Position numbers and translations under genes: made by a program
Shown: positions 1-56,272 of the stretch, one piece after another
How the letters are laid out: each line of letters opens with the position of its first letter
Numbering within the stretch: position 1 is the first letter of the stretch
The notes under the pieces: model-generated
Databases searched by the model: none
Seen by the model: only the letters and a program-made list of their open reading frames with translations
What the model was told of the DNA's origin: nothing
NCBI GenBank assembly: GCA_903939765.1
Contig: CAJAIK010000046.1
Coordinates: 1-56,272 of the forward strand
Direction: 5' to 3'
From: an uncultured Chlorobiaceae bacterium
Lineage (GTDB): Bacteria; Bacteroidota; Chlorobiia; Chlorobiales; Chlorobiaceae
DNA: 56,272 bases

Positions 1-97
1 CCCAGGTGATCACCTCTTCCCATTCCGAACAGAGTAGTTAAGCCCTGGAGAGCCGATGGTACTGCCTAAAAGCGGGAGAGTAGGTCGTCGCCGAGTT
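1..97 (+). rRNA. rrf: 5S ribosomal RNA, 3' part
   Basis: The first ~97 bases match the conserved body and 3' end of bacterial 5S rRNA: the CCCATTCCGAACAG block near 19-32 and the GCGGGAGAGTAGGTCG block near 72-87. The 5' end lies outside the window, so 16S and 23S genes are expected just upstream. The exact 3' end is uncertain by a few bases. A terminator follows directly. Confidence 0.93.
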
Positions 98-108
98 TTT
101 ATAAAAAA

Positions 109-139
109 GCCCGCCACTTTACTGGTGGGCTTTTTTTTT
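109..139 (+). terminator. Rho-independent terminator of the rRNA operon
   Basis: An 8-bp stem (GCCCGCCA at 109-116 with TGGTGGGC at 123-130, one G-T pair) closes a 6-nt loop and runs straight into nine T residues. It sits about 12 bases after the 5S rRNA, where the rRNA transcript should end. Confidence 0.9.
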
Positions 140-230
140 GCCTTTCATCGCCCTCTGTGTTATTTTGAGCCCATCACTGATTGGCAGGATACCCCTGTCG
201 TACACTGTAACACTGTAACCACCAGCCAGC

Positions 231-644
231 ATGCCCATGCACGCATATCACTTTACCGCCGAGATGAGCGTTCGCGATTATGAGTGCGACATGCAGGGTA
301 TTGTCAACAACAGTGTTTACCAGAACTACCTCGAACATGTCCGCCATCTCTATCTGAAGCAGGTCGGTATCGATTTCAGCGAATATACCCGGCAGGGAAT
401 CAACCTTGTGGTCGTGCGTGCCGAGCTGGACTATAAACATCCACTTGTTTCAGGCGACTCCTTTGTGGTTGGTCTCACCTTTTGTCGTGAATCAGCCCTG
501 AAATTTGCTTTTTATCAGGATATATTCCGCCTGCTTGATCACAAACCAGTTCTGAAAGCCAAAATTATCGGAACCGCCCTGAACCAGCGCGGACGCCCTG
601 AAATTCCTGAACAGCTTGCAGCACTTTTGAGTCCTGGCCACTAA
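231..644 (+). CDS. Acyl-CoA thioesterase, YbgC/FadM-like hotdog fold
   Basis: This 137-residue protein has the length and layout of the 4HBT single-hotdog thioesterases that hydrolyse acyl-CoA or acyl-ACP thioesters in the cytoplasm. The N-terminal signature carries the likely catalytic Asp in 'RDYECDMQGIVNN', followed by the long hotdog helix with 'YLEHVRHLYL'. The usual His after the Asp is replaced by Asn, as in some family branches, so the substrate is open. ATG 231 and ATG 237 are both possible starts and neither has a clear ribosome binding site. The gene stands alone between the rRNA terminator and a TPR gene. Confidence 0.85.
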   Translation: MPMHAYHFTAEMSVRDYECDMQGIVNNSVYQNYLEHVRHLYLKQVGIDFSEYTRQGINLVVVRAELDYKHPLVSGDSFVVGLTFCRESALKFAFYQDIFRLLDHKPVLKAKIIGTALNQRGRPEIPEQLAALLSPGH

Positions 645-673
645 GGTGATCCCATCCATTTATTAAAAAACAA

Positions 674-1201
674 ATGAAGCCATTGATACAGGTTGGCCAC
701 TCCTACCTCGCACTCAGTCAGGGAGAACAACAACTGCGCGACTCACTCTATGAAGAGGCCGCAGAAAGCTACAAGCGGGCACTGGAGGTGTCGCGAAGCA
801 TACCGAAAGAGGAGGCGTTTGATTATGACGGGTTTGATGCCTTATGCCATACAGGTCTCTCCGGCGCTTATGTCAAGCTTGGCCGTTATGCGGAAGCCCT
901 TCAATCCGTCGAGATAGGGCTTCGCTACTTTAACCGCAGGGGTGAACTGCATCAGGATGAGGGCAAGCAGTGGATAGCCGCTGTGCTCAATCGCGCACAA
1001 GCTCTTGAAGGTACCGGACAAACGGAAGAGGCGCTGAAAGCCTATCAGATCACAAGCGAGATGATAGCTGAACGTAAGGGTGAGCTGCCCGGCAAAGAGG
1101 AGTTGCAACGGCTGATTGAAGAGCATGTTTCGAAGCTTCAGCCTCTCACGGCAGACAAAAAACCAGCCGGTTACAAAGCATGGTGGGAGTTCTGGTCGTA
1201 A
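674..1201 (+). CDS. Tetratricopeptide repeat (TPR) protein
   Basis: A 175-residue soluble protein with three TPR-like helical pairs at roughly residues 17-45, 54-86 and 100-130, recognisable by the Ala/Gly/Tyr spacing (for example 'YEEAAESYKRALE' and 'GRYAEALQSVE'). TPRs are protein-binding scaffolds, so a partner cannot be named. There is no signal peptide or membrane segment. Its stop codon is followed at once by the GTG start of the family 9 glycosyltransferase, so the two are probably co-transcribed. The C-terminus is Trp-rich ('AWWEFWS'). Confidence 0.85.
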   Translation: MKPLIQVGHSYLALSQGEQQLRDSLYEEAAESYKRALEVSRSIPKEEAFDYDGFDALCHTGLSGAYVKLGRYAEALQSVEIGLRYFNRRGELHQDEGKQWIAAVLNRAQALEGTGQTEEALKAYQITSEMIAERKGELPGKEELQRLIEEHVSKLQPLTADKKPAGYKAWWEFWS

Positions 1202-2200
1202 GTGTTAATGCTGCCCATCAAAAAAATACTGGTCATAAGGCTCAGCTCCATCGGAGACATCGTCCTGACGACCCCGCTGCTCAGGAGCCTCCAGAGTACA
1301 TGGCCTGATGCCAGGATCGACTTTTGCACCAAAGCGCTCTTTGTCTCGCTTCTTGCAGAAAATCCACGGCTTTCTTCGATATATACGCTCGAAGCGCCCC
1401 CTTCAGACGATTATGATCTTGTGGTTGACTTGCAGAATAATTTTCGGTCGCACGCCATTGTCCGTTCGCTCCGCAGGCAGCATCTTGTACACTACCGCAA
1501 AGCCAACTGGAAAAAATGGTTGCTCGTGCAATACAAAATAAATATTTACGGCCCCTATCGGAGCGTGGTTGACCGCTATCATGATGCACTGAAAGAGTTT
1601 TCAGTCTCCGGTGATTCCTTGGGGTGCGAACTATACCCCTCTTCCAGCGACAGAGCCTTTGCCAGCACATTTTTTGACGGAGGCAAAAAAACTCTTGCGC
1701 TCTGTTTTGGAGCAAAACATTTTACAAAGCGTTACCCTCCCAGCCGTTTTACAGCACTGCTCACTCTTCTGCTCAGAGATGCGCCGGTTCAGGTTCTTCT
1801 TCTCGGAGGAAAAGAAGATGCTCCGCAGGCATCAGAAATTATGGAGGCCTTGCCTGCAGCGTTCCAACCCATGGTGCTCAACCTTGCCGGAAGCTGCTCG
1901 CTCATGCAGACCGCAGCGATTCTTGAACGCTCAGACGCAGTCCTCTGCAATGACACAGGTCTCATGCATATAGCCTCCGCGTTCGGCAAAAAGCTGTTCC
2001 TTCTCTTTGGCTCCTCCTCGGCATCTTTTGGATTCCTCCCCTACCATGCGCCCTGCGATCTCTTCCAGGTAGAGGGACTCCGTTGCAGACCCTGCTCACA
2101 TATAGGCCGGGATCGCTGTCCAAAAGGACATTTCCGCTGTATGAACGATCACCCTTACAGCGTGATAGCCAGCAATGTTCGTGACTACCTTAAAATTTAA
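1202..2200 (+). CDS. Glycosyltransferase family 9 (heptosyltransferase-like)
   Basis: 332 residues with the two Rossmann halves of GT9 enzymes, which transfer sugars from nucleotide donors to lipopolysaccharide core. The N-terminal acceptor half begins 'ILVIRLSSIGDIVLTTPLL'. The donor half has 'CNDTGLMHIASAFGKK' and the C-terminal cysteine cluster 'CRPCSHIGRDRCPKGHFRCM' typical of the family. GTG 1202 directly follows the TPR stop codon and lies 12 bases after a GGGAG; ATG 1208 is an alternative. The family is often called ADP-heptose transferase, but the donor sugar in this organism is not shown by sequence. Confidence 0.9.
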   Translation: MLMLPIKKILVIRLSSIGDIVLTTPLLRSLQSTWPDARIDFCTKALFVSLLAENPRLSSIYTLEAPPSDDYDLVVDLQNNFRSHAIVRSLRRQHLVHYRKANWKKWLLVQYKINIYGPYRSVVDRYHDALKEFSVSGDSLGCELYPSSSDRAFASTFFDGGKKTLALCFGAKHFTKRYPPSRFTALLTLLLRDAPVQVLLLGGKEDAPQASEIMEALPAAFQPMVLNLAGSCSLMQTAAILERSDAVLCNDTGLMHIASAFGKKLFLLFGSSSASFGFLPYHAPCDLFQVEGLRCRPCSHIGRDRCPKGHFRCMNDHPYSVIASNVRDYLKI

Positions 2201-2270
2201 AACCATTTTCCCTTGCATTTTCTCTCACGGTTGGAAAACTGGTGCAAATAGCTTACCTTTGATGTTCAAA

Positions 2271-2349
2271 TTTGCAGATGGTGTTCACGGGGAAACCTCT
2301 GAAGCCGTGGGGCTGGTCTGCGCAATGCCAGACCCTCGCCATATTGCAA
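2271..2349 (+). promoter_or_regulatory. Structured leader RNA upstream of rpsF (S6:S18 type candidate)
   Basis: The leader folds into a long closing stem: 2272-2276 pairs with 2345-2349, then 2278-2283 pairs with 2337-2342 with one U-G pair. It encloses two hairpins: CACGG 2286-2290 with CCGTG 2305-2309, and GGTCTG 2315-2320 with CAGACC 2329-2334. rpsF transcripts in many bacteria carry a leader bound by the S6:S18 complex with a conserved CCG next to an internal loop. Here a CCG (2305-2307) borders the asymmetric loop of the first hairpin, and both S6 and S18 are encoded downstream. The fold is seen directly; the binding role is inferred. Confidence 0.55.
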
Positions 2350-2386
2350 GCAAGTGATGGGTATTAATATTATCAGATGTTGCGCT

Positions 2387-2788
2387 ATGGAAACAAACAA
2401 ACTTTACGAATGCACACTCATCATTGACGGAGGGCTTCAGGATGAGGCCATTATCGCCGCAATGGAGTTAGTGCAGAGGGTCATTACCGAAAAAGGCGGA
2501 AGTATCAGCAGTGTACTCGAAATCGGAAGACGCAAGACAGCCTATCCGATCAAGAAGAAAACCATCGGCTACTACGCCCACATCGAATTTACTGCGGCTA
2601 CCACTGTCATTGCAGAAGTTGAAAAGGTTCTTCGTTATGAGGAAGATCTGCTCCGTTACCTGATTATTCATCTCACCAGCGCTCTTCTTGAAATGCGCAA
2701 AAGAGTTGAGAAGTACAGTGTTGTCATCGGCAGTCCGGAAGACATTGCTCTCGCTGAGGCCGCCGCATCCGAAACCGTTGCAAAATGA
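2387..2788 (+). CDS. rpsF: 30S ribosomal protein S6
   Basis: From ATG 2387 the product is 133 residues with the ferredoxin-like S6 fold: '[11 protein letters not shown]' strand, a long helix, '[14 protein letters not shown]', and the '[12 protein letters not shown]' strand. S6 binds 16S rRNA together with S18. The frame stays open upstream (GTG 2354, ATG 2357), but the METNK start fits the remembered green sulfur bacterial S6 N-terminus. There is no strong Shine-Dalgarno at any candidate. It heads the rpsF-ssb-rpsR-rplI cluster and is probably autoregulated through the leader at 2271-2349. Confidence 0.93.
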
Positions 2789-2855
2789 TAGTCAGGGTTA
2801 GTTTGAACGTAAGCTGAGAAGTGATTCCTTTTGAGAATATAACGGAGAAGATGGT

Positions 2856-3329
2856 ATGGCTGAATTAAAGATGCCGGAAATAAACAGTGTCGTCATTGCT
2901 GGAAATCTTACCAAGGATCCTGTTTTCAGGCAGACTAATTCAGGCGGAACGCCTGTCGTTAATTTTTCAATTGCATGTAACAGAAGATTCCGTGACAGCA
3001 ATCACCAGTGGCAGGAAGATGTCTGCTATGTTGGTATTGTAGCATGGAACAAGCTTGCCGAAAGCTGCCGTGACAATTTAAAGAAAAGTTCCGCAGTCCT
3101 GGTAGACGGCGAATTGCAGAGCCGGACATGGAAAGCGCAGGACGGATCTTCAAGAACTGTTGTAGAAATAAAAGCAAGAAGAATCCAGTTTCTCAACAAA
3201 CGCAAGAAAAACGGCGAGGAAGATGAGGAGGGTTTTATCGAGGATGATTGCCAAGATATCCATCATGGAGATATTCATGAAGACGATCCCGGTCACATTT
3301 ACGAATACAAATACCTTTCCTCCGATTGA
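2856..3329 (+). CDS. ssb: Single-stranded DNA-binding protein
   Basis: 157 residues. The first ~110 form an OB fold with typical SSB blocks: 'INSVVIAGNLTKDP', 'FSIACNRRF', 'VCYVGIVAWNKLAE'. The protein coats single-stranded DNA in replication and repair. The C-terminal ~45 residues are acidic and His-rich, and the usual terminal DDDIPF-like tip is not evident; the protein ends 'YKYLSSD'. It sits between rpsF and rpsR, the common bacterial order. A purine-rich GGAGAAG precedes ATG 2856. Confidence 0.92.
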   Translation: MAELKMPEINSVVIAGNLTKDPVFRQTNSGGTPVVNFSIACNRRFRDSNHQWQEDVCYVGIVAWNKLAESCRDNLKKSSAVLVDGELQSRTWKAQDGSSRTVVEIKARRIQFLNKRKKNGEEDEEGFIEDDCQDIHHGDIHEDDPGHIYEYKYLSSD

Positions 3330-3363
3330 GAGGATAGGGTAAGTCAAATTTTGTAATGAACTT

Positions 3364-3642
3364 ATGAAACAAAAATTCACACACTCACAGGGCCACAAAT
3401 CGCAAGGCAATAAATCGCTGAGCAATGCGTTGGCGTCGAAGAAAAAAGTATCGAAGAACCAGGTCGTGTTTTTTGATTATCGCGACGATCGCAAGCTGAG
3501 AAGATTTATTAACGATCAAGGGAAAATTATTCCTCGCCGCATCACCGGACTCTCTGCCAAAGAGCAGAACCTGCTTACCCATTCAGTCAAGTGGGCACGG
3601 TTCCTGGCAGTAATCCCTTATGTTGTCGACGAATACAAATAA
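3364..3642 (+). CDS. rpsR: 30S ribosomal protein S18
   Basis: 92 residues with a basic, Lys-rich N-terminus and the conserved S18 core ('RFINDQGKIIPRRITGLSA', then 'LLTHSVKWARFLAVIPYV'). S18 forms a heterodimer with S6 on the 16S rRNA platform. It lies 34 bases after ssb and 36 before rplI, in one transcript. Confidence 0.95.
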   Translation: MKQKFTHSQGHKSQGNKSLSNALASKKKVSKNQVVFFDYRDDRKLRRFINDQGKIIPRRITGLSAKEQNLLTHSVKWARFLAVIPYVVDEYK

Positions 3643-3678
3643 CCAATTTCGCAATCTATTGAACGAGGAAGCTAAGCA

Positions 3679-4134
3679 GTGAAAGTCATTTTAAGAAACA
3701 ATGTGGCTACCCTTGGCGATGCAGGTGATGTTGTTGCGGTCAAAAACGGCTACGCAAACAATTTCCTGATTCCGCAGGGTATAGCTATAAGAGCTACCGA
3801 GGGCACACTCAAGGCTCTTGAAACAGAGAAAAAGCAGCAGACCAAGAAAATCGAGTTGCAGCGCAAGAGCGCCCGTGAACATGCTCAGAAAATTGAGCAG
3901 ATGTCACTGAAGGTGTATGCAAAAGCTGGCGACACAGGCAAGCTGTTCGGAACCGTTACTTCGGCCGACATTGCCGATGCCCTTAAAGCTCAGGGGATCG
4001 ACATCGACCGCAGGAAAATCACCATCGAAGAACCCATCAAGACGCTTGGTAAATATGAGGCTGATGCGAAAATCTTCCAGGATATCACCGTCAAGGTTCA
4101 TTTTGAGGTTGAGGCAGAAGGCTCAGAGGCCTGA
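3679..4134 (+). CDS. rplI: 50S ribosomal protein L9
   Basis: 151 residues, full length for L9. The N-terminal rRNA-binding domain is clear ('[32 protein letters not shown]' region, residues 1-35), followed by the long Lys/Glu/Gln helix near 50-80 and the C-terminal domain with '[15 protein letters not shown]'. The start is GTG 3679 with a GAGGAAG ribosome binding site 9 bases upstream. It is the last gene of the ribosomal cluster, and a terminator follows. Confidence 0.95.
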
Positions 4135-4196
4135 AGACTCTTTTTCGAGAGGATAGTCGGTGAAATAATGCATTGCGGGTTTCCCCCGTAAGGTTC

Positions 4197-4232
4197 AGCC
4201 CCGTGACAGTTTCTGCTACGGGGCTTTTTTTT
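4197..4232 (+). terminator. Rho-independent terminator after rplI
   Basis: A perfect 8-bp stem, AGCCCCGT 4197-4204 with ACGGGGCT 4218-4225, a 13-nt loop, and a run of eight T. It closes the rpsF-rplI transcript 60 bases after the rplI stop. Confidence 0.92.
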
Positions 4233-4320
4233 GTTGGCAATAGACTGATTTGGAGAATGATGAAAATATAAGTTTCTTTGCAAGTAGTTATTTTAGTTTG
4301 ATATGTGAAAAAGGAGTAAT

Positions 4321-4506
4321 ATGGAAGGTTCTATCAACAAGTCTCGCGCACAGATAATTTTTGATCGAATTGACGCTATTGAAGCCTTTGATGAGGCTGC
4401 ATCGGGAGCATTATCGAAAGAAGACAATGAGACAGGGGGCGTTATATTCAGGTTTTCTGATGGCTCGGCAATCAGCTTTTCTGAACAGTCAATAACAGTT
4501 TTTTAG
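4321..4506 (+). CDS. Small hypothetical protein
   Basis: A 61-residue acidic protein with a strong AAGGAG ribosome binding site 4-9 bases before ATG 4321, which supports real expression. It starts with a Ser/Lys/Arg-rich helix and ends with two likely beta strands ('GGVIFRFSDGSAISFSEQS'). I do not recognise a family. It stands alone after the rplI terminator and may be a monocistronic gene. Confidence 0.6.
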   Translation: MEGSINKSRAQIIFDRIDAIEAFDEAASGALSKEDNETGGVIFRFSDGSAISFSEQSITVF

Positions 4507-4667
4507 CAGTAGATTTAATGCGACAGCTCCTCTATATTCTGTTTTAGAATAGGTTAGATTCCCTGCCTTTATTGCTATTTTTTTTCCAGCCCTCTCCTCT
4601 TTTTACTCTGTCAGTGTGGTGCTTTTTTGTTTTTTGCGCGTAAATAAAGTGAAATGTTGCGGTATAT

Positions 4668-5603
4668 ATGCTAAACTATGCCGGTTTTTTAAGAGCCCGC
4701 GCTGAAGATTTTCTTGCGGAGAATTCTGCGAAGATCTTGAGCTCTTCAGATTTGCTCTCTCCTGAAGAAATATTGCGGTTGGCACATGAGGTGTGTGTTC
4801 AAAAAATTGAGCTCGATATGCTGTACGAAGAGTTGGTGCAGGTGAGGAGTGATCTGGAAAACGCGGTACATCAATATTCTGATTTTTACGATTCAGCTCC
4901 CTTCGCATTTCTAACGTTAACGCGTAGAAACTGCATAACCAAGGCAAATAGGGCAGCATCACTGATGCTCGGTGTCGATCGCTCCTTATTGATTGGTGAC
5001 CATTTTGGGCGTTTCATTGCTTATGAGGATCTGCCAGCATTTAATCGACTGATGAGCAGGGTGTTTAAACTCAGGGAAGCAGGGGATATCGCGATCCGGA
5101 TTATGACTGACGATGAAGTGTTGAATGCTTCTGTTGAGCATCCTGAACTTATTCCTTCACAACAACCTACAGTTCGCCTCTATTCGGTTATTCATGATGA
5201 TTGCCAGGAGTGCAGGGTTACTCTGGTGCCTTTATTCAGTCAATCGGGACAAGAGCAACTGGATGCGATGAATGCAACGCTGGCAACAGCTCAGATGCGC
5301 CATGAAATATGGAGCCTTTCACTTAATTTATGGATATTATTGACCCCCCAGGGTGACAGCATCCTGCTGACGGCAAAAGAGTTTGAGTTGATTTGGTATT
5401 TAGGTTTACGAAAAAATGATTTGGTGCCGCGTCAAGACCTTTTGAAGCATCTCGACTATCCTCATAATGAAAGTGGCCATCTTGCGCTTGATTCCCTGGT
5501 CTATCGAATCCGGAAAAAAATCAATCCCTTTTATGCCGGAAACCTCATAAAAAACGTTCGTGGAATAGGGTACAGATTGTCATTTTTCATGACCTTCATC
5601 TGA
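4668..5603 (+). CDS. PAS-domain transcription regulator with OmpR-type winged helix
   Basis: 311 residues. Residues ~30-70 form a helical linker usual in Chlorobium PAS proteins; ~71-135 is a PAS fold ('FYDSAPFAFLTLTRRNCITKAN', then 'LLIGDHFGRFIAYEDLPAF'). Residues ~225-308 match the OmpR/PhoB effector domain: 'LTAKEFELIWYLGLRKNDLV', 'LDSLVYRIRKKI', 'IKNVRGIGYRLS'. There is no receiver domain and no histidine kinase, so this looks like a one-component regulator in which the PAS domain senses a ligand or redox state. Between the two domains (~140-220) is a region I cannot assign. ATG 4668 has a weak ribosome binding site. Its target could be the polysaccharide locus downstream, but that is inference. 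Confidence 0.85.
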   Translation: MLNYAGFLRARAEDFLAENSAKILSSSDLLSPEEILRLAHEVCVQKIELDMLYEELVQVRSDLENAVHQYSDFYDSAPFAFLTLTRRNCITKANRAASLMLGVDRSLLIGDHFGRFIAYEDLPAFNRLMSRVFKLREAGDIAIRIMTDDEVLNASVEHPELIPSQQPTVRLYSVIHDDCQECRVTLVPLFSQSGQEQLDAMNATLATAQMRHEIWSLSLNLWILLTPQGDSILLTAKEFELIWYLGLRKNDLVPRQDLLKHLDYPHNESGHLALDSLVYRIRKKINPFYAGNLIKNVRGIGYRLSFFMTFI

Positions 5604-6115
5604 TGCATCTCTTCCCTTCTCCAAGTTCTTCCTGCATTTTTTTGAATTCATAGCGTCCATCAGACAGGCGCTCGCCTGTTATTTTTCTCCGTTTATCAGT
5701 TTTGTCTGAAAAAATCATTTTACATCAGCACGCGTTATTGAATCTGATTCCGGCTTAATGATAATAAAAAAGTACTTAATGGGTGTAACGCGGCTTTTTA
5801 GGCGTGTTTGGACGCGAATAATTGTTTGTGTGTTTTGTGGGTAATACCGTAATTTGTGTATAGTTGATGTCTGGTATATATAATATGTATAGGTATTCGT
5901 TCGCCTTCTGTTCTTACGGCTCAGATTTTCATAGGAGTATTATTGTCAGGTGCTCATAAAAAGAAGCGAGGTGGCTTGTCCGTTCTTGGGGTGAGGTTGT
6001 ATGTTTTGGATCAGACACCGTGGACGTTTGTCCATGATTATCGTTTGATAAGAATAAGCATAATTTCAGATGTAACTTGCGAGTTTATTTTACTGCTAAT
6101 AAACTGCTCACTGAC
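5604..6115 (+). other. Intergenic region, no gene seen
   Basis: About 510 bases with stops in all frames and no convincing protein. The best promoter-like element is TTGTGT 5854-5859, a 17-base spacer, and TATATA 5877-5882 within an AT-rich patch, which could drive the XRE gene at 6116. A short TTATC/GATAA inverted repeat lies at 6038-6051. No RNA family was recognised. Confidence 0.4.
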
Positions 6116-6418
6116 ATGAAAAAAAATAAAAGTTTTTTAAGTATCCTCGGGTTCAACATTAGAATTGAGCGACATCGAAAAGGGTACTCACAAGAAGATT
6201 TGGCCGATCACTCTGGTTTGCACAGGACATATATTGGAGTGGTTGAAAGAGGAGAGAAAAACATCTCGATATTTAACTGCTTGAAAATTGCAAATGCTCT
6301 CAACATCTCCCTTCACGATTTGATTCGTAGCTCCGAGGAGCATTATTTCCAAAATCATGAAGGGTTAGAACAGCTAAAGCATGCGAAAAATAATTGCGAG
6401 CTAAACTGCGACATGTAA
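6116..6418 (+). CDS. XRE-family (Cro/C1-type) transcription regulator 1
   Basis: 100 residues from ATG 6116. A single HTH_3 domain spans residues ~9-72: 'LGFNIRIERHRKGYSQEDLA' gives helix 1 and the start of the recognition motif, 'GLHRTYIGVVERGEKNIS' the recognition helix. The pattern resembles SinR-like regulators and the controller proteins of restriction systems. An upstream TTG (6077) would add 13 unlikely residues. The C-terminal ~25 residues are polar with no clear domain. It is paralogous to the protein at 6844-7116, and both precede the polysaccharide operon, so a role in its control is plausible. Confidence 0.85.
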   Translation: MKKNKSFLSILGFNIRIERHRKGYSQEDLADHSGLHRTYIGVVERGEKNISIFNCLKIANALNISLHDLIRSSEEHYFQNHEGLEQLKHAKNNCELNCDM

Positions 6419-6676
6419 TTCGACGTTTGTACCCTGTGCTCTGCATGGGCAGGCAGGTCATTATTTTCTTTTGTGCGCTCCAACAGCACCGTCACTTCTG
6501 TTGCTTTTAGTTGAGTGTACCCTTTTCAGGTGCACTTCTCCGTTCAGGAGGAGGTGTGCCCATTTTCTTCTGGATAAACACTCTTCTCCCTCGGGGATTG
6601 CAACATGGTGCGTCCCAACCAACCTCTATATCTCGACTTAGAACAGGTAACGACTCTCGTGTGCTTTTTGATTTTT

Positions 6677-6716
6677 TAGAGTGTATCGTGCGAAATGCCT
6701 GAAAATTGACACTCTA
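6677..6716. repeat. Inverted repeat TAGAGTGT...ACACTCTA
   Basis: TAGAGTGT at 6677-6684 and ACACTCTA at 6709-6716 are perfect inverted copies 24 bases apart. The right arm overlaps a TTGACA hexamer. Spaced half-sites like this fit a dimeric or looping repressor, possibly one of the neighbouring XRE proteins. Confidence 0.4.
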
Positions 6717-6773
6717 TAAAGTACCGGAAACGACATGGAGAATTCAATCGAGTGTGGCTAATAAGATGTGGAA

Positions 6774-6789
6774 TTTGTAAAATTACAAA
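6774..6789. promoter_or_regulatory. Palindrome upstream of the second XRE gene, possible operator
   Basis: TTTGTAA (6774-6780), AA, TTACAAA (6783-6789) is a perfect 7+2+7 palindrome ending 54 bases before the ATG of the XRE gene at 6844. The position fits an autoregulatory operator. The site is seen; the function is inferred. Confidence 0.4.
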
Positions 6790-6843
6790 GTAAAAATACT
6801 GAAACCGATTTTTTGTGACTTACGAACTCTATTGCATCCTTGA

Positions 6844-7116
6844 ATGACCAGACATCTTTTGCGCGCCCTTGGCAATAATATTCGGGCAGAAAGATTCAGA
6901 ATGGGGTATACCCAGGAGGAACTGGCTGAAAAGTCAGGTTTTCACAGAACGTACATCGGTGACGTAGAACGGGGTGAAAAGAATATCACGATTAATAATT
7001 GCGCCATCATTGCAAACACCTTGTGCCTTTCTCTTTCTGACCTTATACGCAAAGCAGAGAGTTGTTTGTTGACTCCTGATTCAGGGGATGTGAACGTAGA
7101 GATGCAGAGCGAGTAA
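6844..7116 (+). CDS. XRE-family (Cro/C1-type) transcription regulator 2
   Basis: 90 residues, almost all HTH_3 (residues ~5-70): 'LGNNIRAERFRMGYTQEELA' then 'GFHRTYIGDVERGEKNI'. It aligns without gaps to the regulator at 6116-6418 over about 65 residues, sharing the RTYIG-VERGEKNI core, so the two arose by duplication. ATG 6844 lacks a clear ribosome binding site, suggesting low expression. The gene ends 141 bases before the first polysaccharide gene, with a perfect palindrome between them at 7185-7201. Confidence 0.87.
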   Translation: MTRHLLRALGNNIRAERFRMGYTQEELAEKSGFHRTYIGDVERGEKNITINNCAIIANTLCLSLSDLIRKAESCLLTPDSGDVNVEMQSE

Positions 7117-7184
7117 CGAGAACTGTTTGAGGGCCAATAAAAATTGCAAAAAACTTCTGCTGTGACTGAAGGGTGCGGAGCTTA

Positions 7185-7201
7185 ATAAAATCTGATTTTA
7201 T
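7185..7201. promoter_or_regulatory. Palindrome in front of the polysaccharide operon, possible operator
   Basis: ATAAAATC (7185-7192), T, GATTTTAT (7194-7201) is a perfect 8+1+8 palindrome 56 bases before the first gene of the polysaccharide locus. It follows two XRE regulator genes, so it is the best operator candidate for them, although its sequence differs from the palindrome at 6774-6789. Confidence 0.42.
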
Positions 7202-7257
7202 CGAAAAACATACGGTAAAAATATTCTGCAGTTTAACCGATTTACAAATAAAAACTC

Positions 7258-7797
7258 ATGCCTTTTTTGAAAAAAATTATCATTCTCGTTATATCACTGC
7301 AACTGATGATTTTTCCTTGCATGCCTGCTCATGCAGCAGTGGCTGATCTGGTCAGTTCTCCCCCTTCAAACTATAAACCGCTGCCAGGCCCGAATTATCC
7401 TGTAGATAAAGGCGCCTATTTTACGGATGATTTTGGCAACATTCTTATGGTTGTCAATGTCCTTGGTCAAGTAAACAGGCCAGGACAGACTGTAGTCAGA
7501 GAAAATGTAGACTTTGCAGAACTCCTGTCAATTGTCGGCGATGTACGTGAAAACGCAAATTTGAAAAAAGTTATTGTGGCTCGGCACATTCCGGACAGCA
7601 AGGTGGCGCAGGTTTTTCAGATAGATCTTAAAAAGTTTTACAAAAAGGGTGATGAGAGCGACTTTATCGCTTTAAAACCAAATGATACCATTATTGTTCC
7701 CGAAAAAAGCGGCTTGACGGTTGCCAATATTGCGCAAGTAACATCAATCCTGTTTACAGGAGTAAGCTACTACGTATTCCTCAATAATCTCAAGTGA
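7258..7797 (+). CDS. SLBB-domain polysaccharide export/biosynthesis protein
   Basis: 179 residues with a signal peptide (residues 1-27, hydrophobic core 'IIILVISLQLMIF', cleavage after 'AHA'). Residues ~60-150 form an SLBB-type beta-grasp domain ('ILMVVNVLGQVNRPGQTVV', later 'IALKPNDTIIVPE') as in Wza-like exporters. The N-terminal Poly_export domain of Wza is missing, so this is a short periplasmic SLBB protein, not a full outer-membrane channel. A final hydrophobic stretch (~158-176) may anchor it. It is the first gene of the locus and overlaps the kinase gene by four bases. Confidence 0.85.
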   Translation: MPFLKKIIILVISLQLMIFPCMPAHAAVADLVSSPPSNYKPLPGPNYPVDKGAYFTDDFGNILMVVNVLGQVNRPGQTVVRENVDFAELLSIVGDVRENANLKKVIVARHIPDSKVAQVFQIDLKKFYKKGDESDFIALKPNDTIIVPEKSGLTVANIAQVTSILFTGVSYYVFLNNLK

Positions 7798-10175
7798 AAA
7801 CAAACGCGACGACCGTGACTGAGAAAAAGCACTTGATCAACCCTTCCGATCCTGATGAAGATGTCATATATCTTGCGGAGAGTGAGCCCTCTTTTCGGCA
7901 GATACATGCAATTTTTCGTCGTTACCTGCGACCAGCGCTTATAATTTTTATGGCAGCGCCCTTCATTGCAGGTTTGGCTTACTTTTCACGTCCGCCCGAA
8001 TACATTGCAGAGGCTATGTTGATGGTCAATGAAGAGGTCGGCCAGAACCAACCGCTCAATGCGCTGATAGGACCAGACAAGGAGAATGACGATTTACAGG
8101 ACAGAGGTACCACCAAAGACATTGTACTGATCAGCTCAATGGCTACTGCTCAACAATTGGTGAGTGAGCTCTATGCAAGCAGTCGCCGCGACACTCTCGA
8201 ATGTCTTGGCAACAAAGGGGACTCTGCGCCATTACAGCGCTTATGGAGTTATTTGCTGGGCAACGGCGCCCAGGCCACTCTCAAACGAGAGTCCGTAAGG
8301 CAAAATCCCAAAATGCAACGGTTTCTTGATGCCCTGGCTCTGCAACAGCGCATCAAGGTGGAAGCTGTGCGCAATACCAACATTCTGAAGGTCTCAGTAT
8401 CAAGTCCCGACCCATCTGAGGCGGTCTATCTGACCAATACGCTCTGCAGGGTCTACAGTGATTCCGATATCAAAAGAAATGCCGCCCGGTATGAACAGGG
8501 AAAAAAGGTTATCAACGAGATGATGCGGGAGCAGGAATTAAAACTTGAACAAGCCAATCTTGTGCTCTCCAATTTTATGGCAGCCAACAAAATCTATGAT
8601 TTTACGAGCAATATCTCGCAGATGATCAGCAAAATCAATGAGATTGAGAGCAAATACAACGACGCTGAAGTCTCTACCCGCATAACGAGAAACAGTTTTA
8701 ACGCTATCGAGCCAAATTTTTCCAGTGCAGATAAAGCGCTCACTTCCCGCATTGCCAAAAATATCGATGCCCAGCTTGACACATTGCTCTCTGAAGTAAA
8801 AGATCGTGAAAGCGAATACATTACACTATTGCGTGAAAAAGGAGAGGGAGACGCGGATGTCAAAGCCAAACGGCAGGAACTCGATGATGCCAAGGCGCGT
8901 TACCAGCAACTCAATCGCGGCAAAATCGCCAGTGAAATCGGTTATGCCGGCAAGAGACAGCAATATAACTATGCATTTACCACTGAAAAACTGCAGAACG
9001 AGAGATCGCTCAACCAGCTCAATTTTGCAAGTGCTGAATATAGCCGTCTGAAACAGTTCTATGAAAATCAGATCAAGCAGCTTCCTCCAAAACAGCAGGA
9101 ATACGCAAAACTTCTGAGAGATCGTGATGTTGTCAGCAACACTTATCTTGCCCTTAAAGCCAAGCTTGATGAAACAAACATCATGCTTGGTTCTGAAGTG
9201 GGCAGAATCACCGTCGCTGAAGCAGCCGTATACCCGGAACTGTCATCAGAAAATTTTAATGCCAGCCTTCTGACCGGTGCGGTCATGAGTCTCCTGCTTA
9301 TTGGAGGGTATATCGGTTATTCGGAAGTCGTTGAAGACTCTATCAAGGATGAACGCTTTTTAAGGAATGCCGGAATTGCACCGTTGGCGCGGATTCCATT
9401 CCTTTCCCGAAAACGCAATATCCTTACCCAAAAAGAGAGTATTGTTGCTAAAATCCAGACAAAATTTCACATCACGGCTTCATATCCTGAATTGCCACCA
9501 CCACGGCCGATGTTTACCGATGCATTGAACTCAAATTTTGCTGAAAGCTTCAGGACGCTTCGTACAAATCTTGACTATATCGATGAGCATCATCAGCTCA
9601 AGTCAATTCTTGTTTCAGGAACAGACGCAGGTGAAGGAAAGTCGATGGTTTGCGCCAATCTTGGAATGGCCTGTGCATTCAGAGGCCAAAAGACACTGAT
9701 TATCGACTGTGACTTGAGACATTCCTCACAGCATGATATCTTCAATGTGAAAAAAGAGCTGGGGTTGACCGACTACCTTCTCGGTAAGCAAGTTGGCATC
9801 GAAGATTGTTTTTTGCAGACCACCCATCTTGAAAACCTCTTTCTCCTGAGCGCAGGCACGAAAGTATCAAACCCCAATGAGATTCTTGGGACACCGAAAA
9901 TGATACAACTCATCGAGGATCTTGAGGGCTGTTTCGACCGCATACTGCTCGACACAACCCCGCTCTTTTTCAGCGATGCGGTTCTGTTGGCAAAAGCAAC
10001 AGATGGTATTCTGCTTGTTGCTCGCCTTCTCTATTCCAGCAAAACAGGAGTTAAGGAGTACGTCGAGGATACCCTCCTGAGGTCACATGTTATTGGTGTT
10101 GCCCTTATTGATTCTCCTGTGGAATCGGGGAGCAAGAGTAAAAAATATTCTGAAAAATACAGCAAAATCGCATAA
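7794..10175 (+). CDS. Polysaccharide co-polymerase / BY-type tyrosine kinase (Wzc-like)
   Basis: 793 residues, full length for a Wzz-kinase fusion. Transmembrane segments near 46-64 and 490-510 flank a periplasmic Wzz domain with long coiled coils (~230-440). The cytoplasmic kinase has Walker A 'SGTDAGEGKS' (~608-617), Walker A' 'LIIDCDLR' (~635-642) and Walker B 'ILLDTTP' (~716-722). The C-terminus has only two tyrosines in a short cluster (Y785, Y789) for autophosphorylation. Such proteins set chain length and couple polymerisation to export. GTG 7794 overlaps the upstream TGA as GTGA, so translation is coupled. Confidence 0.92.
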   Translation: MKTNATTVTEKKHLINPSDPDEDVIYLAESEPSFRQIHAIFRRYLRPALIIFMAAPFIAGLAYFSRPPEYIAEAMLMVNEEVGQNQPLNALIGPDKENDDLQDRGTTKDIVLISSMATAQQLVSELYASSRRDTLECLGNKGDSAPLQRLWSYLLGNGAQATLKRESVRQNPKMQRFLDALALQQRIKVEAVRNTNILKVSVSSPDPSEAVYLTNTLCRVYSDSDIKRNAARYEQGKKVINEMMREQELKLEQANLVLSNFMAANKIYDFTSNISQMISKINEIESKYNDAEVSTRITRNSFNAIEPNFSSADKALTSRIAKNIDAQLDTLLSEVKDRESEYITLLREKGEGDADVKAKRQELDDAKARYQQLNRGKIASEIGYAGKRQQYNYAFTTEKLQNERSLNQLNFASAEYSRLKQFYENQIKQLPPKQQEYAKLLRDRDVVSNTYLALKAKLDETNIMLGSEVGRITVAEAAVYPELSSENFNASLLTGAVMSLLLIGGYIGYSEVVEDSIKDERFLRNAGIAPLARIPFLSRKRNILTQKESIVAKIQTKFHITASYPELPPPRPMFTDALNSNFAESFRTLRTNLDYIDEHHQLKSILVSGTDAGEGKSMVCANLGMACAFRGQKTLIIDCDLRHSSQHDIFNVKKELGLTDYLLGKQVGIEDCFLQTTHLENLFLLSAGTKVSNPNEILGTPKMIQLIEDLEGCFDRILLDTTPLFFSDAVLLAKATDGILLVARLLYSSKTGVKEYVEDTLLRSHVIGVALIDSPVESGSKSKKYSEKYSKIA

Positions 10176-10287
10176 CCCTCTACCCATACAACTCATCTCT
10201 CCCCTGTTCGTTCGTCGTTCAAATCCGGTGGCAACCATCGGATAGCAGTGATTTTCATTGCTTAATGTCAAAGCGGCCAAGTTTTTT

Positions 10288-12288
10288 ATGCCACACAACG
10301 CCTTGGTGAAAAAAATAAAAGTCTGGTTTACGGTGATGCAGATCAGGCTTCTTACTCTTTCGCGCACCGCAAAAAAGGGAGTTGCCCTTATAGCTGATGC
10401 CTGTTCGGCTTTGCTCACCGTATGGCTTGTCTTTGTTTTACTCAAGGAAAGCTGGTCGCTGCCCGATGGGGGGCAGTGGCTGATTTACCTCTCGGCCCCG
10501 CTTCTTGCGCTGCCCATCTTTATTCGTTCAGGCCTCTATAATGCGGTCTTCCGGTATAGCGGTTTTGCCGCACTCAAGGCCGTCATGAATGCATGCATAA
10601 TGTACGGCATTCTTTTTTTTGCGGCCACCCTGTTTCTGCAAAAACCCGGCATGCCCCGTTTTATAGGGATTTTGCAACCGCTGCTGCTTTTCTTTACCGT
10701 CGGAGGCAGCCGAGCTCTGGTGCGCATGTGGCTGAATCTCTCTTCGGCTGAGCCATCGGGACAAAAAGGGGGGGAACGAATACTCATTTACGGCGCAGGC
10801 GCTGCAGGATTGCACATTGCTGGTGCCATAACGCACAGCCGTCAGTTTACCCTCGCCGGATTTCTTGATGACAATCCTCTTCTGCAGGGGCAGACCATCG
10901 ACGGTGTCATGGTATACAGCCCTGATGAAGTTGAGACGCTGGTTAAACGGAAAGCCATTACCAGCATACTTCTGGCTCTGCCCTCAGTTGCCCGCCGACG
11001 CCGTGAAGAAATATTCGACTCCCTTCATACCTTCGGAGTGCATATTCTCACCTTGCCGGGTATTGAAGCTCTTGCCGAAGGCCGGGTCTCAGTTTCCGAT
11101 ATCAAGGAAATCGATATTGAAGATTTGCTTGGCCGCGATCCGGTGCCCCCAGTTTCCAGGCTTTTAGGCCGCTGCATCAAGGGGAAGGTGGTTCTCGTTA
11201 CTGGCGCTGGCGGCAGCATCGGCAGTGAACTCTGCCGCCAGATTCTTTCTTTACACCCTTCAGCTCTTCTGCTTCTCGACCACTCGGAATTCAATTTGTT
11301 CACCATTCATCAGGAGCTTGAGAAGAGGGTGATTCAAGAGCAGAGTAGTGCAAATATTATTCCACTGCTCGGCAACGTCACCGATCAAAAGGCAATGGAA
11401 AAGATCTGCCGCAACTATAAGCCATCGACGCTCTATCATGCCGCAGCATACAAGCATGTGCCGATGGTTGAACGGAACCCTGTCGAAGGCCTGCGCAACA
11501 ATATTTTTGGAACACTGAGCATGGCGCGTGCCGCCTCTGAAAACGGAGTCGAAAACTTTGTCCTCATCAGCACAGACAAGGCTGTCCGGCCAACCAACAT
11601 CATGGGCGCCAGCAAAAGGATCTGCGAGCTGGTACTGCAGGCATTTGCCACAGAAGAGAGCAACACCTGCTTTTCGATGGTTCGCTTCGGCAATGTGCTT
11701 GGTTCAAGTGGTTCAGTCGTGCCTCTTTTTCGTCATCAAATCAAGGCTGGCGGTCCCGTCACCATCACCCACAAGGAGATCACCCGCTATTTTATGACCA
11801 TTCCCGAGGCGGCCCAGCTTGTCATTCAGGCGGGTGCCATGGCCAAAGGGGAAGATGTCTTTCTGCTCGACATGGGCGCTCCGGTAAAAATAGTCGATCT
11901 TGCCCGGCGCATGATAGAGCTTTCAGGCCTCAGCGTGCGTGATCGCCTCCATCCCGAAGGAGATATTGAAATAGTGGAAACTGCCCTTCGTCCCGGAGAA
12001 AAGCTCTTTGAAGAGCTCCTCATTGCCGGCAATCCCCAGCAAACAGAGCACCCCCAGATTTTCAAAGCTCATGAATACTTCTTTACCATGCAGGAACTGA
12101 TGGCAAAACTCACGGAACTTCAGCAGATCATGGAAACCGAGGATGATGCAGCAATCAAGGTATGCCTGCAGCGGCTCGTCAAAGGCTTTACTCCAGATGG
12201 AGAGAGCTCCCCAGCCCTGTCAAAAGAGAAGCATAACGGTGTTCCCGCAGTTTCGCAAGTTTCCCAACCACTTCCGGCATACGTATAA
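10288..12288 (+). CDS. Membrane nucleotide-sugar 4,6-dehydratase (PglF/WbpM/CapD type)
   Basis: About 666 residues. Four N-terminal membrane helices precede a first Rossmann domain ('ILIYGAGAAGLHIAGAI') and a second SDR domain with 'VLVTGAGGSIGSEL' (~301-314). The catalytic segment 'STDKAVRPTNIMGASK' (~428-443) has Met in place of the usual SDR Tyr, as in the PglF/WbpM/FlaA1 dehydratases that act on UDP-GlcNAc to give a 4-keto-6-deoxy sugar. TTG 10258 and ATG 10336 are alternative starts; none has a good ribosome binding site. With PglC, PglD and DegT proteins later in the locus it could begin a bacillosamine-like pathway. Confidence 0.9.
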   Translation: MPHNALVKKIKVWFTVMQIRLLTLSRTAKKGVALIADACSALLTVWLVFVLLKESWSLPDGGQWLIYLSAPLLALPIFIRSGLYNAVFRYSGFAALKAVMNACIMYGILFFAATLFLQKPGMPRFIGILQPLLLFFTVGGSRALVRMWLNLSSAEPSGQKGGERILIYGAGAAGLHIAGAITHSRQFTLAGFLDDNPLLQGQTIDGVMVYSPDEVETLVKRKAITSILLALPSVARRRREEIFDSLHTFGVHILTLPGIEALAEGRVSVSDIKEIDIEDLLGRDPVPPVSRLLGRCIKGKVVLVTGAGGSIGSELCRQILSLHPSALLLLDHSEFNLFTIHQELEKRVIQEQSSANIIPLLGNVTDQKAMEKICRNYKPSTLYHAAAYKHVPMVERNPVEGLRNNIFGTLSMARAASENGVENFVLISTDKAVRPTNIMGASKRICELVLQAFATEESNTCFSMVRFGNVLGSSGSVVPLFRHQIKAGGPVTITHKEITRYFMTIPEAAQLVIQAGAMAKGEDVFLLDMGAPVKIVDLARRMIELSGLSVRDRLHPEGDIEIVETALRPGEKLFEELLIAGNPQQTEHPQIFKAHEYFFTMQELMAKLTELQQIMETEDDAAIKVCLQRLVKGFTPDGESSPALSKEKHNGVPAVSQVSQPLPAYV

Positions 12289-12291
12289 CGC

Positions 12292-13590
12292 ATGAGTAAG
12301 TTCAGAATCGCTATCATCGGTCTTGGTTATGTAGGCCTCCCTCTCGCCGTTGAATTTGCCAAAAAGTACACTGTAACCGGATTTGACATCAAGCAGAAGC
12401 GGGTAGAGGCCCTGCGAAAAGGGAATGATGAGACACTCGAGATATCAAATGATGAACTGAAGAGCGTTCTCTGTGCAGACGAGTTTACGGCTTCCGGAGC
12501 CAACCTCGGTCTTTTTTTGACCACAGACGTAAGGGATCTTGCGTCAGCAAACTACTACATCGTCACCGTCCCGACACCGACCGACAAGAACAACCGTCCC
12601 GTCCTCATTCCGCTCATCAAAGCAAGCGAAACCATCGGGCGGGTGCTCAAGCAGGGGGATATCGTCGTCTACGAATCGACCGTCTATCCCGGCGCTACCG
12701 AAGAGGATTGTGTGCCGGTTCTCGAAAAGGTCTCCGGCCTCACCTTTAACAAAGAGTTTTTTGTCGGTTACTCCCCCGAACGCATAAACCCTGGCGACAA
12801 AGAGCACACCGTCACCAAAATCAAAAAGATCACCTCCGGTTCAACACCTGAAGCCGCAGCAAAAGTTGATGCCCTCTATCGCTCAATCATCGTAGCCGGT
12901 ACACACCTTGCCTCATCTATCAGGGTTGCAGAGGCTGCAAAAGTGATCGAAAACTCCCAGCGCGACATCAACATCGCCTTCGTGAACGAACTTTCCATGA
13001 TTTTCAACCGCATGGGCATCGACACCCATGAAGTTCTTGAAGCTGCAGGCACAAAGTGGAACTTTCTGCCCTTCAGTCCAGGTCTCGTTGGCGGCCACTG
13101 CATCGGTATCGACCCCTACTATCTCGCCCAAAAAGCACAGGAATACGGCTACCATCCCGAAATCATTCTTGCAGGCCGAAGGCTCAACGACAACATGGGC
13201 AAATATGTAGCTTCCGAAGTGGTTAAACTCATGATTCATAAAGAGCTCAAGATCAAAGGAGCAAAAGTGCTCATGCTCGGAATTACCTTCAAAGAAAACT
13301 GCCCCGATATCCGCAACACCCGCGCAGTCGATATCGTCGAAGAACTGAAACAGTACGGCCTCGAAGTTGAAATCCACGACCCGTGGGCCAACCTCGAAGA
13401 GGTCATGCACGAATATGGACTCAAGTGCCTCCCAAAACTCAACGGAAATTATTATGAGGCTATAATTCTCACCGTTGCCCACGATCAGTTTCAATCATTG
13501 AATCTCAGAAAGCTGGGCTCCAGCAGCAGTACAGTTGTTTATGATGTCAAGGGTATACTGACGCAGGATGAGGTTGATGGAAGATTGTAA
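12292..13590 (+). CDS. UDP-N-acetylhexosamine 6-dehydrogenase (WbpA/WbpO/TviB family)
   Basis: 432 residues with an NAD-binding start 'IAIIGLGYVGLPLAVEF', the central UDPG_MGDP_dh domain, and catalytic Cys270 in 'GGHCIGIDPYYLA'. The C-terminal UDP-binding domain has 'ITFKENCPDIRNTRAVDI'. These enzymes oxidise C6 of UDP-HexNAc to the uronic acid. The gene starts 3 bases after the dehydratase and is followed by a Gfo/Idh oxidoreductase, an acyltransferase and a 2-epimerase, the set that makes UDP-diacetamido-mannuronic acid (WbpA, B, E, D, I), but here the WbpE position holds a pseudogene. Confidence 0.93.
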   Translation: MSKFRIAIIGLGYVGLPLAVEFAKKYTVTGFDIKQKRVEALRKGNDETLEISNDELKSVLCADEFTASGANLGLFLTTDVRDLASANYYIVTVPTPTDKNNRPVLIPLIKASETIGRVLKQGDIVVYESTVYPGATEEDCVPVLEKVSGLTFNKEFFVGYSPERINPGDKEHTVTKIKKITSGSTPEAAAKVDALYRSIIVAGTHLASSIRVAEAAKVIENSQRDINIAFVNELSMIFNRMGIDTHEVLEAAGTKWNFLPFSPGLVGGHCIGIDPYYLAQKAQEYGYHPEIILAGRRLNDNMGKYVASEVVKLMIHKELKIKGAKVLMLGITFKENCPDIRNTRAVDIVEELKQYGLEVEIHDPWANLEEVMHEYGLKCLPKLNGNYYEAIILTVAHDQFQSLNLRKLGSSSSTVVYDVKGILTQDEVDGRL

Positions 13591-13642
13591 CATTTGGTTC
13601 GCTTTAAGGAAAAGATTTTTAACCATTTAGAGCTTTCATATC

Positions 13643-14695
13643 ATGTACTCATCAATAACTGACAGAAAGATTCGTGTTGCCATTGTTGGTTGCGGACGCA
13701 TATCAAAAAATCATTTTACGGCTATCGAAAAATATGCTGATACTCTGGAACTCGTTTCTCTTTGTGAAAGCAATAGCATGATTTTGCTGGAGCATCAGGA
13801 ACGCTACGGTGTACCGGGGTATCGCCTGCTTGAGGAGATGCTGAAAACTGAAAAAATTGATCTGATTGTACTCTGCACTCCAAGCGGATTGCATGCTAAT
13901 CAGACTATTCAGGCGGCACACTACGGGGTCAACGTGATGACCGAAAAGCCAATGGCGACGCGCTGGCATGATGGTGTCAATATGGTCAAAGCCTGTGATG
14001 AGGCAAGGGTACGTCTTTTTGTTGTGAAGCAAAACCGCCGAAATGCCACCTTGCAACTGTTAAAGAGAGCAGTTGAAAAAAACCGCTTTGGTCGTATCTA
14101 CATGGTGAATATCAATGTCTTCTGGGCACGGCCGCAGGAGTATTACGACAGCGCAAAGTGGCGCGGAACCTGGGAGTTTGACGGTGGAGCATTTATGAAT
14201 CAGGCAAGCCACTACGTTGATCTGGTTGACTGGCTGATTGGACCGGTCGAGAGTCTTCAGGCTTATACTGGTACTTTGGCGCGCAACATTGAGGTTGAAG
14301 ATACGGGTGTAGTAAGTATCAAGTGGCGTTCCGGTGCGCTTGGTTCCATGAACGTGACCATGTTGACTTATCCAAAAAATCTTGAAGGCTCGATTACCAT
14401 CATTGGCGAAAAAGGGACAGTAAGGGTAGGTGGGTTGGCAGTAAATGAAATTCAGCACTGGGAGTTTTCTGAAAGCGATCCTGATGATGAAAACGTGAAA
14501 ACAGCCAACTATGCAACCACATCAGTATATGGTTTTGGTCATCCGTTGTATTATAAAAACGTCATTGATGTGCTGCATAGGAAAGCGGAACCGGAAACGG
14601 ATGGTCGGGAAGGCTTGCGCTCTCTTGAAATGCTGATTGCAACCTACATTTCTTCGCGGGATGGAAAGCGGGTCTCTTTACCTCTGGAGTACTGA
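13643..14695 (+). CDS. Gfo/Idh/MocA sugar oxidoreductase (WbpB-like)
   Basis: 350 residues. The N-terminal NAD fold has 'VAIVGCGRISKNH' (~13-24) and the family EKP motif at 101-103 ('TEKPMATR'). The C-terminal beta-sheet domain has 'GGAFMNQASHYVDLVDWL', with the usual His of the substrate site. The WbpB branch oxidises C3 of UDP-GlcNAcA to the 3-keto form used by a WbpE aminotransferase. Context supports that role: a 6-dehydrogenase precedes and a WbpD-like acyltransferase follows. A relic matching its N-terminus lies at 34362-34440. Confidence 0.88.
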   Translation: MYSSITDRKIRVAIVGCGRISKNHFTAIEKYADTLELVSLCESNSMILLEHQERYGVPGYRLLEEMLKTEKIDLIVLCTPSGLHANQTIQAAHYGVNVMTEKPMATRWHDGVNMVKACDEARVRLFVVKQNRRNATLQLLKRAVEKNRFGRIYMVNINVFWARPQEYYDSAKWRGTWEFDGGAFMNQASHYVDLVDWLIGPVESLQAYTGTLARNIEVEDTGVVSIKWRSGALGSMNVTMLTYPKNLEGSITIIGEKGTVRVGGLAVNEIQHWEFSESDPDDENVKTANYATTSVYGFGHPLYYKNVIDVLHRKAEPETDGREGLRSLEMLIATYISSRDGKRVSLPLEY

Positions 14696-14698
14696 GAA

Positions 14699-15769
14699 TT
14701 GAAGATTGGCGTGGTCGGAGGAGGTATCAACGGGCTCTGCTGTGCGTGGGAGCTTGCTCGGGATGGTCATCATGTTACTCTTTTTGAGCGGGATGGCATC
14801 ATGCAGGCGACCAGTCGGGCCTCCTCGAAACTGCTGCACGGAGGTATCCGATATCTTGAAAACGGTCAGTTTCGCTTAGTCCGTGAAGGACTCAAGGAGC
14901 GCGATGCGTGGCTCACAGTAGTGCCCCATCTTGCGCAACCCCTTCCGATTATCTATCCAAAATACAGGAGTGGCCGTAGAGGGCGATGGATGCTTGGTGC
15001 GGGATTTGGACTCTATACGTTTTTATCCGGTCACTCCGTGTTGCCTTCATCCCGATGGCTTGAAAAAACAGAAGTCCAGCAGCTTTTGCCTGAATTGAAG
15101 CATGACAACCTGGAAGGCGGGTATCTCTACTATGATGCGCAGATGGATGACTACCTGCTGGGTAAATGGGTCGCGGAACAGTGTCAGAATTTTGGGGTGG
15201 AAATACTGGAAAATACAGCGGTCCACTCACTCTCTCCTGAAGGAAGAGTGAAGCTCTCAGATGGTTCAAAAAGGTGGTTCGATCGGCTCCTGAATGTTGC
15301 CGGCCCGTGGTCAGAACACCTTCTTGCAGTCAGCGACATCGCTGCTAACCATCATCTCGATCTTGTGCGCGGCAGTCATCTGGTTGTCGATCGACAGTGT
15401 GACCATGCGTTGATTCTTGAGGTTCCCAACGAAAGACGGATTTTTTTTGTTTTGCCCTGGCAGGGCAAAACGCTTCTTGGCACAACCGAGGTACGCCAGC
15501 AGCTTGAAGATGCAATTACATGCAGTGAAGAGGAAAAGCGATACCTGATGAATGCCTATAACCACTATTTTTCAAAGGTTATAAGCGAGATTGAACTGCT
15601 TGATGCGTTTGCTGGATTGCGACCTTTGCTCCGTTCGTCGGTCAATTCAGGCAAGTCAAGTCGAGAGTATGCATTACAGCGGAACGAAAAACTGATTACG
15701 GTATTCGGAGGTAAATGGACTACGGCGAGAGCCTTGGCCGGTAAAGTTAAACACAAATGTTTTGCATGA
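14699..15769 (+). CDS. FAD-dependent oxidoreductase, GlpA/GlpD/DAO type
   Basis: 356 residues. The FAD-binding GxGxxG is at residues 7-12 in 'VGGGING'. '[15 protein letters not shown]' (~42-56) is the block typical of glycerol-3-phosphate dehydrogenases, and '[11 protein letters not shown]' and '[13 protein letters not shown]' near the end match the GlpD/DAO fold. It is shorter than GlpD (~500) and lacks its C-terminal domain. It starts at TTG 14699 with a GGAG upstream and overlaps the acyltransferase gene by four bases. Placed between WbpB- and WbpD-like genes it may oxidise a sugar or glycerol-phosphate substituent; the substrate is unknown. Confidence 0.8.
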
Positions 15770-16353
15770 TGAATAGCATCCACCCTACAGCAATTGTTGA
15801 TGACGGAGCGCAGCTCGGAGCTGGTACCAGGGTCTGGCACTGGGCACATATCTCAGGTGGTGCAAAAATTGGAGAACGATGCTCGTTCGGCCAGAATGTC
15901 TTTGTCGGCAATGATGTCACTATCGGCAACAATGTCAAGGTGCAGAACAATGTCAGCATTTATGATGCGGTGACGCTTGAAGATGATGTTTTTTGCGGTC
16001 CCAGCATGGTCTTTACCAATGTTTATAACCCCCGTTGTGCCATAACGCGGAAGGATGAGTATCGTAAAACGCTGATTAAAAAAGGTGCAACACTTGGGGC
16101 CAACTGTACCATAGTGTGCGGTGTTACCGTTGGAAAATATGCTTTTGTAGCCGCGGGAGCGGTCATAAATCGTGATGTTAAACCCTATGCGCTGATGGCC
16201 GGTGTGCCTGCACGGCAAATCGGATGGATGAGCGAGTTCGGTGAAAAGCTTGATTTGCCATTGACCGGCAACGCTCAAGCGAATTGCCCCAACACCGGCA
16301 AACGCTACTCACTGACAAACGGCAACTGCCAAATTGTTTACACTCAGCCATAA
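15766..16353 (+). CDS. Left-handed beta-helix sugar N-acetyltransferase (WbpD/WlbB-like)
   Basis: 195 residues from ATG 15766, which overlaps the upstream TGA as ATGA. Hexapeptide repeats run through most of the protein ('[20 protein letters not shown]', then '[20 protein letters not shown]'), ending '[15 protein letters not shown]'. The block 'FTNVYNPRC' is typical of the WbpD/WlbB group, which acetylates the 3-amino group of UDP-GlcNAc(3NH2)A with acetyl-CoA. The last ~25 residues resemble the family's 'C-P-TG-RY-L' tail. ATG 15757 and 15769 are alternative starts. Confidence 0.9.
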
Positions 16354-16387
16354 GCCCCTCCCTGGCTCCACCTCCATCACGTTACAA

Positions 16388-16854
16388 TTCATGGAATTCA
16401 CAGGATCGTCGTTACCATCACCCTCGGATTTGTATAAACGGACGTATGGATATCATTCAGGCCACAGTTCTTCTCGAAAAAAATGAAGGTTTTTTAAGAA
16501 GCGGTCATAACCCGTGCCCGTATTGCTCCTCAATACACTGAGTTGTTAACGGATATCGTGGTAACTCCCTATATCGCTCCAGAGAACGAGTCTGTCTACG
16601 TGCAATATAGGGTTCAGGTGGAGAGCCGGGATGATGTGCAGCGCAAACTGAAAGAACATAGAGTGCCTGCGGCAGTGCATCCCCCGGGGCAGCTTAATTA
16701 TTAACCGGCATTTTCTTTCCTCGGAATGAATCAAGGAGCCTTTCCAAATTCAGATGCTGCCAGGAAAAAAGTCATGAGCCTTCCGATGCATCCCTTTCTG
16801 ACAGAAGAGACCCAGAACGCTGTACCCGGTTCGTTACGAGAGGCAATCAGTTGA
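16388..16854 (+). pseudogene. Remnant of a WbpE-type DegT aminotransferase (C-terminal half)
   Basis: Translated piecewise in three frames, this stretch gives a nearly continuous C-terminal half of a DegT/WbpE aminotransferase: 'DRRYHHPRICINGRMD' (from 16404), 'EAVITRARIAPQYTELL' and 'VYVQYRVQVESRDDVQRKLK' (to ~16660), then 'RKKVMSLPMHPFLTEET' (~16762-16812). A poly-A run near 16477-16483 and a stop with small deletions near 16680-16705 break the frame. The N-terminal ~200 residues with the PLP lysine are gone. The relic's stop (TGA 16852-16854) overlaps the TTG start of the epimerase, so the genes were once translationally coupled. This is where WbpE belongs in the pathway. Confidence 0.85.
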
Positions 16855-18044
16855 AAATAGTTACGGTAATTGGCGCAAGACCGCAATTTGTCAAGGCTGC
16901 TGCCGTAAGTCGTGCTATTGCAGAGTATAACAATTCCATCAGCACTCAGCATGCCATGATCAATGAGATCATTGTACATACCGGACAGCATTTTGACGCG
17001 AATATGTCAGATATCTTTTTCGAAGAGATGCAGATCCCGCAACCGCACTATCACCTGGAGATACACTCGTTAAGTCATGGTGCAATGACTGGCCGCATGC
17101 TTGAACAGATTGAAGCGGTGCTTCTGAATGAAAAGCCAGATTACGTGATGGTCTATGGCGATACTAATTCAACACTGGCTGGAGCACTTGCAGCATGTAA
17201 ACTGCATATCAAGGTTATCCATGTCGAGGCAGGATTGCGCAGTTTCAACATGAAGATGCCGGAAGAGATCAACCGCATTCTGACTGACAGGATCAGTGAC
17301 ATTCTCTGCTGCCCGACAGAGACCGCTATCGGGCACCTCAAGCGTGAGGGTATTGATACAACCCTGGCCGAGAGTGTCAATCACCCGCTCGTGGTTGAGA
17401 CCGGAGATGTCATGCTTGATGCAGCTCTCTATTACAGCAAGTTTTCGCAAAAGAAAAGCACTCTTGTCAGAGATCTGCAACTGGAGGAAAGAGAGTTTGT
17501 TTTATGCACCATCCACAGAGCAGAAAATACCGATGATCCTGAACGACTTTCTGGCATATGTGAAGCACTTAAAGAGATCAGTAATCAGATAAAGGTGGTT
17601 CTGCCTCTTCACCCCAGAACAAGAAAGATTTTTGAATCAAGCAATGCAACCTCTGCATCTGCTAACTCTGGCTCTTCAGACTCGCTGATTATAATCGACC
17701 CTGTCGGATACTTTGATATGCTTGAACTTCTGAAGCAGACGAGCATAGTCATGACGGACAGCGGCGGATTGCAAAAGGAAGCATACTTTTTTGGCAAACC
17801 GTGTGTAGTGCTTCGCGATGAGACCGAGTGGACTGAATTGATGGAAAAGGGATACAACGTACTTGCCGGTGCAACTCATTCAGGCATTATCAATGCCTTT
17901 CGTCAAGTGAGTAAACGAAATATTCAGATTGAACCTGGAATATACGGTAAAGGAGAGGCTGCGCATAACATTATAAATGCCTTGCAAAAATGCCAACCAG
18001 CTTCAACAAACATATCTGAATTACCGAAAACTATCAGTGCCTGA
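16851..18044 (+). CDS. wecB: UDP-N-acetylglucosamine 2-epimerase, non-hydrolysing
   Basis: 397 residues, usual for the WecB/WbpI family that interconverts UDP-GlcNAc-type and UDP-ManNAc-type sugars. It opens 'VTVIGARPQFVKAAAVS', has 'GDTNSTLAGALAA', 'HVEAGLRSFNMKMPEE' and 'DRISDILCCPTE', then the C-terminal 'TDSGGLQKEAYFFGKPCVVLR'. Start TTG 16851 lies after a GAGAGG. In the WbpA-B-D context it may act as WbpI, epimerising UDP-diacetamido-glucuronic acid; WecB activity on UDP-GlcNAc is equally possible from sequence alone. Confidence 0.9.
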   Translation: MKIVTVIGARPQFVKAAAVSRAIAEYNNSISTQHAMINEIIVHTGQHFDANMSDIFFEEMQIPQPHYHLEIHSLSHGAMTGRMLEQIEAVLLNEKPDYVMVYGDTNSTLAGALAACKLHIKVIHVEAGLRSFNMKMPEEINRILTDRISDILCCPTETAIGHLKREGIDTTLAESVNHPLVVETGDVMLDAALYYSKFSQKKSTLVRDLQLEEREFVLCTIHRAENTDDPERLSGICEALKEISNQIKVVLPLHPRTRKIFESSNATSASANSGSSDSLIIIDPVGYFDMLELLKQTSIVMTDSGGLQKEAYFFGKPCVVLRDETEWTELMEKGYNVLAGATHSGIINAFRQVSKRNIQIEPGIYGKGEAAHNIINALQKCQPASTNISELPKTISA

Positions 18045-18069
18045 TTCCACCAAAGAGGTTGCCAACAAA

Positions 18070-19545
18070 ATGCCTGAGACAACGCGTACAGGCAAAGTGC
18101 TTGCCCTTTCCCTGGGAAGTGCGTTATCGATGGTTATCAGTATTTTTTTCGGAATGATATCGTCTCGCGTTCTATCAAAGCATGACTATGCAACTATACA
18201 GCAGACATTTCTCGCGTATAACTTTGCTGTCCCGATTCTGATGCTCGGCTTGCCCAATGCTGTTTATTATTTTTTGCCAAGGGAAAAACAATGCAAGCGC
18301 GGTGTACTCGTTGACAACATAGCGCTTCTGCTTGGGGCTGGACTTTTATTCAGTCTGTTTATTGGATTCGGCGGTTACAAGATGCTTGCCATGCGGTTTA
18401 ATAATCCTGATTTGCTTCATACCTTGCCCTGGCTGGTGCTCTATCCTTTTTTTCTTATGCCTGTTGCAGGGGTAAGTGCAGTTTTGGTTTCAGCAGATCA
18501 AACGAAAACTTTGGCAGTATACAATGTGATTTCAAGTTTGGCTCTTACGTTATCCGGTATTGTTGCTGTTCTTGTAACAAAGTCTTACGCCGCACCGATT
18601 TTTGTTCGCATTATCGTTCCGGCCGTCTTTCTGCCGATAGCGATGTACTTGATGTTTAAAGCGGTTCCCGGTAAAATGCGATGGCCAAAAAGGTTGGACA
18701 TGCAGGCAATGGTCCGTTATTCTGTGCCGCTTGGTCTTGCCTCTATCTTCGGGAGTTTGACACTTCAGATGGACAGTATGATTGTTTCATCAATGTGTTC
18801 ACCTGAAGATTTTGCCGTATACTACAATGGTGCAATTGAGCTTCCGCTGATCGGTATAATTACCGGATCAATTACAACGGTTGTATTTGCTGAAATGGCT
18901 AAGCTTTGTGCCAGAGGGGATATGGAAGCCGCATTACAATTGTTTCACAAAGCAAGTATAAAGTCGGCCTGTATTCTGTTTCCCTCCATGTGCTTTCTTC
19001 TCGTTACGGCAACTCCTTTTATCACAGTTCTTTATTCCGAGCAGTATCATGCTAGTGTTGTCCCGTTTGTCATTTATCTCTTTGTGCTGCCGGTTCGTAT
19101 TGTTGTTTATGGTGCAGCACTTATGGCTCTCGGTATGACGCGTGTGGTGTTGTTTCGCAGTATACTTGATCTTGCCATTAACGCGATTCTGTGCTATTTT
19201 CTGGTTAAGCGATTTGGATATATAGGTGCTGCAGTCTCTCTTTTAGTAACGTTATATATTTGGACAACTCCATACAATCTCTACAAGATTGCCAAGGGTT
19301 TTGGTGTTAGTTGGAGTGCAAGTATGCCGTTTAATTCACTTTTTAAAATGCTTTTTATTTGTGCATTGTGTATGCCGGTCGCTGCTGTTGGTGCGTATGC
19401 ATTTCCCTTGATATCGCTGGGCCAATTGATTCTTGCAACACTTCTATACTGGCCGATAGCTGGCTATCTACTCTACAGAAATAAGTTTTTTGACTTACCT
19501 TCCAGACTTGAACGACTTATTCCTCAATTATTAAGAGTTCAATAA
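18070..19545 (+). CDS. Polysaccharide flippase, Wzx/MOP superfamily
   Basis: 491 residues from ATG 18070, with about 12-14 hydrophobic segments across the whole length. It opens 'TGKVLALSLGSALSMVISI', as in the oligosaccharide flippases that move undecaprenyl-linked repeat units across the inner membrane. The frame is open back to ATG 17977, but that start would overlap the epimerase by 68 bases; a GAGG at 18054-18057 favours 18070. It stands between sugar-nucleotide genes and transferase genes, as Wzx usually does. Confidence 0.88.
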   Translation: MPETTRTGKVLALSLGSALSMVISIFFGMISSRVLSKHDYATIQQTFLAYNFAVPILMLGLPNAVYYFLPREKQCKRGVLVDNIALLLGAGLLFSLFIGFGGYKMLAMRFNNPDLLHTLPWLVLYPFFLMPVAGVSAVLVSADQTKTLAVYNVISSLALTLSGIVAVLVTKSYAAPIFVRIIVPAVFLPIAMYLMFKAVPGKMRWPKRLDMQAMVRYSVPLGLASIFGSLTLQMDSMIVSSMCSPEDFAVYYNGAIELPLIGIITGSITTVVFAEMAKLCARGDMEAALQLFHKASIKSACILFPSMCFLLVTATPFITVLYSEQYHASVVPFVIYLFVLPVRIVVYGAALMALGMTRVVLFRSILDLAINAILCYFLVKRFGYIGAAVSLLVTLYIWTTPYNLYKIAKGFGVSWSASMPFNSLFKMLFICALCMPVAAVGAYAFPLISLGQLILATLLYWPIAGYLLYRNKFFDLPSRLERLIPQLLRVQ

Positions 19546-19569
19546 TAAAAAAATAAAGGCAAACAAGAA

Positions 19570-20391
19570 ATGAGTTTTGAAGAAAGTTATTACGAAAACA
19601 CTGATCTTTGGGTTTCAAAATGCTTTAGTTTAGCTGATAAAGAACGTTACGCAACTATTGCTGATAAGTTGCCGGAAAATATACAAAGCTTGCTTGATGT
19701 TGGTTGCGGAAATGGCCTTTTTTTAAAGTATCTAACGCATAACAAAAAAAAACGTTATGATCGCTTGTGTGGGACCGATAGATGTACGATAGCTTTGGCT
19801 TGTGTTGAAGCGGAAAAAATTCAAGCAAGTATTGATTCATTGCCATTCATTGGTGATGAATTTGATATGGTTTCATGTATGGAAGTTTTAGAGCATTTAC
19901 CTCAAGAAATTTTTATCAGTGCGATTAATGAATTGAGTAGAGTTTCTCGTCGCTATATACTTATATGTGTTCCGTATAATGAAAATCTTCGATTATTGTA
20001 CACGGAATGTACAAAATGTTTTTGCCGCTTTAATCCTCATTATCATCTTCGTAAATTCGATCAGAATACGATGTTGAATTTGTTTGAGGCAAAAGGATTT
20101 AGATGTTTGGAAGTATTTTATATGCATCCAAAAAGGATTGTCCCAACTCAAATCGAACAGACGTTACAATTTATTGGAGCAGTAAAACGAAAAATACTTC
20201 GACAAAATGGTCCAACAATGGAAAAAAACGCGGTTTGTCCTGCATGTGGGTATACTCTTCGTGGAAATAATAATACAGCGCAGACAGGTTTAGACGCGCC
20301 AAACAGTCGTGCAGGAATGTCGATAAGATCATTGTTTAAGATAAAGTCAAGTTGGCGTTGGATAGGAGCTCTATACGAACGAGTCTCATAA
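19570..20391 (+). CDS. Class I SAM-dependent methyltransferase
   Basis: 273 residues. Motif I 'LLDVGCGNGLFLKYL' (~40-54), an acidic post-I position and 'FDMVSCMEVLEHLP' (motif IV region) identify a Methyltransf_11/25-type fold that uses S-adenosylmethionine. Cys-rich pieces ('ECTKCFCRF' and 'CPACGYTL') hint at a small metal-binding addition in the C-terminal part. The substrate is probably a sugar in this locus. The gene is clearly more AT-rich than its neighbours, suggesting separate acquisition. AAAGG precedes ATG 19570. Confidence 0.85.
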   Translation: MSFEESYYENTDLWVSKCFSLADKERYATIADKLPENIQSLLDVGCGNGLFLKYLTHNKKKRYDRLCGTDRCTIALACVEAEKIQASIDSLPFIGDEFDMVSCMEVLEHLPQEIFISAINELSRVSRRYILICVPYNENLRLLYTECTKCFCRFNPHYHLRKFDQNTMLNLFEAKGFRCLEVFYMHPKRIVPTQIEQTLQFIGAVKRKILRQNGPTMEKNAVCPACGYTLRGNNNTAQTGLDAPNSRAGMSIRSLFKIKSSWRWIGALYERVS

Positions 20392-20466
20392 ACAGTGAAC
20401 CGAGTGTGAAAATTATTTGATCACACCGATCACAATTTTGTAATCGCATCGTAATATGAATATACA

Positions 20467-21789
20467 TTGAAGAACTCCTCCAGACGACTGCTCTTTTTAG
20501 CATATCCTTTTCCTCCTTCAACAGCTATAGGTGCTGTGCGATCATGGTCAATCGCCAAGCATCTCGCGCGGTTAGGCTGGGATGTTACTGTAGTTACGCC
20601 CGCAGCAGGTGACGCTATCGACAGGGTCGCCATGGTCGCTGCTGAAAAAGGGTGCACACAAGAGGGTATTAAAAGGTTTTTTGCCGGCACACTGCACTGG
20701 CGTCCATGTTCTCGGCCAACCGAGCAGTTGGCGGAATGGTTCCGATATTTACCGTTTTTTCTGCTTACACGTCTGCTTCGACCTATTGGAATTGGTCTGG
20801 ATGAAACCTGGGTGATTCAGTGCATCCGGAAATGTTCACAGTTTATACCAGGAGATTTTGATGTTGTTCTTGCAACCGGTTCTCCGTTCACTACGTTTAT
20901 TGGCGCGAAAATAGTTGCCCGGCGTCTGGGCATTTCGTATGTCCTCGACTATCGGGATCCTTGGGTGCTGAGCGCACTTAAGCGTAATCAGTTTGTCTCG
21001 CTCATTGGACCATTGGAGCGCTATTTGATCCGTCATGCGGCCGAAACAATTATGGTTTCATTTTCTCAAGCCAGGAATCAGTGCGAAGCGTTCGGCATGA
21101 CAAAACCGCCTGTTGTTATCACGAACGGCTATGATCCTGATGTACTTGATGGAGTCGTAGCAAAAATATCAGAAGAGTTTGCAGTTGTCTATGCTGGTAC
21201 CTTCTATCAAGGGCAGAGAGAAATTGATCCTGTTCTGAAAGCTGTAAAGATTGCCTCAGAGATGCAGGGGAGGGAGTCAAATCCGATTCGACTGCATTAC
21301 TATGGAAGCGATGTCAATCATGTGATGGAAAGGGCAAAAGCATATGACGCTGAACACGTAGTAAGCTGCCATGGTCAGGTGCCACGTGCACAGGCTTTGG
21401 CTGCAATCAAAGGTTCAGGAGTCGCTGTTGTCATTACGTGTGTCAGCGATAAAGCAGATCTTGCGGCACGTGGTATCATAACTGGCAAGATCTTTGAGCC
21501 ACTTGGAATGGGTGTGCCAATTTTATTGGTTGCTCCCGAAGGAAGTGATGCAACTGCTATCGTGGAAGAAACTGCGGTTGGCCGCAGTTTTCGTTCTTCG
21601 CAAGTGGACTCTATGGCTCACTGGTTGGTGGAGCTTGCCCGTAAACAGGTAACGGTTCGCAATGATTCTCTCAAAGCCTTTTCGTGGCCAGTGTTGACTG
21701 GCCAGCTTGACGCGATTCTCTGCAAGGCCATAACCGAAGCCAAGATTGAGAGAAATCTAAAAAACTTTTCTTTCCTTGGAAAGAAGTGA
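20467..21789 (+). CDS. Glycosyltransferase, GT4-like (GT-B fold)
   Basis: 440 residues. The N-terminal acceptor half opens 'LLFLAYPFPPSTAIGAVRS' with the Gly-loop of GT4 enzymes, followed by 'HLARLGWDVTVVTP'. The donor half has 'FAVVYAGTFYQGQREIDPVL' and a late 'KIFEPLGMGVPILLVAPEGSD' block. The start is TTG 20467 with no clear ribosome binding site. It probably adds one sugar to the lipid-linked repeat on the cytoplasmic side; donor and acceptor are unknown. Confidence 0.85.
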   Translation: MKNSSRRLLFLAYPFPPSTAIGAVRSWSIAKHLARLGWDVTVVTPAAGDAIDRVAMVAAEKGCTQEGIKRFFAGTLHWRPCSRPTEQLAEWFRYLPFFLLTRLLRPIGIGLDETWVIQCIRKCSQFIPGDFDVVLATGSPFTTFIGAKIVARRLGISYVLDYRDPWVLSALKRNQFVSLIGPLERYLIRHAAETIMVSFSQARNQCEAFGMTKPPVVITNGYDPDVLDGVVAKISEEFAVVYAGTFYQGQREIDPVLKAVKIASEMQGRESNPIRLHYYGSDVNHVMERAKAYDAEHVVSCHGQVPRAQALAAIKGSGVAVVITCVSDKADLAARGIITGKIFEPLGMGVPILLVAPEGSDATAIVEETAVGRSFRSSQVDSMAHWLVELARKQVTVRNDSLKAFSWPVLTGQLDAILCKAITEAKIERNLKNFSFLGKK

Positions 21790-21951
21790 GCAAAGGTGTT
21801 GGGTGCAGCCTTCAGACGTCAACAGTGCAGGATAAACTGACAAAGAGCATACTGTATCGTGTTATCTCATATGTAAAAAGCGAGATGAGAAGCATTTAGA
21901 AACTAATACTGATTGATCGTCAGTGTGAATTTCAAGTATAAATGACGCGAA

Positions 21952-23262
21952 ATGTTTACCATTGAGAACCTTCTGTATAGCATTTTTTTGCCGCTTAATA
22001 ATCCTCGTGCTGGTCTTAGAGTGGGCCGCTTGTATGCCGATCTTCAAAAAAGTCAATGGTACGATCACCGTGCTCTTGAGCAACTCCAGAATGCAAAAGT
22101 TAAGTGTTTGATGGAGTACGCAAGAAATAACGTCCCTTTTTATAAAGATTATAATGCTTGGGAAGGTAAAACAGATACGACCTTTAGGGAGACATTGGCA
22201 ACCTATCCTATTTTAAAAAAGGAAGATATTCGGGCCAATTCTTTGCATATGCATACTATCACCGGAATGCCTCGCGCTTGCATCGTTGCTACGACTGGAG
22301 GAACCACAGGTAAACCTATAGAGGTATGGCATAGCAGGAAAAATCGCGCATTGGTGGATGCGGCAACCTGGAGAGGTCGCTCTTGGGTTGGGATAAAGCC
22401 TTGGACGAGAGGAGTTAATGTGCAGTCATTCGGACGTGGTTCTTGGTATGGACGGTTACGGGTTCGATTGACTAATAAATGGATCATGGATGTTTTTGGG
22501 CAAACATACGCTGAAAAGTTACAAAGTGCAAAGGAGCTGTTACGGATTAGTCCAAAGTACCTGGAAGGATTTGTTTCGGAAACTTTGGCATTAGGTGATG
22601 CCTGTTATGCGAGTGGGGTACAAATTGATCGTGTATTAACCACAGGCGAAATGCTCTACCAACACAACCGAGACGAGATTAAGAGACTATATGGAGCTGA
22701 GGTATCTGTTTATTATGGATGCAATGAAATTGGTGCTATGGCTTTTGAGTGTGAGCACGGAAGCAAACATATTACAGACGAGCATGTTATCGTGGAGGTT
22801 GTAGATGAAAATGGTGTTCCTCAATGGGAAAAACCAGGAAGAATTCTTTTGACTGACCTGGATAACTACCTGACACCGTTTATTCGCTATGAAGTTGGAG
22901 ATATAGGCATATTAACACGCTCTTCATGCCCTTGCGGTCGAGAATTGACATTGCTTAAAGATCTCGAAGGGAGGACTCAGGATTTTATCATAAATGCGTC
23001 AGGCGATAAATTGAGCAGTTTGTTTTTTGCAGGAAGATTTAAGGATATGAAGCTCATCCATCGCATTCAGCTCGTCCAAAGAAGTCTTAACGAGATAGAC
23101 CTTCTTTATGAAGGGTCGTCTGAGGTTGCTGAAAGTGAACTGGAAGAGATTATTTCTGAAATACATAATCGACTAGGTCCTGAAATGCAAGTGTCAATAA
23201 AGCAGGTCGGGCAATTGATATATACAGGTCGGGGCAAATGTAGGCTTATCATAAATCTTTAA
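21952..23262 (+). CDS. Adenylate-forming enzyme, CapK/PaaK family
   Basis: 436 residues related to phenylacetate-CoA ligase and CapK. Visible motifs are the P-loop-like 'ATTGGTTGKPIEVWHS' (~112-127), 'YYGCNEIGAMAFECEHG', and 'LDNYLTPFIRYEVGDIG' with the conserved Asp, followed by a Cys pair ('SSCPCGR'). CapK-type proteins are common in capsule loci, where a role in activating an acyl or amino-acid substituent is suspected but rarely proven. It stands 162 bases after a glycosyltransferase and before the polymerase. Confidence 0.85.
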   Translation: MFTIENLLYSIFLPLNNPRAGLRVGRLYADLQKSQWYDHRALEQLQNAKVKCLMEYARNNVPFYKDYNAWEGKTDTTFRETLATYPILKKEDIRANSLHMHTITGMPRACIVATTGGTTGKPIEVWHSRKNRALVDAATWRGRSWVGIKPWTRGVNVQSFGRGSWYGRLRVRLTNKWIMDVFGQTYAEKLQSAKELLRISPKYLEGFVSETLALGDACYASGVQIDRVLTTGEMLYQHNRDEIKRLYGAEVSVYYGCNEIGAMAFECEHGSKHITDEHVIVEVVDENGVPQWEKPGRILLTDLDNYLTPFIRYEVGDIGILTRSSCPCGRELTLLKDLEGRTQDFIINASGDKLSSLFFAGRFKDMKLIHRIQLVQRSLNEIDLLYEGSSEVAESELEEIISEIHNRLGPEMQVSIKQVGQLIYTGRGKCRLIINL

Positions 23263-23405
23263 GAGATAGATCGCCCTCGATCAATGCGTTAAATATTCAA
23301 AACAGAAAAAAATAGGTTTTTATAGTGAGCTTGTGAAAAAAAATCCATGTGTAGTTATTCTCTTTTGATTTATCTATAAGGAAAAATTCGAAAAATCGAG
23401 CATTT

Positions 23406-24713
23406 ATGGTGTATTTATTGCTTATAATTCTTGCTGTTATCCTTATAATCTGGATATATAGATATCCCTTTTATGGCTTAATCTTTATGATATTGGTCAA
23501 TTCTGTTGAGGGGCTTTTTCCGTTGACTAAAGGGTTAACTATTGGCCGTTTTGTAGGTATATTTGCTTGCATAGGATGGGTAAACTACTTGCAAAAAAAT
23601 GGCGGAATAATGTTTCGCTTGGGTAAGAGTAAATTAATAAGGAGTTTATGGGCATTTCCAATGTTCTGTTTGTTTGGCGTTATCTTTGGTAAAAAGCCTT
23701 TTGATAACGTTTTCTTTTTTTTGACAATTTTATTATTGGCCATAATGGCCATTATGATTGAAAGCCTTGTCGATAATAAAAGAAAACTTTATTTACTGCT
23801 ATTAGCAATAGCAATGTCTTCTGTATTGATATCTATACTTCCATTCGCTGATTATTTTAATATAGATCTTTATTCTCCTCTTGGTGTTGAACATGGATTT
23901 GGCACTGAAGGGGTGAGGGCAAAAGGTCTGACTAACAGCTCAAACAGTTTAGGTTTGGACGCGGCAATGGGGCTGTTTTGTGTATTGGCGATTATTAATT
24001 TAAAACATCGTATGCTGGGGAATATTTCTCTGTTAGTCATTGCGCTAATATTAATTGGTGGGCTTTTGCTTTCTGGTTCAAGGACAAACTTGATCATATT
24101 TATAGTTTTTTTGTTTGTTTTTGGCGGGTTTCGCTTTGCGGGACCAAAACGTGGCTTTTATTCTTCCCTGGTTAAGGGGGGATGTTTGATTGCAATTGGG
24201 TTTCTGGCGTATAAGCGAATTCCAGAGGAGCTTCAAGACCGGTTTATTTTTTTTGGAAAAAATGTTCAAGCCTCAACGTTAGATAGAGCGCAATTCGCTG
24301 ATGACCAGCGCAAAAATGCGCTTTATGTATTCTCGCGTCATCCAATATTTGGTGTAGGTTTGAATGGTTTTAGGGTGAATAGCCATGGAGCACATGATAC
24401 CGTTTCAGGATTATTAGCGGAGACAGGATTGTTGGGTATATTTTCATTTATTTGGTTGGTTTTTTCATGTTTGAAAAAGCTATATCGTAGTAGTATAAAA
24501 TGCAAAAAAGCTGATCTTAAATTATATTATTACAGTATAACGCTTATGGCTTCTTTTATTGCAATTCTTGTCGGTGGTTGGGGTGGCTATACGGTATATT
24601 ATAATCGTTGGTTTTGGATTGTAGTTGGGATTTCATCTGTCATTGAACGATGGTCATTAACTCTGCATATTAAGCAAGAGAGATTATCGAAAAAGATGCA
24701 ATTGCGTTATTAA
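23406..24713 (+). CDS. O-antigen ligase / Wzy-type polymerase
   Basis: 435 residues with about 10-11 membrane segments. The Wzy_C signature is present: 'GLLLSGSRTNLIIFIVF' (~218-234), a periplasmic loop, then 'FSRHPIFGVGLNGFRV' and 'HDTVSGLLAETGLLGIFSF'. Wzy polymerases and WaaL ligases share this layout; next to a Wzc-like co-polymerase and a flippase, a polymerase is more likely. The gene is very AT-rich. It is the only Wzy-like gene I see in the window. Confidence 0.87.
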   Translation: MVYLLLIILAVILIIWIYRYPFYGLIFMILVNSVEGLFPLTKGLTIGRFVGIFACIGWVNYLQKNGGIMFRLGKSKLIRSLWAFPMFCLFGVIFGKKPFDNVFFFLTILLLAIMAIMIESLVDNKRKLYLLLLAIAMSSVLISILPFADYFNIDLYSPLGVEHGFGTEGVRAKGLTNSSNSLGLDAAMGLFCVLAIINLKHRMLGNISLLVIALILIGGLLLSGSRTNLIIFIVFLFVFGGFRFAGPKRGFYSSLVKGGCLIAIGFLAYKRIPEELQDRFIFFGKNVQASTLDRAQFADDQRKNALYVFSRHPIFGVGLNGFRVNSHGAHDTVSGLLAETGLLGIFSFIWLVFSCLKKLYRSSIKCKKADLKLYYYSITLMASFIAILVGGWGGYTVYYNRWFWIVVGISSVIERWSLTLHIKQERLSKKMQLRY

Positions 24714-24781
24714 TGCTCTTTTTTCAAATTAAGGGTAAATGTTTGCCTAAAAATACAGAGTAACCCAAACAATAGAATGCG

Positions 24782-25633
24782 ATGGTCAGTGAAGAAATGT
24801 TTGCCTTGGAAGAAAAAAAAATGGGTAAAAAAGTTCACTTGCATGATGGTGTTTGGTGGATAAAATCAGCCCCTTTTTATTATAAGCCTGTTCATGAATT
24901 TCGTCCAATTCCCTGTAAGAGTTTATATCCTGATCCATTAAAATCTTTAGGAGGATATTCTTATCAGCTATCAGATTCCTTGCTGGCCAATAGATACGTC
25001 CGTCATAACATGTTACAGGGTGATTCCTTAAGAGCTTTTTCTTTAGAGCGAATAAGCGGGAAACGAAGAAACATGGTCCGTATGGGTATTCGATATTGTC
25101 GGATTGAATTTATTAAAGAATCTGATGTTCTTTTGGAACAGATGAGATTGATTAATATTTCTCAAGCAAAACGATTTGAACGTGGGGGGGGATCAGATAC
25201 TTTTTTGCCATCAGATTACTATGAATTGCATGTGATTCAATGGAAAGCTGAAATTCAAAAATATTTTATTCATAAAGGTCATCAATTTGTAGGTGCTTTT
25301 GTTGGTGAAACTTTGGTGGCATATATCGACCTCATTCAATTAGAAGATACATGGATGTTCGGAGCAGTGAAAAGTAGTGACGAATATCTTAAGTATCGTC
25401 CTGTTGATGCATTGTATTACACCATACTCACTATGGCTTCCCAATGTGATGAGTGTAAAAGAGTTGTCAACGGTGGTGGATATGATGAACGTGATAGCCT
25501 GACATATTTCAAACGAGAATATTTATTAACTCCTGTAGACTTGCCTTATTATAGTCGAACACTACTTCCTGTTGATTTGTTGCGCGGTATTAAGAATAAG
25601 ATTATGAGTATCAATTCAAAAGTCTACGGTTAA
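24782..25633 (+). CDS. GNAT-like protein of polysaccharide loci
   Basis: 283 residues, soluble. The centre and C-terminal half look like a GNAT/FemAB-type acyltransferase: 'QFVGAFVGETLVAYIDLIQ' (strands 4-5), then 'PVDALYYTILTMASQCDECKR' and 'VNGGGYDERDSLTYFKREY'. I infer transfer of an acyl or aminoacyl group to a sugar, but no specific family is certain. It is AT-rich like the polymerase gene upstream and precedes an amidotransferase. ATG 24782 has no clear ribosome binding site. Confidence 0.65.
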   Translation: MVSEEMFALEEKKMGKKVHLHDGVWWIKSAPFYYKPVHEFRPIPCKSLYPDPLKSLGGYSYQLSDSLLANRYVRHNMLQGDSLRAFSLERISGKRRNMVRMGIRYCRIEFIKESDVLLEQMRLINISQAKRFERGGGSDTFLPSDYYELHVIQWKAEIQKYFIHKGHQFVGAFVGETLVAYIDLIQLEDTWMFGAVKSSDEYLKYRPVDALYYTILTMASQCDECKRVVNGGGYDERDSLTYFKREYLLTPVDLPYYSRTLLPVDLLRGIKNKIMSINSKVYG

Positions 25634-25654
25634 TCAAGGGAGCCCGTCGTAAAT

Positions 25655-27562
25655 ATGTGTGGATTAGCAGGTATCATTAGTAGTGCACTCCTGAATTCTC
25701 TTCAGGTTAATCTTCAGAAGATGACTTCTCTTGTAGCTCATCGCGGACCGGATGACGATGGAATAGTTCTTTTCGGTCCCGATAGAGTTTGCTCTACAAA
25801 TAATAGTGAGGATGTTATGGCAGATGGCTCTTGGTATGCAGGGCTTGGCCATCGTAGATTATCTATTATTGACCTTACGCCAGCAGGGCATCAGCCAATG
25901 AGTGACGTGAGTGGTAGGTACTGGATAGTATACAATGGCGAAGTTTATAATTACTTCGAGATCAGGGCTGAGCTTATCAAATTGGGGAGGCTTTTCCATA
26001 GTCGGACTGACAGTGAAGTTATTCTTCAGGCTTTCATTGAGTGGGGGCCTGATTGTCTTTATCGTTTTAATGGTATGTGGGCTTTTGCTATTTATGATTC
26101 TCAAAACGGCTCAATATTTTGCGCTCGGGATCGTTATGGCATTAAGCCTTTTTATTATGTCTTTGAAAAAGGGCGATTTGCTTTTGCTTCCGAGATAAAA
26201 CAGTTGCTTTCGCTTCCATGGGTAAGTGCGGAGGTTAATCGCAATAGGGTTGCTGATTTTTTTCTTTGGGGCTTAGACACTCACACCGATGAGACATGTT
26301 TCAGTCAGGTGAAAAGCCTTCCCGGTTCACATTATTTCAGTATAAATCGGGATAATCTTGGAGGGAAACAGTTAGAGCCACATCGCTACTGGTATCCTTC
26401 GCAAGTTGATGTTATGGGTGATAAACATGCTATTGAGGCGTTTCGTGATCTCTTGTCAGATTCGGTGCGTCTCAGACTTCGGAGCGATGTGCCTGTGGGT
26501 GTAACTCTTTCTGGTGGCCTCGACTCCTCTAGTGTTGTTTGCTTGGCAGGCGAACAGAAACGGAGAGATGGTAATAAGTCACCATTAAATGCGTTTAATG
26601 TCGAGTTTGAAGATGCTGGATATTCAGAACGGCACTTTGCCGAAGCTGCTGCTAATAAAGCGGGTGCGCAAACGATTGTATTGCAGCCGGCTCAGTGCGA
26701 CTTAGCTCGTGATTGGAACCGTTTTGTCTGGCATATGGAAGAGCCATTTGGAGGGTTGTCCTTCTTTTCAAACTTTCAGATATATCGGTTGATACGCGAG
26801 CACAATATTCCTGTAGTGTTGAGTGGTCAGGGTGGTGATGAACTTCTTTTTGGCTACGAGCGCTATCGAACGTATGATGCTCTTTTTAAACTGAGAGCTT
26901 TGCAACCTGTGAATGCTTTTCATGAAATTATGGATGCACGCAATCATGCGAATATGCCTCTTAAAATGCAATTTGGGTATGGTCTATATTTTTCTTTGCC
27001 TTTGTTAAGAGCGATGAGACGCCGACATTTGGTGCAACCCATTTTACATCGGGATTTTTTTTTTGCGTATCAAGGAAAAACCGAACATTTGCGCTCAAGT
27101 ATGGTTCATAAAGATTGGCACTCTCTTCAACGGAGCGAACTTTTTCATTATCAACTTCCTAATCTTTTGAAGAATGAGGACCGAGTTTCGATGGCTCATT
27201 CTGTGGAGACGAGGCTACCTTTTCTTGATTACCGCCTTTTGGAGTTGGTGTCAGGGCAGTCGACCGATATGTTCTTCCGTGATGGTTGGTCAAAGTACAT
27301 TTTACGAAAGGCGATGGATGGGATATTGCCGGTCGAAGTGCAGAACCGAACAGATAAGATGGGTTATGATACACCGACAAGAAGACTGATTCAGCAGAAT
27401 AGGAAAATGTTTTTACCACTTTTAACCAGTCATCAAGAAGATTCTGTGCTCAATGTGCCCGCTATTTTACAGTTGTTTGAGTCTGATAAACTTGATGAAC
27501 GTCTTTTATGTAGCGCGGTGAGTTACCTGAGTTGGAAAGAAATTTTCGAGGTTGGGGAGTAA
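25655..27562 (+). CDS. asnB: Asparagine synthase-type amidotransferase 1
   Basis: 635 residues, full length. The N-terminal class II glutaminase has catalytic Cys2 exposed after Met1 ('MCGLAGIIS'), 'HRGPDDDG' and 'YNGEVYNYFEIR'. The synthetase domain has the PP-loop 'SGGLDSS' at 286-292 and 'LSGQGGDELLFGYERY'. It transfers ammonia from glutamine to an ATP-activated carboxylate. In polysaccharide clusters such proteins are thought to amidate uronic acids, which fits the UDP-uronate enzymes upstream. It lies 21 bases after the GNAT-like gene. Confidence 0.92.
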   Translation: MCGLAGIISSALLNSLQVNLQKMTSLVAHRGPDDDGIVLFGPDRVCSTNNSEDVMADGSWYAGLGHRRLSIIDLTPAGHQPMSDVSGRYWIVYNGEVYNYFEIRAELIKLGRLFHSRTDSEVILQAFIEWGPDCLYRFNGMWAFAIYDSQNGSIFCARDRYGIKPFYYVFEKGRFAFASEIKQLLSLPWVSAEVNRNRVADFFLWGLDTHTDETCFSQVKSLPGSHYFSINRDNLGGKQLEPHRYWYPSQVDVMGDKHAIEAFRDLLSDSVRLRLRSDVPVGVTLSGGLDSSSVVCLAGEQKRRDGNKSPLNAFNVEFEDAGYSERHFAEAAANKAGAQTIVLQPAQCDLARDWNRFVWHMEEPFGGLSFFSNFQIYRLIREHNIPVVLSGQGGDELLFGYERYRTYDALFKLRALQPVNAFHEIMDARNHANMPLKMQFGYGLYFSLPLLRAMRRRHLVQPILHRDFFFAYQGKTEHLRSSMVHKDWHSLQRSELFHYQLPNLLKNEDRVSMAHSVETRLPFLDYRLLELVSGQSTDMFFRDGWSKYILRKAMDGILPVEVQNRTDKMGYDTPTRRLIQQNRKMFLPLLTSHQEDSVLNVPAILQLFESDKLDERLLCSAVSYLSWKEIFEVGE

Positions 27563-27565
27563 TCT

Positions 27566-28720
27566 GTGCATATCGTCTTTATTACCGGGAACTATCCTTC
27601 GCCGCGTCACCCGACTTCTGGCACTTTTGTGCAGCAGTTTGTATGGGCAATAGCTCGGCAGGGTGTTAAGTGCACAGTCATTAACCCTACAAGTTTGTTT
27701 GATCGGCGATTTGGTTCTTACCCTGCGCGTTATAGTAAAGAAAATGCCGGTGGGGGATGGGAGGTTAATCTTTATCGCCCTTTCAGTATATCCTTTTCAC
27801 ACAAAAATTTAGGATGGACACATACGGGTCGATGGACGCAATACGTGTTAAATTTTGTCTCCAAACGTGCTGTTGGTGCATTGGGTACCCGACCAGATGT
27901 GATTTACGGTCACTTTCTTTATCATGCTGGAAAAGCAGCAGTAGTCACAGGAATTCACCACTCGATTCCTTCTGTTATTGGTGTGGGTGAGGGTACTTTT
28001 TGGACGGTTGAAGCTTTTGGATTTGCTCGTGCAAAGCGTGACTTTGCATTAACAGCAGGATTTATAGCGGTTGGTCAACATATTCAAGATGGCCTGTCTA
28101 CGCAAATTGGAATTCCGTTAGGTAAAATCACTGTAGAGCCTAATGGAGTAGATTGCACTAGATTTTTCAAGGCTGATCAGAGTGAGGCAAGGTCACAACT
28201 TAGTTTAGGGTTGGAGTTGTTCATTATTGCATTTGTTGGAACTTTTGATGACCTGAAAGGCGGGAAAGAGCTAGTAAGTGCAGTAGATGGTATGAGTGGC
28301 ATTAGTCTTGCGATGATTGGTCGAGGGGAGAAGAGCTTTGACTCAAAGAACATTATTTACAAGGGCACTGTAAACCATACCCAGATGTGCACGTGGTTGA
28401 ATGCCGCCGACATTTTTGTTCTTCCAACTCGTGAGGAAGGGTCTTGCAACGCTGTGATTGAGGCTATGGCATGTGGATTGCCCATTGTTACAAGCAATGG
28501 TAATTATATGGACGACATCGTAGACAATGAAGTTGCCATCCGGGTTGATCCTGTGGATGTGCGTGCCATTCGTGAAGCGATTCTTGTGCTTAAGAATGAT
28601 CCCGAACGTCGGAAGAGAATGTCTGAAGCCTGTCTGAAAAAAGTAAAGCAATTTGATATCAATGAACGCGCCCGCCGAGTGACTGTCTGGATGGAAGAAT
28701 TAGTGAAAAAGAAGTCTTAA
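27566..28720 (+). CDS. Glycosyltransferase, GT4 family
   Basis: 384 residues with a clear GT-B fold: 'IVFITGNYPSPRHPTSGTFV' at the start, 'VEPNGVDCTRF' at the domain hinge, and the donor-site 'ADIFVLPTREEGSCNAVIEAMACGLPIVTS' segment with the EX7E pair. It starts at GTG 27566, 3 bases after the amidotransferase stop, with a GGGGAG upstream. Its TAA shares one base with the next ATG (TAATG), so the two glycosyltransferases are coupled. Confidence 0.92.
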   Translation: MHIVFITGNYPSPRHPTSGTFVQQFVWAIARQGVKCTVINPTSLFDRRFGSYPARYSKENAGGGWEVNLYRPFSISFSHKNLGWTHTGRWTQYVLNFVSKRAVGALGTRPDVIYGHFLYHAGKAAVVTGIHHSIPSVIGVGEGTFWTVEAFGFARAKRDFALTAGFIAVGQHIQDGLSTQIGIPLGKITVEPNGVDCTRFFKADQSEARSQLSLGLELFIIAFVGTFDDLKGGKELVSAVDGMSGISLAMIGRGEKSFDSKNIIYKGTVNHTQMCTWLNAADIFVLPTREEGSCNAVIEAMACGLPIVTSNGNYMDDIVDNEVAIRVDPVDVRAIREAILVLKNDPERRKRMSEACLKKVKQFDINERARRVTVWMEELVKKKS

Positions 28721-29901
28721 TGAAAGTTGCAATAGTAACAACGCGTCATGGGGCGCAGGATGATCGAATATATTATAAGCAGGCACTGAGTCTTGCCCAG
28801 CGCATGGATGTGGTCATGATTGCGCCTGACGATGGCGAAAAGTTAAGCTGGCATCCAAATGTAATTTTTTATCCTATACCACGCAGGTTAAGTCCAATAG
28901 GTCGGCTCTGGAGCCTTGTCGTAGCGGTTAGTGCGATTCGTCGTGAAAATCCTGATTTCTGCCATTTGCACGATCTTGATTTGGCACTAGCTATTCCATT
29001 TATTCGCCTTTTTTCTAAGGCGAAAATTATCTATGATTCACATGAAGTTTTTGCAAAAGAGGATATTATTCTTGGACTTAAAGGTATTCGTGCATCTAGG
29101 GTTATTGCTTGTTTGGTGGAGCAGACAGAAAAGATAATGCTTAAAGCAAGTCATTATGTTATCACTGCAGTAGATCCTGACGGTAAAGCGTTTGTTGGAC
29201 TTAAAGTTCCAAAAAGCATCATTTTTAATTACCCCCCTATTTCCATATTTAAAACCGATCAGAAAGATATTGACTTAGCTAAAGAAGCATACGTTGATTC
29301 TTTGCCTATAATATACCAAGGGACAATAAGTGCTGATCGAGGTGTTTTTCATATGCTTGACGCAATGGCTTTGGTGAAGAAAAAAGAACCAAGAATTTTG
29401 CTTCGATTAGTAGGGATGCAAAATGACTCTTTGAAAAAGGCGATAGTTCAGCGAATTTCTACACTTGGTTTGGAAAACAACGTAGAGATTACCGGGTGGT
29501 TACCACATAAAAAAATTGCTGTAGCAATGAAGGCTAGCCTTATAGGACTGGTACCCCTTCAACCAAATCCAAAATATAATCGGTCATTGCCAATAAAGCT
29601 TCTTGAATATTTGGCCTGTGGTTTGCCGGTAATATCAGCAAGGCTTCCTCTTGTTGAGAGTTATATGAAAGATTGTAATGCAGGATTGCTTTACGATTCC
29701 ACAAGTTCGGAAGAGTTGGCGTGCTGTGTATTGGATTTATTGGCAGATAAAGAATCTTTGTGCTTGATGGGTCAAAATGGTAATCGTGCTGTTCAGGAGC
29801 GTTGGAACTGGAGTAATATGGAAAAAGTGCTTTTCCAGGTTTATGAAACTCTCGGGGTGCGTTGGAAGGACAATAACCGTGAGGGCTCAATATCAGCATG
29901 A
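28720..29901 (+). CDS. Glycosyltransferase, GT4-like
   Basis: 393 residues. The acceptor half has 'HLHDLDLALAIPFIR' and 'IYDSHEVFAKED', as in GT4/GT1 sugar transferases of the mannosyl or N-acetylhexosaminyl type. The donor half has 'IIYQGTISADRGVFHMLDAM' and 'KLLEYLACGLPVISARLP'. It overlaps the gene before by one base and the gene after by four (ATGA), placing it in a tightly coupled run. Confidence 0.9.
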   Translation: MKVAIVTTRHGAQDDRIYYKQALSLAQRMDVVMIAPDDGEKLSWHPNVIFYPIPRRLSPIGRLWSLVVAVSAIRRENPDFCHLHDLDLALAIPFIRLFSKAKIIYDSHEVFAKEDIILGLKGIRASRVIACLVEQTEKIMLKASHYVITAVDPDGKAFVGLKVPKSIIFNYPPISIFKTDQKDIDLAKEAYVDSLPIIYQGTISADRGVFHMLDAMALVKKKEPRILLRLVGMQNDSLKKAIVQRISTLGLENNVEITGWLPHKKIAVAMKASLIGLVPLQPNPKYNRSLPIKLLEYLACGLPVISARLPLVESYMKDCNAGLLYDSTSSEELACCVLDLLADKESLCLMGQNGNRAVQERWNWSNMEKVLFQVYETLGVRWKDNNREGSISA

Positions 29902-30866
29902 AGATTCGTTCTTTGGGTCGTGCCGAAATAGAAATTTATGACGCTCTCGCACTCCAGCATGGTACCTTGTTTAACTGTTCAGATTGGTTAGCTCTTTTTG
30001 GCGATAATGTTCAGATTCTTGGCATTTTTGAAGATGGTGGCGAGATGGTTGGCGGTCTTTCATTCGCTATCGAGCATCGTTTTGGGTTAAAGATAGTGCG
30101 TAATGCCCCTTATACTCCAATCTGTGGCCCGTTTATAGCAGTTAAAGCACAGAATCCTGTCGCTATTCTTGAGATACGCCGGAAAGTTTTGGAATGTGTC
30201 ATTGAATATCTTGAAAAAGAAAATCCTGCAATCATCAGACTGGGGCTTGATCAGAAGATTTTTGACGCCTTGCCATTTTATTGGGCTGGATTCAAGGTTA
30301 TTCCTGCATATACCTACCGGTTGGATTTGTCGAGTTCGCTTGAGCAGATTAAGAGGGAGATGTCTTCGGAACGACGAAAGAACATTACCAAAGCAGGTCG
30401 TGATGGTTTGACGGTGCGCTTGACAACAGACCTAAATGTTGTTAAACAACTCCATCTCGCAACGTTTAATCGCCAAAAGATGCAGGTTAACCAGACTTGG
30501 ATGAATGCAATTCTTTTTAAGTATGCCAACAGCTTAAACAGCTATTCGTATACTACTTACCGAGCCGATAACATACCTGTCGCTACGTGCTTTGTTGTGT
30601 ATGACTCAATAACGGCCTATTACCTGATAGGTGGGTATCGTGCAGATTTAGGGCATCATGGGGCGGGAGCTTTAGCGATGTTTGAGGCCATCAAACATGC
30701 AAAAGAGATTGGTATAAAAATATTTGACTTTGAAGGTTCTGTCGTTCCCGCTATTGAGCGGTATTTCCGAGGATTTGGAGGGGAGTTGACTCCATATCTT
30801 ACGGTAAACAAAGCATGGTTACCTTTGGAAATAGGGCTTAAATTTTTAAAACGAAATCTTTTTTAA
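29898..30866 (+). CDS. FemAB-like / GNAT transferase
   Basis: 322 residues with two GNAT-like halves as in the FemAB and Acetyltransf_6 families. The second half has 'YSYTTYRADNIPVATCFVVY', 'AYYLIGGYRADLGHHGAGAL' and 'IFDFEGSVVPAIERYFRGFG'. FemAB-type proteins transfer aminoacyl or acyl groups; related ones recur in exosortase-linked polysaccharide loci. It overlaps the upstream glycosyltransferase by four bases. The actual donor is unknown. Confidence 0.8.
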   Translation: MKIRSLGRAEIEIYDALALQHGTLFNCSDWLALFGDNVQILGIFEDGGEMVGGLSFAIEHRFGLKIVRNAPYTPICGPFIAVKAQNPVAILEIRRKVLECVIEYLEKENPAIIRLGLDQKIFDALPFYWAGFKVIPAYTYRLDLSSSLEQIKREMSSERRKNITKAGRDGLTVRLTTDLNVVKQLHLATFNRQKMQVNQTWMNAILFKYANSLNSYSYTTYRADNIPVATCFVVYDSITAYYLIGGYRADLGHHGAGALAMFEAIKHAKEIGIKIFDFEGSVVPAIERYFRGFGGELTPYLTVNKAWLPLEIGLKFLKRNLF

Positions 30867-30898
30867 ATGCATAGCATTTTTTATAGAGGGTTTTTAGG

Positions 30899-32356
30899 GT
30901 GTCCGGGTATTTCATGAATACAGTTACTGTTTTATTAGATATTCCTTCAGATTTAGTCCCTCAGGCAACGTATGTATTTCATTTTTTTGGTAATGCCTGG
31001 GGTTTACACATTGATGTATGTTGTAATAAGGATGGACGTGCCCCTTTTCATATTTATTATGGCAATAGGGATCGGGCTCCATCGAGTAATAAGGCTGTTA
31101 TTATAGAGTGTGAAGCCTTGTTTTACGATTCAAAGAGTGTACGCTCCTACGTGGAGCAAGATGGTTTAGCTGAATGTGGCAAGGATGGCTCCCCTGTTAT
31201 TGGGTTTGATGTAGTTGCATCAGTCTTTCGATTGCTGACCATGGCGGATGAACAGCAGATCATCTCAACTTCTCGTGATCGGTTAGGTAACTTTTTTGTT
31301 GATGCCCTTCCGGAATATCGACGTGGCTCTATTGATTTACCCCTTGTCGATTATTATGCAGCATTTCTTTTGGACAAACTACTTTGCTTAGCACCAGAAT
31401 TTCGCACTTCCGTTATGCCGCGCTGGCCAAACGGGAAAAAATTTGCGGTTTGTCTCTCTCATGATTGCGATCTCACTTGTATGGGTGCTCCCCTCGAACT
31501 GGCGACGGCTGTTGTGAAGGGTTTTGTGCGTCGAAAACGGGTCTTTTTTGATATGGCTCTTGAAGGGGTAAAATGCTTTGGCTCTCCAATGGATAGCACC
31601 TTATGGGGATTTTCGGGATGGCATGAGTTTGAGAAGGATCATAAGATGAAGAGCTGTTTCTACCTTTCACTATCTCCCCGAAAATCCTGGCGGCGCCTTA
31701 ACGATTGTAAAAGTGACGTTTTTGCTCGTGGCGTGGATTGGAAAGTATTTCAGTCAATGCATAAAGAGGGTTGGGAGTTTGGACTCCATCCATCGCTTGA
31801 TGCTCAAATGGATCTTGAAGAAATTATCCTTCAAAAGAAGGCTATTGAAGAGCGGCTTGAAGCTCCCATAATGGGACTCCGTCATCATTATTTAGCTATT
31901 GATAATTTCAATCCGCACCTAACATTTCAAAAACATGTTGAGGCAGGATTTGTCTATGATAGCTCATTGGGTTGGGAAGAAAAAGCAGGTTTTCGGTCAG
32001 GAACGTCTTTGCCGTTTTACCCTTACGATCCACTCAATAAAGCTCCATTTACGTTGACTGAATTGCCGTTATCACTTATGGATACTTATGTGATGCATGA
32101 TGGAGATACCGATAGCGCAATTAAAGAAGGACGAAGGATATCATCACTTGTTCGTGATATTGGTGGTATGATCATGCTCAACTGGCATACAGAATCTTAT
32201 TGCAGTAATTATATTTTTTCGAACTACTTGCTGGTTTTGCGGAACATTCTTGAGCCATTGCTTGAGCATAATGATATTTGGGTAGCTACACCAGTGGAAA
32301 TTGCCGAATGGTGGAATAATAGGAACAGGGAATTACAACACCAATTGTTGGGATGA
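30899..32356 (+). CDS. Polysaccharide deacetylase-like protein
   Basis: 485 residues. The C-terminal ~300 residues carry a divergent NodB-type fold: 'AVCLSHDCDLTCM' (the Asp-Asp motif 1, near 187-199), 'EFGLHPSLDAQMD' with the motif 2 His, and 'MGLRHHYLAID' like motif 3. The N-terminal ~160 residues are a separate domain often seen in such deacetylases of capsule loci. It would remove N- or O-acetyl groups from the polymer or a precursor. There is no signal peptide, so a cytoplasmic substrate is likely. GTG 30899 and ATG 30914 are both possible starts. Confidence 0.82.
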   Translation: MSGYFMNTVTVLLDIPSDLVPQATYVFHFFGNAWGLHIDVCCNKDGRAPFHIYYGNRDRAPSSNKAVIIECEALFYDSKSVRSYVEQDGLAECGKDGSPVIGFDVVASVFRLLTMADEQQIISTSRDRLGNFFVDALPEYRRGSIDLPLVDYYAAFLLDKLLCLAPEFRTSVMPRWPNGKKFAVCLSHDCDLTCMGAPLELATAVVKGFVRRKRVFFDMALEGVKCFGSPMDSTLWGFSGWHEFEKDHKMKSCFYLSLSPRKSWRRLNDCKSDVFARGVDWKVFQSMHKEGWEFGLHPSLDAQMDLEEIILQKKAIEERLEAPIMGLRHHYLAIDNFNPHLTFQKHVEAGFVYDSSLGWEEKAGFRSGTSLPFYPYDPLNKAPFTLTELPLSLMDTYVMHDGDTDSAIKEGRRISSLVRDIGGMIMLNWHTESYCSNYIFSNYLLVLRNILEPLLEHNDIWVATPVEIAEWWNNRNRELQHQLLG

Positions 32357-32363
32357 AAATTAT

Positions 32364-34253
32364 ATGTGTGGAATAAGTGCCATTTTTTTGAGGTCTCCGC
32401 GGAGGTTAGACTCAGCTTTTCGGCACTCTCTTGATCTCATTAAGCACAGGGGCCCTGATGGTCGAGGGATTGTTTGGGGTAAGGAAGGGGATAAGACCAC
32501 GTTTGGCCAGTGTTGTGATGTGGCTTTCTCTTGGGCTCTTGGTCATGTTCGTCTTGCCATTCTTGATACTTCAGAGAATGGTTTGCAACCGATGGAGTTT
32601 GATGGTGGTGCACTCTGGATAAGTTACAATGGGGAGGTTTACAACTATCTTGAGCTTAAAGCTGAGTTGGAGCAAGCCGGGTATTGTTTCAGAACGGGAA
32701 CAGATACTGAGGTTATATTGGCCGCCTACTCCTTGTGGGGTACCAAATGCCTCAACCGATTTGTCGGGATGTTTGCGTTTGTACTGGTAGATTTAGCAAA
32801 AAGAAGGGTGTTTTGTGCGCGTGATCGATTTGGTGTTAAGCCGCTCTATTTTTTCCAGAGTGCTTCAGGTACACACATATTTTCTGAGCCTAAGCAGTTA
32901 AAAGCCTTTTCGGAGTACTCTTTGCAGGTTAATCGCCAATTGCTGGTTGATATGCTTGTTGATGGAGTCGTCAATCATGTTCCTGACGAATCGCTTTTTA
33001 AAGGGGTTATCCCGTTAGTCCCGGGGCATTATCTTTGTTGGGATTTGGATGAACCGCGTCCTGATTTGAGTAAAGCTCAACCATATTGGACCCTCTCCGG
33101 TGATCTTAAGCCCTATACACGGCAAGAGGCGATGGAGCGGGTTGAGGCCGCATTTGTCGATGCTGTGCGGATTCGGTTGCGATCTGATGTTCCTGTCGGC
33201 TCTTGTCTTTCAGGTGGTATAGATTCGTCAAGTATCGTCGGTGTTGCATCCCTGGATTTTGGGGCTCGTGTCCAGACATTTTCAGCTTGTTTTGATGGAT
33301 ATTCGTTTGATGAGCAGTACTACATGGATGCGGTAACGCGTCACTGCGGAACCATTACAAACAAAGTATTTCCAGCAGGCACTGATTTTGCCCAGGATAT
33401 TGAGAACGTTGTATATCACCAGGACGAGCCGTTTGCAGGCTCGAGCATCTACTCGCAATGGTGTGTCATGCGAGCGGCTTGCAAAGCAGGAGTGCCAGTT
33501 TTATTGGATGGCCAAGGTGGTGATGAGGCTTTGTGCGGGTATCGGAAGTACAGCTTTTTTTACCTGGATTCTTTATTGAAGCAGGGGAAGTTGGGTTTGG
33601 CACTCCGCAATGCACTTTTGATGTTTGTGCATGGTGATCAGCGGTTGTTCTATTTTTCTGAGGGGCAACGTTATCTGCCGGCAATATTGCGTCGTCATAG
33701 TGATACGATTGAATCTCTGCTCCGTCCAGAAGCCAAGATGCTGCAGCGCAAAGTTTGGTGTCTTGGTAATGTTGAGAATAGCTCTTTGAGGGACTATCAA
33801 AAGGGCGATTTGCTTCGTTGGTCATTGCCTTCACTTCTGCGTTACGAAGATCGTAACAGCATGGCTCATAGCGTTGAATCTCGGGTGCCCTTTCTTGATC
33901 ATCGCTTTATTGAGCTTTGTATCAGCATTCCTGATGCTTTGTTTTTTCTTGATGGAAAAACAAAGAGATTGTTAACTGGTGCGATGGGTACCCGACTCCC
34001 TGCGGAGGTGCATAATCGGAGGGTTAAATATGGATTCTCAACACCAAATGAAGATTGGCTGAGAGGGGAGCTTGGCAGAGTTTTTGAGCAAGAGATCAAG
34101 CGTTCTTCTATTCTGAATGAAATTATTGATACCTCGTCGGTTCAAAAACATTTTGCTTCTTTTTATGGAGGAGCGGGCAGGTTAAATGCAAACAAGCTTT
34201 TTCTCATAGGTTGCATTGCAATGTGGCTTCGAATATTTAATGTTGAATGGTGA
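32364..34253 (+). CDS. asnB: Asparagine synthase-type amidotransferase 2
   Basis: 629 residues from ATG 32364. This start is fixed by chemistry: the glutaminase needs Cys2 as its N-terminal nucleophile ('MCGISAIF'), although the frame is open to 32301 within the deacetylase gene. 'HRGPDGRG', 'YNGEVYNYLELK' and the PP-loop 'SGGIDSS' (283-289) are intact, as is 'LDGQGGDEALCGYRKY'. It is a divergent paralog of the protein at 25655-27562. Two amidotransferases suggest two different carboxylates are amidated. A decayed region follows. Confidence 0.92.
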   Translation: MCGISAIFLRSPRRLDSAFRHSLDLIKHRGPDGRGIVWGKEGDKTTFGQCCDVAFSWALGHVRLAILDTSENGLQPMEFDGGALWISYNGEVYNYLELKAELEQAGYCFRTGTDTEVILAAYSLWGTKCLNRFVGMFAFVLVDLAKRRVFCARDRFGVKPLYFFQSASGTHIFSEPKQLKAFSEYSLQVNRQLLVDMLVDGVVNHVPDESLFKGVIPLVPGHYLCWDLDEPRPDLSKAQPYWTLSGDLKPYTRQEAMERVEAAFVDAVRIRLRSDVPVGSCLSGGIDSSSIVGVASLDFGARVQTFSACFDGYSFDEQYYMDAVTRHCGTITNKVFPAGTDFAQDIENVVYHQDEPFAGSSIYSQWCVMRAACKAGVPVLLDGQGGDEALCGYRKYSFFYLDSLLKQGKLGLALRNALLMFVHGDQRLFYFSEGQRYLPAILRRHSDTIESLLRPEAKMLQRKVWCLGNVENSSLRDYQKGDLLRWSLPSLLRYEDRNSMAHSVESRVPFLDHRFIELCISIPDALFFLDGKTKRLLTGAMGTRLPAEVHNRRVKYGFSTPNEDWLRGELGRVFEQEIKRSSILNEIIDTSSVQKHFASFYGGAGRLNANKLFLIGCIAMWLRIFNVEW

Positions 34254-34361
34254 TCGCTACCCTTGCTGTTGGGCACCTTCCTGCTTCAACTCTTTTATTT
34301 CTATATGAAATTAGGTAACCATAGTTGTTGCTTTATTGCCACCCACTGTATTTCAAAATAA

Positions 34362-34743
34362 CGAAAAGAAAGATTTTTAATCATTTTGCGTCAATTGAAA
34401 AACATGCAGACAGTTTGAAGCTTGTGGCCGTAATATTAAAGGCGATCATACTGATGGATGAAGCTGGTATAAGGAGCGCGCCGACGCGGTGATCGATAAA
34501 CTCAAATGCGCTGGGATACCGATTGCCGTTTATTACCCTTTAGCACTTAACGAAGAGCCTGCTTATAAATATTCAGAAAATCACGAAGAAACCTCTTTTG
34601 CTCTCAAGAGAGCAGAATTGGTTCACAGTCTTCCTATGAGTCCGGATGTTAGCCAGCAAGACAAGGAGTGGGTGTGCACTGCACTCAAAGAGTGCAGTAA
34701 TAGAATCTTTAAGGGCACATATTGTATAAATGAAAAATTATAA
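34362..34743 (+). pseudogene. Chimeric relic: Gfo/Idh N-terminus joined to DegT C-terminus
   Basis: Bases ~34373-34441 read 'IFNHFASIEKHADSLKLVAV', matching the N-terminus of the intact oxidoreductase at 13643 ('SKNHFTAIEKYADTLELV'), with about 37 bases including the NAD glycine loop deleted. After ~34460 a different frame reads 'YKERADAVIDKLKCAGIPIA' and later 'AELVHSLPMSPDVSQQDKEW', the C-terminal part of a DegT aminotransferase. A GTG at 34489 opens an 84-codon frame over this second piece, but it is not a whole protein. The relic marks a lost oxidoreductase-aminotransferase pair. The 108 bases before it (34254-34361) show nothing else. Confidence 0.75.
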
Positions 34744-34767
34744 CATTTATTTAAAATAGTTCCTCAG

Positions 34768-35403
34768 ATGAAATCAGACTTAACAATTCTTGTTCTTGCG
34801 CCTCATACAGATGATGGAGAATTTGGATGTGGAGGAACAATTGCTCGTTATGCAGAAGGGGGGGCACGCGTTGTGTATGTAGCTTTTTCAGCAGCAGAAC
34901 AGTCGGTTTCACTAAACCTGCCGCGCGACATACTGCGGACTGAGGTGCGAAATGCGACTGCAACTCTTGGTATTAGAGATGATGACTGTCTTGTATTAGA
35001 CTTTGAGGTTCGTCGCTTTCCGGAATTTCGGCAACAGATTTTAGATAAAATGATTGACTTGGGACATCTGTATAATCCTGATATGGTATTTTTACCAAGT
35101 AGCAACGATACTCATCAAGACCACCATACTATAGCGCAAGAGGGTTTTCGTGCTTTTAAACGGACAACAATGTTGGGTTATGAAGTGCCTTGGAATAATC
35201 TTGATTTTCGAACCTGCTGCTTTGTTGATATAAATAAGAATTGTTTAGACAAAAAAATAAGGGCGCTTAAAATGTATAAATCACAGCAAGACAGGATTTA
35301 TTCCAATACTGAATTTATTCGCAGCTTGGCTGTGACCCGTGGTGTTCAGATTAGTAAACGTTATGCAGAAGTTTTTGAAGTGGTGCGATGGGTAATAAAT
35401 TGA
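34768..35403 (+). CDS. PIG-L family N-deacetylase
   Basis: 211 residues. The zinc site is visible as 'PHTDDGEFGCGG' (12-23; the usual PHPDD with Thr for Pro) and 'NDTHQDHH' (113-120). PIG-L enzymes deacetylate N-acetylhexosamines or related small substrates. In this locus it would act on a sugar nucleotide or lipid-linked sugar, perhaps freeing an amino group for another acyl group. The gene is AT-rich and follows the relic by 24 bases. Confidence 0.88.
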   Translation: MKSDLTILVLAPHTDDGEFGCGGTIARYAEGGARVVYVAFSAAEQSVSLNLPRDILRTEVRNATATLGIRDDDCLVLDFEVRRFPEFRQQILDKMIDLGHLYNPDMVFLPSSNDTHQDHHTIAQEGFRAFKRTTMLGYEVPWNNLDFRTCCFVDINKNCLDKKIRALKMYKSQQDRIYSNTEFIRSLAVTRGVQISKRYAEVFEVVRWVIN

Positions 35404-35696
35404 TGGTTACATATATTGCTTTAAACTTGAGTGCCGGTGTTTTTGAAAAAGTGCATATTTTAAATATTTTTTTATTCAAAAAGAACGTAACAATTTCCTT
35501 TTAAATTATAAAAAAAGATAATATACCGGAAGGAAAATTTTGCGGTCTTTAAAAGTCTATTGAATGTGTTACCTCCATTTTTTGTACGCTCAATATATTC
35601 AATAAAATTTATTGTTAAAATTGATTATCCTAATTCAATTTACTTATCAATAATGAACGTGCTTCCGGCTTATACGGTTTTGTTAGAAAAGAAGTT
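35404..35696 (+). other. AT-rich intergenic region
   Basis: About 290 very AT-rich bases with no gene, no clear hairpin terminator and no repeat that I can see. It probably separates the PIG-L gene from a new transcript beginning with the WbqC-like gene. Confidence 0.4.
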
Positions 35697-36368
35697 ATGA
35701 TTATTACCATTCATCAGCCAAATTTATTCCCCTGGCTTGGTTTTTTTGATAAGATGCAACATGCAGATATATTTGTATTACTTGATACAGTTCCTTACAC
35801 CAAAGGAGGCTATCAAAATAGGACGCAAATTAAGGGGGCAAATGGGATTAAATGGATGACGATTCCGGTCGTAAGTAACGGGCGGTTGGGGCAGTCAACT
35901 CATGATGTTTTAATGATGCCGCACCAACACTGGCGTAAAAATCATCTTTTGACCTTAGAAAATTATTATAAAAAGTCACCTTATTTTGATTTGATAATGC
36001 CAAAAATATATGGTTTATATACTAATTCTACCGAAAACCTTACAGAGTTTGCTATGCCTGGAATAGAATGGATATCAGACACTCTTCAGATAGGTACACA
36101 GCTTATAAAATCCTCTGATTTGAAAGTTTCCGGGTCAGGATCAGAGCTGCTTTTGAATATTGTAAGAAGTTTGGGAGGTACTTCCTACCTTTCAGGTCCA
36201 AGTGGACGCAATTACTTAAATCTTAAGATATTCGATGCTGCTGGTATTAAAGTAGATTTCCACACCTTTTTGCCGTTTGAATACCCTCAAAAACATTTGC
36301 CTTTTGTCGGTGGCTTGAGTGTATTGGATTATTTATTCAATCAAGGGAATAAACCTTGGTGGTTTTAA
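35697..36368 (+). CDS. WbqC-like family protein
   Basis: 223 residues, close to the usual ~230 of the WbqC family. It begins with the hallmark 'ITIHQPNLFPWLGFFDKM' and has 'FVLLDTVPYTKGGYQNRTQI' and 'WMTIPV'. WbqC proteins occur in O-antigen and capsule loci; some are thought to transfer amino-acid or acyl groups, but biochemistry is scant. The gene is AT-rich. It is probably co-transcribed with the glycosyltransferase 34 bases downstream. Confidence 0.88.
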   Translation: MIITIHQPNLFPWLGFFDKMQHADIFVLLDTVPYTKGGYQNRTQIKGANGIKWMTIPVVSNGRLGQSTHDVLMMPHQHWRKNHLLTLENYYKKSPYFDLIMPKIYGLYTNSTENLTEFAMPGIEWISDTLQIGTQLIKSSDLKVSGSGSELLLNIVRSLGGTSYLSGPSGRNYLNLKIFDAAGIKVDFHTFLPFEYPQKHLPFVGGLSVLDYLFNQGNKPWWF

Positions 36369-36401
36369 TTTTGGCGTTAATATTCTTCATTCATTTAAAA
36401 C

Positions 36402-37646
36402 TTGCCAGAGACTAATCAATTGAAAAATGTTTGGATACTTAATCATTACGGTCAGGCTCCTGTTGATGCAGGCGGTACTCGGCACTTTCACTTGGCAGAA
36501 TACTTATTAGGCCATAGTTGGCAGGTAACGATAATCGCTGCAAGCTTTAATCATAATACTGGTTGCCAACGTTTGGCTTATCATGAGAGTTCACGCAATG
36601 AATATATTGAAGGTGTTCCTTTTCTATGGTTGCGTACTCCTGGTTATAAAGGAAATGGTGGTAAACGTATTCTTAATATGCTTGCCTATACATGGCAAGT
36701 CCTAAAAAAAACGGCGACTGAGAAATTACAACGCCCGGATGTTGTGGTCGGTTCAAGTGTTCATCCTTTTGCGGCAGTGGCTGCGTTCTTTTTATCTCGA
36801 CGATTTAATGTACCGTTTGTTTTCGAAGTCAGAGATCTGTGGCCTCAGACATTGGTTGATCTTGGCCGTCTGAAAGATAATTCTTTTATAACCTGGGCGT
36901 TGCGTAAGATGGAATCTTGGCTTTATTTGAATGCATCTCGCATAGTGGTACTTTTACCCTTTGCATGGCAATACATCGTTCCTTTAGGCGTTTCAAAAGA
37001 GCAAATAGTTTGGATTCCTAACGGTGTTGATCTCTCATTGTTTTCTTTACCTTCTTTTTCTGCTCGTCAACCAAATGACGTTTTTACTTTGATGTATTTA
37101 GGTTCGCATGCACAGGCTGATGGAATCGAAAACATGCTGCGGGCGATGAAAATAATTAAAGATCGAAATGATCAACTACAGATTAAACTACGACTTGTTG
37201 GGGATGGGCCGATGAAACTCAAATTGGTTGCTTTGGCTCAGGAGTTATGTCTTTCTAATGTTAGTTTCGAACAACCAGTAGCAAAAAATCAAATCCCTGC
37301 TATAGCTGTTCAGGCGGATGCATTTATAGTTGTTGTACTGAACTTTCCCAAGTTATATCGCTACGGTATAAGTATGAATAAACTGTATGACTATCTGGCA
37401 TCTGCACGACCGATTATTATTGTATCAAATGCTGCAAATAATCCAGTTGTGGATGCTGATGCTGGTATTTCAGTCACCACTGCAAATCCTGAAGACTTAG
37501 CGAATGCGATTGTAAAAATGGCAGAAATGTCAGTTGAAGAGCGCGAACAGATGGGGCGAAATGGTCGGCATTATGTTGAACAGAACCATAGTTTTGAGAT
37601 GCTTTCAGCCAAATTTGCCGCTGTGTTGGATGATGTTTGCCGTTGA
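36402..37646 (+). CDS. Glycosyltransferase, GT4 family (WbuB-like)
   Basis: 414 residues. 'HYGQAPVDAGGTRHFHLAEY' at the start and 'EVRDLWPQTLVDLG' near 145-158 are typical of the WbuB/WbpY-type GT4 group that transfers N-acetyl sugars such as FucNAc. 'WIPNGVDLSLFS' marks the hinge, and 'LYDYLASARPIIIVS' the donor site. The start is TTG 36402, with TTG 36420 as an alternative; no ATG is in frame nearby. It directly precedes the PglC-like initiating transferase. Confidence 0.9.
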   Translation: MPETNQLKNVWILNHYGQAPVDAGGTRHFHLAEYLLGHSWQVTIIAASFNHNTGCQRLAYHESSRNEYIEGVPFLWLRTPGYKGNGGKRILNMLAYTWQVLKKTATEKLQRPDVVVGSSVHPFAAVAAFFLSRRFNVPFVFEVRDLWPQTLVDLGRLKDNSFITWALRKMESWLYLNASRIVVLLPFAWQYIVPLGVSKEQIVWIPNGVDLSLFSLPSFSARQPNDVFTLMYLGSHAQADGIENMLRAMKIIKDRNDQLQIKLRLVGDGPMKLKLVALAQELCLSNVSFEQPVAKNQIPAIAVQADAFIVVVLNFPKLYRYGISMNKLYDYLASARPIIIVSNAANNPVVDADAGISVTTANPEDLANAIVKMAEMSVEEREQMGRNGRHYVEQNHSFEMLSAKFAAVLDDVCR

Positions 37647-37673
37647 GGAACTGAATAACAAGAGTCTTATTTT

Positions 37674-38285
37674 ATGGGGAAGCGTTTTTTCGATATAGTT
37701 CTAACCATTCCCGGTTTTCTTTTGATTTTACCACTGCTGCTGATTCTTGCTCTTTTGGTCAGAATATTTAATGGCAGCCCACTTTTGTTTTCTCAATTGC
37801 GTCCCGGTCAGAACACTAATCCGTTTCGCATATACAAGTTTCGGACGATGACTAATGCGAGAGATGCGGCTGGAAATCTTTTGCGTGACAATGAACGGCT
37901 TACATCATTAGGAAGATTTCTTCGTTCCACCAGTCTTGATGAATTTCCAGCCCTTTTGAATGTCCTCAAGGGTGATATGAGCCTTGTGGGCCCGCGTCCG
38001 CTTTTGATGGAGTATCTGCCGCGCTACTCTGCGGAGCAGAATCGACGTCATGAAGTGCGGCCCGGTATGACCGGATGGGCACAGGTGAACGGTCGCAATG
38101 CCATCAGTTGGGAGGAAAAATTCAAGCTGGATGTCTGGTATGTGGATAATTGGTCGATCTGGCTGGATATCAGGATACTTGCATGGACCGTGATCAATGT
38201 TGTGTTACGCAAAGGTATAAACCACAATGCAACGGAAACAATGCCGTTTTTTAATGGAGCAGGGTCTTTGGATGGTAAGGGTTAG
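37674..38285 (+). CDS. pglC: Initiating phosphoglycosyl transferase, PglC/WcaJ C-terminal type
   Basis: 203 residues. One re-entrant membrane helix (~8-30) is followed by the bacterial sugar transferase domain: '[10 protein letters not shown]', the catalytic Asp-Glu in '[26 protein letters not shown]', and '[15 protein letters not shown]'. The monotopic PglC form moves a sugar phosphate from its UDP carrier onto undecaprenyl phosphate, starting each repeat unit. It is 6 bases before a PglD-like gene, the same order as in bacillosamine loci. Confidence 0.92.
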
Positions 38286-38291
38286 TCAACG

Positions 38292-38927
38292 ATGAAGAAG
38301 AAACGACTCGCTATTGTTGGCGCAAGCGGTCACGGAAAGGTTGTTGCCGACGCTGCCTTAAAGGGCGGATGGGATGAGATCCTTTTTTTTGATGATGCAT
38401 GGCCAGAACTTACAGAAGTTGGGGTGTGGCAGGTTATTGGCAATACCCGACAGCTCCAGGAACAAGCAGTTTGTTTTGATGGAGCGGTCGTTGCAATTGG
38501 TAATAATATGATAAGGCTTGACAAGCAGTATGAGCTTGAACAAACAGGGATTCAACTTGTTACGATTATTCATCCTTCAGCGACAGTAAGCCCCTATTCA
38601 GTGATTGGCAAGGGAAGTGTGGTGTTTGCCGGTGCAGTCGTTAATGCTTTTGCAACAATTGGTATAGGTTGTATCATCAATACGGGCTCAACTATTGATC
38701 ATGATTGTCTGCTTGCGGATGGCGTTCATGTGAGCCCCGGAGCTCATTTAGGCGGGAATGTGCATATAGGAAAGGCTGCATGGGTTGGTATAGGATCTTC
38801 TGTGAAGCAGTTCATTCAGATTGGAGAAAATGTAGTTGTAGGGGCTGGTGCTGCAGTTGTCAATGATATTGAGTCAGGGTTGACCGTTATTGGTGTTCCT
38901 GCACGCGCAATGATGAAGAGATTATAG
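38292..38927 (+). CDS. pglD: PglD/NeuD-like sugar O/N-acyltransferase
   Basis: 211 residues. An N-terminal Rossmann-like piece ('LAIVGASGHGKVVADAA') is followed by hexapeptide repeats of a left-handed beta helix ('IGKGSVVFAGAVVNAFATIG', 'GVHVSPGAHLGGNVHIGKAA'), with the catalytic His in 'STIDHDCLLADGVH'. PglD acetylates the 4-amino group of UDP-4-amino-sugars using acetyl-CoA. Its neighbours PglC and, further on, a DegT aminotransferase support a role in a bacillosamine or 4-amido-sugar pathway. Confidence 0.88.
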   Translation: MKKKRLAIVGASGHGKVVADAALKGGWDEILFFDDAWPELTEVGVWQVIGNTRQLQEQAVCFDGAVVAIGNNMIRLDKQYELEQTGIQLVTIIHPSATVSPYSVIGKGSVVFAGAVVNAFATIGIGCIINTGSTIDHDCLLADGVHVSPGAHLGGNVHIGKAAWVGIGSSVKQFIQIGENVVVGAGAAVVNDIESGLTVIGVPARAMMKRL

Positions 38928-38955
38928 TTGGGCTTTTGTCGCAAGAAAGGAACGA

Positions 38956-39231
38956 ATGTGCCTACTTTTAATGAGTGAGAAATTGATTATGAAAGAAAAA
39001 ATTATCAACATAATCATTGAAATTGCGTCAGAATCAGGCTGGGACATTCTCACCAACCTCAATGACGATACGGTTTTGCTTGAGAGCGGGCTGGATTCAT
39101 TAGGTTTTGCTACTCTCGTGGCTCGTTTAGAAGAGGAACTGCTGTATGACCCATTTTCCATGATGGATGAGCCTGTTTATCCGAGAACGTTGGGAGAATT
39201 TGTCAAGATTTATGAACAATATGCGTCATGA
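38956..39231 (+). CDS. Acyl carrier protein
   Basis: 91 residues. The phosphopantetheine attachment serine is Ser48 in 'LLESGLDSLGFATLV'. The protein is acidic and helical like other ACPs, distinct from the housekeeping AcpP. An AAGG lies 5 bases before ATG 38956; ATG 38971 and 38989 are alternatives. The last four bases overlap the ligase start (ATGA), so the carrier and its likely loading enzyme are coupled. Confidence 0.88.
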   Translation: MCLLLMSEKLIMKEKIINIIIEIASESGWDILTNLNDDTVLLESGLDSLGFATLVARLEEELLYDPFSMMDEPVYPRTLGEFVKIYEQYAS

Positions 39232-40553
39232 ATGGTGAGACGTTAGGAGATATTGTACGGAGTTTTTCTGGTGATCATAATGTTTTAGTAACTCAGTCAG
39301 CAATACTCTCTGTTGATCACCTGCAGAAACAAGCCGAAGATCTTTACAGAAGATCGTCGGTTACATCGAGGAGCCGGATCGCTCTTTGTGGTTTATCTCC
39401 TTCTGATTTTATCACATCTCTTGTGGCATTTGATGGCAGGGTTGATGCGATGCTTTTTCTCCCAGCATCTCTGGATGATATATCAAAAGAGCGGCTTGCT
39501 GCTTCTGCCGGTTGCACCCATTATATCGATACTGAAAACATCGTCGAAGTTTCAAGAGGGCTCGAAGAGTGCCGTTCTTCAGAAGCAGACGCAACGCAAT
39601 GGTTACTCCCTACATCAGGAACAACTGGCAGACCGAAGTTGATCGGGCATACTTTGGCCTCATTATCCTGCTCTGTTAAAAGAGATACTGAAAAAGGGCG
39701 CTGTTTTGTATGGGGATTACTGTATGACCCAAGCTGTTTTGCCGGTATTCAGGTTGTTCTTCAAGCTTTGTACTCAGGATCGCTCTTGCATGTTTCGGAG
39801 TCGGTTGATTTTGAATCGCAAATAGAGGGGTTCGTGCAGAATCACGTTAACGCTTTGTCGGCAACGCCCTCACTGTGGCGAAAATTGTTAATGGATGGCA
39901 GAATTAAGGCCTGCCGATTACGACAGATTACTCTTGGCGGGGAAATTGCTGATCAACATATTCTGGATGGTTTAAAACGCCATTTCAATGGGGCAAGGAT
40001 TGTTCATATATACGCATCGACCGAAGCAGGAACGGCATTCTCAGTTCATGATGGCCGAGCTGGATTTCCGGCGATCTGGATTCAAAACAAAAGCGGACCG
40101 CTTCCATTGAGTATTCGTGGTGATGGGCACTTGCTGGTCAAACCCCCCATACTTTCTGATGGTCTTGAAATAGTGCAAAGGCTTGATTCCGATGGCTATT
40201 TGGACACGGAGGATATGGTGCGGGTCGAGGGTGATCGGGTTATTTTTCTTGGTCGTGCTTCAGGCGCAATAAATGTCGGCGGCAACAAGGTTGCTCCTGA
40301 ATACATTGAGAGCCATATTCGTGCAGTGAATGGAGTCGTTGATGTTCGTGTTTTTGGAAAGAAGAGCAGCATGATCGGGCAGATTGTTGCGGCCGAAATT
40401 GTGCCTCATCCAGGGTTGGAGGTGAAACGGTTACGGGGCGAAATTCTTCACTATTGCCGAGTAAACATGGAGAGCTGGCAAACTCCTGGCATCGTCTCTT
40501 TCGTACATGAGCTCAAGGAAAATTCAGCAGGAAAACGTGAACGGTTGACTTGA
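39228..40553 (+). CDS. AMP-dependent acyl ligase (acyl-ACP synthetase-like)
   Basis: 441 residues of the ANL superfamily. The P-loop is 'TSGTTGRPK' (129-137), the adenine region 'IYASTEAG', the hinge Asp region 'YLDTEDMVRVEGDRVIFLGR', and the C-terminal lysine motif 'NSAGKRERL'. It is shorter than typical ligases, with a reduced N-terminal part. It lies between an ACP and a ketoreductase, so I infer that it loads an acyl group onto that ACP. Start ATG 39228 overlaps the ACP stop. Confidence 0.87.
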   Translation: MNGETLGDIVRSFSGDHNVLVTQSAILSVDHLQKQAEDLYRRSSVTSRSRIALCGLSPSDFITSLVAFDGRVDAMLFLPASLDDISKERLAASAGCTHYIDTENIVEVSRGLEECRSSEADATQWLLPTSGTTGRPKLIGHTLASLSCSVKRDTEKGRCFVWGLLYDPSCFAGIQVVLQALYSGSLLHVSESVDFESQIEGFVQNHVNALSATPSLWRKLLMDGRIKACRLRQITLGGEIADQHILDGLKRHFNGARIVHIYASTEAGTAFSVHDGRAGFPAIWIQNKSGPLPLSIRGDGHLLVKPPILSDGLEIVQRLDSDGYLDTEDMVRVEGDRVIFLGRASGAINVGGNKVAPEYIESHIRAVNGVVDVRVFGKKSSMIGQIVAAEIVPHPGLEVKRLRGEILHYCRVNMESWQTPGIVSFVHELKENSAGKRERLT

Positions 40554-41275
40554 TGAAAATAGTTCTTGTAACGGGCGCAACGCGTGGCTTAGGGCTTGCA
40601 GTTGCTCGTCAATGTATTTCGGACGGGTATAAAGTCGTTGCTGTTGGCCGCACCATGACAGAGGAACTGACCTTTTTAATGCAGCAATATCCTGACCATA
40701 TCGTTTTCGAGCGATATGATTTCTCCGATACGGCAGGCATTCATTCGTTAGCTGTTCAGATCACGAAAAAATATGGGCGCCCATGGGGTTTGGTGAACAA
40801 TGCGGCTATTGGCCGTGATGGCGTGCTTGCTACGTTGCACGAACGGGATATTGCTGAATTGATAAAAATAAATATAGAAGCGCCTGTTTTACTTACCAAG
40901 TACATTTTGCGTTCCATGCTCATGAACAGAGGCGGCAGGATCATCAACGTCTCTTCTATTATCGCATCGACAGGATTCAATGGGCTGTCGGTTTATGGCG
41001 CTACAAAAGCTGCCTTGGCTGGGTTCACGAAATCACTGGCTCGAGAGGTTGGTAAAGCTGGCATTACTGTAAATACCTTGGCCCCTGGTTATATGGAAAC
41101 TGAGATGACATCAGCGCTTCAGGGAGATAAGCTCGAATCTATCAAGCGCCGCTCTCCTTTAGGGCATTTAGCTACAGTTGAGGACGCGGCTTATGCAGTA
41201 AGTTATCTTTTAAGTGAAAAATCTTTCAGTGTAACAGGAACAACCATTACCGTTGATGCAGGAAGTTCCTGCTGA
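40553..41275 (+). CDS. SDR-family 3-oxoacyl-ACP reductase-like protein
   Basis: 240 residues from ATG 40553, which shares one base with the ligase stop (TGATG). The NADP-binding 'VTGATRGLGLAVAR', 'LVNNAAIGRDG' and the catalytic set Ser-Tyr-Lys in 'INVSSIIAS' and 'SVYGATKAAL' match FabG-type reductases. The C-terminal 'ITVDAGSS' is also typical. Next to an ACP and an acyl ligase it may reduce a 3-ketoacyl-ACP to a 3-hydroxyacyl-ACP; a sugar substrate is the alternative. Confidence 0.88.
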   Translation: MKIVLVTGATRGLGLAVARQCISDGYKVVAVGRTMTEELTFLMQQYPDHIVFERYDFSDTAGIHSLAVQITKKYGRPWGLVNNAAIGRDGVLATLHERDIAELIKINIEAPVLLTKYILRSMLMNRGGRIINVSSIIASTGFNGLSVYGATKAALAGFTKSLAREVGKAGITVNTLAPGYMETEMTSALQGDKLESIKRRSPLGHLATVEDAAYAVSYLLSEKSFSVTGTTITVDAGSSC

Positions 41276-41282
41276 AAATTAT

Positions 41283-41918
41283 ATGCCTGATCAGATACAA
41301 CACGCGGCAAACCCATTTTATAAAGGCTATTTCAAGAGTGAAGAACTTCTTGGAATGGGCTTTAAATCTGTTGGTGAAAATGTAAAAATTGCCAAAAACT
41401 GTACTCTTGTTGGGCTTGACAAGATTTCGTTAGGAAATAATATTCAAATTGATGAGAACGTTTTTATCGCAGCAAATTCAGGGCCTCTGAGTATAGGGGA
41501 TTATGTCCATATTGGAGGAGGATGCCATTTGAATTGCGCAGGAGGAATAACGCTCTCTGATTTTAGCGGTTTGTCACAAGGTGTTCGAATTTATTCTGTT
41601 ACGGATGATTATACCGGCTTTTCATTAACAAATGCTACCGTTCCGAAAAAGTTTAAAAATGTTAAAATAGCATCGGTTTTTTTAGGAAAGCATGTTCTCA
41701 TTGGATCAGGTTGTGTGATTTTACCGGGAGTTCAAATTGGTATTGGTTCATCGGTTGGAGCTCTGTCCCTTGTCAATATTTCACTGAAAGAGTGGGGGGT
41801 ATATATTGGCGTTCCTGCAAAACGAATCAAGGCTCGATCCCAAAAATTATTGGAATTGGAACAGACGCTTTTACTGGAAGCGAAGATGTCAAAAGAGTAC
41901 TCATTAACAACTCTTTGA
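41283..41918 (+). CDS. Left-handed beta-helix acyltransferase
   Basis: 211 residues from ATG 41283 (ATG 41256 would overlap the reductase). Hexapeptide repeats are seen in 'IGDYVHIGGGCHLNCAGGIT' and 'LGKHVLIGSGCVILPGVQIG', ending 'WGVYIGVPAKRIKAR', which is usual for WbbJ/Lac-type sugar acyltransferases. As the last gene of the ACP-ligase-reductase set it is the natural candidate to move the acyl group from ACP to a sugar. That use is inference; acetyl-CoA could also be the donor. Confidence 0.85.
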   Translation: MPDQIQHAANPFYKGYFKSEELLGMGFKSVGENVKIAKNCTLVGLDKISLGNNIQIDENVFIAANSGPLSIGDYVHIGGGCHLNCAGGITLSDFSGLSQGVRIYSVTDDYTGFSLTNATVPKKFKNVKIASVFLGKHVLIGSGCVILPGVQIGIGSSVGALSLVNISLKEWGVYIGVPAKRIKARSQKLLELEQTLLLEAKMSKEYSLTTL

Positions 41919-42136
41919 GCTACCCTGTTGCCCGCAGTCAGGGTTTCAAGTATTCTCACGCCTTTCACCTGCGGCAGCAAATAGCTGTCGGAACGGAGAA
42001 CACGGCTTGTGACCACAACCCCCACAGTAGTTTGCACCCTTCTTCTTTACGTTGATTTCGAGGGTGGCTACCGCTCATCTTATTCACGACTTATCTCTAC
42101 AGCGCACTCCTGCGAAGAACTGTAAAAAAAACCGAT
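41919..42136. other. Unexplained GC-richer intergenic segment
   Basis: About 218 bases between the acyltransferase and the aminotransferase. By eye it is richer in G+C than the AT-rich genes beside it and does not read as either neighbour's pathway relic. Both strands have short open frames (41711-42055 plus, 41732-42037 minus) without recognised motifs. A decayed mobile or repeated sequence is possible. Confidence 0.3.
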
Positions 42137-43375
42137 ATGCTTAATACTTCGTTTCCCCCTTGGCCATCCTACACTCAGGAAGAAGTTGATGCTGTATCCA
42201 GAGTTCTTTTTTCAAACAAGGTCAATTACTGGACCGGGCAGGAGTGCCGGGAATTTGAACATGAGTTTGCTGCGTGGGCAGGGTGCCGCCATGCCATAGC
42301 ACTGGCGAACGGAACAGTCGCGCTTGAGTTGGCGCTGGAGGCTCTTGGGATCGGGCCTGATGATGAGGTCATTGTTCCGAGCTATACCTTTCTTGCCTCT
42401 GCCAGTGCTGTGGTAATGCGGGGTGCCGTTCCGGTGATAGCTGATGTGGACGCTGATTCCATGACTCTGACGGCGGATACTATTGCTGCAAAGATGACTT
42501 TAAGAACGAAAGGGATTATTGCGGTTCACCTGGTTGGCTATCCGTGCGACATGGATCCGATTATGGAGCTGGCAGAGCGGCATAATCTCAAGGTTGTTGA
42601 GGATTGTGCGCAGGCTCATGGTGCAAGGTATAAAGGCCGGTCGGTGGGCACGATCGGGCATATTGGTGCCTGGAGTTTTTGCCAGGACAAAATTATGACG
42701 ACGGGCGGAGAGGGTGGGATGGTAACCACCAATGATTCGGCCCTGTGGTCGAGAATGTGGTCGTATAAAGATCATGGCAAATGCTGGGAAGCGGTTTATG
42801 AGCGCGAGCATCAGCCAGGGTTTCACTGGCTTCATGAGTCGTTTGGTACAAACTGGAGGATGACCGAGTTGCAAGGGGTAATAGGCCGTTTACAGTTGCA
42901 GCAGATGAAGAAGTGGACGGCAAAGCGACGGGCGAACGCTGCCGCCATCTGGAAGGCTGCACGCTTTATCCCGGGATTACGGGTTCCGATTCTTGCTGAT
43001 TGGGCGGAACATGCGGCGTATAAATGTTATGTTTTTGTAGAGCCGACGGTGTTGCGAGAAGGTTGGAACCGGGACATGATTATGAATGCCATTAATGGCC
43101 GGGGAGTTCCCTGCTGTAGCGGAATTTGCCCGGAGATTTACCTCGAAAAGGCATTTGAAAATACCGGATGGCGACCTGCAGAACGGTTTCCGGTAGCGAA
43201 AAAGCTTGGCGAGACGGCCTTGATGTTTCTTGTTCATCCTACACTTGAGAAAGCGCACATCGATAAAACCTGCAAGGTGCTGCATGAGGTGATGAAAGAA
43301 GCGGCAGCCAAGCTGAAGAAACCACGTTATTCAAGAATAAATATTTTAAGCGCTCCACATGAATTTGTTCGGTAA
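42137..43375 (+). CDS. DegT/DnrJ/EryC1 sugar aminotransferase
   Basis: 412 residues. The PLP lysine is Lys185 in 'AWSFCQDKIMTTGGEGGMV', with 'ANGTVALELALEAL' and 'VVEDCAQAHGARYKG' upstream. These enzymes add an amino group from glutamate to a keto sugar nucleotide. It is intact, unlike the two DegT relics at 16388 and 34460. With PglF-, PglC- and PglD-like proteins in the locus it is a good candidate for the PglE-type step, although its C-terminus differs from the WbpE type. Confidence 0.9.
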   Translation: MLNTSFPPWPSYTQEEVDAVSRVLFSNKVNYWTGQECREFEHEFAAWAGCRHAIALANGTVALELALEALGIGPDDEVIVPSYTFLASASAVVMRGAVPVIADVDADSMTLTADTIAAKMTLRTKGIIAVHLVGYPCDMDPIMELAERHNLKVVEDCAQAHGARYKGRSVGTIGHIGAWSFCQDKIMTTGGEGGMVTTNDSALWSRMWSYKDHGKCWEAVYEREHQPGFHWLHESFGTNWRMTELQGVIGRLQLQQMKKWTAKRRANAAAIWKAARFIPGLRVPILADWAEHAAYKCYVFVEPTVLREGWNRDMIMNAINGRGVPCCSGICPEIYLEKAFENTGWRPAERFPVAKKLGETALMFLVHPTLEKAHIDKTCKVLHEVMKEAAAKLKKPRYSRINILSAPHEFVR

Positions 43376-43493
43376 TGAAAATGCCGGACAGGAAACGGAT
43401 AGCCAGAAAAATACTGACTTGTTTAGGCAAGAGTTACCCGTTGACTTGTTGTTGAACACTTAAAGATTTCTAAAAGCTATTTTTTGATGATTT

Positions 43494-44417
43494 ATGCGAA
43501 AACCGCTTAGCTACTGGCAACGTCATGTATATAGTATTATCCAATATGGAACATATCGTAAATATAAAAACTTCATCAAGTCATATTATTTTTATTTGAA
43601 GGGTCAGACAAAAATATCTTCTTTGCCCTCATTTCTCAAGATTGAAATATCTCGTTATTGTGACGTTAATTGTAAGTTCTGTTTCGCGGATAAAACAGAT
43701 ATTATGTATTCACAGCACGATTATAAAAAACTGATTAATCAATTCAAAGACTCTGTTTTTTTAGTTTCTTTATATGATATTGGAGAGCCCTTACATCATC
43801 CTGATGTGGTTGAATGTATTCGATATGCTCATGAAAAAAAGATTGGGACAGTTGTTTCGACTTCATTATCAATGAAAAAAAATGATGTGTTTTGGGGCGA
43901 TTTGGTAACGTCAGGGCTTGACCTTTTGATTGTGGCTATTGATGGGATTACACAAAAAACATATAATGAATATCGGCAGAATGGTAACTATGATCTTGTT
44001 ATTTCAAATTTGAAGAAGATTAATGAACTTAAAAAATTCTATAAATCAAAAATATTTGTAGAATGGCAGATGATTGATTTTGAGTGGAATCGTTCAGAGC
44101 AAAAAATTGCAGAGAAAATGGCATACAATTATGGTTGTAATCGTTTTCGGATAATTTCAGAAGCCACACAAGATCGAATAAGCTGGGACGGTGAGAATAG
44201 AACAAGAAAAAAAAATTGTTTGCTTCCTTATATCCTGTTTTTTGTTACAGCCAGAAATGATGTCCGATTATGTTATAAAATATATCATCATGATATGCAT
44301 ATAGGAAATCTTTCAAATAATTCTTTTTCTGAAATATGGAATGGGCCTGAAATCTCTCGTGTGCGTGATCCTGAGCAAATAATTCATAGAATCGGATGCA
44401 ATAAATGTCGAGAATAG
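43494..44417 (+). CDS. Radical SAM protein with C-terminal cysteine (SPASM-like) region
   Basis: 307 residues. The 4Fe-4S/SAM motif is Cys56-Cys60-Cys63 in 'SRYCDVNCKFC'. 'SLYDIGEPLHHPDVVECIRY' follows as the usual GEP strand. The C-terminus has further cysteines, ending 'GCNKCRE', with 'FSEIWNGPEISRVR' as in SPASM domains. It could modify a sugar or peptide by radical chemistry. The gene is very AT-rich, 118 bases after the aminotransferase, and its stop is 4 bases from the convergent EpsI gene. Confidence 0.88.
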   Translation: MRKPLSYWQRHVYSIIQYGTYRKYKNFIKSYYFYLKGQTKISSLPSFLKIEISRYCDVNCKFCFADKTDIMYSQHDYKKLINQFKDSVFLVSLYDIGEPLHHPDVVECIRYAHEKKIGTVVSTSLSMKKNDVFWGDLVTSGLDLLIVAIDGITQKTYNEYRQNGNYDLVISNLKKINELKKFYKSKIFVEWQMIDFEWNRSEQKIAEKMAYNYGCNRFRIISEATQDRISWDGENRTRKKNCLLPYILFFVTARNDVRLCYKIYHHDMHIGNLSNNSFSEIWNGPEISRVRDPEQIIHRIGCNKCRE

Positions 44418-44421
44418 TTGG

Positions 44422-45111
44422 CTACTTCGTCCCCATAACTAACTTCCGATCACTATTGGGAAGCATCTCCAGAAATCCTTTGATGTAGTCAATCTGAGCT
44501 GTTGCAGGCTCATCTGGCGCAGAGCGTTCACTGGACACCCTTACCATCAGGTTGTCGGGCATGTCGCCCAGAATATGTTGTGCCAAACGATTAAGCCGGT
44601 CAAAACGTAACGCAACGAGCCGTGACTGACCAGTAGAAATATCAGTTTTCCCTCCAGTTATCCTCCAGTACATCACATCTTCGATTTGTTTGCCGTGATT
44701 CGCCGTAAAGGCAATCAGATCCTGTTTTCCTGCCTTTGTTGTGACTGTCGCAGACTTGGGTGGCGTAACAGTAAACCCTCCCGCCTGATAGCACATTTGC
44801 TGTGAATGACCGGCACGACGGATACCGTCACGACTCCAGGTCATCACCACTATTACCTTTTTTCCATCACCACGCTGAAAAGCCTGTGCGGCAACAAGAT
44901 CGTAGTCACCTTTCATCGATTCGTTCCAGCGCGGATCGACAAACGCACTTGCTATTGCCGTCCATCCATCGGGATGCACGTTTACCATCCTTTGAAGGTC
45001 AGGCATTGCTCCTTTATCGCTCTGATTTTTTCTCACTTCGACCAAGAGCACGGCTGAGCCGAGCAAGAGTGTTATGATAATGGCCAGAGCGTTATACCTG
45101 GTTATCCGCAT
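44422..45111 (-). CDS. epsI: EpsI-family exosortase partner protein (DUF3485)
   Basis: 229 residues. A membrane anchor (~7-25) is followed by the EpsI domain with 'GWTAIASAFVDPRWNESMKG', 'RAGHSQQMCYQAGGFTV' and 'DVMYWRITGG'. EpsI occurs beside exosortases or fused to their C-terminus; it probably works in processing or polymer coupling at the membrane. The start overlaps the exosortase end by 20 bases. It is the last gene of the minus-strand operon and converges with the radical SAM gene. Confidence 0.88.
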   Translation of the reverse strand: MRITRYNALAIIITLLLGSAVLLVEVRKNQSDKGAMPDLQRMVNVHPDGWTAIASAFVDPRWNESMKGDYDLVAAQAFQRGDGKKVIVVMTWSRDGIRRAGHSQQMCYQAGGFTVTPPKSATVTTKAGKQDLIAFTANHGKQIEDVMYWRITGGKTDISTGQSRLVALRFDRLNRLAQHILGDMPDNLMVRVSSERSAPDEPATAQIDYIKGFLEMLPNSDRKLVMGTK

Positions 45112-45967
45112 GTGCAGTTATTTCTGTTCGCTTTTTGCCTGTATAGGAATTGAATAAAAGATTATCGATCAGTGCAAGTGTGGCAAGTGCAACCACGAAG
45201 GCCAAAATGCCGGTAGTATTATGAAAAAGCCCTTGAGCAAAGCCGTCACCAACATACTGCGTTGCCAGTACCAGCAGGATTACCCGGAACAGGTTGGTGA
45301 TTACCGCAACAGGCAGAACGCAGGCCACCAAAACCGTGATATGCCAAGGCTTGCGCTTGACGCCTTGACGCAGATAGAGAACAGAGAGTGCGGTCAATGA
45401 AAATATTGAGTTCATGCCGGAGCAGGCCTTGGTCACTTCTGCGCTGTATGGACCGAAATAGAGAATGACGCCGTCAGAGATAACCGGAAAAAGCGTTGCA
45501 CTGATGATTTTGGCCGATGTCGCGGCAATGGCCAGAGCCAATTGAGAGGAAAAGAGGTCAGGAGCAATCCAGCCGATAAAAACAATAACGGTTCCGGCAA
45601 GCACCATAAAAAACGCGGATTTCCTGTATTGACGGGGAGAGAGTGCGGCAATCAGGCCGGCAGCCATGAAAAACAGGCTCCAGATTTCCACAATCATCAC
45701 TGGGTAAAGACGGCCTGTGATATAGAGCAGCCACCCGGCAAACAAAAAAACTGAGCCAGTCAGCAGATCACCGGTTCCCTCCCCGCGCAGCGAAGAGATG
45801 ATGCTGCTTCGTTCAATCCATAACACCAGAGCAATAATAACAAACAGCAACGAGTCATCGTTGTTGCCAAAAGAGGGGTTGAAGATGGTATAGCGTGCTG
45901 CTGCATGCACAGTAATCAGTGCAAACAGCAGCCAGGGGAGCCATGAGGCATGAAATCGAATACTCAT
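45092..45967 (-). CDS. Exosortase (transpeptidase-like membrane protease)
   Basis: 291 residues from ATG 45967, with about eight membrane helices. The catalytic triad is seen: Cys182 in 'TKACSGMNS', Arg228 in 'NLFRVILL' and His249 in 'FHNTTGILAF'. Exosortases cut PEP-CTERM proteins at the membrane and are thought to pass them to a surface target. The ATG shares one base with the upstream stop (TAATG). The frame is open further upstream, but those 68 residues lie inside the EpsD-like gene and are not exosortase-like. Subfamily is not assigned. Confidence 0.92.
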   Translation of the reverse strand: MSIRFHASWLPWLLFALITVHAAARYTIFNPSFGNNDDSLLFVIIALVLWIERSSIISSLRGEGTGDLLTGSVFLFAGWLLYITGRLYPVMIVEIWSLFFMAAGLIAALSPRQYRKSAFFMVLAGTVIVFIGWIAPDLFSSQLALAIAATSAKIISATLFPVISDGVILYFGPYSAEVTKACSGMNSIFSLTALSVLYLRQGVKRKPWHITVLVACVLPVAVITNLFRVILLVLATQYVGDGFAQGLFHNTTGILAFVVALATLALIDNLLFNSYTGKKRTEITAHADNQV

Positions 45968-47337
45968 TAACTGACGATTCGGATAGTTACAAGTACCCCG
46001 GCACCCAATAAAAATCCGGCGAAAAGCATAACCGGCACCCAGCGAAACGTCCGCATCTTCTCTGCCCGGCGGTGTAAACCAAAGCGGGCATAGAGATGGC
46101 TTGCACCTGTGCCGATAAGAAGCCCGGCGATGATAGAGAACGCTATCATCCAGAATGAAAGAATATTCCAAATCAGCAGCAGATCATAGCCGATCAGAAC
46201 CAGACTTAACCCTGCAACAAGAAAAAGAGTCAGTTGAACGAGAAGCGAGACCTGGTGTTTATGGTAATTAAATGTTGCGGAGTTATTGGCTGGAGCGCTC
46301 CGTTTATGCACTGGCCAAAGTTTTGGCAGCCAGAGAGTTCCCGTGAGAAAAGACTTTGAAGCAAAGAGCAGCAGCATGGCTGCCGTAAATGAGAGAGCGA
46401 GCGATACTGCTCCGGCAATTTGATGACGAAGTATGCTTTGCGCTCTTGCCGGATCAGGCATGGGCAATGCAATCCTCTGCAGTTTGTTTTTTGTTTCAGG
46501 TGCATCGGGTTTATACTCGCCGAAATAGGTGATTTTGGACGCATCAACTACAGCCCTCATTTTGTTTGAGAACGCTACAGCTCGTTGCTGGTTATTGAGG
46601 AGATTGGCGGCAGTCTGCTCAGCCGCAAGACCTTCAAGAGGAACGGGTACCACCGTGTGCAGCATCAGAATCATGGAAAACTTGTCTTGAACCCGCGCAA
46701 TAACAGGTACATTTGCTTTTGAGTTGCTCAACACCGTAACAATGGCAGGCTCAATCTGGTCGGTCGTAAGGGTTCGAGTTGCCCGTCTAAACGGTATCTT
46801 TTGTGCGTTAACCATATCAAGCAACGCGGCCAAGGAAGCTCCTTTGGCGGATGAAGCATTCAATGAGTGAAGAAACGGAACATTAACGCCTTGCATAATA
46901 ATCTCGTCGTACACCAGCAGTTTTCTCTGGGCAAAGAGGTTGGGATTTTTCGAAATGATCGTTTTGACTGTTTCCGGAGCAACCGCCTTGGCGGTTGAGG
47001 CAATCTCCCCTTCGGCAAATCCTGCAAGCACCCTGCGACGGGCATTGTGCATGGCAATGAGGAAGTCAGGTGATTGGTCGAGCTTCATTTTTGTTGCTTG
47101 CTGGGCGAGGAGTTCAGCACGGACCAATCCTGCAAGAATGGTTCGGCGCTGGTTACGAGCTACCGCCTCATCGGCACTTGGGGTGGCGGTGTGCTGATAG
47201 AGAAAATAGACTTCACGCTGGGTAATCTCAACGCCATTGACAACAGCAGCGACTCGACTATCAATACCATTGTCCTCTTCTGAGGAGCAGCCTGCAATGG
47301 TAAACGCAAGAAGCAGAATAAATAATACTTGTCTCAT
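45967..47337 (-). CDS. EpsD-family lipoprotein with C-terminal membrane domain
   Basis: 456 residues. A lipoprotein signal ends at Cys17 ('LAFTIAGCSSE'). Residues ~27-270 resemble the EpsD peptidyl-prolyl isomerase family of PEP-CTERM loci, with the SurA-like start 'VAAVVNGVEITQREVYFLY'. After a linker, four hydrophobic segments follow (about 306-326, 364-384, 388-410, 432-452), which is not usual for EpsD. Isomerase residues are not obvious, so a chaperone role is as likely. It sits 2 bases after the PEP-CTERM gene and overlaps the exosortase by one. Confidence 0.8.
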   Translation of the reverse strand: MRQVLFILLLAFTIAGCSSEEDNGIDSRVAAVVNGVEITQREVYFLYQHTATPSADEAVARNQRRTILAGLVRAELLAQQATKMKLDQSPDFLIAMHNARRRVLAGFAEGEIASTAKAVAPETVKTIISKNPNLFAQRKLLVYDEIIMQGVNVPFLHSLNASSAKGASLAALLDMVNAQKIPFRRATRTLTTDQIEPAIVTVLSNSKANVPVIARVQDKFSMILMLHTVVPVPLEGLAAEQTAANLLNNQQRAVAFSNKMRAVVDASKITYFGEYKPDAPETKNKLQRIALPMPDPARAQSILRHQIAGAVSLALSFTAAMLLLFASKSFLTGTLWLPKLWPVHKRSAPANNSATFNYHKHQVSLLVQLTLFLVAGLSLVLIGYDLLLIWNILSFWMIAFSIIAGLLIGTGASHLYARFGLHRRAEKMRTFRWVPVMLFAGFLLGAGVLVTIRIVS

Positions 47338-47339
47338 GG

Positions 47340-48134
47340 TTAAGCGACAGAGTTGTCAGCACTATTTTTCTTCCTTAACTTCATTGAAGATATAAGAACA
47401 CTGCCGACACCGATCAGCAGCATGCTGGCAGGCTCAGGTGCGGCTGAATTCGTGATCTGAATGCCATTGACTATCGCGTTTTTTCCAGCAACAGCAGACG
47501 AATATTCAATCGTCAAATTACCTCCAGCATCGGCCCTGAACGTTTCCATCATATAATTCTGGCCCGTCAAAAAAGTACTATTTGTCGCATTTGATGTACC
47601 TGCTTGCGTATAAGTCGTTGGATCGCCAACCTTATTCGGGCCCGTCAACTGCAATATCGAACCATTATCCGCTTTGTTCCCTTGAGTAAGCACATAAACA
47701 TCATAATGTGTGTACGCGGCAAGCCCGGAAATAGTAAAGCTTCCGGTTTCACCAGAGACCACATAATTATAACTATTCATCAGGTTTTTATACTCACCAA
47801 GACCGCTACCATAAAAACCTGATGTGGCTTTCGCAAGAGTAGTGATACCTTCAGAACTAAAAGTTAAAGTAGCCGGAGAAGAAGCTCCTGATGTCAACAT
47901 GAGAGTTGTAGAAACACCTGCAGAGAGATCAGGCTCTAAAATATTCCAAACATCACCGATGTTTCCAACCTGTACCGATCCATCATATGTTACCGCTCCC
48001 GAATAGTTATAAAGAGTATTCGAAGTATTCGGAGTGAACTTGATGTCAATCAAAGATGCTACCGTTGAGGCGTGCAATGGTGGACTCACTGCCATCATTA
48101 CCACCGCCGTAAGCGAATAAATAATGCGTTTCAT
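47340..48134 (-). CDS. PEP-CTERM protein, likely substrate of the adjacent exosortase
   Basis: 264 residues with an N-terminal signal peptide (~1-23, 'AVVMMAVSPPLHAS') and a C-terminal PEP-CTERM tripartite signal: 'PEPAS' at 233-237, a hydrophobic helix ('MLLIGVGSVLISSM'), and basic 'KLRKK'. The middle is Ser/Thr/Gly-rich beta structure with no recognised enzyme domain, fitting an extracellular or surface protein. A GGGAG lies upstream of ATG 48134. It is the first gene of the operon with EpsD-like, exosortase and EpsI. Confidence 0.9.
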   Translation of the reverse strand: MKRIIYSLTAVVMMAVSPPLHASTVASLIDIKFTPNTSNTLYNYSGAVTYDGSVQVGNIGDVWNILEPDLSAGVSTTLMLTSGASSPATLTFSSEGITTLAKATSGFYGSGLGEYKNLMNSYNYVVSGETGSFTISGLAAYTHYDVYVLTQGNKADNGSILQLTGPNKVGDPTTYTQAGTSNATNSTFLTGQNYMMETFRADAGGNLTIEYSSAVAGKNAIVNGIQITNSAAPEPASMLLIGVGSVLISSMKLRKKNSADNSVA

Positions 48135-48478
48135 TTTTATTCTCCCTGCGAGATGTTAATGATGAAAAAAGGATGCACGGAGCCCCTTGCGGATTTGATG
48201 TCTCGGCCTTCCTATGCCTTGTTAATAACAATTTTGTTACAATATAACCTTCTGCTTTCCAGGCTGCACAGCCAACCTGAGGCAACTCCCCTCAACAACA
48301 CCATAAGCCAAGCAGGACTTCCCAGCTATTTTTCTAACGATTAAATGTAAAAAAAAGTTAATAATATGAATTACTTTCCGAAATATCACACTCTATTGAG
48401 TTGATGATCAGGGATGGGCTGGCGATAGGATTTGTCAAATTTTCTCGATAAACCGATGCTTATTGTTCGTTTTGTTGT
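48135..48478 (-). other. Upstream region of the exosortase operon
   Basis: About 340 bases between the divergent exosortase operon and the next plus-strand frame. It should hold the promoter of the minus-strand operon. It contains the tandem palindromes at 48219-48242. I see no known riboswitch; in particular no GEMM c-di-GMP pattern. A plus-strand frame at 48072-48344 has no protein character. Confidence 0.45.
48219..48242. promoter_or_regulatory. Tandem palindromes upstream of the PEP-CTERM gene
   Basis: TTGTTAATAACAA (48219-48231) is a perfect 6+1+6 palindrome, and TTGTTACAA (48234-48242) repeats the same TTGT/ACAA half-sites as 4+1+4. They lie 85-108 bases before the PEP-CTERM ATG on the minus strand, a reasonable operator position. 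The regulator is unknown. Confidence 0.4.
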
Positions 48479-48840
48479 GTGATAACAATGTGCTCTAAGC
48501 GCAAGAGAGTGATGTGTTCTGCGATGGCCAACATTGCTTGGCGAATGGCGTGGGTTCAGGATGTTCAGCTCTCAAGCGTATGGCTGAGGGCTCATCTCTT
48601 CTTGTATCGAAGGTGGTTCAGTCAGCAAAAAATGGGACTGCACATAAAAGCACTTGACATCATCAAATATGTTTTCACGCTTCTCGGTATTGGTATGTTT
48701 GCCGGAGCACTCTTTCTCTCTCAGGGCATCATTTCGTTGACCTCTCCTTTCTGCCCAAAAGTGAAGAATAAGTGTGCAGAGAAAATGGTGATTATTGTTA
48801 TTCTTCCTGCCAGCCAATTTTTAAACCAAACAGAGAACTC
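48479..48840 (+). other. Doubtful small membrane ORF region
   Basis: A frame runs 48479-48874. From an internal ATG at 48632 it reads a short membrane helix ('YVFTLLGIGMFAGALFL') like the start of small DUF3592-type membrane proteins, then loses character and runs into the next gene's frame. This may be a truncated or degraded gene; I do not call a product. Confidence 0.25.
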
Positions 48841-49020
48841 ATGGACGCAAAAAATATTATACTTGAAGTGCTGAAAAAAGAGGAAAACCCTTTGAGCGCC
48901 GGTCAGATTACAGAAATCAGTGGACTGGATCGCAAAGAGGTCGATAAAGCGATGAAGGCGCTGAAAGATGAAGAGTTGATTGTTTCACCGAAACGCTGTT
49001 ACTGGGAAGCGAAGAAATAA
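48841..49020 (+). CDS. Small winged-helix DNA-binding protein
   Basis: 59 residues from ATG 48841 ('[20 protein letters not shown]'). The whole protein is one wHTH: '[31 protein letters not shown]' gives helix-turn-helix and wing lead-in, ending '[11 protein letters not shown]'. It resembles the N-terminal halves of MarR- and ArsR-type folds and small Chlorobi regulators. No sensor domain is present. The upstream extension to 48772 has no support. Confidence 0.8.
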
Positions 49021-49118
49021 TCTCCCGGCAAGAAGCATAAACAGGCATAGCAACACTTCTATAAGCGTTTAACTGTGTAGATGGTCAACAATAAGGCAAA
49101 TTCCAATCAACAGAGAAC

Positions 49119-50123
49119 ATGACGGTTGCACTGGTCACAGGAGCATCGGGTTTCATCGGGTCGCATCTCGTTCAACGCTGCCTGCATGAAGGATATGATG
49201 TGAAAGCACTTGTCCGGAAGGGCAATGCATGTATTGCTGGCTTGCAGAAGAAGGGTGTTGAAGTGGTTGAAGGTGATATCCGCGATGCCAGTGCGGTCAA
49301 CAGGGCGGTTAACGGCTGTGATCTTGTCTTTCATGTGGCCGCCCTTACCTCCGACTGGGGAGCGCTCAAAGATTTTACGGATATCAACATTGGTGGCACC
49401 CGTCATGTTTGCGAAGCGGCGCTCAGGGAGAAGGTAAAAAGGCTCGTTTACGTCAGTACCTATGAGTCCTTCGATCATTTCAGGCAGGAGCGGGTTAATG
49501 AAGAGACTCCCTATGCCATCCAGAATCAGCCATATCCCGACACCAAAATAGGCGGAAATGAAACCGTCTGGAACTATGCCGGATTGGGGATGAAGGTATC
49601 CATTGTCTACCCTGTCTGGGTTTATGGTCCGGGAGACCGTACGTTGTTCCCCCTCCTTGCTGATGGTATTCGCCGCCGACAACTCTTTTACTGGTCACAA
49701 CATGCTCCGATGAGCATGGTCTATATTGACAATCTTGTTGATCTTCTTCTTCTTGCGGCCGTGCACCCCGACGCTGTCGGTGAAGGTTTTCTTGCCTATG
49801 ACGGGGGAGCTATAACTTTTGAAGGAGTGTGTGAGCAAATCGCCTCCCGGATTCATGCAAAGCCTCCTTCACTCTACCTCCCGTTCAACCTTGTTTATCA
49901 GATTGCAGGACTGTTAGAGGCTCTCTATCGGATGATCAGGAGTTCAAAACGGCCACTGCTGACCCGTCATGCAGTCACCTTACTGGCCTCCCGCGCGGTT
50001 GTTGATGCGTCAAAAGCCCGACATGTGCTTGGCTGGTCGCCCAGGGTCGGTCTGGAAGAGGGTATGCGCCGGACACTCGACTGGCTTGTCAGTGTTGACC
50101 CGTCGGAGTGGAAGGTGAAGTAG
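49119..50123 (+). CDS. NAD-dependent epimerase/dehydratase (extended SDR)
   Basis: 334 residues. NAD-binding 'ALVTGASGFIGSHLVQRC' opens the protein, and the catalytic Tyr-Lys pair is in 'YPDTKIGGNE'. The N-terminal half resembles 3-beta-hydroxysteroid dehydrogenase/dihydroflavonol reductase and hopanoid-type sugar epimerases ('GDIRDASAVNRAVNGCDLVFHVAA'). The C-terminal substrate domain has 'ARHVLGWSPRVGLEEGMRRT'. A nucleotide sugar, a terpenoid or a chlorophyll-type substrate are all possible. It is a single gene, outside the polysaccharide operon. Confidence 0.85.
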   Translation: MTVALVTGASGFIGSHLVQRCLHEGYDVKALVRKGNACIAGLQKKGVEVVEGDIRDASAVNRAVNGCDLVFHVAALTSDWGALKDFTDINIGGTRHVCEAALREKVKRLVYVSTYESFDHFRQERVNEETPYAIQNQPYPDTKIGGNETVWNYAGLGMKVSIVYPVWVYGPGDRTLFPLLADGIRRRQLFYWSQHAPMSMVYIDNLVDLLLLAAVHPDAVGEGFLAYDGGAITFEGVCEQIASRIHAKPPSLYLPFNLVYQIAGLLEALYRMIRSSKRPLLTRHAVTLLASRAVVDASKARHVLGWSPRVGLEEGMRRTLDWLVSVDPSEWKVK

Positions 50124-50131
50124 GTGTGCTG

Positions 50132-50156
50132 ACCCAGGAATAGCCTGCGGGTTTTA
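50132..50156. terminator. Possible terminator between convergent genes
   Basis: ACCCAGG (50132-50138) can pair with CCT and GGGT (50144-50146, 50149-50152) around a 5-nt loop with a 2-base bulge, followed by TTTT. It lies between two convergent genes. The stem is weak. Confidence 0.35.
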
Positions 50157-50648
50157 AATCATGTACCACCCCTCAAGTGAAGCAGGCGGGCTTGACAGAG
50201 AGCCGGAAAAAAGGGTTGTCCTCAGTTCCCGGTTATGCGATGATGCCCATATCCAGTATTGATTGAGCGGATCAAATCTCTCCGTGCGCCCTCCTTTCAG
50301 CTTGGCAATCCGGCGCAGAAGAGGAATCTTGCCAGTACCGGCAGATTTCGTATATCCGGAAAATAACGCAGCGGTTTGATCCATCGCTCGCCCGATCTCC
50401 GTAAGAGGCAATGAAGGAAAACCCGGATAGTGGCCGTCAGACTCACGCTCTGAAAAAGAGGCTCTTGCAAAAACAAAAAGCATTGACGAACCCGATGTCC
50501 GCCCGCAGAGTGCATGAGTTAATAACAGATAAGGGAGAGTGTGGCGGATTATTGAAGAGATCTCTGATTCTTCACAAAACTTGACAGTTTCAGCAGTTGC
50601 AGGAAGCCCCAAAAGGGCCGCCTTTTCAAGCATTTCCTTGATGGTCAT
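50154..50648 (-). CDS. Hypothetical protein
   Basis: 164 residues, soluble by eye, starting 'MTIKEMLEKAALLGLPATAE'. I do not recognise a family. It has helical N-terminal and central segments and a Ser/Pro-rich end. There is no signal peptide or membrane helix. It converges with the epimerase gene and diverges from the broken DMT gene. An intact frame of this length with a plausible start suggests a real gene, but evidence is limited. Confidence 0.5.
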   Translation of the reverse strand: MTIKEMLEKAALLGLPATAETVKFCEESEISSIIRHTLPYLLLTHALCGRTSGSSMLFVFARASFSERESDGHYPGFPSLPLTEIGRAMDQTAALFSGYTKSAGTGKIPLLRRIAKLKGGRTERFDPLNQYWIWASSHNRELRTTLFSGSLSSPPASLEGWYMI

Positions 50649-50758
50649 CGGCTTTATATGAATTATGCGTGCTCGATTTTATCTTTAGAACACTCCGTCA
50701 AAACAATACCACAGTTGATTGTACGATTTTTATACGTATTTATAAAAAGAGTAATACT

Positions 50759-50987
50759 ATGAAAACAATCTTTCTGCTGCTGGCCTCAAACATCTTCATG
50801 ACCTTTGCCCGGGTATGGGCATCTGAAAAACATGCAGCACAAACCCCTCTATCTGGCAATTCTGGTCAGTTGGGGATTGGCTTTCTTTGAATGTCTCCTG
50901 CAAGTTCCAGCCAACAGGCTCGGCTACCAGAGCTTCAGCTTAGGCCAATTGAAGAGCCGCAAGGATTTCGCATTGTTGACTCGCTAA
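50759..50987 (+). pseudogene. Frameshifted and truncated DMT (DUF486) membrane protein gene
   Basis: The first 17 codons read 'MKTIFLLLASNIFMTFA', the exact style of DUF486 DMT-family proteins. The next codons should give 'WYGHLK', but an extra base in the GCCCGGG at ~50808-50814 shifts the frame. The +1 frame then gives 'YGHLKNMQHKPLYLAILVSW' and 'QVPANRLGYQSFSLGQLK', the family's core. The C-terminal third is lost: an unrelated tail ends at a stop at 50985-50987. The family is normally ~110 residues with four helices. The gene is broken here. Confidence 0.82.
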
Positions 50988-51015
50988 CGGTGAGACTCCA
51001 TAGCTGGCATCGCCA

Positions 51016-52071
51016 TTACTCTTTAAGCGAAGTCATATCAATCACAAAGCGATACTTTACATCACTTTTCATCAACCGTTCATAGGCTTCATTGATATCC
51101 TGAATTCTGATAACCTCGATATCCGAAGTGATTCCGTGCTTGCCGCAAAAATCGAGCATCTCCTGGGTTTCGGCGATTCCTCCGATAACCGATCCAGCCA
51201 CAGATTTTCGCCCCATTATCAAAGGCACGGTGCTCAACAACGGTTCAATGCCTCCGAGGAACCCGACAAGCACCAGCGTGCCGTCAAGCGACAGAGCCGG
51301 CATGTACGGGTTGAGATCGTGAACAGAGGGAACGGTATCAATGATCAGCTCGAATTGGCCTTTTACGGCGTTCATTTGGGCACTTTCGGTGGAGAGTACA
51401 ACATTATCGGCACCCAGACGACGCGCATCATGCTCTTTTCCCGGCGAACGCGTAAACAGTGTTACCTCAGCTCCCAGAGCTTTTGCGAGTTTCAGTGCCA
51501 TATGGCCGAGGCCGCCAAGGCCGATAACGGCCACGTTACTGCCCTTGCCAATGTTCCAGTGACGCAGCGGCGACCAGGTGGTAATCCCGGCGCAAAGCAG
51601 CGGAGCGGCTCCTTTCAGATCCAGTCCATCAGGTATGTTCAGGACAAATTTGTCCGACACAACGATTTGTTCGCTGTAGCCGCCAAAGGTATGCGTATGA
51701 TCATGCCGATCAACCGAATTATAGGTGTAGGTGGGGCTCTCTTCGCAATACTGCTCCAAACCTGACTGGCAGGCGGTACAATGCTGGCAGGAATCGACCA
51801 TGCAACCGACGCCGACAAGATCGCCTTGCTTGAAGCGGTTGACATCCGGCCCGACACGTACCACACGGCCGATAATTTCATGGCCCGGTACAAGAGGATA
51901 GGTGCTGCCTCCCCAGTCGTTGCGGACCTGATGCAAGTCAGAGTGGCAGACCCCACAATAGAGGATTGCGATAACCACATCGTCAGTGCGAGGATCGCGA
52001 CGTTCAAAACGATATGGGGTCAATGCGTCCCGTGAGGAGTGCGCGGCAAAACCAAGTACATTCATCGTCAT
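51016..52071 (-). CDS. Zinc-dependent alcohol dehydrogenase (YahK/CAD type)
   Basis: 351 residues from ATG 52071, preceded by a GGAG about 8 bases away. Catalytic zinc ligands are Cys in 'GVCHSDLH' and the His-Glu of 'VPGHEIIGRV'; the structural zinc loop is 'CQHCTACQSGLEQYCEE'. The cofactor site 'VIGLGGLGHMALKLAKALGA' is NADP-type, as in cinnamyl alcohol dehydrogenases and YahK aldehyde reductases. The frame is open upstream, but those residues are not family-like. It is a single gene. Confidence 0.92.
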   Translation of the reverse strand: MTMNVLGFAAHSSRDALTPYRFERRDPRTDDVVIAILYCGVCHSDLHQVRNDWGGSTYPLVPGHEIIGRVVRVGPDVNRFKQGDLVGVGCMVDSCQHCTACQSGLEQYCEESPTYTYNSVDRHDHTHTFGGYSEQIVVSDKFVLNIPDGLDLKGAAPLLCAGITTWSPLRHWNIGKGSNVAVIGLGGLGHMALKLAKALGAEVTLFTRSPGKEHDARRLGADNVVLSTESAQMNAVKGQFELIIDTVPSVHDLNPYMPALSLDGTLVLVGFLGGIEPLLSTVPLIMGRKSVAGSVIGGIAETQEMLDFCGKHGITSDIEVIRIQDINEAYERLMKSDVKYRFVIDMTSLKE

Positions 52072-52335
52072 CGTTGTTTCTCCATTCAATTTGTTGCGGT
52101 TTGTTCTCTGTGGAGCACCGCACAGAAATTTGTGATCACAAAGGCAATGTACGTCATTTCGCACAAACGGCGTAGTTCGATCCTTGCTGCCCACTCCTGC
52201 ATTCCATCACCAATTCCCTTGCATTAACGGCCATGAGTCTCCTCCATTACCAGAAATGGCCAAGCGTGCATGAGGCAAGGCGGTTGATGCTTACGGAATA
52301 TCATAATGCTGCAACGGCATCGTTTCAGGGCGGGT
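52072..52335. other. Region before the defence island, no clear gene
   Basis: A short frame from ATG 52233 gives about 42 codons ('MSLLHYQKWPSVHEARRL' onward) with no recognised family. The rest is the divergent promoter region of the alcohol dehydrogenase. Methyltransferase relics begin just after. Confidence 0.3.
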
Positions 52336-52512
52336 ATGAAAATCTTCAGGATTGAGAAGAAGCGCGAGGCAGAGGCAACGCGCGAAGAGTTCTTCACAGT
52401 CAAGGAGATACTCCACCCGGAAAAAGTGTTCACAGAAGTGAGGTTATCTGTCAGCTCTGGGCTAATCCCGAATAAAATATTGTTCAATCCACACAGAAGA
52501 TTCGTAAATTGA
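52336..52512 (+). pseudogene. Relic of a DNA methyltransferase C-terminal segment, copy A
   Basis: Reads 'IFRIEKKREAEATREEFFTV' and 'EILHPEKVFTEVRLSVSS'. The DNA matches the end of the methyltransferase relic at ~55119-55180: GGATTGAGAAG, GAGCGCG or AGCGCG, and CGAAGAGTTCTTCAC are shared, with a 15-base difference in the middle. Without a start region or motifs, it is a fragment. Together with the downstream copy it flanks the intact restriction module. Confidence 0.5.
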
Positions 52513-52566
52513 GTCACTACATTGTTGTATCTATCCAACCCGGTATTCAGTAATTAATTTATCGTC

Positions 52567-53157
52567 ATGACTATTCATGCCTTACCCGAAGTTATCAAAG
52601 ATGGCTATGAAATTCATGAGTGGCGGCATGCATCAGCGATTCTTGCCAGTGATTTTCCTGATGAACTATCGGATATTTGTGACGTGTTAGGTCGTTTTCG
52701 TTTGTGTAAAACATTTTTAACAACTCCTGGAGGTAGAAAGTCGAAGATCTCAGAGGGAATTGATTCAGAACTGTATCAGAAAGGATGGGTAGAGAGGAAG
52801 TTTGATACTGCTTTTGTTGTTGATGGAAACTCCACAGCAAGTCCAACACATGCTGTGGATTGTTATAAGAATAAGATTGCGTTGGAAATTGAATGGAATA
52901 ACAAAGACCCGTTTTTTGATCGTGATCTGAACAATTTCAGGTTATTGTTTGAACTACGGGTAATTTCAGTTGGTATTATTGTGACGAGGTGTGATGCACT
53001 TCAGAATATTTTCGATGCAATTGGCAGGGGGAGCTCTTTTGGCTCTTCCACAACGCATATGAGCAAACTGCTGCCAAAAATTGAAGGTGGCGGGGGCGGT
53101 GGTTGTCCGATACTTGTTTTTGGAATTAAAGAGCGTTTATACGATGAGAATTGTTAG
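52567..53157 (+). CDS. Type II restriction endonuclease, BglII/BstYI-like
   Basis: 196 residues, as in the BglII family. The PD-(D/E)xK-like active site is read as Asp98, Glu107 and Glu109 in 'HAVDCYKNKIALEIEWNNKD', followed by the family block 'PFFDRDLNNFRLLFELRVIS' and 'GIIVTRCDALQNIFDAIG'. BglII and BstYI cut sites around GATC (AGATCT, RGATCY); the exact target here is unknown. ATG 52567 starts the gene. Its end overlaps the methyltransferase start by 14 bases, so the pair is a compact restriction-modification unit. Confidence 0.88.
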   Translation: MTIHALPEVIKDGYEIHEWRHASAILASDFPDELSDICDVLGRFRLCKTFLTTPGGRKSKISEGIDSELYQKGWVERKFDTAFVVDGNSTASPTHAVDCYKNKIALEIEWNNKDPFFDRDLNNFRLLFELRVISVGIIVTRCDALQNIFDAIGRGSSFGSSTTHMSKLLPKIEGGGGGGCPILVFGIKERLYDENC

Positions 53158-53818
53158 TGTTACTGAGCCTACCGCGGCGGAGGATCTGTTGCTGAAAACC
53201 GGCAATCGTTACTCTACCGTTCTGGCAGATCCCCCGTGGCAGTTTCAGAACCGCACAGGAAAGATGGCGCCTGAACACAAGAGGCTTTTACGGTATCCCA
53301 CTATGGAGATCAAGGAGATCATGGAGCTGCCTGTGCCAAAACTTGCCGCAGCCAGTTCCCATCTTTACCTGTGGGTGCCCAATGCACTTTTGAAAGAAGG
53401 GTTGCAAGTGATGGATGCCTGGGGGTTTACCTATAAGACGAACTTGGTTTGGCATAAAATCCGCAAGGATGGTGGTTCTGATGGGCGGGGAGTTGGATTT
53501 TATTTCAGAAATGTCACGGAACTGGTTTTATTCGGAGTTCGGGGCAGCATGAGAACGCTTCAGCCTGGTCGAACACAGGTCAATCTCTTTGCAACCAGAA
53601 AACGAGAGCATTCTCGCAAGCCGGATGAGTTTTATGATTTGATTGAGGAGTGTTCACCGGGCCCCTACCTTGAACTTTTTGCAAGATTTAAGCGACAGGG
53701 ATGGCATCAGTGGGGTAACGAAGATGTAGAACAGAACTCATTGTTGAATGTTGCTCTTCGAAACGGGCACACCGATTTTTCTGAAAAGCAGATACGTTTA
53801 CTTGAAACAACAGGATAG
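53144..53818 (+). CDS. DNA N6-adenine methyltransferase, MT-A70 family
   Basis: 224 residues from ATG 53144. Catalytic 'DPPW' is at 29-32 ('TVLADPPWQFQNRTG'). 'HLYLWVPNALLKEGLQVMDA', 'GFTYKTNLVWHKI' and 'EHSRKPDEFYDLIEECSPGP' are typical of the MT-A70/IME4-like bacterial enzymes that methylate adenine N6. It overlaps the restriction gene by 14 bases and presumably protects its site. An upstream start at 53081 would lie deep in the restriction gene and is rejected. Confidence 0.9.
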   Translation: MRIVSVTEPTAAEDLLLKTGNRYSTVLADPPWQFQNRTGKMAPEHKRLLRYPTMEIKEIMELPVPKLAAASSHLYLWVPNALLKEGLQVMDAWGFTYKTNLVWHKIRKDGGSDGRGVGFYFRNVTELVLFGVRGSMRTLQPGRTQVNLFATRKREHSRKPDEFYDLIEECSPGPYLELFARFKRQGWHQWGNEDVEQNSLLNVALRNGHTDFSEKQIRLLETTG

Positions 53819-53832
53819 GTGATTATTGTATA

Positions 53833-53998
53833 TTGACAAGCCATCACATAATAATCCGTGGCGACTGTCGAGAGATGAACCAACAGCCTGACAGGTCGGT
53901 GCAGCTTATTGTTACCTGACCTCCGTACTGGCAGCTCAAGGAGTACGGGACGGAGAAGCTGATCAGCAGACTACAAGCCAAAATTGAGGCTGAAAATG
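53833..53998 (+). pseudogene. Relic of a beta-class DNA methyltransferase N-terminus
   Basis: From TTG 53833 the frame reads 'TSHHIIIRGDCREMNQQPDR' and 'SVQLIVT', then TGA at 53917-53919 where a Ser codon is expected, then 'PPYWQLKEYGTEK'. This is the start of a class with motif IV 'TSPPYW' near the N-terminus. A Ser codon turned to TGA and the loss of everything after residue ~45 make it non-functional. A second, even shorter copy of the same N-terminus is at 54790. Confidence 0.75.
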
Positions 53999-54126
53999 AA
54001 TATCAGTCTCAATGCGTTGTGGCTAAAAAAATACCATTCCGGCATTCGCTCTGTTGCCGACATGGTTGATAACGATAGGCAAAAATCAATTGGCACAACA
54101 GTTGCATTCTGTATACAGATGTTTGA

Positions 54127-54498
54127 ATGCCAGAGTCGATGAGTATCCGAACAGCATTAATCCCGAGTAAGCATGTACGGTTAAGCGACTCGATCATCGG
54201 GCTCTCCGGTTATCTGCGCCCGCTTCTTTCCGATCCGCGCACACTTGACGAGCTCTGGGTGCAGATCGACAGCGACTCCTCCGGATGGAACTCCCGTCCC
54301 TCTTTTCCCAACATGGTGCTTGCTGTAGAGATCCTCTATGCTATTGGTTTGATAAAATCAGCGGGAGAGGATCGCCTGGCAGGAACTGCTTTACCGACCA
54401 TACACAAAAGTGAGAACCGCCCTGTTTTCAAAATTGCAGGCAATGGCAGCCATCAAGAGCAAACAGTACATCGTCAGGCTCCATACTGCGCAGTATAA
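54127..54498 (+). CDS. ABC-3C-like middle component (MC6 type), orphan
   Basis: 123 residues from ATG 54127 (ATG 54139 also possible). The core 'LIPSKHVRLSDSIIGLSGYL' followed by 'RTLDELWVQIDS', 'RPSFPNMVLAVEILYAIGLI' is the pattern I associate with middle component 6 of ABC three-component systems. Those systems pair it with a coiled-coil SMC/ABC-type ATPase and a further effector, thought to be anti-phage. Neither partner is in the window. The last ~30 residues look unstructured and may be out-of-family tail. It lies among decayed methyltransferases. Confidence 0.55.
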   Translation: MPESMSIRTALIPSKHVRLSDSIIGLSGYLRPLLSDPRTLDELWVQIDSDSSGWNSRPSFPNMVLAVEILYAIGLIKSAGEDRLAGTALPTIHKSENRPVFKIAGNGSHQEQTVHRQAPYCAV

Positions 54499-54789
54499 TG
54501 CCAGGACAAAGTTTTTGACTGAATCTCAGAAGTGTGGATAGCAGGATAAAGTTGTCGGAACCCTTTACGGTGATCGACCGAAGCGGGGTCCAGTTTTGGC
54601 TTTTGAATGTGCTCAAACGGTGAATCAAGGTGCTTTTCCAGAGTGCCTGTGTTAAGGCACATATCTTTTTTACGTGATTATGCGGTTGTTTTTTGATGCG
54701 GTAAGTGTAAATAAAAAGAAATTTTTTACATTTAACTCAGGTATTCGAAAACTCTCCACTCAGAACAAAATCAGGCATTCAACAGCACC
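54499..54789. other. Degraded island sequence, nothing recognised
   Basis: About 290 bases with short overlapping frames on the minus strand (54428-54628, 54474-54662) and none with motifs I recognise. It separates the MC6-like gene from the second methyltransferase relic. Confidence 0.3.
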
Positions 54790-55405
54790 TTGAAGAGCCA
54801 TCACACCATATTCCACGGCGGCAGCCGGAAGATGAAGTTTATGCATGAAAGGTCAGTGCATACTTTGCCCTGTTCCCCGAAGAACTTCTGCTCCAGCTCA
54901 TTAAAATGCTCCCTTTCCGTGGCGATACCGTGCACAATCCCTTCATGGGCAGCGGGACAACCTCACTTGCAGCAAAGAATCTCGAACGAAACTCGATCGG
55001 GTACGAAATCAGTCAAGAGTTTATCGAGATTGCCCAGCAGAAGCTTAACACCCGGCAGCCCAATTTTATGGAGATGGAATACAATAAAACAGATTCCCGA
55101 AAACTCAACGTTGGCACCGGGATTGAGAAGGAGCGCGCGAAGAGTTCTTCACGATTATAGAGATATTTTGCCCGGAAAACGTGAAGTTATTCACTGGGTT
55201 GACGGTAAAACTGATCGTCATGAAGAGCGAACCCTTAACACACGACAAGGCGATTCGCTATCTGACCGAAAAAAATCAAGGGAAAGCGTATCCTTCTAAA
55301 GGATGACAATGAAAACGTACTGCTCAACCTCCTTTATCTGGAAAACAAAACCGTTATCAATACGCATTTGATCAAAAGTGGGCTGGTTGCGATTGACTTT
55401 TTTTC
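54790..55405 (+). pseudogene. Relic of a beta-class DNA methyltransferase with nuclease-like tail
   Basis: TTG 54790 reads 'SHHTIFHGGSRKMKFMHERS', a decayed copy of the N-terminus at 53833. After a frameshift near 54858 it continues 'LFPEELLLQLIKMLPFRGDT', motif I 'NPFMGSGTTSLAAKNL' and 'SIGYEISQEFIEIAQQKL' to ~55060. The centre, with motif IV, is deleted. Past 55160 other frames give 'ENVKLFTGLTVKLI' and 'NVLLNLLYLENKTVINTHLI' (from ~55314), like the staphylococcal-nuclease-type tail of some methyltransferases. At least three frame changes make it non-functional. Confidence 0.75.
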
Positions 55406-55444
55406 TGAGTGCTTGGTATGTTTAATGAAATTGGAGGTATTTAA

Positions 55445-56152
55445 ATGAGAGATATGAAGTTGAGTGTATTTGTCGGATCACCAAAAAAAGATTTAGAAGA
55501 CATCCGACAAGAAATTATTAAATCAATTCTTGAGGCAGGGCATATACCGGAAGGAATGGAGTTATGGGCTTCTGAGGCCCAACCAACACTGAAGACTATT
55601 TCCGATAAACTGTGTTTGTGTGATGTTCATATTGTTTTGCTTGGCGCAAATTATGGACAAATCCTTGATCAGGAAGAGATTTGTTTTACAGAGTGGGAGT
55701 ATAATCAGAGTCGAGAAGCTCACCGACCCATTATCGCGTTCCTTTTAGAGGAGAGTGCATTTGAAGACGCTTGGAGACACGGTAATCCCGTCGATGAGAA
55801 GGTAAAAGATGCATATCGTGTTTTATGGAAGAAGCTGGGTAAGAGCGTATGCAGAATCTATAACTCATTTGACAAAGGTCAGATTGCTCGAGATGTGTTG
55901 AATGCTTTAAACAGAATTATAGATTCTGATCATTTGCGTCCTCATCCGGGATGGATCAGAGCGGAGAGCAAAGAGGCAAAACTGGCCACAACACTTCAGG
56001 GTAATCCGTTCTTATTGCGAGTACTGAACCGAGTTGTTGGGTTTCACACTACTGGAGGCCGACTTGAAAAAGAGCGTAATGCCAAGAAGGCTGCAGCGGC
56101 AATGTTTTGGGATACTATGATGAATCGGCTTGCTAGTGTATCGTTTGGTTAG
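55445..56152 (+). CDS. DUF4062 (TIR-like) domain protein
   Basis: 235 residues with a strong GGAGG 8 bases before ATG 55445. Residues ~5-100 match the DUF4062 pattern: 'LSVFVGSPKKDLEDIRQEII', 'GHIPEGMELWASEAQPTLKT', 'CDVHIVLLGANYGQ' and 'ICFTEWEYNQSREAHRPIIA'. DUF4062 is related to TIR/STIR folds and often sits in multidomain defence or NTPase proteins. Here it is a short stand-alone form with a helical C-terminal half (~120-235) that I cannot assign. The island context suggests a defence role, which is inference. Confidence 0.8.
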   Translation: MRDMKLSVFVGSPKKDLEDIRQEIIKSILEAGHIPEGMELWASEAQPTLKTISDKLCLCDVHIVLLGANYGQILDQEEICFTEWEYNQSREAHRPIIAFLLEESAFEDAWRHGNPVDEKVKDAYRVLWKKLGKSVCRIYNSFDKGQIARDVLNALNRIIDSDHLRPHPGWIRAESKEAKLATTLQGNPFLLRVLNRVVGFHTTGGRLEKERNAKKAAAAMFWDTMMNRLASVSFG

Positions 56153-56213
56153 TTAATTGTTTTAATGCATAATAATGTTATATTGCATGTAACTCATTGT
56201 TAGTAATGCAATT

Positions 56214-56272
56214 ATGGCACGAAAGAATAAAGTCTATCAGTTAAAGCCTGAGGATCGTCAGGCACTGGAATC
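56214..56272 (+). CDS. Start of a gene, possibly IS630-type transposase (partial)
   Basis: Only 19 codons are in the window ('MARKNKVYQLKPEDRQALE'). The Lys/Tyr-rich start and 'L-PEDRQALE' resemble the N-terminal helix of IS630-family transposases. Short inverted ATGCA/TGCAT repeats lie just upstream at 56166-56187. The identity cannot be settled without the rest. Confidence 0.4.
   Translation, partial: MARKNKVYQLKPEDRQALE

Follow-up and report, generated by a model that had tools for sequence, protein, structure and literature searches.

Four genes on one strand form the module analyzed here and encode a dedicated acyl carrier protein (ACP), an ANL (AMP-forming) ligase, a FabG-like short-chain reductase (SDR), and a left-handed beta-helix (LbH) protein resembling AntD. 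All four are present in the Chlorobiaceae window, i.e., the whole 56,272-nucleotide stretch of DNA that was analyzed (Table 1). As the initial annotation had it, the genes overlap or nearly touch. First, the ACP stop codon and the ligase ATG share ATGA at 39228. Second, the ligase stop codon and the SDR start share TGATG at 40551-40555. Third, the SDR and LbH genes overlap by 23 nt if LbH starts at TTG 41253, and are separated by 10 nt if it starts at ATG 41286. The module is flanked by PglC/PglD-type genes and a DegT aminotransferase gene; its placement between PglD and DegT was borne out as well, with DegT starting 218 bp downstream of LbH. Because the ACPs of relatives begin with MKEKIINII, we place the ACP start at the likely position 38989, with the annotated 38956 as a possible alternative.

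Table 1. Genes of the module and proposed partner genes in the window.
Feature	Position	Strand	Basis
Dedicated acyl carrier protein (ACP), 80 aa	38989..39231	+	PF00550, GLDSLG
ANL (AMP-forming) acid–carrier ligase, 441 aa	39228..40553	+	PF00501, PF13193, A3/A10 motifs
FabG-like short-chain reductase (SDR)	40553..41275	+	PF13561/PF00106, YxxxK, TGxxxGLG
AntD-like left-handed beta-helix (LbH), likely N-acyltransferase	41253..41918	+	PF00132, match to 3vbi
DegT 4-aminotransferase, very probably making UDP-QuiNAc4N (partner)	42137..43375	+	homology to Pcryo_0638 (7l7x)
PglD/NeuD N-acetyltransferase (partner, dispensable in relatives)	38292..38927	+	TIGR03570
PglC-type polyprenyl-phosphate sugar transferase (partner)	37674..38285	+	PF02397, 220 bits
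Membrane-anchored PglF/WbpM-type UDP-GlcNAc 4,6-dehydratase	10258..12288	+	PF02719, 405 bits

The Pfam domains of the module are PP-binding, AMP-binding plus AMP-binding_C, adh_short/adh_short_C2, and Hexapep. The ACP matches PF00550 with 25.6 bits (cut-off 20.8) and has its phosphopantetheine Ser in a GLDSLG motif that is kept in relatives; only one other PP-binding protein was detected in the genome. The ligase scores above the cut-off for both of its Pfam domains, and its A3 motif TSGTTGRPK and A10 Lys436 are invariant or nearly so. When the ligase family was compared with solved structures, the best profile matches included NRPS A domains and DltA, and MenE followed closely. In 18 of 18 ligases, an Ala (Ala172) aligns with the D of FDG in the A domain of linear gramicidin synthetase, which we take to be the amino-anchor position of amino-acid-loading domains; this disfavors DltA-like loading of an amino acid. 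The SDR contains YxxxK and TGxxxGLG motifs, has MupS (4yxf) as its best PDB relative, and scores 196 bits against TIGR01830, i.e., under the cut-off of 298. LbH is 42% identical to AntD (3vbi; E 9.6e-43, residues 19-207) and conserves S108 and D118, both positions varied in deposited AntD mutants. AlphaFold models built from four-sequence alignments reached a mean pLDDT of only 42 for the ligase and 51 for LbH, too low to be informative. All four genes are under purifying selection and have intact motifs, with dN/dS values between the window and relatives of 0.135-0.174 for the ACP, 0.09-0.21 for the ligase, 0.08-0.12 for the SDR, and 0.14-0.21 for LbH.

The ACP, ligase, and SDR genes constitute a real cassette that is present across phyla. 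A neighborhood search confirmed that the gene order recurs: the trio stands together in 19 of 20 sampled loci, which belong to Chlorobiaceae, other members of the phylum, and Alphaproteobacteria, whereas the likely transferase beside it differs between loci. Similarly, all 14 plasmid records with the best ligase matches also have an SDR match at E<1e-40. The low dN/dS values and the recurrence of this order in distant genomes argue that the module is not a product of chance. Among 86 Chlorobiaceae genomes, seven have the ligase; six of these have a close LbH, and in the seventh a KASIII bearing a C-H-N triad takes its place. The six close LbHs are the only ones found in the 86 genomes, and all lie beside the ligase. 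AntD-like LbHs are also found without the ligase, in two Chlorobiaceae genomes, and the cassette is found without the LbH of this module in other phyla. A KASIII adjoins the cassette in Azospirillum and at the locus L032, where the C-H-N triad is complete; a search of 16 genome loci detected a KASIII at just one. The condensing triad is intact in three of three KASIII proteins of relatives, which disfavors a role for these proteins as CerJ-like acyltransferases. In the relatives L028-L032, a PglC-type transferase lies near the module.

The proposal that the module acylates an amino sugar is well supported by the match of DegT, the AntD-like LbH, and relatives that have the module and lack PglD. 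DegT is 64% identical over 384 aa (E 3.6e-166) to Pcryo_0638 (7l7x), a proven UDP-4-keto-6-deoxy-GlcNAc 4-aminotransferase (PMC8040287), and this homology makes UDP-QuiNAc4N very probably the acceptor. The PglF/WbpM-type dehydratase, in which Met replaces the usual Tyr in an STDK...M-GASK motif, is the probable source of the 4-keto sugar and would thereby serve DegT. We assume that this dehydratase belongs to the retaining class. PglD is absent genome-wide from two relatives, G291 and G036, whose genomes are about 100% complete and have retained the module, DegT, and the PglC-type transferase. Chlorobaculum sp. 24CR (contig NZ_SDGU01000023.1) is a relative with the module and without PglD. Thus, we reject for G291 and G036 the idea that PglD alone acylates the product of DegT, and LbH is likely the N-acylator of the amino sugar. 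In the genome of the window, PglD (TIGR03570, 215.7 bits against a cut-off of 160.8) is also present, and acetylation alone could serve the sugar there. AntD, the closest solved relative of LbH, is an N-acyltransferase for a hydroxyacyl group. Because AntD-like LbHs exist without the ligase in two Chlorobiaceae, likeness to AntD alone is no proof of a hydroxyacyl donor.

We lean toward a model whereby the module makes and transfers a short, non-acetyl hydroxyacyl group, and in which 3-hydroxybutyryl is the leading, if still tentative, candidate product. Strong homology suggests that the PglF-like dehydratase and DegT would convert UDP-GlcNAc to UDP-QuiNAc4N. The ACP would receive phosphopantetheine, as its motif predicts. 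From the conserved adjacency and motifs, we suggest that the ligase adenylates a small carboxylic acid other than an amino acid and loads it onto the ACP of the module. The SDR would then reduce a keto group in the acyl chain while it is bound to the carrier. Subsequently, LbH would move the hydroxyacyl group onto the C4 amine of UDP-QuiNAc4N, a step supported by its homology to AntD and by the loss of PglD in relatives. Finally, the adjacent PglC-type transferase may load the acylated sugar onto the lipid carrier and start an exopolysaccharide repeat. Where present, PglD may provide an alternative acetylation of the same C4 amine.

The statement that no ketosynthase was in sight is true for the locus, and the only KASIII detected in the genome is on a separate contig, about 2.5 kb from the second ACP. 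However, describing the module as self-contained was too strong, since neither a local ketosynthase nor a thiolase supplies a 3-oxo group. In this 99% complete genome, Thiolase_C and 3HCDH_N (3-hydroxyacyl-CoA dehydrogenase) had no match above the cut-off; the ordinary route to 3-hydroxybutyryl-CoA therefore looks absent and a PHB-type 3-hydroxybutyryl-CoA donor is disfavored. A 3-hydroxyacyl group, as originally envisaged, is still plausible based on the FabG-like SDR and the C-H-N KASIII beside the cassette in relatives, although it has to be weighed against a 2-hydroxyacyl group.

Reduction of an alpha-keto acid on the carrier is a serious rival to 3-hydroxybutyryl, even if we consider it unlikely. 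Here, the proteins would work as a stand-alone version of a depsipeptide-type A-KR-carrier module, in which pyruvate, 2-oxobutyrate, oxaloacetate, or a similar acid is loaded and reduced by the SDR on the carrier, and LbH puts the 2-hydroxyacyl group on the 4-amine. This route makes a ketosynthase unnecessary, fits the missing thiolase, and could draw on the 2-oxo acids that are plentiful in Chlorobi from the reverse TCA cycle. The relatedness of the ligase to NRPS A domains, DltA, and MenE points in the same direction, as does the replacement of the amino-anchoring Asp by Ala172, a likeness to depsipeptide modules that would be predicted if the loaded acid has no alpha-amino group; moreover, the N-acyl group of Vibrio cholerae O1 is a 2-hydroxy acid. 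By contrast, the SDR is closest to the FabG/MupS beta-ketoacyl reductases, and a condensing KASIII stands beside the same cassette in Azospirillum and L032. The KASIII of these relatives and its complete C-H-N triad, together with the one FabH-type KASIII available in the genome of the window and the use of ACP, KASIII, and ketoreductase by Pseudomonas syringae, would instead suit a route in which the ligase (or FabD) puts malonate on the ACP, acetoacetyl-ACP arises when the housekeeping FabH condenses this malonate with acetyl-CoA, and the SDR forms 3-hydroxybutyryl-ACP. We regard this route as quite unlikely: with KASIII found at only one of 16 loci, many lineages would need a FabH that tolerates a strongly divergent ACP, and the searches showed no MatB-level similarity for the ligase. 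Lastly, it is improbable that LbH uses acetyl-CoA for N- or O-acetylation while the trio serves another product of the locus, e.g., a lipid or acyl cap, because, although the broad LbH family is often acetyl-CoA dependent, AntD-like LbHs occur without the cassette, and the cassette occurs without this LbH in other phyla, each of the four genes in Chlorobiaceae overlaps or abuts the next, six of six close LbHs found lie beside the ligase, and the nearest solved relative acts on hydroxyacyl groups.

More generally, the trio could be a portable, cross-phylum cassette for hydroxyacyl loading, equivalent to a depsipeptide A-KR-carrier module acting in trans, in which a keto acid is loaded, reduced on the carrier, and passed to varied transferases; we consider this a doubtful possibility. 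If true, the cassette plugs into AntD-like LbH, GNAT-like, and KASIII partners for surface and flagellar sugars, and makes N-acyl groups of glycans without a ketosynthase or an acyl-CoA pool. N-acyl groups of 4-amino sugars determine serotype and phage-receptor properties, and a conserved ligase-based cassette would allow non-acetyl N-acyl groups to be predicted from gene order in many uncharacterized glycans. It would also provide a compact set of carrier-based enzymes with which UDP-sugars bearing acyl groups of choice could be made, and raises the testable question of which acid the ligase loads without a ketosynthase.

The suggestion that this compact route had not been characterized is half right: the principle is known in other bacteria (V. 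cholerae O1, P. syringae, and Aeromonas), and the module is a version of it with a ligase and without a ketosynthase. A literature search for precisely this module within O-antigen loci found none. AntD uses a hydroxyacyl-CoA thioester as donor for the C4 amine of a dTDP-linked 4-amino-4,6-dideoxy sugar, and, to our knowledge, the anthrose operon has no ACP/ANL/SDR trio. LbH nevertheless shares 42% identity and both mutagenized residues with this Bacillus cereus protein of anthrose biosynthesis (PDB 3vbi-3vbp). The bacillosamine-type PglF/PglE/PglD/PglC pathway and Pcryo_0638/0637 (PMC8040287) agree with the locus in the nucleotide sugar and in the chemistry of the aminotransferase, and the window also has PglD; however, the Chlorobiaceae locus would bring in an acyl supply of its own and another N-acyltransferase besides PglD, and two relatives lack PglD. 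For QhbA/QhbB of Acinetobacter KL1, UDP-QuiNAc4N with acetyl or 3-hydroxybutyryl at N4 is predicted, and the part of that report available to us mentions no carrier-ligase-reductase cassette, unlike the Chlorobiaceae module (PMC3628348).

In P. syringae, the genetically characterized genes acp/vioS/vioR/vioB/vioA lead to N-(3-hydroxybutyryl)viosamine, which is lost in a vioR mutant (PMC3927599). This island shares with the module a dedicated ACP, a 3-oxoacyl-ACP reductase, an acyltransferase, and a 4-aminotransferase, and, as proposed for the module, it acylates a dideoxy sugar at its C4 amine with a hydroxyacyl group. It includes the KASIII VioS but lacks an ANL ligase, whereas the module has the ligase and no local KASIII; and it acts on dTDP-viosamine for a flagellin glycan, whereas the genes of the module suggest UDP-QuiNAc4N and an exopolysaccharide. 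In Aeromonas, orf1-3 of the group II flagellin glycosylation islands encode an ACP, a 3-oxoacyl-ACP reductase, and an AMP-dependent synthetase (PMC7874193), i.e., the same trio in a glycosylation locus with no ketosynthase among the listed genes; however, the order is ACP-KR-ANL, followed by LuxE/LuxC genes, in a pseudaminic acid context. The tetronate genes wbeKLMNO (rfbKLMNO) in the O-antigen locus of V. cholerae O1 have been characterized genetically (PMC3441752, PMC12208996). They share with the module a carrier protein and an ANL ligase, and, as proposed for the module, attach a small hydroxy acid to the amino group of a 4-amino sugar. They differ in having two other oxidoreductases, which we take to be an iron alcohol dehydrogenase (WbeM) and a LuxC-like reductase (WbeN), and 2,4-dihydroxybutyrate as the acid, whereas the module has neither reductase type and only the FabG-like SDR. 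The V. cholerae ligase gene, wbeL, is required for normal O antigen and controls phage sensitivity (PMC3441752).

As proposed in the initial annotation, the four genes between PglD and DegT form one compact module. They lie on a single strand with overlapping junctions (ATGA and TGATG), and only gene starts needed adjusting. The gene order is PglC-type transferase, PglD, acyl carrier protein (ACP), AMP-forming ligase (ANL), FabG-like short-chain reductase (SDR), left-handed beta-helix acyltransferase (LbH) and DegT aminotransferase. Between the window and its relatives, all four module genes have dN/dS of ∼0.08 to 0.21. The key motifs of the ACP (GLDSLG), the ligase (TSGTTGRPK plus a C-terminal Lys) and the SDR (TGATRGLG and YGATK) are intact. 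The source genome is 2.98 Mb and 99.4% complete, and the public contigs closest to the window are from Chlorobiaceae MAGs and Chlorobaculum sp. 24CR. A second putative ligase, PaaK/CapK-like by eye and lacking a trusted Pfam match, lies in the same locus (21952–23262).

Starts of the module genes and their neighbors in the window
Feature	Start	Strand	Remark
PglC-type sugar transferase	37674	+	
PglD	38292	+	
ACP	probably 38989	+	start adjusted
SDR	ATG 40553	+	start adjusted
LbH acyltransferase	TTG 41253 or ATG 41286	+	start adjusted
DegT aminotransferase	42137	+	

The further proposal that the module builds a 3-hydroxyacyl group for an amino sugar held in part: an amino-sugar acceptor is well supported, and a 3-hydroxyacyl group is plausible. 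DegT has 64% identity over 384 residues to Pcryo_0638 (PDB 7l7x), a proven UDP-4-keto-6-deoxy-GlcNAc 4-aminotransferase, and a PglF/WbpM-type dehydratase at 10258 could supply the keto sugar. Given these two proteins, the acceptor amine is very probably N4 of UDP-QuiNAc4N. PIG-L-type deacetylases, which may strip N-acetyl ahead of re-acylation, are found at 34768 in the window and adjacent to or one gene off the cassette at three loci (L027, 18077–18823; L032, 462–1133; L034, 11529–12209).

Two lines of evidence bear on LbH as the transferase. First, it matches structures 3vbi to 3vbp (E ∼1e-42, 42% identity), named galactoside O-acetyltransferase by the depositors, which we take to be the anthrose-pathway N-acyltransferase AntD (Kubiak and Holden). 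A Ser and an Asp vary among the deposited variants; the window LbH (S108 and D118) and its five close relatives conserve both residues. Second, in two relative genomes, G291 and G036 (each ∼100% complete), PglD had no match genome-wide at E≤1e-15, while the PglC-type transferase, ACP-ANL-SDR-LbH and DegT are retained; LbH is therefore the likely acylator of the DegT product there. This loss of PglD is the strongest genetic argument for the role of LbH. The ligase is present in 7/86 Chlorobiaceae genomes, six of which have a close LbH (64 to 87% identity, or the window itself); the seventh (locus L032) has a GNAT-like protein, a ketosynthase III (KASIII) and a PglD-like protein instead. These co-occurrences are not independent events because the genes are physically linked. 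Moreover, because AntD-like LbHs (43 to 49% identity) occur beside or near other DegT genes in two genomes without the ligase, AntD likeness alone leaves the donor unfixed.

Ligase relatives (E≤1e-20) are present in 17 of the 394 phylum genomes searched, including the source genome, and we examined the neighborhoods of the other 16 genome loci and four plasmid loci. The ACP-ANL-SDR grouping recurs in Chlorobiaceae (L027 to L032), in more distant phylum members (L033 to L035 and L037 to L042; SDR before ligase in L041 and L042) and in Alphaproteobacteria (Qingshengfaniella, Haematobacter and Azospirillum); the exception is L036 (9600–10955), in which a ligase of the same family lacks a neighboring ACP or SDR. 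The plasmid collection was searched independently with the ligase and with the SDR; the 14 records that matched the ligase best were all recovered with the SDR as well (E<1e-40). The ACP-ANL-SDR cassette is real and portable. The candidate acyl-transfer partner differs between loci: an AntD-like LbH in L027 to L031; other adjoining LbHs in Qingshengfaniella, Haematobacter and L039; a GNAT-like protein, matched by Pfam in L032 and L034 and recognized by eye only in L033, L035 and L040; and KASIII in L032 and Azospirillum. The Azospirillum plasmid loci (L025, 4501–12873; L026, 4545–12937) also encode another carrier-like protein along with an alpha/beta hydrolase; here, the cassette lies between a pseudaminic acid synthase gene (pseI) and a flagellin gene, which suggests N-hydroxyacyl pseudaminic acid on flagellin. 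In the same-genus locus L032 (3431–7117), the cassette is followed by the GNAT-like protein, KASIII, a second SDR and the PglD-like transferase; judged by gene content, this is a ketosynthase version of the predicted pathway.

Several observations bear on the donor. A search of the source genome detected just two PP-binding proteins and a single KASIII. Because the other ACP and KASIII are 2.5 kb apart on another contig, they presumably form a fatty-acid set. Thiolase_C had no match in this genome and 3HCDH_N none over the cut-off, in searches positive for most control genomes; hence, the ordinary acetoacetyl-CoA/3-hydroxybutyryl-CoA pool looks absent, which would be good reason for a dedicated acyl supply. 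Among solved structures, the ligase profile best matched NRPS A domains, MenE and DltA, each at low similarity, a ranking that makes no claim of membership because summed scores favor multi-domain NRPS chains. Where the gramicidin A domain has the D of its FDG motif, 18/18 aligned ligases have Ala, which makes an alpha-amino acid an unlikely substrate. Depsipeptide synthetases contain A-KR-carrier modules that reduce a 2-oxo acid on the carrier; the same loading and reduction is the main rival here because neither ketosynthase nor thiolase is required. Nevertheless, the SDR is FabG-like with MupS as nearest PDB relative, and the cassette-adjacent KASIIIs retain Cys-His-Asn, suggesting 3-oxo chemistry in Azospirillum and L032 at least. 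On these grounds, we rank a 3-hydroxyacyl group, foremost 3-hydroxybutyryl, as most likely.

Precedents indicate that the principle is already known. In P. syringae pv. tabaci, acp, vioS (KASIII), vioR, vioB and vioA direct the synthesis of N-(3-hydroxybutyryl)-2-O-methylviosamine, and a vioR mutant loses the modified sugar (PMC3927599); in the window module, by contrast, a ligase takes the place of the ketosynthase. The O-antigen locus of V. cholerae O1 contains the tetronate genes wbeKLMNO, which include a carrier protein and an ANL ligase; there, the N-acyl group comes from 2,4-dihydroxybutyrate, a 2-hydroxy acid (PMC3441752 and PMC12208996). Group II flagellin islands of Aeromonas (98 strains) are described as encoding an ACP, a 3-oxoacyl-ACP reductase and an AMP-dependent synthetase with luxE and luxC (PMC7874193). 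Acinetobacter KL1 acyltransferases are predicted to place acetyl or 3-hydroxybutyryl on QuiNAc4N (PMC3628348). What is new is the pairing of a ligase, in place of a ketosynthase, with an AntD-like transferase predicted to act on UDP-QuiNAc4N.

The polysaccharide locus adjoins an exosortase cluster on the − strand (44422–48134) encoding an EpsI-type protein, an exosortase (PF09721), an EpsD-type PPIase and a secreted protein whose tail, judged by eye, is PEP-CTERM-like; an exosortase is retained near the acylation module in L027 to L031. At 52567–53818, a BglII-family restriction endonuclease gene (PF09195) overlaps that of an MT-A70 methyltransferase (PF05063), a probable compact restriction-modification pair.
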